Assembly: GCA_937934595.1 (NCBI GenBank)
Contig: CALGZA010000025.1
Span: 1-64,000 of the forward strand
DNA length: 64,000 bases
Direction of reading: 5' to 3'
Source: an uncultured Verrucomicrobiales bacterium
Lineage (GTDB): Bacteria > Verrucomicrobiota > Verrucomicrobiia > Verrucomicrobiales > Akkermansiaceae
The notes under the pieces were generated by a model. It made no database searches. It saw only the letters and a list, made by a program, of their open reading frames with translations, and was not told where the DNA came from. Within the stretch, counting starts at the first letter, position 1, and every line of letters starts with the position of its first letter. Of this stretch, positions 1 through 64,000 are shown in pieces. Both the position numbers and the translations under genes were made by a program.

Positions 1-3
1 AAA

Positions 4-78
4 TGGCTCCGGCACAAGGATTCGAACCTTGGACCTAGTGATTAACAGTCACCCGCTCTACCGCTGAGCTATGCCGGA
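4..78 (-). tRNA. tRNA-Asn (anticodon GTT)
   Basis: On the minus strand the sequence folds as a complete tRNA. The 7-bp acceptor stem pairs TCCGGCA with TGCCGGA. The D arm contains AGCTCAGCGGTAGAGC, the anticodon loop reads CTGTTAA (anticodon GTT, Asn), and the T arm contains GGTTCGAATCC. A genomically encoded CCA end lies at 4-6. It sits about 120 bases downstream of acpS on the same strand. Confidence 0.97.
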
Positions 79-200
79 ATTTAATGATTACGTGCTACCT
101 TTATATCTTTTAAAGTAACTCGTAACGGGCGGGAAGTTGTCATAAACTACAGAAAGTGCAAGAAAAAAAAGGTGTTTAGCCGTATTATTTTTAACATTTT

Positions 201-587
201 TTATTCATCGACCAATACCACAGCATTTGCAGCTGCATAGTGCTCTGCATGCGTGAGACTTATCTTAATGTCCACAACATTGAGTGTCTCAGCATACGCT
301 CCACCCGCACCACTCATCAGAACCTTAGGCTCGCCTGACGGCTCCCTCACTATCTCCATATCCAACCATGAAACCTCTTTCCCTATACCACTACCAAACG
401 CCTTCGCTATAGCTTCTTTCGCAGCAAAACGAGCTGCAAAGTGAATCGCAGGACGCTTCTGAGACAGACAATAGTCACGCTCAGCCTCAGTAAATATACG
501 CTGTAAAAACTTTTCCCCAAACTCAGCAATAGAAGAGCCTATTCGCTCCACCTCCACGACATCTATACCAATACCTAAAAGATTCAT
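201..587 (-). CDS. acpS: Holo-[acyl-carrier-protein] synthase
   Basis: AcpS transfers 4'-phosphopantetheine from CoA to a serine of acyl carrier protein, activating it for fatty-acid synthesis. The 128-residue protein has the usual family length and both metal/CoA motifs: GIGIDVVEV with Asp9 near the N-terminus, and FAARFAAKEAIAKAFG with Glu59. The start codon overlaps the pdxJ stop by four bases (ATGA), so the two are almost certainly cotranscribed and translationally coupled. The pdxJ-acpS pair is common in other bacteria. No separate ribosome-binding site is needed or seen. Confidence 0.96.
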   Translation of the reverse strand: MNLLGIGIDVVEVERIGSSIAEFGEKFLQRIFTEAERDYCLSQKRPAIHFAARFAAKEAIAKAFGSGIGKEVSWLDMEIVREPSGEPKVLMSGAGGAYAETLNVVDIKISLTHAEHYAAANAVVLVDE

Positions 588-1354
588 ACCACCACCCCCT
601 CAGGATCATACCCCTCCATCAATTCACGTATTTCAGACACCGCCTGCGTAAAGCCCACTCGCACTGAACGAGCAACTATCGTATGACCAATATTTAATTC
701 CTTCAAATAAGGAACCGCATAAAGCTCATGAATATTTTCATAATTAATTCCATGCCCAGCATTCACCTGTAAACCTATCTCATGCCCCCTCTCTGCTGCC
801 GCCTTTAACCTATCTAACTCCTCAACTCGCTTACTAGCCTCCCCACCCACAGCATTTGCAAAACATCCAGTATGTAACTCCACCATCTCCGCCCCCATCC
901 TAGCAGACGCCTCAACCTGCTCAATATCAGGATCAATAAACATACTAATTTCCATGCCCGCCGCCTGTAACCTCTTAACCGTAGGCTCCAAATCTGCATA
1001 AAGCCCCACTACATCAAGTCCACCCTCAGTCGTCACCTCTTCTCGCGTCTCAGGTACCAAACAAATAAACTTTGGCTTCAACTTCAAAGCAATATCTATC
1101 ATCTCCTCACTATTCCCCATCTCTAAATTAATAGGAAGCTCAGTAGCCTCCTTAATCCTATAAGCATCCGCCTCCTGCATATGCCTCCTATCACCTCTTA
1201 CATGAATCGTAATAGAATCCGCACCTCCCAGCTCCGCATCAGCCACAGCATCTATAACACTAGGCTCAGCATTAGGAGAATCCGGCAGCAACGCATAACG
1301 TGCCTGCCGCAAAGTCGCAATATGATCAATATTTACTCCGAGTAGTAAGTTCAT
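584..1354 (-). CDS. pdxJ: Pyridoxine 5'-phosphate synthase
   Basis: PdxJ condenses 1-deoxyxylulose 5-phosphate with 3-amino-2-oxopropyl phosphate to give pyridoxine 5'-phosphate, the last step of de novo vitamin B6 synthesis. Family hallmarks run in order: LLLGVNIDHIATLRQAR at the N-terminus, HVRGDRRHMQ, LVPETREEVTTEGGLD, the HTGCFANA phosphate-binding region, and VNAGHGINY followed by LNIGHTIVARSV. The frame opens at 1363, but the internal Met at 1354 gives the N-terminus of characterised homologues and is preferred. The gene overlaps acpS by four bases downstream. Confidence 0.96.
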   Translation of the reverse strand: MNLLLGVNIDHIATLRQARYALLPDSPNAEPSVIDAVADAELGGADSITIHVRGDRRHMQEADAYRIKEATELPINLEMGNSEEMIDIALKLKPKFICLVPETREEVTTEGGLDVVGLYADLEPTVKRLQAAGMEISMFIDPDIEQVEASARMGAEMVELHTGCFANAVGGEASKRVEELDRLKAAAERGHEIGLQVNAGHGINYENIHELYAVPYLKELNIGHTIVARSVRVGFTQAVSEIRELMEGYDPEGVVV

Positions 1355-1560
1355 TATGTCCACTCATTGACTCATTACAGCTAAATTGTCAACAGACACC
1401 GCCAATTTAACATACTTCTATCAAACCTTAATTACCATAAACATACATAAAAATCACCAGCAACCACCAAAATAACCGCCATGGAATAAAATCACACCCA
1501 GACACAAAAGCCACGTTTCCTCTTGCGGTAAATTATGCTTATCTTTATCAACAACCTACC

Positions 1561-4176
1561 ATGAAGGGAAAATCTAAAATCCAGAGTGAAACAGAGCCAG
1601 CATCTTTACCTAAAGCTCTCCCTCGGCTCCCCATTTTGCTCATGATGTTTGTCTCAGGCTTCGCTGGCCTCGTCTATCAAGTGCTCTGGATGAAACAACT
1701 CGGGCTCTTATTCGGAAATACCGCCCACGCCACATCCATCACACTCGCCACATTCTTCGCAGGTATTGGTTTCGGCAGCTGGTGGTGGGGAAAAATAACC
1801 AGTAAATCAACTAACCCAGTTCGCCTCTATGCCATCCTAGAAATCGGAATCGTCATCACTGCATTATTATACTATGTCATCTTAAAAATATTCTACGCTA
1901 TCTACCCAAACGTATACGAACTTAGCGCAGGCTCTTCATGGCTTATCATCATCAAATTCGCTCTCTCACTACTTCTCATATTCCCAGCAGCCTTCTTCAT
2001 GGGTGGCACCATACCAGCCATTGGACAAGCCATGATCCGCCATCGTAAATCATTCGGTAGCACCTCATCATTCATATACGGAACTAACACACTCGGTGCC
2101 GCATCAGGCGTAGCTTGTGCAGCATTCACTCTCATCCCCAAATTCGGCTTCAGCCTATCCTACGCCATCGCCGTATCCCTTTCAGCATCAGTTGCCGCTC
2201 TCTCATGGTGGCTCTCACGTAAACCAGAGGCCACACTAAACAACCCTCCCCAGATCACACCCCAAGACAACCAAACTAACAAAAATCACGATAAAAACAC
2301 ACCAACAGCCCCCTCACTTAACGAACGCCTCATACTCATCCTCTGCTTCTTCTCAGGATTCTCAGTCCTCGCTCTAGAAGTTCTATGGACTCGTATATTC
2401 GCCCAAGTCCACGAGAATTCAGTCTACTCCTTCGCCATCATTCTAACCGTCGTCCTTGTATGTTTAGCTATCGGCTCATGGCTAAGCTCTATTCTTGCAA
2501 AACTAAAACTACCACCACTTCAAGGAACAGCAGCACTCATACTCATCGGCGGAGCATTCCTTCTCATCAACCCATGGATGCTCATGCAGGTCACAAATGA
2601 CCTACAACCCATCTATAAACCTGACCAATCATGGGACGACTACGTAAGCTGGATGTACGGAATAGGTTTCAGAGGAATCGGCTTTCTAGTCATCGCTCTA
2701 GGCACAGTCTTTCCATTCCTCATGAAAGCCACAGAGCAATACGCCAACCAGCCAGGTAAAGCATTAGGCAAAATACTCGCAGCAAACACACTCGGAGCCA
2801 TCATCGGTGCGCTCATCTGTGGTTTCATCCTACTCCCCACCCTAGGAATCTGGCGTAGCATGCAACTAATCACCGCCGGATACTTAATCATCGGAATCAT
2901 CCTCCCACTCGGAAAAGTACGCGCAGCTAACATCACACGCGCCGGATCCATCCTCTGCCTCATTCTCCTATTCACCACCATGAGCCCCGTAAAGAACCCA
3001 GCACAAGGAAAACCCCATGGCTCCGCTTCCAGTCAAATCCTACAAACCTGGGAAAGCAGCGACTGCACCGTAACAGCAACCAAAGAAAAAAATGGAAACA
3101 TCGCCATCAAAATAAATGGAGCCTACTCACTAGGATCCACACAAGCATTCAGCGAACAAGCCAATCAATCGCGTATCCCACTCATGATACACCCTAATAT
3201 CCAGAACATATTTAACCTAGGATTCGGAACAGGAATGTCAGCAGGAGCATCACTAAGTCCCCAGTTCCCAAACATCAAAAAAGTTACCAGCTGCGAACTC
3301 ACTAAAACAGTCGTAGATGCCGCCAAATCACATATACCTCCTCAAATGACCGGTGGCGTCTTCACAGACCCCAGATCTAAAATCATTATAGAAGACGGTA
3401 GGCACCACCTCATGGCATCCAGTGAAACATATGACATGATCAATGCAGACCTCTTCCTTCCATACCGCCGCGGAGCAGGCAGCCTATACAGCCTAGACCA
3501 CTATCAAACTGTCGCCAAACGCCTCAACCCAAACGGCATATTCGTCCAATGGCTACCACTATACCAAATCACAGAAACAGAGTTCGGCGTAATCGCACGC
3601 ACCATGTTAGAAGCATTCAGCCAAGTCACCATATGGAGAAACAACTTCACCCCAGGCAGAGAAAAAATTGCCCTCATCGGCCAGCTCAGTCAAAAACCCA
3701 TCCCCATACCACCAGCAATAACCCGCCAATCCATGCTGCAACAAACAGCAGGAAAAAACTGGCATGAGTCACACGCCAACATGATTAAACCAACACCATC
3801 AACAATTTTATTCCACTACATCGGCAACCTAACAGCAGCAAGTAATCTCTTCACTCACTACCCTATCAACACAGACGACAAACCAATCATCGAATACCAA
3901 ACACCCCTCTTATTCCGTCAAGTAGCAGCCAAAGACAAGGTCATTTGGATGGTCGGCCCTAAACTCATAAAAATCATTAACCTTATATTACTAGAGTCAC
4001 CTATCATGACTGACCCCATGCTCGCTGGCCACCCAGACGCCAGCCGCAGACTAGCCATAGCCGGTAAACAGTTCCATAAATCTCTCGTCGCAAAAGCACT
4101 CAACAATATCGAAGAATCAGAAGAAGCCTGGTTCCAGTTCAACCATCACTGGCACGCAACAGCAGACGGCAAATAA
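1561..4176 (+). CDS. Membrane-embedded spermidine-synthase-like fusion protein
   Basis: This is an 871-residue fusion of a polytopic membrane part and a C-terminal class I methyltransferase/spermidine-synthase-like domain. The N-terminal half has two copies of the module typical of MFS/spermidine synthase fusions. The first begins MFVSGFAGLVYQVLWMKQLG and continues into a FFAGIGFGSWWWG segment. The second begins FFSGFSVLALEVLWTR near residue 260. The soluble domain has a Rossmann-type NLGFGTGMSAGAS loop, an acidic CELTK strand, EDGRHHL and a YDMINAD strand, which correspond to the aminopropyltransferase fold. The substrate is unknown; true spermidine synthesis is not demonstrated. It is monocistronic and divergent from pdxJ. 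Confidence 0.85.
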   Translation: MKGKSKIQSETEPASLPKALPRLPILLMMFVSGFAGLVYQVLWMKQLGLLFGNTAHATSITLATFFAGIGFGSWWWGKITSKSTNPVRLYAILEIGIVITALLYYVILKIFYAIYPNVYELSAGSSWLIIIKFALSLLLIFPAAFFMGGTIPAIGQAMIRHRKSFGSTSSFIYGTNTLGAASGVACAAFTLIPKFGFSLSYAIAVSLSASVAALSWWLSRKPEATLNNPPQITPQDNQTNKNHDKNTPTAPSLNERLILILCFFSGFSVLALEVLWTRIFAQVHENSVYSFAIILTVVLVCLAIGSWLSSILAKLKLPPLQGTAALILIGGAFLLINPWMLMQVTNDLQPIYKPDQSWDDYVSWMYGIGFRGIGFLVIALGTVFPFLMKATEQYANQPGKALGKILAANTLGAIIGALICGFILLPTLGIWRSMQLITAGYLIIGIILPLGKVRAANITRAGSILCLILLFTTMSPVKNPAQGKPHGSASSQILQTWESSDCTVTATKEKNGNIAIKINGAYSLGSTQAFSEQANQSRIPLMIHPNIQNIFNLGFGTGMSAGASLSPQFPNIKKVTSCELTKTVVDAAKSHIPPQMTGGVFTDPRSKIIIEDGRHHLMASSETYDMINADLFLPYRRGAGSLYSLDHYQTVAKRLNPNGIFVQWLPLYQITETEFGVIARTMLEAFSQVTIWRNNFTPGREKIALIGQLSQKPIPIPPAITRQSMLQQTAGKNWHESHANMIKPTPSTILFHYIGNLTAASNLFTHYPINTDDKPIIEYQTPLLFRQVAAKDKVIWMVGPKLIKIINLILLESPIMTDPMLAGHPDASRRLAIAGKQFHKSLVAKALNNIEESEEAWFQFNHHWHATADGK

Positions 4177-4364
4177 AAAGTGGCTCCCTTTGGCCATACC
4201 ACTTCTTTGTTTCTATTCTTTGATGTTCAATGCACCTTTGAACAGAAAGATTTTTCAATGTATCACTGGCTCCGTTTGGCATTACAGCTTCTCAAAAAAT
4301 AAAACGACGGTTGACATTAGGCTTTTAACGCTATTGAATCCCATTCTCAATAACGCAAGAGCCA

Positions 4365-4556
4365 ATGTCTAAACCTGAGAAACAAAAAATCAAATCTTTC
4401 TGTAAATGGAGCCCCAAGCAAATTCAAAAAAACTTTGAATTACTTACTGAGCTCCTAGAAGACCCACGCTTTGTATGTAAAAAATGTGCCAGAGCCTCCA
4501 ACAACAAGAAAACCCTCTGTAAACCAGAAAAACTACCAACCGTAGCAAAATGGTAA
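4365..4556 (+). CDS. Small Cys-rich, probably zinc-binding protein
   Basis: A 63-residue protein of unknown function. It has a CKWSPKQI N-terminal segment and a C-terminal FVCKKCARASNNKKTLCKP stretch, so a CxxC knuckle followed by another Cys could bind zinc. The arrangement resembles short uncharacterised proteins of other bacteria rather than a random frame, and the stop codon abuts the stop of the convergent LOG-family gene. The separate 60-residue frame just upstream (4190-4372) is not believed. No Shine-Dalgarno sequence is visible. Confidence 0.6.
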   Translation: MSKPEKQKIKSFCKWSPKQIQKNFELLTELLEDPRFVCKKCARASNNKKTLCKPEKLPTVAKW

Positions 4557-5684
4557 CTACCCCTCAGCCTCAACAGGCGGATGTTTAATAATAAAATCTA
4601 ACACATCTTCAGGCTCATCAGTGCAGTGCAGCATCTGCGCATAATCCCTGCCTTCAGCTAACTGCTTAATACACGGATAAATCATCGTATCCTCAGTATA
4701 CCGCTTCTCTCCCAAGAAAACCATAGGACTAATCTTCTCAAACGTAACATAATGGTTCTGCGTGGCATCCATAAAGATCTCCTGAGTCGTCCCCGCACTC
4801 CCTGGCGCAAACACCACCCCATACTCAGCTATCGCTAACAACCCATCTTCACGTATACTGTTAGAAAAATACTTCGCTACATGCTTACTAAACAAATTCG
4901 TAGGCTCATGACCATAAAACCAAGTTGGCACAGCCAAGGAAGAGTGACCATTCGGATACAGATGAATCACACTCTGCGCCGCCTGCATATAGCCATCATC
5001 ACTATAAATAGGTGCAGTAGCAAGTATCTTAAAAACCTCTTCCAGCCCATCATCATCCACATCAGCTAACCACGCCCCCAGATTAGCAGCCTCCATCATC
5101 CCAGGTCCACCTCCAGAAGCCACATAGTAACCCTCACGGGTCAAATCACGGGTCAACTTGACCACCTTCTTATAATAAGGATCAGTCCTAGGAGTCCCAT
5201 GCCCACCCATAATAGCCACTACCTTCTTTGGCCCATCACCATCCACCTTACCTTCTAACAAGTCCCTCAAACCATCATCCACAGCATGATCATGCAGCCT
5301 CTGAGCCAGAGACTCTAAAATATCAGGCTTAGCCCTACCCTTAGACTCAAAATGATCATAGATCCGCTTATCCACACTCTGATCTATCTTATGCGTCCAC
5401 CCATCCATCAACTCCTCACGCGTATAAAGTGTCGCCCTGTAAGGATTATAAGGTAAATTTGGCAAATTCGGAAACACCACAGCACCCTGCTGAATCAAAA
5501 AATCCACCGTAGTCTCCTTAGGAAAATGACACCCCAAAAAAACCGCCCCTGTAAAATTTAACCGGTTCCAATCCAAATCCTCATCCCTAAAATCTAACCC
5601 CTGAATCACGGCACAATGTAACTGACCCTTATGCTTCAAAAAATCTTCTAATCTATCTAACTCTCTAACAACAGAATATCTCAT
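4557..5684 (-). CDS. LOG-family (lysine-decarboxylase-like Rossmann) protein
   Basis: A 375-residue member of the LOG/TIGR00730 superfamily, whose members cleave ribose 5-phosphate from nucleoside monophosphates. The Rossmann core carries VVAIMGGHGTPR near residue 155, SGGGPGMMEAANLGA (190-204) and PGSAGTTQE (294-302). The last corresponds to the family PGGxGTxxE motif with Ser for Gly. The N-terminal ~150 residues are an extension, as in the long PpnN-like nucleosidases rather than the short plant LOG proteins. It is the last gene of a minus-strand run after hpt, an oxygenase and a desulfurase-like gene. Nucleotide monophosphate hydrolysis is inferred from family only. Confidence 0.85.
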   Translation of the reverse strand: MRYSVVRELDRLEDFLKHKGQLHCAVIQGLDFRDEDLDWNRLNFTGAVFLGCHFPKETTVDFLIQQGAVVFPNLPNLPYNPYRATLYTREELMDGWTHKIDQSVDKRIYDHFESKGRAKPDILESLAQRLHDHAVDDGLRDLLEGKVDGDGPKKVVAIMGGHGTPRTDPYYKKVVKLTRDLTREGYYVASGGGPGMMEAANLGAWLADVDDDGLEEVFKILATAPIYSDDGYMQAAQSVIHLYPNGHSSLAVPTWFYGHEPTNLFSKHVAKYFSNSIREDGLLAIAEYGVVFAPGSAGTTQEIFMDATQNHYVTFEKISPMVFLGEKRYTEDTMIYPCIKQLAEGRDYAQMLHCTDEPEDVLDFIIKHPPVEAEG

Positions 5685-5757
5685 GCAGAAATACTACGAC
5701 ATATACGCCACTCCGCCAGAGAGAAATCAGAATAAATAAACACCACCACTTAAAAAC

Positions 5758-6972
5758 CTACAACCCATCTAACACATCAAACGCATAATCTATCTCATCC
5801 ACACTATTATAATGCAGCATCCCCAACCTCAAAACACCATCACTCCTATCTAACCCAAGCGCATCCACCAAATTCACCGCATACATATGCCCATTCCAGC
5901 CAAACACACCATGATCAGCCAAATGCCGTGCCAAATCCTCAGGTGTATGCCTAACAGAAGTCAGCGCAAACGTCGGCGCCCTGCCACTCACACCAGAAAC
6001 CCCATGCAACCTCAAAAAATTATGCCCATCCAACCTCGCTAAAAATCGCTCCACCAATAACCTCTCCATCTCCCCTATCCTCCCATAACTCAACCCAAAA
6101 TCCCCATTCCCCTCACCACCAAGCGATAACAAATACCCCAAACAAGCACCGAGCCCAGCCACAGCAGTAAAATTCTGCGTACCAGTCTCCCAACAATGAG
6201 GAATCTCAACCGGAGACGGCTCTATCTTATAAGGCTCTATCAAACGCATCAAATCCTTCCTCCCATATAAAATTCCAATATGAGGACCAAAAAACTTATA
6301 AGCAGAGCAAACTAAAAAATCACAACCTAACGCTGCCACATCCACCCTGTAATGAGGAGCATGATGAACCGCATCCACATAAATATAAGCCCCAAACCGA
6401 TGAGCCACCTCACTCATACCCGCAATATCCACATGACTACCCAGCAAATTTGACGAACTAGTTATAGCCACCAACCGCGTCCTCTCATCAATAAAACGCT
6501 CAAGTGTCTCCACAGGAATCGACTGCGTCACAGGATCAAAAGGAAGTATCCTCACACTCACCCCCCTATCCTCAGCCGCTCGCCTCCAAGTCGAAATATT
6601 CGCATCATGATCTAACTGTGAAACAATAATATTATCACCCTCAGCCCAAGTCTGAGACAAAGCACGACTAAACGCAAAAGTCAAACTCGTCATATTCTGA
6701 CCAAACGTCACCTCACTACTCTCACAATTCAAAAATAGCCCTACCAACTCACGCACATCAGCCACCATCTCCACAGTCTCCCTACCAGTAGCAAAACAGC
6801 CACCATGATTCGCATTATGATGAAGAATGTAATCACTCATCGCCTCAGGAACCACACGCGGAACCTGAGACCCACCAGGACCATCAAAATAAACCACAGA
6901 CTCGCCACCAAGCCTACGCGCCAGTGCTGGAAACTCCTCCCTTACACACCCTAAAGACAATCTAGAAGACAT
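5758..6972 (-). CDS. Cysteine desulfurase-like PLP aminotransferase class V protein
   Basis: A 404-residue fold-type I PLP enzyme of the class V group, in the TIGR01976-type cysteine-desulfurase-like branch. FDGPGGSQVP opens the fold. The cofactor Asp is in YIYVDAVHH (Asp200), and the PLP-binding lysine is Lys226 in CSAYKFFGPHIG. Whether it is a true desulfurase or acts on another amino acid is not shown by sequence, and no Fe-S scaffold genes lie nearby. It follows a predicted 2-oxoglutarate/Fe oxygenase by 21 bases, which hints that the two act on a common amino-acid-derived substrate. Confidence 0.85.
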   Translation of the reverse strand: MSSRLSLGCVREEFPALARRLGGESVVYFDGPGGSQVPRVVPEAMSDYILHHNANHGGCFATGRETVEMVADVRELVGLFLNCESSEVTFGQNMTSLTFAFSRALSQTWAEGDNIIVSQLDHDANISTWRRAAEDRGVSVRILPFDPVTQSIPVETLERFIDERTRLVAITSSSNLLGSHVDIAGMSEVAHRFGAYIYVDAVHHAPHYRVDVAALGCDFLVCSAYKFFGPHIGILYGRKDLMRLIEPYKIEPSPVEIPHCWETGTQNFTAVAGLGACLGYLLSLGGEGNGDFGLSYGRIGEMERLLVERFLARLDGHNFLRLHGVSGVSGRAPTFALTSVRHTPEDLARHLADHGVFGWNGHMYAVNLVDALGLDRSDGVLRLGMLHYNSVDEIDYAFDVLDGL

Positions 6973-6993
6973 AAAAATAAATGCTAAAGAAAA

Positions 6994-7644
6994 TTATCTC
7001 CTATGCTCCCCAGCAGTTAGAACAAATATATCGCGTGTAGCATGCTTTACATCATCAGCCGGATGAATCGAATTCGCATTATGCATCACCTTCTCATCAT
7101 CACAGAATAAAAACTGACCAGGCTCCAACATCGTCTCAAATACAGCCTCCTCATCCTTAGCCAAATGAATCGAATTCGCTCCACCTATAACACCATCACG
7201 ACGAACCACAAAAATACCCAAATAATGACATCCATCACGGTGAACCCCCTCAGGAGATGGATTACCCTCAACCCCCTCACCACACAATACCCTAATCTGA
7301 TGCACCTCCACAGGAGTATTCATCATATTAATTCCAGTAATTGATACAAAACAATCAATAATATTCTGAAAACTCGAATGCTGAATCACACTATTATCTA
7401 TCTCATCATACTCACGGAAAATATCCGGACGCCCCTCATACTTCTCAGTCTGATAAAACTGCTTGTGAGGTAACCTAGACAGTCCCTGAGGCGAACCAGA
7501 AAACCATGAAAACCTGCGCCTACGGAATCCACCCTGAATATAATTATCCACAGGCAACATATCAAAAGAATCATAAAGAGAACACCTATCTATCTCAGGC
7601 GCATCCACAACCGCATAACCTTTTTCAATCAATTCCTTATTCAT
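6994..7644 (-). CDS. 2-oxoglutarate/Fe(II)-dependent dioxygenase family protein
   Basis: A 216-residue protein resembling the 2OG-Fe_Oxy_2 family, which includes free-amino-acid hydroxylases. The jelly-roll iron site is visible as EGVHRDG (His135, Asp137) and the distal His188 in VMHNANSI. Arg204 in TRDIFVLT is suited to bind 2-oxoglutarate. Length is normal for the family. It sits between hpt and the desulfurase-like gene, 21 bases upstream of the latter, so it is probably in the same transcript. The substrate cannot be assigned from sequence. Confidence 0.8.
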   Translation of the reverse strand: MNKELIEKGYAVVDAPEIDRCSLYDSFDMLPVDNYIQGGFRRRRFSWFSGSPQGLSRLPHKQFYQTEKYEGRPDIFREYDEIDNSVIQHSSFQNIIDCFVSITGINMMNTPVEVHQIRVLCGEGVEGNPSPEGVHRDGCHYLGIFVVRRDGVIGGANSIHLAKDEEAVFETMLEPGQFLFCDDEKVMHNANSIHPADDVKHATRDIFVLTAGEHRR

Positions 7645-7704
7645 AAAGAAACCATACCCAACAAATCTTAATTTGCCTAGTGCAATATCACACCCAAATA
7701 TCCA

Positions 7705-8235
7705 CTATATCACATCCTCACGTAAAACCCCCACATAAGGCAAATTCCTATACTTCCCCTTATAATCCAAACCATAACCTACCACAAACTCATCACCTAT
7801 AGTAAAACCCACATAATCAGGCGTATACTCCACCCCTCGCTCCTTATCCTTCGCCAACAAAACGCAACTCTCCACAGAACTCGCCCCAGCCCCCTTAATC
7901 ACACCGCACACCGCCTCCATCGTAAGTCCAGTATCAAATATATCATCCACCACAATCACACGCTTCCCTAAAAAATCAGGCATCCCTACATCCAGAAACT
8001 TCACCTCTCCACTACTCTTCATACCACCATGATAACTTGAAATATTCATACACTCCAAGTCTAACCTCACAGGCATCCTCCTAAACAAATCAGCACCAAA
8101 AACCATCGCACCCTTCAGCAAAACCACAATCATCAAATCATCCACACCACCCTCCATAATCTTCCCTGCAAGAACATCTATCCTATGACCTATCACCTCC
8201 TCACTCACCAATATCCTATCTATAGCCTCATGCAT
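7705..8235 (-). CDS. hpt: Hypoxanthine phosphoribosyltransferase
   Basis: Salvages hypoxanthine and guanine to IMP and GMP with PRPP. The 176-residue protein has the usual length and carries the PRPP loop VIVVDDIFDTGLT (93-105) with its two catalytic acids. Other family segments are LLKGAMVFGADLFRR and MNISSYHGGMKSSGEVKF. The C-terminal FVVGYGLDYKGKYRNLPYVG matches the purine-binding and closing segments. It is first in a four-gene minus-strand run that ends with the LOG-family nucleotide hydrolase, a plausible purine link. Confidence 0.95.
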   Translation of the reverse strand: MHEAIDRILVSEEVIGHRIDVLAGKIMEGGVDDLMIVVLLKGAMVFGADLFRRMPVRLDLECMNISSYHGGMKSSGEVKFLDVGMPDFLGKRVIVVDDIFDTGLTMEAVCGVIKGAGASSVESCVLLAKDKERGVEYTPDYVGFTIGDEFVVGYGLDYKGKYRNLPYVGVLREDVI

Positions 8236-8300
8236 GAATAACCACCTAACACAAAAGCAATCCAGAATCTAACAAAAACAACCGCCATAAACATCACACC

Positions 8301-9938
8301 CTACTTCGAGCTGGCCTTCGCAACTTTCCAATCAATGATCCCAGCACTCAGATTTATAATTTCCTTACCATGCAAAGGACGTATACTGAGCTTATTTACT
8401 CCTACCTTAAGAGACTTAACTATGTTACTAGGAATGCAAATAGCTCCATAGTCCTTAAACTCCCCAATCTTCCGCTTCACAGGAACATCATTCAATAGAA
8501 TTTCGATATTATCTCCAGACCACCTTAGCTTAATATATGGATTTTCCAGCTTAAGATCTTCTAGCGAGAAATTCATAGAAATAACACCACTTCTAATATT
8601 CTTATCCCAAGTAGATGCAGATGCAGGCACTATTTCTATGATTTCTCGACTACGATGAACCAAGTTTCGCATTCGTAGATTACACTTCTCATAACTCCAT
8701 TCAGGATGATCAATCTTTTCTTCAGGCTTTTTGGGGATCAAATTGACAGCACGACCATAAGGACCTACTTCAACTCGATAATCGTTTTGCATCCCTTGGT
8801 AAAATCTAGTTCTTGGTGTGGAATCTTCATACCCCTCCCAATGCAGGAACGGACCAAAAATCTGAAGAACATAAGCCGCATAGTCACCAGTCACATGAGA
8901 TTGATGTGGCTGATTTTTCAAAATAACCACAGAGTGTTTTTTGAGAGCCTCTAGTAGCTCTTTATTCCTATAGGGTGACTCTAACATGCACTGAACAAAC
9001 ATTTCTGCAGTGTTTCTTTTAACACTCAAAGAAGCAGCCCGCATTGGCTTTTGATTCTCAATCAAAGAATCAGCTCTTACTGAGCGGTAAGGTATATTTT
9101 CAAGACCCAAATATGCAATGAGGCGTAGTAATCCTTTCATTGTCTCTGCAGTTGCTCCATACCGATTCCAATACCCCCCTTTACCATTAGGCCCATGAAA
9201 CATCCCTGTAACATTGCTAATCTCTCTCATAGCAAGCTCCACAGCTCGCTCAAATGCAGGAATTAACGCTACGTTTCCATCCTGAATCTGGTTGAGCATA
9301 CTACTCAAATGAGCTGTACCATGGTTCATTTTTCGAGCTGCTATTTCACGAAAGCACTTTTGGGTATCGATCTCAAAGGCACCATGACCAGTCGTCTGAT
9401 ACAGTGGATTAGTATTCAATAGCTTAAGAATAACCCCAACATATTTTCCATTACATTGTCTGGGCGTTCCTTTTCTTGTAAGATGGTTGATCCAAGACCC
9501 GTTCGGCTTTTGCCACTTCTGCCAAAACAACCTTGCCTTCTTCAAGCGCGCTGGAGTGTAGCCGGGTAATTTTTCAAGAGATCCGTAGTGATCTAATAAT
9601 TGACTATAGATCCTATAGGTAACGACTTCATCCCATCGAATATCCCCTCCAAATTCCTTCTTATCTTCACAGTAAAACCAACGTCCGTGAGCCTCAATTT
9701 CACTCGTTGCTCGTTTCTCACAGTATTGGGAATATTTATCGAGAAAAGTCGACACATTTTTAGGAGGCTTTATTTTACCTTTTAAGCGAATATCTTTAAT
9801 ATTGTCCTTAAAACATCGTTCAAGCTTCAAATCCTTTAAAGAATCTCCCCTAGAAGGAAGAAATAAAATAATAAGCAAAAAAAGGACTCCCAAAAAAAAC
9901 TTAACAAAAGAATATTGATAGGTTGAATATGATATCAT
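8301..9938 (-). CDS. Secreted protein of unknown function, compositionally foreign
   Basis: A 545-residue protein I do not recognise. A hydrophobic N-terminal segment (KFFLGVLFLLIILFLP) is a likely signal peptide or anchor. The middle is helical and rich in Tyr and Trp, with an RLKKARLFWQKWQKPNGSW stretch, suggesting an alpha/alpha toroid. The last ~100 residues look beta-rich, like a carbohydrate-binding jelly roll. The gene stands out by composition: in bases 8701-8760 I count 12 C and 12 G on the + strand, against 23 C and 6 G in 7801-7860. This suggests recent acquisition. A polysaccharide-related role is only a guess. Confidence 0.75.
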   Translation of the reverse strand: MISYSTYQYSFVKFFLGVLFLLIILFLPSRGDSLKDLKLERCFKDNIKDIRLKGKIKPPKNVSTFLDKYSQYCEKRATSEIEAHGRWFYCEDKKEFGGDIRWDEVVTYRIYSQLLDHYGSLEKLPGYTPARLKKARLFWQKWQKPNGSWINHLTRKGTPRQCNGKYVGVILKLLNTNPLYQTTGHGAFEIDTQKCFREIAARKMNHGTAHLSSMLNQIQDGNVALIPAFERAVELAMREISNVTGMFHGPNGKGGYWNRYGATAETMKGLLRLIAYLGLENIPYRSVRADSLIENQKPMRAASLSVKRNTAEMFVQCMLESPYRNKELLEALKKHSVVILKNQPHQSHVTGDYAAYVLQIFGPFLHWEGYEDSTPRTRFYQGMQNDYRVEVGPYGRAVNLIPKKPEEKIDHPEWSYEKCNLRMRNLVHRSREIIEIVPASASTWDKNIRSGVISMNFSLEDLKLENPYIKLRWSGDNIEILLNDVPVKRKIGEFKDYGAICIPSNIVKSLKVGVNKLSIRPLHGKEIINLSAGIIDWKVAKASSK

Positions 9939-10119
9939 AACAAATTAAATTTAATATTAACAATGTATATCTAATTTTAAACCTAAATATAGTAATCTTT
10001 AGTTTAGCTACCTACCCCCCCAATTAGCCAGCTTTATTTTAAAAAACTTGTCAAAATAAATACTACTAAGAAACGTAGCAGCTGTAATCGTCTACACTGG
10101 ATTCCTAAATAAACAATTT

Positions 10120-10374
10120 CTACTCCGTTCGTTCTGACTCAGCCTTACTCACTCTATAGCCAATAATGAAGTTTTTCAAAATCACATCCCAAAAACACCA
10201 CGCACCAAAGACAGAATAAAAAACGATCATAAACCATGAATATAGCTCAGGATACTCCCTATCGGTATATCGATAGATCGACAATAGCCCCACGCAGAAA
10301 ATAAATCCATACAACCAGCCAAAAACAAAACGCAATCCCTTCCTAAGCCACTTATCCACCATACATCTCAACAC
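10120..10374 (-). CDS. Small two-helix membrane protein
   Basis: An 84-residue hypothetical protein with two predicted membrane segments, around GWLYGFIFCVGLLSIY and WFMIVFYSVFGAWCFWDVIL, and a charged C-terminal tail. It starts 4 bases after the stop of the methyltransferase-like gene on the same strand, so it is probably the last gene of the lemA/M48/MGMT run. No family is recognised. Confidence 0.55.
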   Translation of the reverse strand: MLRCMVDKWLRKGLRFVFGWLYGFIFCVGLLSIYRYTDREYPELYSWFMIVFYSVFGAWCFWDVILKNFIIGYRVSKAESERTE

Positions 10375-10378
10375 CCTA

Positions 10379-10714
10379 CTAATCAGGCACCCTTTCCAGC
10401 AATAAACTCACATCCATCAACACACCCATCTCATTAAACTCCACCCCCTCACTCGCCAATAACTCACGCTTCCTCACTATACTATCCCCTCTCACATCAC
10501 CCATAAATCCACCCAACCTTAAAGTAGCCGGTATGACCCGATGACACGGCACCTCAGGCGCAAAAGGATTCCTTCGCATAGCATTCCCTATTGCCTGACC
10601 AGAAGCACACCCCACAGCCTCACCCAGTACCTTATAAGTCACCACATTACCCGCAGGCACCCGGCACAGCGCCTCATACACTCTAGATTCAAATCGTGTC
10701 GGCTCCCTATCCAT
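10379..10714 (-). CDS. Short O6-alkylguanine-DNA alkyltransferase (MGMT domain)
   Basis: A protein consisting essentially of the DNA-binding/active-site domain of O6-alkylguanine-DNA alkyltransferase, which removes alkyl groups from guanine onto its own cysteine. The diagnostic VPCHRVI motif (Cys57) is intact, as are PAGNVVTYKVLGEAVG (recognition helix region) and AIGNAMRRNP. At 111 residues it lacks the N-terminal ribonuclease-like domain of Ada/Ogt. The reactive Cys is present, so it is not an alkyltransferase-like (ATL) protein. The frame opens at 10750, but the Met at 10714 lies just after the upstream M48 gene stop and gives the better start. Confidence 0.88.
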   Translation of the reverse strand: MDREPTRFESRVYEALCRVPAGNVVTYKVLGEAVGCASGQAIGNAMRRNPFAPEVPCHRVIPATLRLGGFMGDVRGDSIVRKRELLASEGVEFNEMGVLMDVSLLLERVPD

Positions 10715-10718
10715 ATAG

Positions 10719-12692
10719 CTACCTATGCATGAAAGGAGGTAAAGATCCACCTATAGAATCAGCCACAGCCCGCAGCATCTCAGCCTCCCGGCTCTCCAAA
10801 ACACCATCGCTCATCACCGCCAAACCACAAGCATGCAATACCTGCTTCTTAATCAACGGACTAGACTGATCCAGCTTATCCAGTGCCTTATCCACCTCAG
10901 ATAAACCACAGTCCTGTGGCGGTAAAATAGTCAACTGCCCACTAAGCTCAGAAATGTCATTAGACGCTGCAGCATAAGCTACGGCCAGATCATCACCATT
11001 CGAAGCCCCTATGCCTGCCATAGTCGAAATAAGAACATTAACCTCGCCCGAAAGCTTCTGAATCCTAGTATAACGTGTCCTTACACCACCATAATTCAAA
11101 AAATGAGCAGACAAATGACGCTCCAATACCTTCTGCAACATAAACTCAAAAATATCCACCTCACCATCACTCGCTATCATCCAGCGCGTTATCTCAATAA
11201 ACCTCTCATACTCCGGTAAAGTCAACTTCCTCAAAGTCGGTATACACAGATCTAACAACGCTATCTTCTCAGCAGAATGTAACTCGCGTAATGCCTGGTT
11301 CCAACCCAGCGCAAGCTCCACAGCATTATCACCAGCAGACTTCTTCAAGAAAGATATCTCCCCCTGAAGTAACGCATCATCCTCAGCTAACAATAAACCA
11401 AAAATCAACGCCTGCGCATACTCCCTGTCATGACAAGCACTGATCCACTCCTCAGATAAAGAATCCCGTATCCTCTTCCCTATCGCCACATCGTTATGCG
11501 ATGAATCACCCACATCATCCCACTCCTGCTTCTCCACCTGCACACTACCTCCAGCACCAGACCGCCCACCAGCAAATCCACTCATCCTCGCATCACTACC
11601 ACCAGAAACCCTCTCCTGATGCGCTACCAATGGCAGCTCAGTTGGCTTAAACTCACCATCCCAGTCCTTCTCTATCGTAGCTATCCTCACACCAAGCGGC
11701 GGATGCGTATCAAAACCATAACTAAACATACCACCATCAGCAAAAAACATATGACTCGCCTCTCCTGCATTCGCATGATTAACCGTTGAGCCATACTCTT
11801 GCCCCCCTATCTTCTTCAAAGCCCCAGCTATCCCACTCGGATCTCGCGTAAACTCCACCGCACTCGCATCAGCCAGATACTCACGCTGACGAGAAATCGC
11901 AGCTTGTATCATCCTAGCAAAAAATAACCCAATAGCACCTATCACCAACAACGCTACCCCCGCCAAAATCAACGCAATCATAATACCACCGTTGTTATCA
12001 TTCCTACTAGAACGCACACGTGTAAAACGCAGAGAATGAAGTATCATCCTCCCTAACAGAGATATCATCATAATGCCAAACAACCAGCCAATCAGCCGCA
12101 TATTCAACTTCATATCCCCATTCAAAATATGACTAAACTCGTGCGCTATCACCCCCTGTAACTCACCACGAGTCAAACGCTGCACACAGCCACGTGTCAC
12201 TCCCACCACAGCATTCCCTGGCTCAGTACCAGCCGCAAACGCATTAATCCCAGCCTCATCATCCATGATCCAGACCTGCGGCACAGGTAATCCACTAGCT
12301 ATAGCCATCTCCTCAACCACATTCACCAACTTCTTCTCATCTAAATCAGTCGTATGCGGATCCACTGGACGAGCCCCCACATCTCTCGCCACACACTCTC
12401 CACCACCAGACAGTTGAAGATGCTTAAACGTATTACCAAGAAATATCACACAGCTCGTAATCGCAGCAACTGTCAAAAACCTACCAAAATCCCACCACTC
12501 ACCACTCACCGTATCACGAGTTATATTACCAAACTTATCCACGTAAGTAATCTCAGTCCCACCCTTCCACTGATAAGCAAATCCAACCACAGCATACACA
12601 GCAATCACCACACCTATAACAGCAAGAAAGAAATAAAATATCAGCCACTTAGACCTCTTGCGTGCATCATCCTGTGCTTCGTAAAAATTCAT
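10719..12692 (-). CDS. M48 (HtpX-like) membrane metalloprotease with TerB-like C-terminal domain
   Basis: A 657-residue protein. The N-terminus has two membrane helices (around 15-38 and 72-90), followed by the M48 zinc protease domain with HEFSH at 184-188. Two further membrane helices follow at RLIGWLFGIMMISLLGR and IMIALILAGVALLVIGAIGL, then the REYLADASAVEFTRDP motif supplying the third zinc ligand. The final ~230 residues are helical. They contain ITRWMIASDGEVDIFEF and LAVMSDGVLESREAEMLRAV, resembling the acidic-loop helices of TerB-like domains. It follows lemA, the usual neighbour of this family. Membrane-protein quality control is the family role; the function of the tail is unknown. 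Confidence 0.9.
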   Translation of the reverse strand: MNFYEAQDDARKRSKWLIFYFFLAVIGVVIAVYAVVGFAYQWKGGTEITYVDKFGNITRDTVSGEWWDFGRFLTVAAITSCVIFLGNTFKHLQLSGGGECVARDVGARPVDPHTTDLDEKKLVNVVEEMAIASGLPVPQVWIMDDEAGINAFAAGTEPGNAVVGVTRGCVQRLTRGELQGVIAHEFSHILNGDMKLNMRLIGWLFGIMMISLLGRMILHSLRFTRVRSSRNDNNGGIMIALILAGVALLVIGAIGLFFARMIQAAISRQREYLADASAVEFTRDPSGIAGALKKIGGQEYGSTVNHANAGEASHMFFADGGMFSYGFDTHPPLGVRIATIEKDWDGEFKPTELPLVAHQERVSGGSDARMSGFAGGRSGAGGSVQVEKQEWDDVGDSSHNDVAIGKRIRDSLSEEWISACHDREYAQALIFGLLLAEDDALLQGEISFLKKSAGDNAVELALGWNQALRELHSAEKIALLDLCIPTLRKLTLPEYERFIEITRWMIASDGEVDIFEFMLQKVLERHLSAHFLNYGGVRTRYTRIQKLSGEVNVLISTMAGIGASNGDDLAVAYAAASNDISELSGQLTILPPQDCGLSEVDKALDKLDQSSPLIKKQVLHACGLAVMSDGVLESREAEMLRAVADSIGGSLPPFMHR

Positions 12693-12718
12693 ATCGCTAT
12701 CTATTATTAGTAATGAGT

Positions 12719-12752
12719 AAAAAAATAGTTAGCTGGTTCATCCCAGCTAACT
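12719..12752 (-). terminator. Intrinsic terminator between lemA and the M48 gene
   Basis: On the minus strand a perfect 10-bp stem (AGTTAGCTGG / CCAGCTAACT) with a 6-base loop is followed, after one A, by seven Ts. It lies 23 bases after the lemA stop and 27 bases before the M48 start, so it should end or attenuate lemA transcription before the protease gene. Confidence 0.82.
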
Positions 12753-12774
12753 ACGCATAATTGCCTAGATCAAC

Positions 12775-13359
12775 TTAGAAAGAAACCTTCACGCTCTCAC
12801 GCTCCTTCTCATCAGACACCTCAAACAAAACAGCCTGATTGAAATTAAACATCCCTGCAAAAATACTAGATGGAAACGTCTCACATCGGTCATTATACAT
12901 CGTCACTGCATCATTATACGCCTGACGTGAAAAACCTACCTTATTCTCAGTCGTTGTCAGCTCCTCACTGAGCTGCATCATATTCTGATTAGACTTCAAG
13001 TCAGGATAACTCTCTGACAATCCAATAAAACTCCCCATAGACGACCCCAAACTCGTCTCAGCCGCAGCCAAAGTCCCCATAGAAACAGAATCTTCAGGAG
13101 AAACAGACTGACGTGCCTCACTCGCTGAATTACGTGCCTTAATAACCGCCTCCAAAGTCTCACTCTCATGCTTCATATAACCCTTGGCAGTCTCAACCAA
13201 ATTAGGTATCAAATCATGCCTTCGCTTCAACTGAACATCAATCTGCGCAAACGCATTCCTATACCTGTTCCGGCTCTTAACCAGACCATTATACATCCCC
13301 ATAAGCCAAAATGCGATAAGCACAGCCACTACGATCAATCCTATTATTATATATATCAT
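12775..13359 (-). CDS. lemA: LemA family protein
   Basis: A 194-residue LemA protein. The N-terminal membrane helix (IIIGLIVVAVLIAFWLMGMY) is followed by the family signature YRNAFAQIDVQLKRRHDLIPN and VETAKGYMKHESETLE, then a three-helix bundle. The C-terminal NDRCETFPSSIFAGMFNF segment is also typical. LemA proteins are anchored in the cytoplasmic membrane with the coiled domain outside and are often paired with M48 proteases, as here. The biochemical role is unsettled. An intrinsic terminator separates it from the downstream protease gene. Confidence 0.93.
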   Translation of the reverse strand: MIYIIIGLIVVAVLIAFWLMGMYNGLVKSRNRYRNAFAQIDVQLKRRHDLIPNLVETAKGYMKHESETLEAVIKARNSASEARQSVSPEDSVSMGTLAAAETSLGSSMGSFIGLSESYPDLKSNQNMMQLSEELTTTENKVGFSRQAYNDAVTMYNDRCETFPSSIFAGMFNFNQAVLFEVSDEKERESVKVSF

Positions 13360-13457
13360 TATATTTTCGTGTTAATTGTTTCACACACTCTGCACCATAA
13401 AAAAAAAAATCCCATTATAAAACTTCAAAATTTATATACCCACATCATACTCACCCC

Positions 13458-13901
13458 ATGAAACACACCATCATCGCCGCCGGTAAACCCTCACTCAAAT
13501 ACTGCAAAGACGGCGTCGCTGAATACCAAAAACGCCTCAAGCGCTACGGCACCTATGAACTAAAACACATCAAAGACGGATCATCAGAAGCCGTGTCAAA
13601 CCGCCACCTAGAGCATTCTAACGCACCAGGAACCATCCGCATCGTCCTAGATGAACGTGGCGAACTCCTAACAACCGACCAGCTACTCAAAAAAATCAAC
13701 CTCTGGGAAATGAACGGTCAAAAAAATGCCACCTACCACATCGGAGCATCAGACGGACACACTGAAGAACTCCGTAAAAATGCAACCCTCGTCTGGGCTC
13801 TCAGCCCACTCACACTCCAGCACGAACTCGCGCTCACCGTCCTACTAGAACAGCTCTACCGCATCGCCACCATCAAAAAAGGCGAGCCATACCACAGATA
13901 A
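13458..13901 (+). CDS. rlmH: 23S rRNA pseudouridine-1915 N3-methyltransferase
   Basis: RlmH is a SPOUT-class enzyme that methylates pseudouridine 1915 in helix 69 of 23S rRNA on the assembled ribosome. The 147-residue length fits. The AdoMet knot is visible in IVLDERGELLTTDQL, YHIGASDGH and LSPLTLQHELALTVLLEQLYRI, and the protein ends with the functionally important YHR tripeptide. It converges on recQ with 22 bases between the stop codons. No Shine-Dalgarno is seen before the ATG. Confidence 0.95.
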   Translation: MKHTIIAAGKPSLKYCKDGVAEYQKRLKRYGTYELKHIKDGSSEAVSNRHLEHSNAPGTIRIVLDERGELLTTDQLLKKINLWEMNGQKNATYHIGASDGHTEELRKNATLVWALSPLTLQHELALTVLLEQLYRIATIKKGEPYHR

Positions 13902-13923
13902 AACAATAAAAATCACACCACCT

Positions 13924-16044
13924 TCACCCTTTATAACTCTTTATTAACTCCACAAAATGCTCCAAATACTGAGCAGCCTTAGCCTCGCCCACTCCCTTAA
14001 TCCTCACCCCAGCATCCATACTCGTTGGCCTCAACCTCGTAAAATACTCCAACGTCTTATTTGAAAACACCACATAAGGCGGCACCGACTGATGCTTCGC
14101 TATCTTAGCTCGTAAATCTTTCAAAGCCCCATACAAACCAGGATCAAAACCCATCTCCTCTATCTCCACATCATACCCAGGCTTAACAGGAGACTCATCC
14201 GCAGGCTTCCTCACACTCGGCCATACCATCATCGCATCAGACTTACCTAACATCACCGAATCACCCAGAGGCGTCAATGTCACCAGCGGATACTCACCCT
14301 TCTGAGTATGTATCAAACCAGAATCATGCATATACTTAAATAACTCATTCACAGTCGCCGTCCCACACTCCTTCAGCATCCCATACGTTGTCAACGTATC
14401 CAACTTATTCTTCAAAATATCCTGTGAGCGACTCCCCATCAACATCTGCACTATCTTACCCCTTCCAAATCGACCCTCCCACTTGCCCACCGTCCTCCTA
14501 CTCATCCGCGCCACACCACTCAATGCCTTCCGTAACATCAAAACCTCAGACTCACTACCCTTCCTCAGATCCCCACCAAACTGACTCTGACACACATCAC
14601 AGCTACCACAAGGAGCAGGATTCTCTTCCCCAAAATAATCCATAATCCACTGCTGCCTACACTGCCGTGAATAACACATCTCTATCATCGAATTAAGCTT
14701 CTCCCTATCCCTCTCATGCTTCTCCTCAAGTGCCCTCCTATCCACAGGTATCTGAGAAGCCAATATATTAGGCTGCAGCAACCTAGTACCCTTTGCCCTC
14801 GATCCAGCTATATCAAATCTCTCTACCAGCCTATTCCTTGCCAATACACTCAACGCACTACCAACAGCCATCCCATTCTTAATATCAGCACCCTCCTTGA
14901 TCTCATCCAGTGTCAAACGTAACTCAAAATCATCATTAACCGAATTCAATAAAAACTGATAAATCCCACACACATCAGAATAACTCGGATTCACACCCTC
15001 AATAAAAAACTCCTGAGTTCGAGTATCCGCATAATTAAAAAACAACTCACACACTGAAGCCTCTCCATCCCTTCCAGCCCTTCCAGCCTCCTGATAATAA
15101 GCCTCCACACTCCCAGGAATCTCAAAATGTATCACAAACCGAACATCTGACCTATCTATACCCATCCCAAAAGCATTCGTCGCCACCGCCACATCAGCCC
15201 TCTTCGTTATAAACTCAGTCTGCGTCCTATCTCGCTCCACATCACTCATACCACCATGATACGCTATACATGAAATACCCCAGTCATGCAGCATCTCAGA
15301 AACCTCATCCACTCGCTTCCTCGTCGCACAGTAAACGATCCCCGTCTTATGCTCATCCACTATCTCTCGTATCCGCTTATACTTCATACTATGCTTCTCA
15401 GTCGCACTAATTGCCAAGGAAAGATTCGGCCGCGCAAAACCACTCACCATCTCAAACGGACTACGTAACTTCAAAACACCTAAAATATCTTTCCTAACAA
15501 CAGACGTCGCCGTCGCAGTCAATGCCACACACTGAGGTCTTCCTAACCGCTCCAAAGCATCCCCAAGCCGCATATAATCCGGCCTAAAATCATGACCCCA
15601 CTGGCTCAAACAATGCGCCTCATCAACCGCAAGTAATGCTATATCAACATCCTCCATCGCACGCATAAACGACGCAGAACGAAAACGCTCAGGAGCAATA
15701 TAGACCAGCTTATACTCCCCCCTCCTCATCCTAGACATCCTATCCATCTGGTCACCATGTGCCAACGAAGAGTTAATCATAGTAGCAGGTATTCCCTTAG
15801 CCTCCAGAGCATCCACCTGATCCTTCATAAGCGCTATCAACGGACTCACCACCAATGTCACCCCCTCAAGACACATCGCCGGTAACTGATAACACAAGGA
15901 CTTCCCCCCACCCGTAGGCATCACCACCAAACCATCAGAACCACTCAGTATGCGCTGCACCACATCATCCTGTGCATCTAAAAATCCATCAAAACCAAAA
16001 TACTCCTTAAGAGCATCCAACGGCTGTTTAATCAAATTCGCCAT
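13924..16044 (-). CDS. recQ: ATP-dependent DNA helicase RecQ
   Basis: A 706-residue 3'-5' DNA helicase of the RecQ family, acting in recombination and fork repair. Walker A is MPTGGGKSLCYQLPA near residue 40, and the DEAH box with aromatic-rich loop is VDEAHCLSQWGHDFRPDY. Motif VI is YYQEAGRAGRDGE. The zinc-binding RQC region has CYSRQCRQQWIMDYF and CGSCDVC. A C-terminal HRDC domain ends with IKGVGEAKAAQYLEHFVELI. All standard RecQ domains are therefore present. It starts 5 bases after the stop of the dGTPase gene, so the two are cotranscribed. Confidence 0.96.
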   Translation of the reverse strand: MANLIKQPLDALKEYFGFDGFLDAQDDVVQRILSGSDGLVVMPTGGGKSLCYQLPAMCLEGVTLVVSPLIALMKDQVDALEAKGIPATMINSSLAHGDQMDRMSRMRRGEYKLVYIAPERFRSASFMRAMEDVDIALLAVDEAHCLSQWGHDFRPDYMRLGDALERLGRPQCVALTATATSVVRKDILGVLKLRSPFEMVSGFARPNLSLAISATEKHSMKYKRIREIVDEHKTGIVYCATRKRVDEVSEMLHDWGISCIAYHGGMSDVERDRTQTEFITKRADVAVATNAFGMGIDRSDVRFVIHFEIPGSVEAYYQEAGRAGRDGEASVCELFFNYADTRTQEFFIEGVNPSYSDVCGIYQFLLNSVNDDFELRLTLDEIKEGADIKNGMAVGSALSVLARNRLVERFDIAGSRAKGTRLLQPNILASQIPVDRRALEEKHERDREKLNSMIEMCYSRQCRQQWIMDYFGEENPAPCGSCDVCQSQFGGDLRKGSESEVLMLRKALSGVARMSRRTVGKWEGRFGRGKIVQMLMGSRSQDILKNKLDTLTTYGMLKECGTATVNELFKYMHDSGLIHTQKGEYPLVTLTPLGDSVMLGKSDAMMVWPSVRKPADESPVKPGYDVEIEEMGFDPGLYGALKDLRAKIAKHQSVPPYVVFSNKTLEYFTRLRPTSMDAGVRIKGVGEAKAAQYLEHFVELIKSYKG

Positions 16045-16048
16045 ATAC

Positions 16049-17314
16049 TTAACCTAATAAATCACCAATCGAACCAAAATCAGGCACCATCAAGCGCTTA
16101 TACAACCGAGTCGCAGACCCATCAGTCAAACTCGCTATATAATCACACAGTAACCTCCTCCTCCCCGCTAACGTCTCACTACCACGTAACTCCGCAGACA
16201 CATCCCTAGATAACAAATGGTAAGGACTATCCTCATCACCTAAAATACTCCACAACTTCGATAACAAATGATCCCCCTTATACTCCAGCTGATTCAACTC
16301 AGGCGAACTAAATACCAAATCATAAGCCATCTTCTTAAACTCACGCGTCTCAGACTGAACCCCCTTATCAACAACAAGCTTATACTTATACCTGTTAGAA
16401 ACCTCACTCATAAAATTCACATCCTCCTCCAAACGCACACTCTGTATATAACGACCTATCCTATTCCCCGCCATCAGCTCTACCCTATTCCCCCTTATAG
16501 ACCTCAATAAATCACCCACCGGCGTCCCCTTCTCCACTCCACAGCCATTCTCATCAGCCCATCGCTCAACATGCTCAATCGTTAAAAACCCAGCCCTAAC
16601 AGAATCCGCAAGATCATTCAAAGAATACGCAGTATCATCAGCCCAGTCCATAATCTGACACTCAATAGACCTAAAACTATCCCGCACCCTGCCAGGCGTA
16701 TACTCAGTCGGAAAATCCTGACCACCATAAACCCAGTCTAAATAACCAAACTGCTCATCATACAGAAAATGATGATGCGGTCGCTTCTTACCATCACATA
16801 ATTCACTCCACAAGGTCTTATACTTTAACACAGAATCAACAAACGCACGGCTCGGATTCATCCCTGTCTTACTCGCAGAAAATATCCTATCGCACAGTAA
16901 CCGCAAAGTCTGAGCATTCCCCTCAAACCCACCATAATCAGACATCAGCCTATTCAAAGTCCGCTCACCCGCATGACCAAAAGGAGGATGACCAAGATCA
17001 TGTGACAAACAAGCAGCCTCAACCAAATCAGAATCAATAAAATACTCAGCACCTAACAAATCAGAACGTGTATTCAAAAAATTACATATCGACCTCCCTA
17101 TCTGAGCCACCTCAAGAGAATGAGTCAAACGTGTCCTATAAAAATCATACTCACCACTCCAAAAAACCTGCGTTTTACTCTGCAGCGACCGAAAAGTCGG
17201 AGTATGAAGCACCCTATCCCTATCAACCTGAAACGCAGAACGGTAAGCCTCATCATACCTCTCATCCTTCAAACGCTCAGTATCAAAACTATTATAGAAA
17301 CTATTCTCAGACAT
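16049..17314 (-). CDS. dgt: Deoxyguanosinetriphosphate triphosphohydrolase-like protein
   Basis: An HD-superfamily enzyme hydrolysing dNTPs to deoxynucleoside and triphosphate. The HD metal motifs are visible: RTRLTHSLEVAQIGR, SHDLGHPPFGHAGE and the later Asp in DWADDTAYSLNDL. The N-terminal TPTFRSLQSKTQVF segment is also typical of the type-2 dGTPase-like family. The frame opens at 17326; the second Met at 17314 (MSENSFYNSF) is preferred because it leaves room after the preceding hairpin, but either start is possible. It follows the TPR gene and is followed closely by recQ, giving a DNA/nucleotide maintenance run. Confidence 0.92.
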   Translation of the reverse strand: MSENSFYNSFDTERLKDERYDEAYRSAFQVDRDRVLHTPTFRSLQSKTQVFWSGEYDFYRTRLTHSLEVAQIGRSICNFLNTRSDLLGAEYFIDSDLVEAACLSHDLGHPPFGHAGERTLNRLMSDYGGFEGNAQTLRLLCDRIFSASKTGMNPSRAFVDSVLKYKTLWSELCDGKKRPHHHFLYDEQFGYLDWVYGGQDFPTEYTPGRVRDSFRSIECQIMDWADDTAYSLNDLADSVRAGFLTIEHVERWADENGCGVEKGTPVGDLLRSIRGNRVELMAGNRIGRYIQSVRLEEDVNFMSEVSNRYKYKLVVDKGVQSETREFKKMAYDLVFSSPELNQLEYKGDHLLSKLWSILGDEDSPYHLLSRDVSAELRGSETLAGRRRLLCDYIASLTDGSATRLYKRLMVPDFGSIGDLLG

Positions 17315-17330
17315 ACCTCTCAACAAATAA

Positions 17331-17358
17331 CGGGTTCAAATACATAAATCTGAACCCG
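17331..17358 (-). terminator. Intergenic hairpin, possible weak terminator
   Basis: An 8-bp inverted repeat (CGGGTTCA / TGAACCCG) with a 12-base loop lies between the TPR gene stop and the dGTPase start. On the minus strand it is followed by TTATTTGTTG, which is only moderately T-rich. It could therefore attenuate rather than end transcription. Confidence 0.4.
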
Positions 17359-17389
17359 CTGAAAAATGATGGAATAAATAAGCAAATAT

Positions 17390-27273: not shown

Positions 27274-28032
27274 ATGCCAAAACTAAAACTCACCATCGCA
27301 TACGACGGCAGACACTTCTCAGGCTGGCAGTCTCAGCCAGATCACTCTACCGTCCAAGACACAATCGCAGATGCTCTAGCCATCATCGCAAAAAAAACAA
27401 TCCCAGTCCACGGATCAGGCAGAACCGATGCAGGTGTCCACGCAGATGGCCAAGTCGCCCACTTCACACCCCCTCCAGAAATCGACATGAACCCATACAA
27501 CTGGGTACCAGCTCTCAACACAAAACTCCCACCATCCATTCGCATCCTAGACTGTATCGAAGTAGCAGATGACTTCCACGCTAGATTCTCCGCCATCGAA
27601 AAAACCTACCACTATGACCTCTGCCTAGCTCCCATCCTCCACCCACACATGCACCAAAGAGCCTGGCACCTCCCACGCCAACTCGACCCCACATCACTTG
27701 ATCAAGCACTCTCTCACTACCTCGGAGAACACTGCTTCCGCGCATTCGCAGCCAACCGAGGAAACGAAACCCCAGACACAGAATACTCCCGCATCATCAC
27801 CCGCTCAGATTTCAAAACCCACCAAGAAGGATACCGCATCACCTTCACAGGCAATGGATTCATGTACAAAATGGTCAGACTACTCACTGGCGCAGCAGTC
27901 CTAGCAGCACAAGGAAGACTCAGACTAGATGACCACCTAGCCCTCCTCGATCAACCAGAAAACCTACCACAAGGTAAATCCCCATTCTGCGCCCCACCAG
28001 ACGGCCTCACCCTATCAACAGTCAAATACTAA
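27274..28032 (+). CDS. truA: tRNA pseudouridine synthase A
   Basis: TruA converts uridines 38-40 of the tRNA anticodon stem to pseudouridine. The 252-residue length fits. It begins with IAYDGRHFSGWQSQP, contains the catalytic Asp in GSGRTDAGVHADGQVAHF and has the later motifs ARFSAIEKTYHY and GNGFMYKMVRLLTG. It follows ruvX by 10 bases on the same strand and converges with the PfkB-type kinase gene. Confidence 0.96.
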   Translation: MPKLKLTIAYDGRHFSGWQSQPDHSTVQDTIADALAIIAKKTIPVHGSGRTDAGVHADGQVAHFTPPPEIDMNPYNWVPALNTKLPPSIRILDCIEVADDFHARFSAIEKTYHYDLCLAPILHPHMHQRAWHLPRQLDPTSLDQALSHYLGEHCFRAFAANRGNETPDTEYSRIITRSDFKTHQEGYRITFTGNGFMYKMVRLLTGAAVLAAQGRLRLDDHLALLDQPENLPQGKSPFCAPPDGLTLSTVKY

Positions 28033-28046
28033 ATAAATAACCCCCA

Positions 28047-28961
28047 CTACCACTGCCCTATTTTCCTCAGACCATCCAGCCTATCAGCCAAGTCAGCCTC
28101 ACTCACCTCCTGAAGCTTCAGCGTAGAAAAAGCCTCACAGGTGAAACTCGCCGCCACAGAACCTCGCGCCATCGCCTGACATATCTCCTCAAATGAATAA
28201 ACATCACTCCCCAAGCTATCTAAATAACCCGCCATCCCACCAAGAAAAGAATCACCAGCACCCGTCGGATCTGCCACCTCCCTCAAAGGCCATGCATGTA
28301 AACGGAACATCCGCCCACCTGGTGAGAACAACACCGCTCCAAACTCACCCAGCTTAATAATCACCATCCCAGGACCCTTCTCTAACAACTTCTCACCAGC
28401 TAAAATAAGATTAGACGTCTTAGCCAGTAAACGCGCCTCAGACTCATTCAAAACAAAAAGATCAATCTTAGTCAGAACCTCATGCAGCTGATCACTCGCT
28501 ATATCAATCCACAAATCCATCGTATCCGCTATCACATACTTACCCTCACCATCACACTGAGACAACATCTGCAACTGGTTCTCAGGAGACATATTCGCCA
28601 ACACCACAACATCAGAACCAGAAATAGCAGCAGGAACCTTCACCTCCCAACCCTCCAGAACATTCAGCGCCACAGCCCTAGTCTCACGGTCATTCATATT
28701 CTCCATATACTCACCAGTCCATGTAAAAGACTCAGAATCACTCCGCTCCACACCACTTAAACCAACTCCATGACTCTCCAGCATCTCCAAATGCTCCACA
28801 GGATAATCATGCCCTATGATCCCCACCAAATTCACCTCATCAGTGTAATAACTAGCCGCTAGTGACGCAAATGAAGCAGACCCACCCAGCAAGTTCTCAG
28901 CCTCAGCCGTTGGTGTCTTTACGTTATCGATTGCAATGGTTCCTCCTATAATGACTGACAT
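28047..28961 (-). CDS. PfkB-family carbohydrate/nucleoside kinase
   Basis: A 304-residue ribokinase-fold kinase. The N-terminal Gly-rich segment NLLGGSASFASLAASYY and the C-terminal signature DPTGAGDSFLGGMAGYL, which carries the catalytic Asp and anion hole, are both present. Substrate specificity cannot be read from the sequence. It follows thiE by 11 bases on the same strand. A role in thiamine precursor metabolism is possible, but PfkB kinases are too diverse for that to be firm. Confidence 0.88.
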   Translation of the reverse strand: MSVIIGGTIAIDNVKTPTAEAENLLGGSASFASLAASYYTDEVNLVGIIGHDYPVEHLEMLESHGVGLSGVERSDSESFTWTGEYMENMNDRETRAVALNVLEGWEVKVPAAISGSDVVVLANMSPENQLQMLSQCDGEGKYVIADTMDLWIDIASDQLHEVLTKIDLFVLNESEARLLAKTSNLILAGEKLLEKGPGMVIIKLGEFGAVLFSPGGRMFRLHAWPLREVADPTGAGDSFLGGMAGYLDSLGSDVYSFEEICQAMARGSVAASFTCEAFSTLKLQEVSEADLADRLDGLRKIGQW

Positions 28962-28972
28962 AATATGATGAT

Positions 28973-29617
28973 TTAATAGTTAATAATGGTATGTTTTACA
29001 GAAGCCGTAGCCTCCTCAATAGATGCAGCAGTAAGCAGATCAGATACAACTACTACCCGTCTCGCCCCAGCCTCCCGCACAGTCTCTATATTCTTTCGCG
29101 TAATTCCGCCAATACAAAACACAGGAATTTTACTACCCACACTCCCCTCCACCAATGATACACTCTCCATACCTATCCCCGCACGTCCTTGCTTAGTAGG
29201 AGTCGGAAACAAAGGACCAAAGCCTATATAATCAAATCCCTCCTCCAGCGCCCCCTCAGCCTGCACCATAGAATGCGTAGAACGCCCCACTACCATCTCA
29301 TCCCCCACCACAGCCCTCACATCAGCCAGACTACCATCATCCTGACCCACATGCACCCCATCTGCTCCCACTTCCTTCGCCACCTCAGGATAATCATTCA
29401 CTATGAAAGGAACCCCAGCCTCACTACATATAGGAACCATGCGCCCAGCCATAACCAAAACCTCACCCACAGCCACCCCCTTCGCCCTCAGCTGTATCAC
29501 ATCCGCACCACCCGCTATCAATGCTTGCGTCACAGACTCTACTTCCTCCGCAGCAACATAACCCCTATCCACTATCCCATAAAGCCTAGCACTATCTAAT
29601 CTATTCATCACAGACAT
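28973..29617 (-). CDS. thiE: Thiamine-phosphate synthase
   Basis: ThiE joins hydroxymethylpyrimidine pyrophosphate and thiazole phosphate into thiamine phosphate. The 214-residue TIM barrel shows LYGIVDRGYV, DVIQLRAKG, FIVNDYPEVAKEVGADGVHVGQDD, VGRSTHSMVQAEGALEEG, IGFGPLFPTPTKQG and VFCIGGITRKNIETV, all in family order. The Met at 29608 is an alternative start that would drop three residues. It is the first gene of a two-gene run with the PfkB-type kinase. Confidence 0.94.
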   Translation of the reverse strand: MSVMNRLDSARLYGIVDRGYVAAEEVESVTQALIAGGADVIQLRAKGVAVGEVLVMAGRMVPICSEAGVPFIVNDYPEVAKEVGADGVHVGQDDGSLADVRAVVGDEMVVGRSTHSMVQAEGALEEGFDYIGFGPLFPTPTKQGRAGIGMESVSLVEGSVGSKIPVFCIGGITRKNIETVREAGARRVVVVSDLLTAASIEEATASVKHTIINY

Positions 29618-29741
29618 CCCTAAAGCAATTCCAACCCATCAGACGAGATAAATCTACCATCACCATCAATTAAAAAACAACACAGCCAACCTAAATTTAC
29701 TTGCCAACTCCATACATCAAGGATATTTCATTTTCACAATT

Positions 29742-30656
29742 ATGGAAGATGCACCAACACCAATCGCAGAACTAGAACAAGGCCCATCAAAATTCGAAGA
29801 ATTTCTTGAGAATAACCAAAAGAAACTCATCATCTTAGCTATCCTCATCTTCCTAGGCGTCATCGCCTTCGTCTTCTTTAAAGGATACAAAGACAAAGTC
29901 ACCAAAGACGCCGGCGTCGCCATCATGAAAGCTGAAGACGAATCTGCATACAACAAAGTCATCTCCAGCTACTCAAGCAGCGCAGCTGCAGGAACAGCAG
30001 CCATGGCCATCGCTAACCTCAGAACCTCTGACGATGACAAAATAGCCGCACTCAACCACTTTATAAATACCTACCCAGACCACCCAGGCGTCCCAACCAA
30101 GCTCCTTGAACTTGCACTCATCCAAACCAACTCAAAAAAAATCCAAGACGCTGAAAGCAACCTCAACAAACTCATAGCCAACGACAAGGCCTCACACCTC
30201 ATCCCAAGAGCAAAAATTGCACTCGCTGACATCGCCGCAGCAAAAAATGAAATCCCAATAGCAGAAGAAATCTACAACGAAATCAAAGACGCAAATGATA
30301 ATCACTTCTCTCACATCGCCGCTAGCAGACTTCTCTATCTAAAAGCAAAACCTCCAGTCGTTGTAAATCCAGAGCCAACCAAGACAGATCCAGCTCAAAA
30401 CGGCATCAATCCACTCAAACCAATTCAACCTGCCACACCATCACTTAACCTCTCCACACCACCAGCAACCACAACTCCTCCAGTAAACCCGCTTAACCCA
30501 ATCACACCCACCACCCCATCAGCACCAGAAATCCCAGCCGTGCCAACAACACCCACAACTCCAGATATACCAGCCGTGCCAACCCCTCCAGTCACACCCA
30601 CAGTGCCCACAGTTCCCGCTACCTCCACACCCTCACCCGCTGGACCTGCTGAATAA
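29742..30656 (+). CDS. YfgM-like membrane TPR protein with Pro/Thr-rich tail
   Basis: A 304-residue protein. A short cytoplasmic N-terminus, one membrane helix (LIILAILIFLGVIAFVFF, about 30-47) and a TPR-like domain (about 55-200) resemble the YfgM/TPR_21 family, whose members associate with the SecYEG translocon and periplasmic chaperones. From about residue 205 the protein is almost pure Pro, Thr, Val and Ala, with repeating PAVPTTPTTP-like units. This suits a cell-wall-spanning or disordered spacer. The matching DNA carries a short direct repeat (ccagccgtgccaac occurs twice). It is divergent from thiE. Confidence 0.78.
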   Translation: MEDAPTPIAELEQGPSKFEEFLENNQKKLIILAILIFLGVIAFVFFKGYKDKVTKDAGVAIMKAEDESAYNKVISSYSSSAAAGTAAMAIANLRTSDDDKIAALNHFINTYPDHPGVPTKLLELALIQTNSKKIQDAESNLNKLIANDKASHLIPRAKIALADIAAAKNEIPIAEEIYNEIKDANDNHFSHIAASRLLYLKAKPPVVVNPEPTKTDPAQNGINPLKPIQPATPSLNLSTPPATTTPPVNPLNPITPTTPSAPEIPAVPTTPTTPDIPAVPTPPVTPTVPTVPATSTPSPAGPAE

Positions 30657-30823
30657 CTCATTAAAAAACTCTTTTTTAAAGAAAGTTGTTCACAAGACAC
30701 AGCGTATATAGTATCAAATTTCTATAGATAAATCTAATCGCTTAATTCCAGTAAGAAACTACAAGCTTTTCACATTACAACTAAATATAAACAACTAAAA
30801 CTAATCTCTAACCTACTAAAATC

Positions 30824-31453
30824 GTGTCAGTATTCAAAAAATATATCAGCAATAACGAAGAAGAAAGCAGCCCAGCTTCAGCAGCTCAAGCTCCACAGAC
30901 AGCTCCTCAACGCATAGAGCCTCCTAGACAATCGCAAAGCGCTCCTCAGCCACAGCAACAAGCCGCTCCAGCACACGCTCCTCAGTCTCACGCAGCACCT
31001 GCATCCGCTCCTAAACCAGTCGCCTCTCCTCCGGTAACAAACGGAAGAAACGTTCTCAGCTCAGACGTCGAGATCAAAGGAAAAGTCAAATTCACCAACG
31101 ACCTCGTAGTTGACGGCCTCATCGAAGGAGAAATCCACTCAGACGGATCACTCACAGTAGGTGAAAATGCCCGCATCAAAGCAGAAGTCCACACCCGCTC
31201 AGTCGTTGTATACGGAAAAGTCCACGGTAACATCACCGTCACTGACAGAGTCGAGCTAAAAGCAAACGCAGAACTCATCGGAGACATCAAAGCAGCTACC
31301 GTTTCCATCGAAGCCGGTGCCATCTTCGTCGGTAAATCCACTGTCGGTGCACCATCCACTCAAGTTTCTTCTTCTGCAAATAAGTCAGACAAATCAGACA
31401 AAAACGCAAAGAAAAATACAGACAAAAAGGGAAAGCTCGCAACAGCTTCTTAA
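30824..31453 (+). CDS. Bactofilin family cytoskeletal protein
   Basis: A 209-residue bactofilin. A disordered N-terminus rich in Ala, Gln and Pro (residues ~10-70) is followed by the polymerising right-handed beta-helix (NVLSSDVEIKGKV, LVVDGLIEGEI, VVVYGKVHGNI, ELIGDIKAA) and a Lys/Ser-rich tail. Bactofilins self-assemble without nucleotide into membrane-associated filaments and act in cell shape and envelope organisation. The start is GTG; no in-frame ATG precedes the conserved region. An inverted repeat (AGCTTCTT / AAGAAGCT, 31444-31467) overlaps the stop codon, and an intrinsic terminator follows further on. Confidence 0.92.
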   Translation: MSVFKKYISNNEEESSPASAAQAPQTAPQRIEPPRQSQSAPQPQQQAAPAHAPQSHAAPASAPKPVASPPVTNGRNVLSSDVEIKGKVKFTNDLVVDGLIEGEIHSDGSLTVGENARIKAEVHTRSVVVYGKVHGNITVTDRVELKANAELIGDIKAATVSIEAGAIFVGKSTVGAPSTQVSSSANKSDKSDKNAKKNTDKKGKLATAS

Positions 31454-31617
31454 TCAATAAAGAAGCTGGGCAAATCAAGGATAGTAAACAGCCATCAAGC
31501 AAACCATCACCAAAAGGTAATATTCAGCTAGGCCTAGACCTCTAACACAGACATTCATCCTCACTCACAGCCCATTACAAAAGGCTTAAACCCTACTAGA
31601 AAATCTCTTAACCAACA

Positions 31618-31652
31618 TTACTCTAGCTCTCGTAGTTAGAGTAATTTTTTTT
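31618..31652 (+). terminator. Intrinsic terminator after bactofilin gene
   Basis: A perfect 8-bp stem (TTACTCTA / TAGAGTAA) with an 11-base loop is followed directly by eight Ts. It ends 31 bases before the murI start, so it separates the bactofilin transcript from murI-rhlE. Confidence 0.88.
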
Positions 31653-31683
31653 ACACCAAAAACCACACCTCCCAGAAACCAAC

Positions 31684-32520
31684 GTGAAACCAAAAAAAAC
31701 ATCACCAACAACCACTCCAAAAAACACCAAAATCGGTATCCTAGACTCCGGCGTCGGCGGACTCACCGTCCTACTCGAAATCACAAAAATCATCCCCCAC
31801 GCAGACATAGAATACATCGCAGACTCCAGCCACTGCCCATACGGAGCAAAATCCCCCACAGAAATACAACACAGAGTCACAACTCTCTCCAAACAACTCA
31901 TCAAAAAAGGCGTAGACATCATCGTCATCGCTTGTAACTCAGCCACCATCCACGCAGTAGAATCCCTCCGCTCATCATTCCACATCCCATTCGTCGGCAT
32001 GGAACCAGCTATAAAACCAGCCACACTCACCACCAAATCAAATACCATCGGAATCCTCGCCACAGAAGCATCCATCGCAGGTGAAAAATTCCACCACCTC
32101 CTCAACACCCACGCTCCAGCAAACAAAATAAAAGTCATCACACAGCCATGCCCCAAATTCGTCACCCTAGTCGAAGCTGGCACCATAACCGGAACCTCAG
32201 TCCAAAAAGCCATCCACGAATACACATCACACATGATCCTAGCAGGCGCAGACACCCTAGTCCTCGGATGCACTCACTACCCATTCCTCAAACCCGCCAT
32301 CCAACAAACCCTAGGTAACAATATCAACATCATCGACACCGGAAACGCCGTAGCCAAAAGAACCCTCTCACTCATCCCAAATAACCAAACAACAAACAAC
32401 CAAACTCCAACCATCAACATCCACACCACAGGAAACCTAAATCACCTCATATCCATCTTCCCTAAACTCTGCCCCAGCCTTATACAATCCGCATCACTCC
32501 AACAACTCATCACATCATGA
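31684..32520 (+). CDS. murI: Glutamate racemase
   Basis: MurI interconverts L- and D-glutamate for peptidoglycan. The 278-residue protein has IGILDSGVGGLTVLLEI at the N-terminus and the two catalytic Cys motifs: IACNSATIHAVESLR and LGCTHYPFLKPAI. It also has the YIADSSHCPYGAKS loop. The start is GTG at 31684. The stop overlaps the rhlE start by four bases (ATGA). It lies directly downstream of the bactofilin terminator, so its promoter must lie in the short gap or within the terminator region. Confidence 0.95.
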   Translation: MKPKKTSPTTTPKNTKIGILDSGVGGLTVLLEITKIIPHADIEYIADSSHCPYGAKSPTEIQHRVTTLSKQLIKKGVDIIVIACNSATIHAVESLRSSFHIPFVGMEPAIKPATLTTKSNTIGILATEASIAGEKFHHLLNTHAPANKIKVITQPCPKFVTLVEAGTITGTSVQKAIHEYTSHMILAGADTLVLGCTHYPFLKPAIQQTLGNNINIIDTGNAVAKRTLSLIPNNQTTNNQTPTINIHTTGNLNHLISIFPKLCPSLIQSASLQQLITS

Positions 32521-33824
32521 AATTTAATCAACTACCACTCCACGAACGCATCCTCAAAGCCATCCATGACACAGGATACAGCACCCCCACTCCCATCCAG
32601 CTTAAAGCCATCCCCAAAGTCAACAAAGGCGCAGACGTCATCGGCATTGCACAGACAGGCACCGGCAAAACCGCCGCCTTCACTCTCCCGCTTCTCTCCA
32701 AACTAGTCGACAAAACAGAAGCCAAAGAAGCTCGCCACACTCGCGTCCTCATCATCGCGCCCACCAGAGAACTCGTCCAGCAAATCCACGAAAACATCCG
32801 TAGCTACGCCAAATACACCAACCTCAGAACCGCGGTCATCATCGGCGGAGTCAGCGACAAAGGACAAATCGTCAAACTAAACTCAGGTGTAGACATCCTC
32901 ATCGCCACTCCAGGAAGACTCCTAGACCTCGTCGAAAAAGGCCACGGAAATTTCCACCAAATAGAAGCCCTCGTCCTAGACGAAGCAGACCGCATGCTAG
33001 ACATGGGATTCATCCCAGACATCCGCACCATCGTCAAAAAACTCCCCAAAAGTAAACAAACCCTTCTCTTCTCAGCCACCCTCAACTCACAGATAGAATC
33101 CATCACCAAAGAATTCCTAAACTCACCCACCCTAATCGAAGTAGAACGTAGAGCAAGCCCAGCTCACACCATCGAACAAATCATCTACGAAATCCAAGAA
33201 CACCAAAAAACAGAACTCCTCGAACACCTCCTCAATAGCTCACACGAGTTCTACGCTGTCATGGTCTTCGCCAGAACAAAACTCGGCGCAGAAGAACTCA
33301 GCACAGCACTAAAAATGGAAGGTTTCACCGCAGAAGCCATCCACGGTGACAGATCTCAAGGCCAACGAAAACGAGCACTAGACGACTTCAAAAAAGGCAA
33401 AGTCCGTGTCCTAGTTGCCACTGACGTAGCCGCACGCGGAATCGATGTCGACAACGTCACCCACGTCATCAACTACGACTTCCCTGAACAATCTGAAGAC
33501 TACATCCACCGTATCGGCAGAACCGGCCGCGCAGGCTCTAAAGGCGTCGCCATCACATTCGTATCCCAGCGTAACCAGCACGCACTCAAAAAAGTCGAAA
33601 AACTCATCCAAAAAACACTCCCTAAAAAAACACTCCCAGACTTCGAATACGACCCATCCACACCAGAACCCACCCGCCGCAACACCCCAGTAGCAGCCAA
33701 AAAATCCGGCCGCACGGGCGACTACCAAAACAAATTCGCTAACCGTAAAAACAACGCCGGAGCCAAACGCCCCAGCTCCAACAAACCCAAATCAAAAACA
33801 AAAAAAACCAAAAGAAGAAGATAA
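32517..33824 (+). CDS. rhlE: DEAD-box RNA helicase, RhlE-type
   Basis: A 435-residue DEAD-box helicase that remodels structured RNA. Motifs run in order: Q motif TPTPIQLKAIP, Walker A AQTGTGKTAAF, PTRELVQQI, TPGRLLD, DEAD in LDEADRMLDMG, SAT in LLFSATL, then ARGIDV and HRIGRTGRAG. The C-terminal ~60 residues are Lys/Arg-rich and probably bind RNA nonspecifically. It is translationally coupled to murI. Assignment to the RhlE branch rests on overall similarity and the basic tail; the exact paralogue is less certain. Confidence 0.93.
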   Translation: MKFNQLPLHERILKAIHDTGYSTPTPIQLKAIPKVNKGADVIGIAQTGTGKTAAFTLPLLSKLVDKTEAKEARHTRVLIIAPTRELVQQIHENIRSYAKYTNLRTAVIIGGVSDKGQIVKLNSGVDILIATPGRLLDLVEKGHGNFHQIEALVLDEADRMLDMGFIPDIRTIVKKLPKSKQTLLFSATLNSQIESITKEFLNSPTLIEVERRASPAHTIEQIIYEIQEHQKTELLEHLLNSSHEFYAVMVFARTKLGAEELSTALKMEGFTAEAIHGDRSQGQRKRALDDFKKGKVRVLVATDVAARGIDVDNVTHVINYDFPEQSEDYIHRIGRTGRAGSKGVAITFVSQRNQHALKKVEKLIQKTLPKKTLPDFEYDPSTPEPTRRNTPVAAKKSGRTGDYQNKFANRKNNAGAKRPSSNKPKSKTKKTKRRR

Positions 33825-33938
33825 ATAACACCACCACCATCACCTCACTATCCTCCCCATTACAAGGGTAATAAATAGCCAACCTAAATACAGAAAAAAT
33901 TAATAAATTAGATCCCAGTAAACAAACAGTCCACAAAC

Positions 33939-34346
33939 ATGTCCCTTCTAAACAATATCAACCTAGCACAAGCATCATGGCACCCCTCACAGTTCATACT
34001 GTTATTAATAATTTGCCTGATCCCACTTGCTCTAGAAGCTACCCCTCCATACAAAAAGAACACCGTAAAAAAGGTGATTTTGTCAGCATTCATCATCATC
34101 TCAGGTGCCATCTCTGTGTATCACTTTATCAGTAAACATCATTATGACTCAACTTGCCCCGACATCATCGATATCGCATTCGGTTATTTCAACGGACTCG
34201 GATGCCTGATAGCAGCCTTATGTATCCTCAAAAAACAGAAAACCTACCTCGTCATCATCCCACTCACATGGATCATCATCACTACCCCTTCTACTATCAA
34301 TGACTTAAAAAAACTTCACTCAGAAGCAAAGTCACACAACCAGTAA
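33939..34346 (+). CDS. Small integral membrane protein of unknown function
   Basis: A 135-residue hypothetical protein with about four hydrophobic segments (FILLLIICLIPLALEA, VILSAFIIISGAISVYHF, GYFNGLGCLIAALCIL and YLVIIPLTWIIITTP). Its short YHFISKHHYDSTCPDII loop is His/Cys-containing. No family is recognised. It lies 114 bases after rhlE and converges with recR. The long frame on the other strand is a shadow. Confidence 0.6.
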   Translation: MSLLNNINLAQASWHPSQFILLLIICLIPLALEATPPYKKNTVKKVILSAFIIISGAISVYHFISKHHYDSTCPDIIDIAFGYFNGLGCLIAALCILKKQKTYLVIIPLTWIIITTPSTINDLKKLHSEAKSHNQ

Positions 34347-34361
34347 ACTCCAAATCCCAAC

Positions 34362-34967
34362 TCACCTCCTACCCTGCAAAGCACGCATCAAGGTAAGCTC
34401 ATCCGCATGCTCCAGCCCACCACCAGCGGGCAAACCCTGCGCTATTCTCGTCACACTACATTCAAGCTTTGATAATACCTCTACTAAGTAATTACCAGTA
34501 GCCTCACCCTCCACATCCGAGCTAAGAGCTATAATCACCTCCAAACCCTCCGCTTCACTTTGTGAAATCCTTCTCAACAGACCAGCTATATTCAAATCAT
34601 CAGGACTCGTATTATCCAACGGCGACAACTTACCACCCAGACAATGATAATAACCACCAAATGCACCTGATCGCTCCAGTGGCAAAACATCCGTCGGTTG
34701 CTCCACCACACAAATACTACTCACATCACGGCCATCATCATCACACAAATCACACTCACCCAGCGTTGAAAAAAATCCACAAACATCACACAAAGACACC
34801 TTCTCACGAGCCGTATCCAAGGCAATAGACAACGCCTCAGGATTCGCCTTATTATGCTGAATCATCCAGACCGATATCCTCTCAGCACTCCGTGGCCCCA
34901 CACCAGGCAAGCGCTTCAACTCAGTGATCAGATCCACCACCGCCTCCGGATAATCTAATCTGGGCAT
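34362..34967 (-). CDS. recR: Recombination mediator protein RecR
   Basis: RecR works with RecO/RecF to load RecA at gaps. The 201-residue protein shows the helix-hairpin-helix LKRLPGVGPRSAERI and the four-Cys zinc finger CDVCGFFSTLGECDLC. The Toprim domain carries ICVVEQPTDVL and VIIALSSDVEGEATGNYL, followed by the C-terminal Walker-B-like region ARIAQGLPAGGGLEHADELTL (with one variation). Its start lies 13 bases inside the preceding membrane-protein gene, so it is cotranscribed with that gene and probably with the ClpX-like gene. Confidence 0.95.
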   Translation of the reverse strand: MPRLDYPEAVVDLITELKRLPGVGPRSAERISVWMIQHNKANPEALSIALDTAREKVSLCDVCGFFSTLGECDLCDDDGRDVSSICVVEQPTDVLPLERSGAFGGYYHCLGGKLSPLDNTSPDDLNIAGLLRRISQSEAEGLEVIIALSSDVEGEATGNYLVEVLSKLECSVTRIAQGLPAGGGLEHADELTLMRALQGRR

Positions 34968-35617
34968 GTCGGCATCTCTTTAGGTTGAAATTTTTTATCC
35001 ACGTCTTCATCCACAGGCCGGTAAGCACTAAAAACCTTCTCAGCCTTTGCCCCCTCTATCACAGAAACATCTCCACCCTCATCCTCCTCACCATCAACAC
35101 ACTCCTCATCCACACCCTTCACCCTAGCCGGCAACAACAGCTCACAAGGCATCACATGCTGACAACTATAAATAAAAGCACACATCCAAGACCATAACAC
35201 CCCAACAAATACCAATACTGGTGACCAAAACACATCCCACAACATCAAGACCGGCGATGCCATAAGCAAAACCACGCTAAACAATAAAATAAGCATCACC
35301 CTACGCCAAATCTTATCCGTATCCAGCACTGCAAATGATACCCCAAAAGTAAAAACAACAGCAAGCAACCAGTCCCAACCAGCATGAACACCCCCAGCAC
35401 TCCACTCCCGTAAGTAAAAAGGCTCACCCATATAATACTCCTTAAGTGTTAAATCTATACTAACATACCTACCCACAAGACCCAAAATAATAGTCAAAAC
35501 AGCACCCACCGCACCACAGATGATTGCAGGCACCACCAACTCACCCAGTGGCCGCCTCTTTATCTGAGTTGCCGCTGCAGCAATATGCTCTACCCTATCT
35601 TCGCTATCAGTTTCCAC
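34955..35617 (-). CDS. Membrane protein of unknown function
   Basis: A 220-residue protein with about four membrane helices (VVPAIICGAVGAVLTIILG, WLLAVVFTFGVSFAVLD, RRVMLILLFSVVLLMASPVL and WSPVLVFVGVLWSWMCAFIY). An acidic cytoplasmic tail rich in Glu, Asp and Val follows. No family is recognised. The gene lies 9 bases after the ClpX-like gene and overlaps recR by 13 bases, so the three form one transcription unit. Confidence 0.7.
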   Translation of the reverse strand: METDSEDRVEHIAAAATQIKRRPLGELVVPAIICGAVGAVLTIILGLVGRYVSIDLTLKEYYMGEPFYLREWSAGGVHAGWDWLLAVVFTFGVSFAVLDTDKIWRRVMLILLFSVVLLMASPVLMLWDVFWSPVLVFVGVLWSWMCAFIYSCQHVMPCELLLPARVKGVDEECVDGEEDEGGDVSVIEGAKAEKVFSAYRPVDEDVDKKFQPKEMPTCPD

Positions 35618-35626
35618 AGTGAATCA

Positions 35627-37288
35627 TTACTTATTACACGCTTCATCGGCATCCTCACCGGCATCCGCATCCTTCTCACTCACTTTATATGAACAAACCA
35701 CCATGTCACTCAAGAACTTGTCAGCATCCTCTATCGCCTCTCTAGTTATCTCAAAGCAATCACGCCCACTATTACCCTGTATCAACTTAAGCCCAAACTG
35801 GTAATCCTTAAACTTACTACGGCAAATTTGAAGCACACTGCGACCCTGAAGCGATGACAATTCCGCTAAAACCATCACAGCACCTTCAGTAAACTCCATC
35901 GTCACTCCATGCTTCGTATTAAATTCACGTGCATAGATACCCACCTCATCACGCACTTTCTCTATATCCACCCTCAATCCCTCTTCCCTATACTTAGCTA
36001 AAACCGCCTCCTTATTATCGATCAACTCAGCATCAACCTTCAACTCAGAAACAGAGGTCCCTGGTAGCTCAAATTTAAACTCCCGTAACATTTCCGCCAA
36101 CACAGTCATCAAAGCACGTGCACCCGTATCCTCACGCTCCGCCAGCTCCGCCACCCTCTCTATCGCACTACCATCAAAATGTGCATGGATACCATAAGCC
36201 TCAAACTCTCGCTCATACTGCCTCAAAATACTCCCCTCAGAAAATTTCATGATACTCACAAAATCATTCCTATCAAGCTTCTCACAAACAACTCGAACCG
36301 GCAGCCTACCAATAAACTCAGCCTCAAAACCATACTCAATAAAATCCTGAGTCTCCAGTCTCTTAAACAACTCACCATCCTCTACCTCATCTCGCTCATC
36401 AACCTGAAAACCTATCTGACCACTCAGAACGCGCTTAGAAACTATCTTCTCTAGTCCAGAAAACGCCCCACTCACTATAAATAAAATATGTCGCGTATTT
36501 ATCGTCTCCTTCTGGGGCTTGCCCCCTCGCTCTAATGCCATCATAGACATCATCTGACCCTTCATATCCATCGGATTACTCAAAGCCACCTCAGTCTCCT
36601 CCATCAGCTTCAATAACGTAGTCTGAACTCCTCTACCACTCACATCCTTACCAAAATTACCGCCACTCTTACCAGCCAGCTTATCAACCTCATCTATGTA
36701 AATAATCCCATACTCAGCCAGCTCCACATTCCCATCAGCCTTCCGCACAAGCTCCCTCACCAAGTCATCCACATCCCCTCCCACATAACCAGTCTCAGAA
36801 AACTTCGTAGCATCCGCCTTCACAAAAGGAACTCCTATCATCTCCGCTATATGCTTCACCAAATACGTCTTACCCACACCAGTTGGACCCACCACTATCA
36901 CATTCTGCTTCTGATACTCCAGTGAATCCTCCTCACCCGCATCCTCCATAGCACGAACATTCTTTGCATGATTATAATGATCACATACCGCTATAGACAA
37001 AGCCTTCTTCGCATCATCCTGACGGATCACAAACCTATCCAAATGAGCCTTTACCTCACGTGGCACCAAATTAAAATCATCCAATGAAGCCAAAGCATCC
37101 ACCACAACCTCATCAGAATCACCCTCATCAGGAATCACCGGATCCACCTCCTGAACAAACGGATTAAACGAAACCCCCTTGCCTCCTATCTTACTAAATA
37201 AATCCTTCAACGTCTCCTGCATCTCCTCAGGACTTGGCGGTCCATCCTCTTTACCTGGCTTCCTCTCTTTATCTTTATCACTCATCAT
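35627..37288 (-). CDS. ClpX-like AAA+ unfoldase without zinc finger
   Basis: A 553-residue AAA+ protein resembling ClpX. Walker A is VVGPTGVGKT (132-141), with pore region FSETGYVGGDV, Walker B IIYIDE (195-200), ILFIVSGAFSGLEKI, EFIGRLPVRV, and sensor-2 TGARALMTVLAEML. The N-terminal Cys4 zinc-binding domain of ClpX is replaced by an acidic linker. A C-terminal extension of ~100 residues is added. The tripeptide IGF (292-294) at the ClpP-docking loop position is retained, so contact with a ClpP is conceivable. It is probably a second ClpX-type protein with its own substrates; the canonical ClpX is not in this window. Confidence 0.85.
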   Translation of the reverse strand: MMSDKDKERKPGKEDGPPSPEEMQETLKDLFSKIGGKGVSFNPFVQEVDPVIPDEGDSDEVVVDALASLDDFNLVPREVKAHLDRFVIRQDDAKKALSIAVCDHYNHAKNVRAMEDAGEEDSLEYQKQNVIVVGPTGVGKTYLVKHIAEMIGVPFVKADATKFSETGYVGGDVDDLVRELVRKADGNVELAEYGIIYIDEVDKLAGKSGGNFGKDVSGRGVQTTLLKLMEETEVALSNPMDMKGQMMSMMALERGGKPQKETINTRHILFIVSGAFSGLEKIVSKRVLSGQIGFQVDERDEVEDGELFKRLETQDFIEYGFEAEFIGRLPVRVVCEKLDRNDFVSIMKFSEGSILRQYEREFEAYGIHAHFDGSAIERVAELAEREDTGARALMTVLAEMLREFKFELPGTSVSELKVDAELIDNKEAVLAKYREEGLRVDIEKVRDEVGIYAREFNTKHGVTMEFTEGAVMVLAELSSLQGRSVLQICRSKFKDYQFGLKLIQGNSGRDCFEITREAIEDADKFLSDMVVCSYKVSEKDADAGEDADEACNK

Positions 37289-37398
37289 CGCTGTATACTA
37301 AAACTCTGCCTCATAATCCCACGAAAACCACTAGAAAATTTCATAATTTTTCCACCTCACCACCCCACCAACACAAATCCACCCCCAAACTCACTACC

Positions 37399-39258
37399 TC
37401 AATACCTCAAAAAATCTCGCATCGCACAAAGCACCCCATTCGCAGCATGAAAATCGACACTATCAGGCAGATCACTGCTCGCATAAGCCGCACTCACTCC
37501 CACCATCTTCTCCTCAGCCATCTCCACCAATGCCTCATAAGAAAAATCACCATTTCTTACCTTCATCAGAAAATCCACATTCGGACTTCGTAACCGTATC
37601 ACACCCTCCACTGCTATCATCTCCGCGATCTCTAACAACCTCAAAGTATGCATCATATTCTTAGAGTCATAACCTCTATCATGCTTACTATTCACCAGAA
37701 ACCTACTCTCATTCCGTGACCTCACCCACCCCCAATATTCCTTATGCAGCCTACAATGCCTCTTAAAAGCATCCACATTACAAACCATCCACCCCAAAGG
37801 CTCAGCCCCCTTCGGCACCGAACTACAAATCACCTCCTGCTCATCAGAACGAGAAAACATACCACGATAAGGCACTGACTCATCATAAAAAATAGCATAA
37901 GTATTCGGAGCATGGTTCACTGCCACCAACCCACACTTCTCAGCAGATATCCCCCTCTCACGCATCCAGTCAGCCAGCCCCACTCCTCCACACCCCGCCA
38001 GAACCTGACAAAATTCAATCAAATCCTTACGCTTCTCAGGCTCAGGACTAACGATCTTCTTATTCAAACCTCGCGCCTTCTTAACCTGCCCCAGCGCATA
38101 TCCACCAAAACTCATCTCGCACTGCTTCGTCAAAAACAAACTCGGATCAATCAAATCCATCACAGGATGGCGGTAACGAACACAATCCTCAGGCATATAA
38201 AGCATCTCCAGAGCATTCGGATTACTCTTCATCAAAAGCTGCATATACTTACCAAGCTCATAGTAAACCTCATCACCAAGCTCATCCTGAACCTGCTCAA
38301 CACACTCCGCACCTGTCAAAAATACATCAGGTGCAGCAAAAACCCCTCGTAAATCAACATCAGAATCCGGAGTATTCGTCCCATATGCCTGACTCCCAGC
38401 CACCGACTCAAACAACAACAAATCCCTCTCACGCACCCTCTCCAATGTAAATGATGACTTCCTAATATATGCCCCACTCCCCAGCGAAATAGAATCACGG
38501 AACAACCTATCCAAACCCGGACATTGCACCGGAGGTCTCCTCATCCCTCCCACCTCTTCACGCTCCACCTCAACTCCCAGAAAATCATCTAGCCCACTAA
38601 CTCGCGCCATCTTCTCCTTCTCACCAGAATCACACTTATGCGCCAAAAGACGATCAATCACCCCATGCAAATCCTCAGGAAGACCTACCAGAAGCTCACC
38701 AAACCGCACAGGACTCGGCTCTCTCCGCTCAGCCACCCAGATCGCAGACAGAGTAGCCCTCAGACAGTACAAATAATCTTTAGCCCTCACCTCCCCCATA
38801 TCACTTCGTAAAGCACTCTTCCACACTTGCCGAGCCATCCCCCTATAATGGTCATATAAAGCCTTATCCGAAAAAACCTCCCCATAAGCAGCACGCCACG
38901 CATCAAGAAAACCCGGCTCCTCACGATAAACTATCGGTGAATACAACCACTCAGATAGAGAACCATTAGACTTCCTCAGTAAACCCAACGCCTTCCTAAC
39001 CTCCCAACCACCAGGATCCAAATCATCCTCAATAGGTATCTCTATAGTCTCACTGGCCGAGAAAACTCGCAAATACTCACTTTCTGGATGCGCATAAATA
39101 AAACGAATATCATAATCACTATCAGGAGACTCAAACCCCCAAGCCCTGCTACCTGACTCACAAGCATATAAAATCCTCACACCCAGACGCTCCTCAGTCT
39201 CGCTCAACATAACCTGAATCTTCTCCTCAACACTCATCATAACCAAATCCTTAACCAA
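37399..39258 (-). CDS. Tandem RlaP-type nucleotidyltransferase fusion
   Basis: A 619-residue protein with two predicted polymerase-beta-fold nucleotidyltransferase domains. The first has ACESGSRAWGFESPDSDYD (Gly36, Ser37, Asp48, Asp50). The second has SVAGSQAYGTNTPDSDVD (Gly288, Ser289, Asp300, Asp302). Both keep the GS and DxD metal motifs of the RlaP (YcgL-type) family, named for its association with RNA ligases and RNA repair. Fusion of two copies is unusual. It lies about 13.7 kb from the rtc operon and in no obvious operon. Starts at internal Mets M7/M8 are possible. The substrate is unknown. Confidence 0.82.
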   Translation of the reverse strand: MVKDLVMMSVEEKIQVMLSETEERLGVRILYACESGSRAWGFESPDSDYDIRFIYAHPESEYLRVFSASETIEIPIEDDLDPGGWEVRKALGLLRKSNGSLSEWLYSPIVYREEPGFLDAWRAAYGEVFSDKALYDHYRGMARQVWKSALRSDMGEVRAKDYLYCLRATLSAIWVAERREPSPVRFGELLVGLPEDLHGVIDRLLAHKCDSGEKEKMARVSGLDDFLGVEVEREEVGGMRRPPVQCPGLDRLFRDSISLGSGAYIRKSSFTLERVRERDLLLFESVAGSQAYGTNTPDSDVDLRGVFAAPDVFLTGAECVEQVQDELGDEVYYELGKYMQLLMKSNPNALEMLYMPEDCVRYRHPVMDLIDPSLFLTKQCEMSFGGYALGQVKKARGLNKKIVSPEPEKRKDLIEFCQVLAGCGGVGLADWMRERGISAEKCGLVAVNHAPNTYAIFYDESVPYRGMFSRSDEQEVICSSVPKGAEPLGWMVCNVDAFKRHCRLHKEYWGWVRSRNESRFLVNSKHDRGYDSKNMMHTLRLLEIAEMIAVEGVIRLRSPNVDFLMKVRNGDFSYEALVEMAEEKMVGVSAAYASSDLPDSVDFHAANGVLCAMRDFLRY

Positions 39259-39408
39259 CTACAAAAAATGAACAACCTCAGAATAAAAAAATAACCCAAA
39301 AATAAAATCAGCATTCTTGAAAAACAAAAAATCAGCAGAAAAACCAAATCACAACCTATTATACGCTTTAACTTGACTTACAGAAATATAGAGACTAATT
39401 ATCACACT

Positions 39409-40092
39409 ATGAATTACTTATCAAAATCTACCATCCTAATGCTATCGCTAAATAATTTCGCGCTGGCTCAGATTATAACGAATGGTAGTTTTGAAAACAA
39501 TGTCTTTATAGCCGACGGCTCAGCCCCAGTTGAAATCTCGTCTAGCCAATCAGACACTGACTCCACCCCAGTAATAACAGGCTGGAATATCGCAGGCAGC
39601 CCACTAACCCTTATGGGAGCCACTACCGATGGCAGTTACTCCATAGCCCTACCCCCACACGTCGAGGGCGGCACCGCCAACTCAGTTAGCCAGTCATTTA
39701 ACCTGTCAGCAAGCGGTTCTCACCAGCTCACCCTAGATACACTTTTCCCCGTATCCAGAGGCTTATTCGCGCCAAATGCCTCCGCCGGAGGACTAGCCAC
39801 TATCACTGATGCTGCTAACTCAATAGTCACAAGCTGGACCTTCAGCGCCGTCCAAGGAGACAATATGGCTGACAACCTAAGCCACAGCTTCACAGCCGGA
39901 GTAGGAGCATACACCCTTAGCCTATCCAGCTTACCTCAGTTCCCACCCAGCCCTATTTCAGCCTCGCGTACGGCAATAATCGTCGACAACGTAGCTATCA
40001 CCAGCGTACCAGAACCATCCGCAGTCATCTTACTCGCCCTCGGCACACTCACTCTTACCTGCAGAAGAAAAAGAGCAAAATCACTCATTTAA
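39409..40092 (+). CDS. PEP-CTERM sorting protein with beta-sandwich domain
   Basis: A secreted protein that starts at Met 39409 (MNYLSKSTILMLSLNNFALAQ), giving a normal signal peptide; the open frame begins at 39373 with 12 extra residues. The mature part starts IITNGSFENN and resembles DUF642/choice-of-anchor beta-sandwich domains (ITGWNIAG, VSQSFNLS, IIVDNVAI). It ends with the exosortase signal VPEPSAVILLALGTLTLTC plus RRKR. It should be processed by an exosortase (not in this window) and released or fixed at the cell surface. Confidence 0.88.
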   Translation: MNYLSKSTILMLSLNNFALAQIITNGSFENNVFIADGSAPVEISSSQSDTDSTPVITGWNIAGSPLTLMGATTDGSYSIALPPHVEGGTANSVSQSFNLSASGSHQLTLDTLFPVSRGLFAPNASAGGLATITDAANSIVTSWTFSAVQGDNMADNLSHSFTAGVGAYTLSLSSLPQFPPSPISASRTAIIVDNVAITSVPEPSAVILLALGTLTLTCRRKRAKSLI

Positions 40093-40128
40093 ACCACCAC
40101 ACACCCCGCATTAACAGTGTGAATGGCA

Positions 40129-40794
40129 TTACTCCCAAGTAGGCAGTTTCGGCAAAAAAGGTATCCTAACAGACAGCGGCCACATACTAATGCCACCACT
40201 CAAGCCTATCGCGCTTACTTCCACCCCCTCCTTTAATCCCAATGCCAACCCCGCTATGGGCGTCTGTATCTTCACCCCAGTTCCACCTGCAGTCCTCCCC
40301 ATATAAAAACCAACTTCCTTGCCTATCGCATTATGATCTAATAACGCAGATACTCCATCCACCTCCCTAACCAACTGCTCCATAAACGTATTACTATTCG
40401 GCCCCGGATATGAACGATAAACAGAGTCATCATGTACAGCAACAAAATCACGAATATCTCTAACAAAATGAGGATTCCCCTTCCCATCAGACTGAGAAAG
40501 TATCCGCACACGCTCACCCCATCGCCACCCAGAATAAGCCACCGCTGAACGAATCTCTCTATCCACTACACCACTCCGAGGACTAGTAACCTCAACCCTA
40601 CGCCATGGTGAACCAACATCCGCTCTGTAATCAAGAAATGTGTGCGTCGCAAACTGTGCAATCTTAGCCCCACTCTTAGGAATATCTATATCCTTCACCA
40701 CCACAAGACTATCCGGCCTAACCACAGCCTGAAAACCACAGCTACTAAATAAACACGCTACCAGAATCAACCATAATACAGCAAATAGTCTCAT
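40129..40794 (-). CDS. DUF3750-family lipoprotein
   Basis: A 221-residue protein with a lipobox (LVACLFSSCGF) and a DUF3750 domain, recognised by TFLDYRADVGSPWRRVEV, SYPGPNSNTFMEQLVREV, AIGKEVGFYMGRTAGGTG and the C-terminal GLKEGVEVSAIGLSGGISM. It is probably anchored to a membrane facing the periplasm. The function of DUF3750 is not established. It follows peptide deformylase by 38 bases on the same strand. Confidence 0.82.
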   Translation of the reverse strand: MRLFAVLWLILVACLFSSCGFQAVVRPDSLVVVKDIDIPKSGAKIAQFATHTFLDYRADVGSPWRRVEVTSPRSGVVDREIRSAVAYSGWRWGERVRILSQSDGKGNPHFVRDIRDFVAVHDDSVYRSYPGPNSNTFMEQLVREVDGVSALLDHNAIGKEVGFYMGRTAGGTGVKIQTPIAGLALGLKEGVEVSAIGLSGGISMWPLSVRIPFLPKLPTWE

Positions 40795-40832
40795 AAAATA
40801 TACTCAGAAACCCATAACCAAAAACACTGAAA

Positions 40833-41393
40833 CTATCGCTTCTCCCACTCAGTATTCGCCAATTCCTTTAACTTCTTCCTCAAGCGCGTCTTACCAGTAG
40901 TACTAAGCCTATCCGTAAACAAAATACCATTCAGATGATCCACCTCATGCTGAATCGCACGTGCAAGTAAACCATCAGACTCAATCACTTTTACAGAGCC
41001 ATCCAGCTGGGGCAAACGAGCCTTCACCACTGTCGGACGGTTCACCTTCGCCCTTACCTCCTGGATACTCAGGCATCCCTCACTCTCAGACTCCTTAGGC
41101 CCACTTAATTCCAACTCAGGATTAATAAAAACCAACGGCATATGATCAGCCATCTCCGCATCTTCACCATCCACCTTAAAAAAACTAACACTCTCAGGAT
41201 CAGGTGACACATCCACCACAGCCAACCTTATATCCACTCCTATCTGCGGAGCCGCCAGACCAATTCCCTCAGCATCCTCCATCGTCTCTATCATATCAGC
41301 AACAAGCTTCTCTAATTCAGAATCCACCTGAGAAACTGATACACATTTTTTTCTGAGCACAGGCTCACCATACTGAACTATATCGAGGATCAT
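40833..41393 (-). CDS. def: Peptide deformylase
   Basis: Removes the N-formyl group from nascent proteins. The 186-residue protein has the three family motifs intact: GIGLAAPQIG, ESEGCLSI (metal-binding Cys) and QHEVDHLNG (HExxH-type metal site). The loop between the first two motifs is longer than in E. coli (inserted acidic segment around EDAEMADHMP). It is in the exbB-exbD run, with 39 bases before it. Confidence 0.96.
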   Translation of the reverse strand: MILDIVQYGEPVLRKKCVSVSQVDSELEKLVADMIETMEDAEGIGLAAPQIGVDIRLAVVDVSPDPESVSFFKVDGEDAEMADHMPLVFINPELELSGPKESESEGCLSIQEVRAKVNRPTVVKARLPQLDGSVKVIESDGLLARAIQHEVDHLNGILFTDRLSTTGKTRLRKKLKELANTEWEKR

Positions 41394-41432
41394 AACGTAA
41401 TTGAAAATATTAAATGATTTACCCTGCAGAGT

Positions 41433-41846
41433 CTAATCCCTCTTCAGAATAACTCGTTTCGAGATAGACTTAAAACCAGCTTGAGTCAATGTTTCCAGCA
41501 CGAACAATTCATCTTTCTCAGCTGCACCCTCATCCTGCTCCAGCTCAAAACGTGCATCCGGCTTTATCGCTCTATACTCCCTCAGGTAAATCAACAGCTC
41601 ACCACGCTGAACCCGAATCGCATTCAACACAAACTCACCATCCTTAGATATCGCTATCACCGCATTCTTCTTAACCTCTAACTCAGTAGGTAAAGCACTC
41701 ACAGTCGGTAAATCAATATTCAACGTATGACGCTTCTCCTTAAATTGTGTCGTAACAACAAAGAAAATAAGCAATATCGTCAAAATATCAATCAACGGTA
41801 AAATAGGCACCGAAGGAGTCGGTTTATTACTACGATGAAATTTCAT
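41433..41846 (-). CDS. exbD: ExbD/TolR-family biopolymer transport protein
   Basis: A 137-residue protein with one N-terminal membrane helix. The helix VPILPLIDILTILLIFFVVTT carries the key Asp in PLIDILTIL, where the proton-conducting Asp of ExbD/TolR sits. The C-terminal periplasmic domain follows. With the upstream ExbB-like and TonB-like genes it forms a proton-motive-force transducer. It is 21 bases downstream of exbB. Confidence 0.9.
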   Translation of the reverse strand: MKFHRSNKPTPSVPILPLIDILTILLIFFVVTTQFKEKRHTLNIDLPTVSALPTELEVKKNAVIAISKDGEFVLNAIRVQRGELLIYLREYRAIKPDARFELEQDEGAAEKDELFVLETLTQAGFKSISKRVILKRD

Positions 41847-41867
41847 AAGCGAAACAATAAATAACCA

Positions 41868-42530
41868 CTAATTAAGATTCCTACCCTTTGAATAAGCACT
41901 CACAAACTTATCCATCACCACCTCAAGCCTCGCAGAATAACTATCAATCTTACGATTAAAATAACCATGCGCTATAACCGCAGGAACTGCCACAGCAAGA
42001 CCAGATACCGTCGTAATCAACGCCTCAGAAATACCCTGCGCCATCTCTTCATACTTACCATCTCCTGCACCCACTCCCTCAAAAACCGTAAACAAACCAG
42101 TCGCCGTACCTAATAAACCCAACAAAGGCGCTATCGCTATAATAACCTCCAAAAAAGGAATCCCAACCTGTAACTTATGGATCTCCTCACGCGCACTCAC
42201 CTGCACCGCCTCCTGTATCTCCAAATCCTTCCTATCATGCCTATCCAGAACCACATCACAGAGCTTCTGCAGCACACTCGGATATGTCTCCTTACTCCTA
42301 TTGATCCAGTTCGTCGTCTCCTCATCACCTGCAGATGCATACGCATTCATACTATTCACAAGCTCATCAGGAATTACCTTCTGACGTGATAAAATCATAG
42401 CCTGATAAAGCATCACCGCTATAGCAGCCGTCGAACACAGCATAATAAAATATATAAATAAACCACCTTTATCGATGAAGGAAAATAAACTATCGAGAAA
42501 ACTACTATCTGTTTTGGTTGTGATCATCAT
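41868..42530 (-). CDS. exbB: ExbB/TolQ/MotA-family proton channel
   Basis: An ~220-residue membrane protein with three helices. The conserved region is VGIPFLEVIIAIAPLLGLLGTATGLFTVF followed by GISEALITTVSGLAVAVPAVIAHGYF, the MotA/TolQ/ExbB signature. The frame extends to 42593, which would overlap the upstream TonB-like gene; the Met at 42530 (or 42527) is preferred because it starts just after that gene's stop. It is the motor partner of the ExbD-like protein. Confidence 0.92.
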   Translation of the reverse strand: MMITTKTDSSFLDSLFSFIDKGGLFIYFIMLCSTAAIAVMLYQAMILSRQKVIPDELVNSMNAYASAGDEETTNWINRSKETYPSVLQKLCDVVLDRHDRKDLEIQEAVQVSAREEIHKLQVGIPFLEVIIAIAPLLGLLGTATGLFTVFEGVGAGDGKYEEMAQGISEALITTVSGLAVAVPAVIAHGYFNRKIDSYSARLEVVMDKFVSAYSKGRNLN

Positions 42531-42552
42531 AATGATTTGTATAAATGGAAAA

Positions 42553-43905
42553 TTAATTAAACTGGAAATAATAAATAAACTCCAAAGGATCACCCCCTTG
42601 GCTTTTTCTTACCCTCTGGGGCATCGTTGGTATCTTAGCTGATGTCAATGCCTGAAATGTGATACTCGTCTGGTTCTCACTACCCAGCACTTTAGATATA
42701 ACCCTGTAATTAATAACCTTCCCCCTCTCATTCACCATAAAACCAATACGCAGTGTACCAGGTTGAATCAAATCAGCATGCATCATCACCCTCCGCTGCC
42801 ACTCCTGCTCCACTAACTTAGATATCTTCGCCATATAGACACCCACCGGCGTCTTTTTCACATTCCCTGAAGCTATTTTACTCCTTCTCGAGATCGTCCC
42901 CTGCATCACCTTGGCCTTCGCCTCAGACCTCATCCCCTTCTTAGTTGCATTTCGCGCAGCCTCTCTCTGAGCTATAGCTCTCTTCTCTGCCTCTTTCTGG
43001 GCTGCTCTCCGCTTCCTCATCTCTCTCTCAGCCTTCCGCATAGCAGCATCAGCAGCCCTCTTCTTATTGGAAATTAATCGCTTTAACTCCTCATCACTAG
43101 CTACATCAGTAGCTCCTTTATTCTGTGAAATAGGCTCCCTTTCCCTACGCAGCTCCTTCTTCTGCGTCTCCATATTTCGCTTAGCACTTTCCAAATGCTG
43201 CTGCGCTAATAGCGCTTTTTTCTCCGCCGCCCCACCATCCATATTACTCTCTATTCCACTTTCAATAGCCTTTTTATCTAACCTATCCTGACTAAGCTCC
43301 GCCTTGCTCTCTTCTGCCTGCTCACGTTTCAGCTTCTCTTCCTGTGACTTAGCCGCATCAGCACCCAAATTCATATGCTCAAGCACCCCATCCTGAAATC
43401 GAGTATCCACTAGTTCCTGATTCCTTTCCTTATCATCAATGCCATCCACAGATGGCCTATCCGGAGCATCTAGCACACTCGCCTTGTTACTAGCCGCCAA
43501 TGTATCACGCTCCCCCTGAACATCAGTATCCGGCACCTTCCCACTTAACTGGTCATCACTGGTCCGAGCATATTTAAGTACGCTTGCCTTCCGCTCAGGC
43601 TTCTTCTCAGCACGCCTAGGCTTTACCACTAAATTCCTCAGCTCTTCAGAGGTCATCGGCGCTTCCATCTCACGCGCCTTCTCCGGACTCTCGCGTAAAT
43701 CCTCCACCAAAGCCTCTATCTTTAATTCCACCATCACAGCATTCTCTTCCTCTTCTATGTCTTCTATAACCTTAGAAAAAAATTGAATGTAGATAAAACT
43801 CATCAATACCACCACGTGAAAAATAACCGATACCACCACACAAATACCTGCGGTCATCCACTTACCCGTCCCTCCAGGACTAAATGTCTTATCAGCTGTC
43901 AACAA
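42553..43905 (-). CDS. TonB-like energy-transducer protein with long coiled-coil
   Basis: A 450-residue protein. An N-terminal membrane helix (GICVVVSVIFHVVVLMSFIY) is followed by a ~280-residue charged, coiled-coil-prone region (for example RAADAAMRKAEREMRKRR and AAQKEAEKRAIAQREAARN). It ends with a TonB-type C-terminal domain (ISKLVEQEWQRRVMM, LRIGFMVNERGKVINYRV, and FQALTSAKIPTMPQ). The long spacer should bridge the periplasm. It is the first gene of a minus-strand unit with exbB, exbD, def and the DUF3750 lipoprotein; no outer-membrane receptor is nearby, so TolA-like function is also possible. Confidence 0.85.
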   Translation of the reverse strand: MLTADKTFSPGGTGKWMTAGICVVVSVIFHVVVLMSFIYIQFFSKVIEDIEEEENAVMVELKIEALVEDLRESPEKAREMEAPMTSEELRNLVVKPRRAEKKPERKASVLKYARTSDDQLSGKVPDTDVQGERDTLAASNKASVLDAPDRPSVDGIDDKERNQELVDTRFQDGVLEHMNLGADAAKSQEEKLKREQAEESKAELSQDRLDKKAIESGIESNMDGGAAEKKALLAQQHLESAKRNMETQKKELRREREPISQNKGATDVASDEELKRLISNKKRAADAAMRKAEREMRKRRAAQKEAEKRAIAQREAARNATKKGMRSEAKAKVMQGTISRRSKIASGNVKKTPVGVYMAKISKLVEQEWQRRVMMHADLIQPGTLRIGFMVNERGKVINYRVISKVLGSENQTSITFQALTSAKIPTMPQRVRKSQGGDPLEFIYYFQFN

Positions 43906-44015
43906 GCTAATTTTGCCACATTACTCACCAACGTAAATCATATTTTAAAGAAAATAGAATAGAGATTGATACCTTCACCAGCTATGCTAACGTTATCTTA
44001 ACTAATTACTGATAA

Positions 44016-44486
44016 ATGAAACTAATAACAAAAATCACCACCTCTACAGCCATCGCCACCATCTGCTCTTTTACATCACTCACCCACCTAGCAAAAGCAC
44101 ACTGCGAAGTGCCATGCGGAATTTACTCAGATAAAACAGTTTTCGCTGATTTACACACTCACCTCGCCACTATCGAGAAAGCCATGAATCAGATTAACTC
44201 TCTCTCAAAAGAACCCAGCAAAAACGCCAACCAACTCACACGCTGGATCAACAATAAAGAATCACACGCTACAAAAATCCAAGAAATCGTCAGCCAATAT
44301 TTCCTCACTCAGCGAATCAAAGTAGATGAAGCTAAAACAAATAAAAACGCCTACTTACTCAAGCTAACTCAGCTCCACCAAATCACAGTCCTAGCCATGA
44401 AATGTAAGCAAACAACGGACGTAGAACATGCACAAAAACTCCATAACGTAATTGACCAATTCAAAATCAACTACGAAAAAAAATAA
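44016..44486 (+). CDS. sodN: Exported nickel superoxide dismutase
   Basis: A 156-residue protein in which the Ni-hook motif HCEVPCGIY (family HCxxPCGxY) follows a Sec-type signal peptide ending LAKA. Cleavage after Ala28 would directly expose His29 as the new N-terminus, which is the residue that must be free to bind Ni. The rest is a four-helix-bundle-like protein of ~128 residues, near the size of mature NiSOD. Classical NiSOD is made with a short propeptide removed by SodX and is often cytoplasmic; here signal peptidase could do both export and maturation. No sodX is adjacent. Confidence 0.85.
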   Translation: MKLITKITTSTAIATICSFTSLTHLAKAHCEVPCGIYSDKTVFADLHTHLATIEKAMNQINSLSKEPSKNANQLTRWINNKESHATKIQEIVSQYFLTQRIKVDEAKTNKNAYLLKLTQLHQITVLAMKCKQTTDVEHAQKLHNVIDQFKINYEKK

Positions 44487-44535
44487 CATAAACACCTAAT
44501 AAACCCTCCTGCTCACTCGTAAACACACATACCCA

Positions 44536-45390
44536 ATGATTATTTTTAGCAATTCAAGAGCTATTGCCACCACTGCAGCCATTCTCATATCCGCTGCAGC
44601 CTCCACACTCATGGCTCAGAATGCAAAAAATCCAGCATCAAAACCCGATATAAAAAAACAACCTACAACCGCTGAAGAAAAAAAAGTCCCCGCCCCACCC
44701 GTTAATGAGTTTAACGTCATCTCAAAGATCAAAAAAATCGACAAAAATACCGTCCAGATTGGTAAAGTCATAATCAGCAAAAAAGATCGCACCATTTCAT
44801 TCCCAGCAGAATCCGAAATCACCTCAGAAATCGTAGAGTGTGCCGTCGTCACTGCTGCCGGAAGAATTCACGAGTCTCTATTTGTAACCGAAACCAAACC
44901 AATCGACCTCAACCTTGGTTTTAAGCTCCTTGGCTTCAAAGAAAATAAATCAATCTTCCACGTATTCAAGAACGGCAGCCCTACTCTAGAATTTCAAAAA
45001 AGCCCTGAAGATCACATAAAAAAGTCGTTCTTCACTATCCACGTCAGCTGGACAGATGATAAAACAAAAAAAATAATCACCAAAAACATCAATGAACTAT
45101 TCGGCGGTGCTTATAAGAAAATCCCTGCCGCTGAAAGAGCTACTCAGCAATGGTCATACGGTGGATCATTTTTCCACAAAGGACAATTCGCCGCAGGACT
45201 CACACATGACCTCATATCCATTTTTGTAGAACGTGCCGCTGTAGGTAACTACTCAGGTAAATACAAAGAAAATGCCTCCGTCAAAGGAAACCAAAATGAA
45301 ATAAAATGGGCCGCCATCAGAAAAGCCATGCCTAAAAAAGGCACCCATGTAACCATCATCATTAAACCAGAATTAAAAAACTCAAAATAA
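44536..45390 (+). CDS. Secreted YdjY-domain protein
   Basis: A 284-residue protein with a signal peptide (ATTAAILISAAASTLMA) and a charged linker. The YdjY-like domain is recognisable from ISKKDRTISFPAES, VVTAAGRIHESLFVTETKP and NLGFKLLGF. YdjY proteins are common in Planctomycetes and Verrucomicrobia; their role is not known. It lies 49 bases after sodN and 8 bases before the squalene-cyclase-repeat gene, so the latter two probably form one unit. Confidence 0.8.
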   Translation: MIIFSNSRAIATTAAILISAAASTLMAQNAKNPASKPDIKKQPTTAEEKKVPAPPVNEFNVISKIKKIDKNTVQIGKVIISKKDRTISFPAESEITSEIVECAVVTAAGRIHESLFVTETKPIDLNLGFKLLGFKENKSIFHVFKNGSPTLEFQKSPEDHIKKSFFTIHVSWTDDKTKKIITKNINELFGGAYKKIPAAERATQQWSYGGSFFHKGQFAAGLTHDLISIFVERAAVGNYSGKYKENASVKGNQNEIKWAAIRKAMPKKGTHVTIIIKPELKNSK

Positions 45391-45398
45391 ATAAATCC

Positions 45399-46607
45399 AT
45401 GAAAACCAAAGCCAAAACAAGCATACTAACCGCAGGTGCTATTTCAGCAATCACCCTATCCTCAGTTTATTACTTACACGCCCAAAAACAAGACACTAAA
45501 CCCTCTGCTAAAACAACGCAGCCTACAGTAACCACACAGCCTGCCTATCTATCACTCAAGCTAGAACTAGAAAACGCCATTAAAACAGGCAATCAATACC
45601 TCAAAAAAGCACAAGATAAAAAAGGTTACTGGAAAGACAACACCATCCCAGCATACACCGCCATGGCCATCACCGCTGCCATGCGTGATCCAAATCTAGA
45701 CATAAAAAACACCCCAGAACATATCAAATCAGCATACAAATGGCTACTCTCCACACAGAAAAAAAATGGCGGATTCTACGTGAAAGGTCTAGCCACATAT
45801 AACACTGCCACTGGTATAATGGCTCTCGCCGCATCAGGTGACCCCGCACACATCGAGGCCATCCGTAATGGTCGTAACTTCCTCATAAGCCAACAGGCTG
45901 ACTTCGGTGATAACAAAGCCATGAAAAACCTAAGCGGCGGAGTAGGATACGGTGCTTCAGCGCCTCACTCCAACATGTCTACCACAACACTCTCAGTTGA
46001 AGCTATCAAGATAACTGAAGCCTTAGTCAAAGATTCTGCAGGAGAAAACCATCAAGACTTAGACTGGGATAGCCTCATAGAATTCGTCTCAAGATGTCAA
46101 AACCTTCATGAAACAAATAAGCAACCAGGAATTAGCAACGACGGCTCATACGTTTACTACCCAGGTGAATCAAAAGCAGGCACTCAGAAAAACGTAGACG
46201 GAACCGAAACACTCAGAGGATACGGATCCATGACCTACGCTGGCCTATTATCCATGATCTACGCTGACCTTGATGAAGAGGACCCCAGAGTCACCTCCGC
46301 AGTTGACTGGCTTAACAAAAACTTCACCACCAAAGAAAACCCAGGAATGGGACAACAAGGCCTCTACTACTACTTTAACATAATGGCTAAAGCACTAAGC
46401 GCAGCAAACATACAGACCATCACCACCAAAGACGGAAAAAAAGTAGACTGGCGCTCAGAACTCTCCAAAAAAATCCTCACTTCACAGCGAGAAGATGGAT
46501 CATGGACTAACAAAAACAGCCGCTGGTGGGAAAACCAACCAGAATTAGTCACCTGCTACGCAGTTCTAACACTTGAAACCATTCACGGATCATTACCAAA
46601 TAAGTAA
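45399..46607 (+). CDS. Secreted squalene-cyclase/prenyltransferase-repeat protein
   Basis: A 402-residue protein with an N-terminal signal/anchor segment (SILTAGAISAITLSSVYYL) and an alpha/alpha toroid of repeats of the squalene-cyclase type (QDKKGYWKDNTIPAYTAMA, QKKNGGFYVKGLATYNTA, REDGSWTNKNSRWWENQPE). The catalytic DxDD of true cyclases is not evident. Similar genes often occur beside MoxR/BatA clusters in Planctomycetes/Verrucomicrobia, as here. The function is unknown. It ends just before an intrinsic terminator. Confidence 0.82.
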   Translation: MKTKAKTSILTAGAISAITLSSVYYLHAQKQDTKPSAKTTQPTVTTQPAYLSLKLELENAIKTGNQYLKKAQDKKGYWKDNTIPAYTAMAITAAMRDPNLDIKNTPEHIKSAYKWLLSTQKKNGGFYVKGLATYNTATGIMALAASGDPAHIEAIRNGRNFLISQQADFGDNKAMKNLSGGVGYGASAPHSNMSTTTLSVEAIKITEALVKDSAGENHQDLDWDSLIEFVSRCQNLHETNKQPGISNDGSYVYYPGESKAGTQKNVDGTETLRGYGSMTYAGLLSMIYADLDEEDPRVTSAVDWLNKNFTTKENPGMGQQGLYYYFNIMAKALSAANIQTITTKDGKKVDWRSELSKKILTSQREDGSWTNKNSRWWENQPELVTCYAVLTLETIHGSLPNK

Positions 46608-46638
46608 AAGCCAAATCCAAACTGTAAATCACACACAT

Positions 46639-46670
46639 ACGCCAAGGCCACCATACCTTGGCGTTTTTTT
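46639..46670 (+). terminator. Intrinsic terminator
   Basis: A perfect 8-bp stem (CGCCAAGG / CCTTGGCG, 46640-46647 and 46656-46663) with an 8-base loop is followed by seven Ts. It closes the YdjY / squalene-cyclase-repeat transcript. Confidence 0.93.
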
Positions 46671-46944
46671 ATCTCCCCATCACCAATTAATCAACCAATC
46701 ATTAAATGGACTATTTTTAGACAAATATCATTGTAAAAATCGCTACTCCAGAGTAATTATTCCACAGCAATGATGAAATCATCTAACATATTCTACACTC
46801 CACTGATACCATGCACACCTCACAGCATTATCGAGTGTATCAATAGCACCGTGATCAAACAAAACCAGACTCGCTGAGACTTAATCACTAACTTCACAAA
46901 AAAATCAGCCCCATCACGCTGCTCATAACCTTTTCTCATTTAGA
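46671..46944 (+). promoter_or_regulatory. Intergenic region upstream of the MoxR/Bat operon
   Basis: Together with the terminator this is the longest gene-free stretch outside the rtc control region. No gene is seen. A possible promoter has TTGTAA at 46731-46736 and AATTAT at 46755-46760 with 18 bases between; both hexamers are only partial matches. A small palindrome (TACTC-CA-GAGTA, 46744-46755) sits between them. There is no Shine-Dalgarno before the ATG at 46945. Confidence 0.3.
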
Positions 46945-48468
46945 ATGAACCAAGACTACCCTATAGACTCACTGACGCAAATGGAAACCATGCTCGACCA
47001 CGGTAGACGTCGTGTCATCTCTGCAAATATTACCACCGAGCTCAGAGCCAGCTTTAACCTCATCACTCGCGGCGTAATCGCCATCGCCATTCTATTCCTC
47101 ATTCTTAGAGTCCTCGCATGGAGCTTTGGAACCCCATCTCCAAGTGGTCTCCAAATCATCACCATCACCACATTATTCGTCATATCAGTCTGCCTCTTCG
47201 CTATTTACAAAGGCTATAAAGGTGCCGCCACTAAAACACACCAAGTAGCAGAACGTCTCGACATCGCTCAAGAAACGCACAACAAGGTCGCAACCGCCAT
47301 AGAACTACTCAAATCAGGTGATGAATCACCATTCGCTCAAGCCGCCATCAGTGACGGCTGGAAAACACTCAAAGATATCCAGCAAGAAGAACCCCTCAGC
47401 AACGATCCAGAACTACCTTGGACAACCATTGCTCGTAACCTACTAATAGCTATAGCTCTATTCATAACCGCTATCTCGCTCACTCCAAAAAACATCCTAC
47501 CAGACCCTAATCAACCTAATCCTACCCCTATAAACAACATCGTCACCACACCTCTCGACCCTAAACTCATAAAGAACCAAACAGATAAACCATCTGAGGC
47601 TGAATCATCAGAGACTCCAAATACAGGCGCTAAGCCAAGTCCAATTAAAATCTCACCAGAAGCCAAACCTTCCCCGCCACAAACTCCTAATAAAAACAAT
47701 CCATCAAAATCAAAAGGCAAATCTGGAAACCACTCACCATCTGAGTCACGCAGCAGTAAATCCACTTCAAAAAGCAGCAGCTCAGGCAGCGGTGGTGGAT
47801 CAAAATCAAAACCATCCGACAAAAAACAAAAACCCGCTAAACCCAAAAAACCCAAAAAACAAAAACCCTCAAAGGATAAAAAAGACGACAAAAAAAGCAA
47901 AAACGGCGGATCAATAAGTGCTCGCGGCGCATCAGGCGCCAGCTCCAAATCATCCGCTCAAAACGAATGGTCTAGCAAAATCAAAGCAAAAGCCGAGGAC
48001 AGCGAAGACGCACCTCAAGACGAAGACCATGACGATGACGCTAAATCGGAAAACCTAAGATCCGGTGTGCAGCCTAGCCTCAAAAACCGCAGCGCCAAAG
48101 TTAGCCGTGACCTATCACTTTCAAAAGGAAAAGGAAAAAAACAAAAGAAATCTCGTGGACGTGGTGGCCCAGGAGGCGGTAAAAAATCACGCGGCACAGC
48201 CAGCATGATCATGGGTGTTCCTGTCCCTGGATTCGTCAAAGGTAGACTCCTCCCAGGCTCTACTAAAAGCACCCAAGAAGAAATAAAACCAACCCCAAAA
48301 CCAAGTAAATACTTCACTGCCTCAAACCTCAAATCAGCATCGCCTAAAGAAAACACACAAGAGCACTTCCGCCCTTCAACATCTACAGCCTTTCAAGCAA
48401 AACAGTATCTAATCAAATATCACGCCGAAAATGAAAACAAAACAAAAGACGACAAAGCCAGCAAGTGA
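46945..48468 (+). CDS. Membrane protein with long low-complexity tail
   Basis: A 507-residue protein. Residues 1-~190 carry three hydrophobic segments (LITRGVIAIAILFLILRVLAW, LQIITITTLFVISVCLFAI, and LLIAIALFITAISL). The rest is disordered, rich in Lys, Ser and Pro (SESRSSKSTSKSSSSGSGGG, KPKKPKKQKPSKDKKD), with a Gly/Arg stretch (RGRGGPGGGKKSRGTA). Homologous positions in related clusters hold a poorly defined membrane protein ahead of MoxR. It overlaps the MoxR gene by 38 bases, indicating coupling. The function is unknown. Confidence 0.75.
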   Translation: MNQDYPIDSLTQMETMLDHGRRRVISANITTELRASFNLITRGVIAIAILFLILRVLAWSFGTPSPSGLQIITITTLFVISVCLFAIYKGYKGAATKTHQVAERLDIAQETHNKVATAIELLKSGDESPFAQAAISDGWKTLKDIQQEEPLSNDPELPWTTIARNLLIAIALFITAISLTPKNILPDPNQPNPTPINNIVTTPLDPKLIKNQTDKPSEAESSETPNTGAKPSPIKISPEAKPSPPQTPNKNNPSKSKGKSGNHSPSESRSSKSTSKSSSSGSGGGSKSKPSDKKQKPAKPKKPKKQKPSKDKKDDKKSKNGGSISARGASGASSKSSAQNEWSSKIKAKAEDSEDAPQDEDHDDDAKSENLRSGVQPSLKNRSAKVSRDLSLSKGKGKKQKKSRGRGGPGGGKKSRGTASMIMGVPVPGFVKGRLLPGSTKSTQEEIKPTPKPSKYFTASNLKSASPKENTQEHFRPSTSTAFQAKQYLIKYHAENENKTKDDKASK

Positions 48469-49477
48469 AGCACCTGCATCTGACAGCCCAGTAGCCAAAG
48501 AACAAGCAGAACTCTTCCGCTCCGTATTCAACAAGCTTCAAAAAGAAATCCAAAAGGTTTTCGTTGGACAGGACGACATCGTCGAGAATGTTCTCAGCGT
48601 GCTCCTCTCAGATGGTCACCTCCTCCTCGAAGGTGTTCCAGGCCTTGGTAAAACTCTGCTCGCTAGCACCCTAGCAAAGACGCTACACCTAGACTTCTCT
48701 CGTATCCAGTTCACCCCAGACCTCATGCCAGCTGATATCCTAGGAACCATGGTCCTAGAAGATAATAAAGAAGGCGGTCACGAACTCAGATTCCAAGAAG
48801 GCCCCGTCATCTCTAACTTTGTCCTAGCAGATGAAATTAACCGTGCCACTCCAAAAACTCAGTCAGCCATGCTCGAGGCTATGCAAGAACGCCAAGTCTC
48901 AGTCGCCAGACAAACCATCAAGCTTCCCGAGCCATTCATCGTCATCGCTACTCAAAACCCAGTCGAACAAGACGGAACATACCCACTCCCAGAAGCACAG
49001 CTTGACAGATTCATGATCAAGCTCCAAGTAGGCTACCCAGCTGAAGAAGACTACCTCGGCATCCTCAACAGAACCACAGGAACACAAGTCTCTGACCTAG
49101 AAGCCGTCTCAAATGGCGAAGAAATCATTAAAATGCGCCAAATCGTCAGAAACATCCCAGTAAGTGAGCAAGTCCAGCGCTACGCAGTCAGACTCATCAT
49201 GGCAACTCAGCCAGGATCTCCATATGCCACTGAAGCAGTCAATAACTCAGTTTCCCTCGGCGCTAGTCCTCGGGGTATCCAAAGTCTCATCCTCATGGGT
49301 AAAGTACGCGCTCTCATCGGTGGCCGCTACGCAGTTTCTTGCCAAGACCTCTGTGACGTCGCTATCCCAGTACTCAGACACCGTATCATGCTCGGATTTG
49401 AAGGCATCTCCGCCCGCATCAGCACAGACGATCTCATCCGTGAAATCATCGAATCAGTTGAAAAACTCTCTGACTAA
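48431..49477 (+). CDS. MoxR-type AAA+ ATPase
   Basis: A 348-residue MoxR-family ATPase. Walker A is GVPGLGKTLLA, and the Walker B region is VLADEINRATPKTQSAMLEA. IATQNPVEQDGTYPLPEAQLDRF (shortened here) contains the family QDGTYPLPEA signature. MoxR proteins act as chaperones that work with vWA-domain partners. The next genes encode a DUF58 protein and two BatA/vWA-type proteins, the classic partners. Confidence 0.95.
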   Translation: MKTKQKTTKPASEAPASDSPVAKEQAELFRSVFNKLQKEIQKVFVGQDDIVENVLSVLLSDGHLLLEGVPGLGKTLLASTLAKTLHLDFSRIQFTPDLMPADILGTMVLEDNKEGGHELRFQEGPVISNFVLADEINRATPKTQSAMLEAMQERQVSVARQTIKLPEPFIVIATQNPVEQDGTYPLPEAQLDRFMIKLQVGYPAEEDYLGILNRTTGTQVSDLEAVSNGEEIIKMRQIVRNIPVSEQVQRYAVRLIMATQPGSPYATEAVNNSVSLGASPRGIQSLILMGKVRALIGGRYAVSCQDLCDVAIPVLRHRIMLGFEGISARISTDDLIREIIESVEKLSD

Positions 49478-49486
49478 TCACATTCT

Positions 49487-50371
49487 ATGAGTGACTTGTT
49501 TCCACCTGAATTCATCGCAGCTATCTCCAGCCTAAGGCTACGTGCTGGTTCCGTCCCCAGAGGCGGTAGGCACGGCGAGCACGGCTCAGCTCAGCTCGGT
49601 TCGGGTATGGAGTTTCGTGACTATCGCTCATACCAAGCAGGCGACGACCTGAGACGTATCGACTGGAACTTATACCAACGAAGCGGCAGCCTATTCCTTC
49701 GCCTGTTCGAGGAAGAAAGAAATCTCCCAGTAAACATCCTGCTAGACTGCAGTGACTCTATGTTCTTTGAGAAATCACCTCGTGCTAACGCTGCCAAACA
49801 AGCAGCAGCCATCATCATTGGTGCCGCCATCAATCAGCAAGATAACCCAAAACTCTACTCATTCGGTAAATCACTAGAAGTTCAGTTCCCTACCATTCAA
49901 GGCCGCCGCGCCATGCCTGCTGTCCTAGATAGACTGAACAAAATCGGCCCATCTGGCGCCACTGACCTACACAGCGTTCTTAAAAAATTCCAGTCATTCA
50001 GACAGCGTCCAGGCATACTTGTTATCATTTCTGACTTCTTCGATGAAGATGCCATAAATACTCTTGAAAAATCAATGAACGGACTAAGACACAAACTACT
50101 GCTTGTCAGAGTCGCTCGTAGCTCAGATGCCATTCCAGACCTCGATGGTGAACTCCTAGTAGAGGACTGTGAAACAGGATCAGGAAAGCACCTTACCGTC
50201 ACACCCAAAGCTATTGCAAACTACAAAAAAGCATTCGCAGACTTCGAAAAAAAACTCCTCGACTTCGCTAACAAACGCCACGCAGGTTATGTAACCCTGG
50301 ACGCAGACCAAGACGTTCTAAAACAATTCATCACAATCTTTAACGACGGTGTCATCACCACTCACGGATAA
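49487..50371 (+). CDS. DUF58 (vWA-like) protein
   Basis: A 294-residue soluble DUF58 protein. The signature LGSGMEFRDYRSYQAGDD plus RRIDWNLYQRSGSLFLR is followed by a von Willebrand fold with the MIDAS-like LLDCSDSMFF. It lacks the usual N-terminal membrane helices of longer DUF58 proteins. It starts 9 bases after the MoxR gene and abuts the next gene (TAA immediately followed by ATG), so all are cotranscribed. It is the expected direct partner of the MoxR ATPase. Confidence 0.92.
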   Translation: MSDLFPPEFIAAISSLRLRAGSVPRGGRHGEHGSAQLGSGMEFRDYRSYQAGDDLRRIDWNLYQRSGSLFLRLFEEERNLPVNILLDCSDSMFFEKSPRANAAKQAAAIIIGAAINQQDNPKLYSFGKSLEVQFPTIQGRRAMPAVLDRLNKIGPSGATDLHSVLKKFQSFRQRPGILVIISDFFDEDAINTLEKSMNGLRHKLLLVRVARSSDAIPDLDGELLVEDCETGSGKHLTVTPKAIANYKKAFADFEKKLLDFANKRHAGYVTLDADQDVLKQFITIFNDGVITTHG

Positions 50372-51979
50372 ATGATACATTTTAATTCCATGTCAGCAGG
50401 CTTGTTCACAGGCCTCGCTCTACTCACTCTTGCTATCCTAGCCGCTCTTCAGTTCCTTCGTGCTAAGCCAGAAAAAATCCGCGTCATCACTTCCATGTTC
50501 TGGAAAGATTCCATTAAACAGGAACAGTCCAGAACCTTACTAGGATCATTCCAAAACCCGCGCACCTATCTGCTCCTCGCAGCTATTGCGCTTCTCGCTC
50601 TTCTCGCTCTTGCTGACCCCATATTCGGATCAAAAAATACCAACAAAAAAGTCATCGCCCTTGAAGCCGGACTCGAAATGTCCACCAAAGACAACAGGTT
50701 CAATAAAGCACTCGAGCTAGCTTGGGATGAAAGTCGTAGCCTCGGTGAAGCCAATGTCGCAGTCGTAGTCGCTGACCCATACCCAAGAGTAATCAAACAC
50801 TTCAATGAAGGTATCGCCATTCTAGAAAGCCGTCTCGCTAAAATCAAACCATCAGAAAACCCCTCATCCAGAGACAAACTATTAAAAATATCAAAATCAC
50901 TCATTAACGATGCCGCAGACAGCCAAATCTCACTCATCACAGCGCAATCTACCTCCATCAATGATGAAAAAATTACCATATTCCAAGCCGGTGAACAAAC
51001 TAACAATATCTTCATACTATCATCCATTTACCATCCATCAGCCACATCTCCTAACAGCGGTGACCTCCACTGCCAAGTAGGATACACAGGTGATGCCCCC
51101 AGCACATTCACTATCAATATCAATAAAAATAATCAGTCTCTTAAACAAGAAACCTTCGAAATACAACCCGGCTCTACCAAATCATTCGTCGCTAGTAAAA
51201 TCATTGCCGACGGCTCTAGCATCAACATCAACATCGAGGGCGATGACCAAATCACCGGAGACAACACAAATGCATTCCTACTCCCAAACCGTAAGCCCAT
51301 TCTCCTCATCGCCGAAAACGGATTCGATCTACCTCCAGCCCTTAAAGCTGTCATAGAAAGCCTCCCCAGCGTAACAACTCAAAATATACCCAATAGCAAT
51401 CAATCTCCAATCCGCATCGGACCTGCAGGATCAAATGCTGAAATCCAAATCCATAAACGAACTACTTCAAAAGAGTTCATTCCCGTCACCACAACCTCGC
51501 ACCCTGCCGTAAAAAACCTTAATTTCGAAGATGGCCTATCAAAAGCACCACAAAATGCTCTAAAAAATATTGCTGACAGCAAACCCCTCCTCACAGCCAA
51601 CAATACAACTCTAGCTGCACTTAACTCTGAAAAAAATCAACTCCACATCTCAGAGGCATTACTAGACAAAGATGCCAGCATCGTAAAACGAGCTGCTTAT
51701 TTCGTATTCTGGGCAAAGCTCATCCAGCATCTCGCAGGATGGACAGAAGAACCACTCACGCTATCACCAGAACTAATAGCCACTAACACTGACGCTAATG
51801 CCTCGCCTAATGTCATGAAAGCAAGCTTCTCTAACTTTAACTCCATCACCAAAGGAGATACCGCTAATATCAGCAAAATCAGTGATACTCGCACTCCAGC
51901 TTGGTTCTGGCTCCTACTCCTCGCCCTAGCTCTCATGATCACCGAGGCAATACTTCATATCCGTAGAAAAATTACCTAA
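50372..51979 (+). CDS. BatA-N-terminal-domain membrane protein
   Basis: A 535-residue protein. The N-terminus has the BatA/aerotolerance-type helix pair (GLFTGLALLTLAILAALQFL, then YLLLAAIALLALLALADP). A long exported region with a vWA-like fold lacking a clear MIDAS (IALEAGLEMSTKDN) and a beta-rich section follow. A C-terminal membrane helix (WFWLLLLALALMITEAIL) ends the protein. The stop overlaps the next start by one base. Bat proteins link MoxR to envelope stress or peptidoglycan processes; the exact role here is not known. Confidence 0.82.
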   Translation: MIHFNSMSAGLFTGLALLTLAILAALQFLRAKPEKIRVITSMFWKDSIKQEQSRTLLGSFQNPRTYLLLAAIALLALLALADPIFGSKNTNKKVIALEAGLEMSTKDNRFNKALELAWDESRSLGEANVAVVVADPYPRVIKHFNEGIAILESRLAKIKPSENPSSRDKLLKISKSLINDAADSQISLITAQSTSINDEKITIFQAGEQTNNIFILSSIYHPSATSPNSGDLHCQVGYTGDAPSTFTININKNNQSLKQETFEIQPGSTKSFVASKIIADGSSININIEGDDQITGDNTNAFLLPNRKPILLIAENGFDLPPALKAVIESLPSVTTQNIPNSNQSPIRIGPAGSNAEIQIHKRTTSKEFIPVTTTSHPAVKNLNFEDGLSKAPQNALKNIADSKPLLTANNTTLAALNSEKNQLHISEALLDKDASIVKRAAYFVFWAKLIQHLAGWTEEPLTLSPELIATNTDANASPNVMKASFSNFNSITKGDTANISKISDTRTPAWFWLLLLALALMITEAILHIRRKIT

Positions 51980-54483
51980 TGTTCTTTCATCCACACATCC
52001 TCTGGCTACTCATCATCCCCATTCTCTTGCTCGCATGGCAAGTCATGACCACATCTGCTCAGACGCGTAATAAAATAATCACTCCAGCTGTCCTCAGATT
52101 TCTAGCCCTCACCCTCATCATCATCGCTGTCGCCAGACCATTTAAACAATCAGACGATGATAAAATACAAGTCGTAGCCATCATCGACTGCTCATCCAGC
52201 ATGGATCCAGCCTCCATCGAGTCCGCAACTAAAAAAGTAAATGAACTTTCTAACAAATTCGGATTAGACTCACTCAGCCTCATCATCGTTGACTCCTCAG
52301 CCAGAGAGGTGTCTCTAGAAAATGGCATACCCTCAGCTTCTGACATCATTAAACTAAGATCCGAGAAACCCGGATCTGTTATCGCAGACGCCCTCGCCCT
52401 CTCTGCAGCACTCTGCCCAAACAGCAACGACTCAGAAATCCACTTATTCAGTGACGGCCGCCAAACTCATGGAAACATCAACTCCGCTGCAGCAGACATC
52501 GGCAAACGTGGTATCAAGCTCATCACCCACACTGTCGGCTCCACTGCAAACGCAGAAACACTCCTACTCGGTATCAACGCACCATCCACAGCCTCAGTAG
52601 GAGAAAATACCCCACTCTTCGTCACTATCGACTCCAAGAACATTATCAACTCAGTCGCTCAGATCACAGACCCATCAGGAAAAGTCATCTCTTCCTCTAA
52701 AATCACACTCAGTAAAGGACTCAACAATATAGCCCTCACCATTCGCCCTAAAGAAAGCGGCCTCCGCCAATACAACATCACCTTAGACGGTAACAATAAA
52801 ACACTCTCCGCTTACATCAAAGTCAACCAAAGCATCCTAGGTATTCTGGAGTCCGCTCCAAAAGCTCCAGCCACAGCTGTGCTGACAGCAATGATCGGCT
52901 CTCAAACAAAAATAAAACCACTAAAACCAACTGACATAACTCCAGATTCCCTCAAAACAATCGATACCCTCGTCATCGCAGACACACCCATCAAAGAATT
53001 ATCAAGCCCTCAGCAACTAGCTATCAAATCATGGGTAGAAAATGGCGGTGGCCTCCTCGTTTCAGGTGGTAAAAACACATTCGGTCCTGGTGGTTTCGAG
53101 GACAGCACTCTCGCATCCATCCTACCGCTAAAATTCCCTCAGAAAAAAGAAGCACGTGACCCTAGCACCGCTGTCGCCATCATTATCGACACATCAGGAT
53201 CCATGGGACTAGAAGGCGTCAGCCTCGCTAAAGAAGTCGCCCGCCTCTCTCTCAAACGACTAAAACCTCACGATAAAGCAGGTATCGTAGAATTCCACGG
53301 TGCCAAACGCTGGGCCGCCCCTATCCAGTCAGCAGGAAACAACATCGCTATCCAGCGTGCCATTAACAGACTCGCTGCCGGCGGAGCAACTGTCATGTAC
53401 CCAGCTCTCGAAGAAGCACACTACGGCCTACTAAACGTCAGAGCCAGAACCAAACACGTCCTCATCCTCACTGATGCAGGTGTCGAGCAAGGAGCCTTCG
53501 AAACCCAACTCAGAAGAATGGCTGACGATGGCATTCACGTCTCTACTGTTCTCATCGGCCCTCGAGCAGGAGCAGGATTCCTATCTAAACTAGCCAGCTG
53601 GGGACGCGGTCAATTTTATAGCGCCCCAAACCGATTCCAAATCCCTGAAATCATCGTCAAACAACCCAGTGGTTCACTTCTTGACTCATTTGTCGAAAAC
53701 GAACAAAAAGTACAAACAGCACTCACCAGTCAACTTACCAAAGACTTATCACTCAAAGACGCTCCAACTCTAAGAGGCTACGCTAAAGCAAAACCCAAAA
53801 AAAGCTCAGAGCTCATCCTCCGCTCCAGCCGTGGGGACCCCATTCTCTCTCGCTGGAACTACGGACTAGGTAGAGTAGCCGTCCTCACCACAGCTCTCGG
53901 TGGAAAATGGTCAAATGATTTTTTCCAATGGCCCGCAGCCGCATCACTTCTCGCTAACATCACACGCCAGCTCACTGGAGTCTCTCAAAGAAACCCCATC
54001 AAACTACAAATCAACCAGTCACATGCTGGAATTGATCTCAGTATCCTATCCCTATCATCAGATAATATCCCATCATCTACGGCTCTAAATATCACAGTCA
54101 ATGATACAAATGGAAATACTATCACTAAGCAAACAATATCACCCGTCAAAGCGCAAACCTGGAACACCCGCATCAACAACCCAGAACCAGGTAACTACAC
54201 CATCCAAATCGCAAACGCCACATCCAACGAAATCCTCGCAGATGGAGCTGTATCTATTCCTAAAACAGATGAATTCACTAGCATCGAACCCAATGATACC
54301 GCTCTAGCTAAAGCGACTACTATTGCAAACGCGTTCAAAACAAAAGCTCTCCCCTCAACGCAAGCCATGCAAGCTCGTGAACTCTGGCCACTTTTCACAT
54401 CCCTCAGCATCATATGCTTCATCATCATGATTCTCACTCGCAGACTTCCAGAGAATCCTCTAACTTCACTTTTTAACAAATAA
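51979..54483 (+). CDS. Membrane protein with two von Willebrand A domains
   Basis: An 834-residue protein. Two N-terminal membrane helices (ILWLLIIPILLLAWQVM and LRFLALTLIIIAVARP) precede a first vWA domain with MIDAS DCSSSMD. A glutamine-amidotransferase-like segment (VENGGGLLVSGGKNTFGPGG) then leads into a second vWA domain with an intact MIDAS (IIDTSGSMG). A C-terminal membrane helix (LFTSLSIICFIIMIL) ends the protein. This layout is typical of large Bat-cluster proteins in Planctomycetes/Verrucomicrobia. Metal-dependent protein binding at both vWA domains is expected. Confidence 0.88.
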   Translation: MFFHPHILWLLIIPILLLAWQVMTTSAQTRNKIITPAVLRFLALTLIIIAVARPFKQSDDDKIQVVAIIDCSSSMDPASIESATKKVNELSNKFGLDSLSLIIVDSSAREVSLENGIPSASDIIKLRSEKPGSVIADALALSAALCPNSNDSEIHLFSDGRQTHGNINSAAADIGKRGIKLITHTVGSTANAETLLLGINAPSTASVGENTPLFVTIDSKNIINSVAQITDPSGKVISSSKITLSKGLNNIALTIRPKESGLRQYNITLDGNNKTLSAYIKVNQSILGILESAPKAPATAVLTAMIGSQTKIKPLKPTDITPDSLKTIDTLVIADTPIKELSSPQQLAIKSWVENGGGLLVSGGKNTFGPGGFEDSTLASILPLKFPQKKEARDPSTAVAIIIDTSGSMGLEGVSLAKEVARLSLKRLKPHDKAGIVEFHGAKRWAAPIQSAGNNIAIQRAINRLAAGGATVMYPALEEAHYGLLNVRARTKHVLILTDAGVEQGAFETQLRRMADDGIHVSTVLIGPRAGAGFLSKLASWGRGQFYSAPNRFQIPEIIVKQPSGSLLDSFVENEQKVQTALTSQLTKDLSLKDAPTLRGYAKAKPKKSSELILRSSRGDPILSRWNYGLGRVAVLTTALGGKWSNDFFQWPAAASLLANITRQLTGVSQRNPIKLQINQSHAGIDLSILSLSSDNIPSSTALNITVNDTNGNTITKQTISPVKAQTWNTRINNPEPGNYTIQIANATSNEILADGAVSIPKTDEFTSIEPNDTALAKATTIANAFKTKALPSTQAMQARELWPLFTSLSIICFIIMILTRRLPENPLTSLFNK

Positions 54484-54497
54484 GCCCACTCTATCTC

Positions 54498-64000: not shown

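Follow-up and report, generated by a model that had tools for sequence, protein, structure and literature searches.

A nickel superoxide dismutase with a predicted signal peptide points to maturation by signal peptidase I in an uncultured Verrucomicrobiales bacterium

The window, a 64,000-nucleotide stretch of contig CALGZA010000025.1 from an uncultured Verrucomicrobiales bacterium, encodes a nickel superoxide dismutase (NiSOD) that very probably belongs to an exported clade, in which signal peptidase I exposes His1 of the nickel hook, nickel is loaded outside the cytoplasm and superoxide is removed in the cell envelope. This reading rests on sequence, fold prediction, conservation and gene content, from which we infer cleavage, location, nickel loading and activity. 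The features of the locus are given in Table 1.

Table 1. Features of the NiSOD locus, with positions in the window
Feature	Position	Strand	Basis
NiSOD gene, very probably exported product, 156-aa precursor	44016..44486	+	PF09055 match
28-residue Sec-type signal peptide (predicted), MKLITKITTSTAIATICSFTSLTHLAKA	44016..44099	+	sequence, leader statistics
Predicted signal peptidase I site, Ala-Lys-Ala then His29	44091..44102	+	motif position common to relatives
Nickel hook HCEVPCGIY (mature His1, Cys2, Cys6)	44100..44126	+	alignment of 75 sequences
Mature 128-residue domain, predicted four-helix bundle	44100..44483	+	AlphaFold2
YdjY-domain protein, signal-like N-terminus	44536..45390	+	NF040466, 77.8 bits

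Family assignment, nickel hook and predicted fold

The start of the leader is fixed by an in-frame TAA (44013-44015) ahead of the ATG and by the remaining Met residues, all of which lie in the mature part. Sod_Ni (PF09055) spans residues 26-155 of the 156-residue product (101.8 bits against a cut-off of 25, E 5.2e-29), and by profile score, HCxxPCGxY hook and a predicted four-helix bundle like that of 1q0d and 1t6u the protein is a member of this family. The NCBIfam sodN equivalog, TIGR02753, gives it 40 bits and thus falls short of the cut-off of 90; the same model gives SodX-type NiSOD controls 142-165 bits. The nearest named relatives of the enzyme come from uncultured Rubritalea (72-75% identity) and a Verrucomicrobiales MAG (77%), and the NiSOD leader and N-terminal sequence are identical in a genome of the window's genus (L018) and Rubritalea marina (L107). 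The source, a marine bacterium, is therefore most likely Rubritalea-like, within the Verrucomicrobiota. A promoter scan gave a signal no greater than in shuffles, and a search of viral contigs returned no relatives.

The AlphaFold2 model, made from 75 mature sequences, has four long helices (pLDDT 93.9, pTM 0.87), with low confidence in the first ten residues, as expected for a metal-free hook. NiSOD structures top the Foldseek list (probability 1.00, E 6e-3), and 1q0d, also a NiSOD, is the best VIA match, with Z 14.6 and an rmsd of 2.0 over 113 residues. The first unrelated bundle, FliS, reaches Z 12.2, and since helical bundles score high Z values generally, the fold alone is not taken as proof. 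Neither phmmer nor the clade profile matched any solved NiSOD by sequence, which leaves Pfam and the fold as the grounds for linking the protein to 1q0d.

Identity to the Streptomyces NiSOD in the structural alignment is only 12%, and Streptomyces Arg47, part of the hydrogen-bond network, appears to be replaced by the clade-invariant His56 with which it aligns, a correspondence made tentative by a four-residue gap nearby. Together with Cys2 and Cys6 facing an oxidising compartment, this divergence would suit a protein that follows the proposed route through export and signal peptidase I cleavage, with a hook that binds another metal (e.g., copper) or forms a disulphide and serves as a metal buffer or in some other role. 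The hook itself speaks against such a protein, with His1, Cys2, Pro5, Cys6 and Gly7 invariant in the 75 aligned sequences and Tyr9 present in at least 90%; the predicted fold is that of NiSOD, and the conserved free His1 N-terminus fits the NiSOD ligand set. We consider a non-dismutase role unlikely. A weak point of the exported-NiSOD reading is that the envelope could oxidise Cys2/Cys6 or load copper.

The leader and its junction with the hook

The original prediction gave the enzyme a signal peptide and placed the nickel hook directly behind an AxA-type site (LAKA), and both points are borne out. Assigned by simple leader measures and by comparison with relatives, the leader MKLITKITTSTAIATICSFTSLTHLAKA has the features of a Sec/signal peptidase I substrate: a basic n-region (Lys at 2 and 6), an apolar core and a c-region, AKA, with small residues at -3/-1. 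Residue 29, with its codon at 44100, is the His of HCEVPCGIY, and the leader end LAKA stands directly before it. With a best 11-residue Kyte-Doolittle mean of 1.7, this core is less hydrophobic than is typical of the exported set (median 2.6). The leader contains no Arg and hence no twin-arginine motif, and a lipobox was sought in it and not found, the +1 residue being His and not Cys.

Numbering back from the hook His, a signal-peptidase-type motif (position -3 small or aliphatic, position -1 A/G/S) lies exactly at His1 in 139 of 144 relatives (distinct signal-peptide-type sequences, about a dozen phyla); five break the rule, and Ala occupies -1 in 123. A joint match would arise by chance in about 8% of cases given mature-protein composition and in 22% given leader composition, a formal p-value being meaningless because the sequences are related. 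The leaders themselves are variable, from 17 to 38 residues long, with the cut site fixed relative to His1. The apolar core reaches at least 1.5 in 136, and the first eight residues are net positive in 126, of the 137 leaders measured. To judge from these sequences, the juxtaposition of leader and His1 is not a matter of chance. NiSOD peptides lose their activity when the N-terminus is acetylated, and the enzyme itself requires His1 to be fully active (PMC5722923), which makes a free His1 a sensible target of selection.

Of the 195 genomes of the window's family, 76 carry Sod_Ni, as do 46 of the 288 in its phylum. A scan of genome contigs yielded 80 further loci (Bacteroidota, Desulfobacterota, Calditrichota, Gemmatimonadota, Planctomycetota, Zixiibacteriota and others), in which the conservation of the hook is partly by construction because the hook served as the search pattern, and that of the leader is not.

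Two variants of the junction deserve mention. In two loci from different phyla (L106 4076-4495 and L096 907-1317) X-Pro precedes the hook, with VLA ahead of NP-HCEV and HPA ahead of FP-HCEI; signal peptidase would leave a dipeptide here, which a DPP-IV-type peptidase could remove, freeing His1. Two Bacteroidota NiSODs (L101 735-1169 and L124 4028-4441) carry a signal peptide, then Gln and a prosegment of ~24-27 residues before the hook, which would call for a further cleavage; the arrangement fits the Bacteroidetes Q-rule, which conflicts with His at +1.

SodX, signal peptidase and other dismutases

NiSOD has been described as cytoplasmic, cyanobacteria without sodX are possibly unable to use it (PMC8346466), and a cognate peptidase processes SodN (PMC3919588). 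A route that dispenses with SodX, as originally proposed, agrees with the gene content: family searches of the window's own genome find no SodX-like protein at E 0.001, and the relatives that were checked are likewise without one. None of the 288 genomes of the phylum has a SodX above the curated cut-off (top score 36 bits), none of the ten best SodX-like matches in the phylum adjoins a listed NiSOD, and eleven further genomes with an exported-type NiSOD give SodX-like scores of at most 29 bits. The curated cut-off was rejected as a test of absence: TIGR02754, the SodX model (cut-off 63), misses real SodX proteins adjacent to sodN, which score only about 54-55 bits (L156 1384-2292) and 44 bits (L152 2497-3270), and the absence of SodX therefore rests on scores well below those of these known cases. 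SodX censuses based on TIGR02754 undercount.

The same genome encodes a single signal peptidase I, an S26 protein of 425 aa that contains IPTNSMYPTL (SMYPT motif). At another family member (L004 164-1866, - strand), a full signal peptidase I gene follows the NiSOD gene on the same strand. The family searches found no CuZn-SOD (SodC) in the window's own genome and one Fe/Mn-SOD, which has no signal peptide, starts directly at its domain (MAFELPELGY) and is read as cytoplasmic. Dupont et al. are said to have described divergent sodN clusters in 2008, along with a correlation of sodN with the absence of Fe-SOD. The presence of sodN and Fe/Mn-SOD together in this genome fits different compartments.

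Sod_Ni occurs in 17 of 247 genomes of Desulfobacterota, the phylum of Desulfacinum, and a signal peptide precedes HC in 16 of the 17. In genome G490 the NiSOD (L156) begins with MYKLIKALDSKFGFDQAKA, a leader that lacks an apolar core, and a SodX of 100 aa lies just downstream on the same strand; as a positive control, this SodX scores 54 bits in the genome search, and none of the other sixteen genomes exceeds 27 bits. The leader of the Novosphingobium plasmid NiSOD (L152) is likewise non-hydrophobic; SodX lies downstream of this NiSOD gene and a HupE-like gene upstream. The Nonomuraea NiSOD (L151) has a short leader of 12 residues; a search of its 5-kb locus with the Novosphingobium SodX found no SodX. 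The contrast draws on four SodX-type sequences only; the SodX-type leaders found here are 12-19 residues long with cores of 0.6-0.9, against the exported-set median of 2.6 and the 1.7 of the window leader. In the unrooted tree, a branch with SH-aLRT 99 separates L156, L152, L151 and the S. coelicolor NiSOD from 52 exported-type rows. As far as sequence goes, exported-type NiSODs form a broad, separate clade whose leader type is consistently linked to the absence of SodX, a result that goes beyond the original prediction.

SodX-type leaders, too, end A-x-A or V-x-A-like before His (QAKA, EAQA, TVSA), and the assembly is 95.9% complete, so one may ask whether the window leader is a SodX-type propeptide on a cytoplasmic enzyme, with a dedicated protease that has diverged or been missed. 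The shorter leaders and lower cores of the SodX type, and the absence of a SodX-like protein from this genome and its relatives, make this very improbable. SodX matches S26, as does signal peptidase I, and with the similar leader ends the two routes seem to draw on one peptidase chemistry in two ways. Least credible of all is an uncleaved membrane anchor or lipoprotein signal: the hydrophobic stretch could in principle remain in the membrane, but there is no lipobox, the signal peptidase motif keeps its fixed distance from His1 in nearly all relatives, and by NiSOD chemistry (PMC5722923) an uncleaved form could not offer nickel the free His1 amine.

Genomic neighbourhood

Downstream of the NiSOD gene on the same strand, positions 44536-46607 of the window encode two proteins whose N-termini are signal-like, the YdjY-domain protein and a squalene-cyclase-like toroid protein. 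The trio of NiSOD, YdjY and toroid genes is retained only in the three closest relatives, outside which no conserved NiSOD neighbours were found. A candidate cluster of neighbours from 36 loci was discarded, as it most likely arises from the NiSOD gene itself, read in an antisense frame.

Proposed maturation and its significance

For an exported NiSOD, the signal peptide would direct the unfolded precursor through the Sec translocon, a cut after AKA by general signal peptidase I would expose His1, and the released apo-enzyme would fold as the NiSOD four-helix bundle. Outside the cytoplasm, nickel would then bind to His1, Cys2 and Cys6, and the mature enzyme would remove superoxide in the cell envelope, with the cytoplasm served by the separate Fe/Mn-SOD. 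SodX would be dispensable, because signal peptidase I, like SodX, is of the S26 type and cleaves after a small residue.

For this large NiSOD clade as a whole, which covers about a dozen or more phyla, we think it reasonably probable that the proteins are envelope enzymes whose metal ligand is made by signal peptidase I, with export and activation a single step. Cytoplasmic NiSOD would be the alternative solution to this problem, processed by SodX, a soluble protein related to signal peptidase. If this is true, general export machinery makes a nickel site, the lack of sodX is to be expected in the exported clade, and the census of sodN should be split by compartment; it may also explain how the envelope is protected in bacteria without CuZn-SOD. 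The literature searched describes neither an exported NiSOD nor maturation of NiSOD by signal peptidase; earlier subscription literature may mention it.

Comparison with known systems

The window protein shares with the Streptomyces SodN/SodX system (1q0d, 1t6u) the HCxxPCGxY hook, the four-helix fold (here predicted) and the removal of a leader directly before His1 (likewise predicted here). Unlike that system, it has a signal peptide in place of a short non-hydrophobic leader, has no SodX, falls in a separate clade and scores only 40 bits against the sodN cut-off of 90. The SodX-type NiSOD of Desulfobacterota (L156, G490) has the same hook and a leader that also ends AxA before His, but this leader lacks the apolar core, sodX lies directly downstream and the NCBIfam sodN score is 165 bits.

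The algal ubiquitin-NiSOD fusions similarly place the NiSOD domain behind another N-terminal module; they differ in being eukaryotic and in having ubiquitin instead of a signal peptide (PMC6332867), and a ubiquitin protease would presumably free His1 there. Finally, the exported CuZn-SOD (SodC) of Gram-negative bacteria, although unrelated in fold and metal and absent from this genome, is alike in the role proposed here, that of an envelope SOD beside a cytoplasmic Fe/Mn-SOD.
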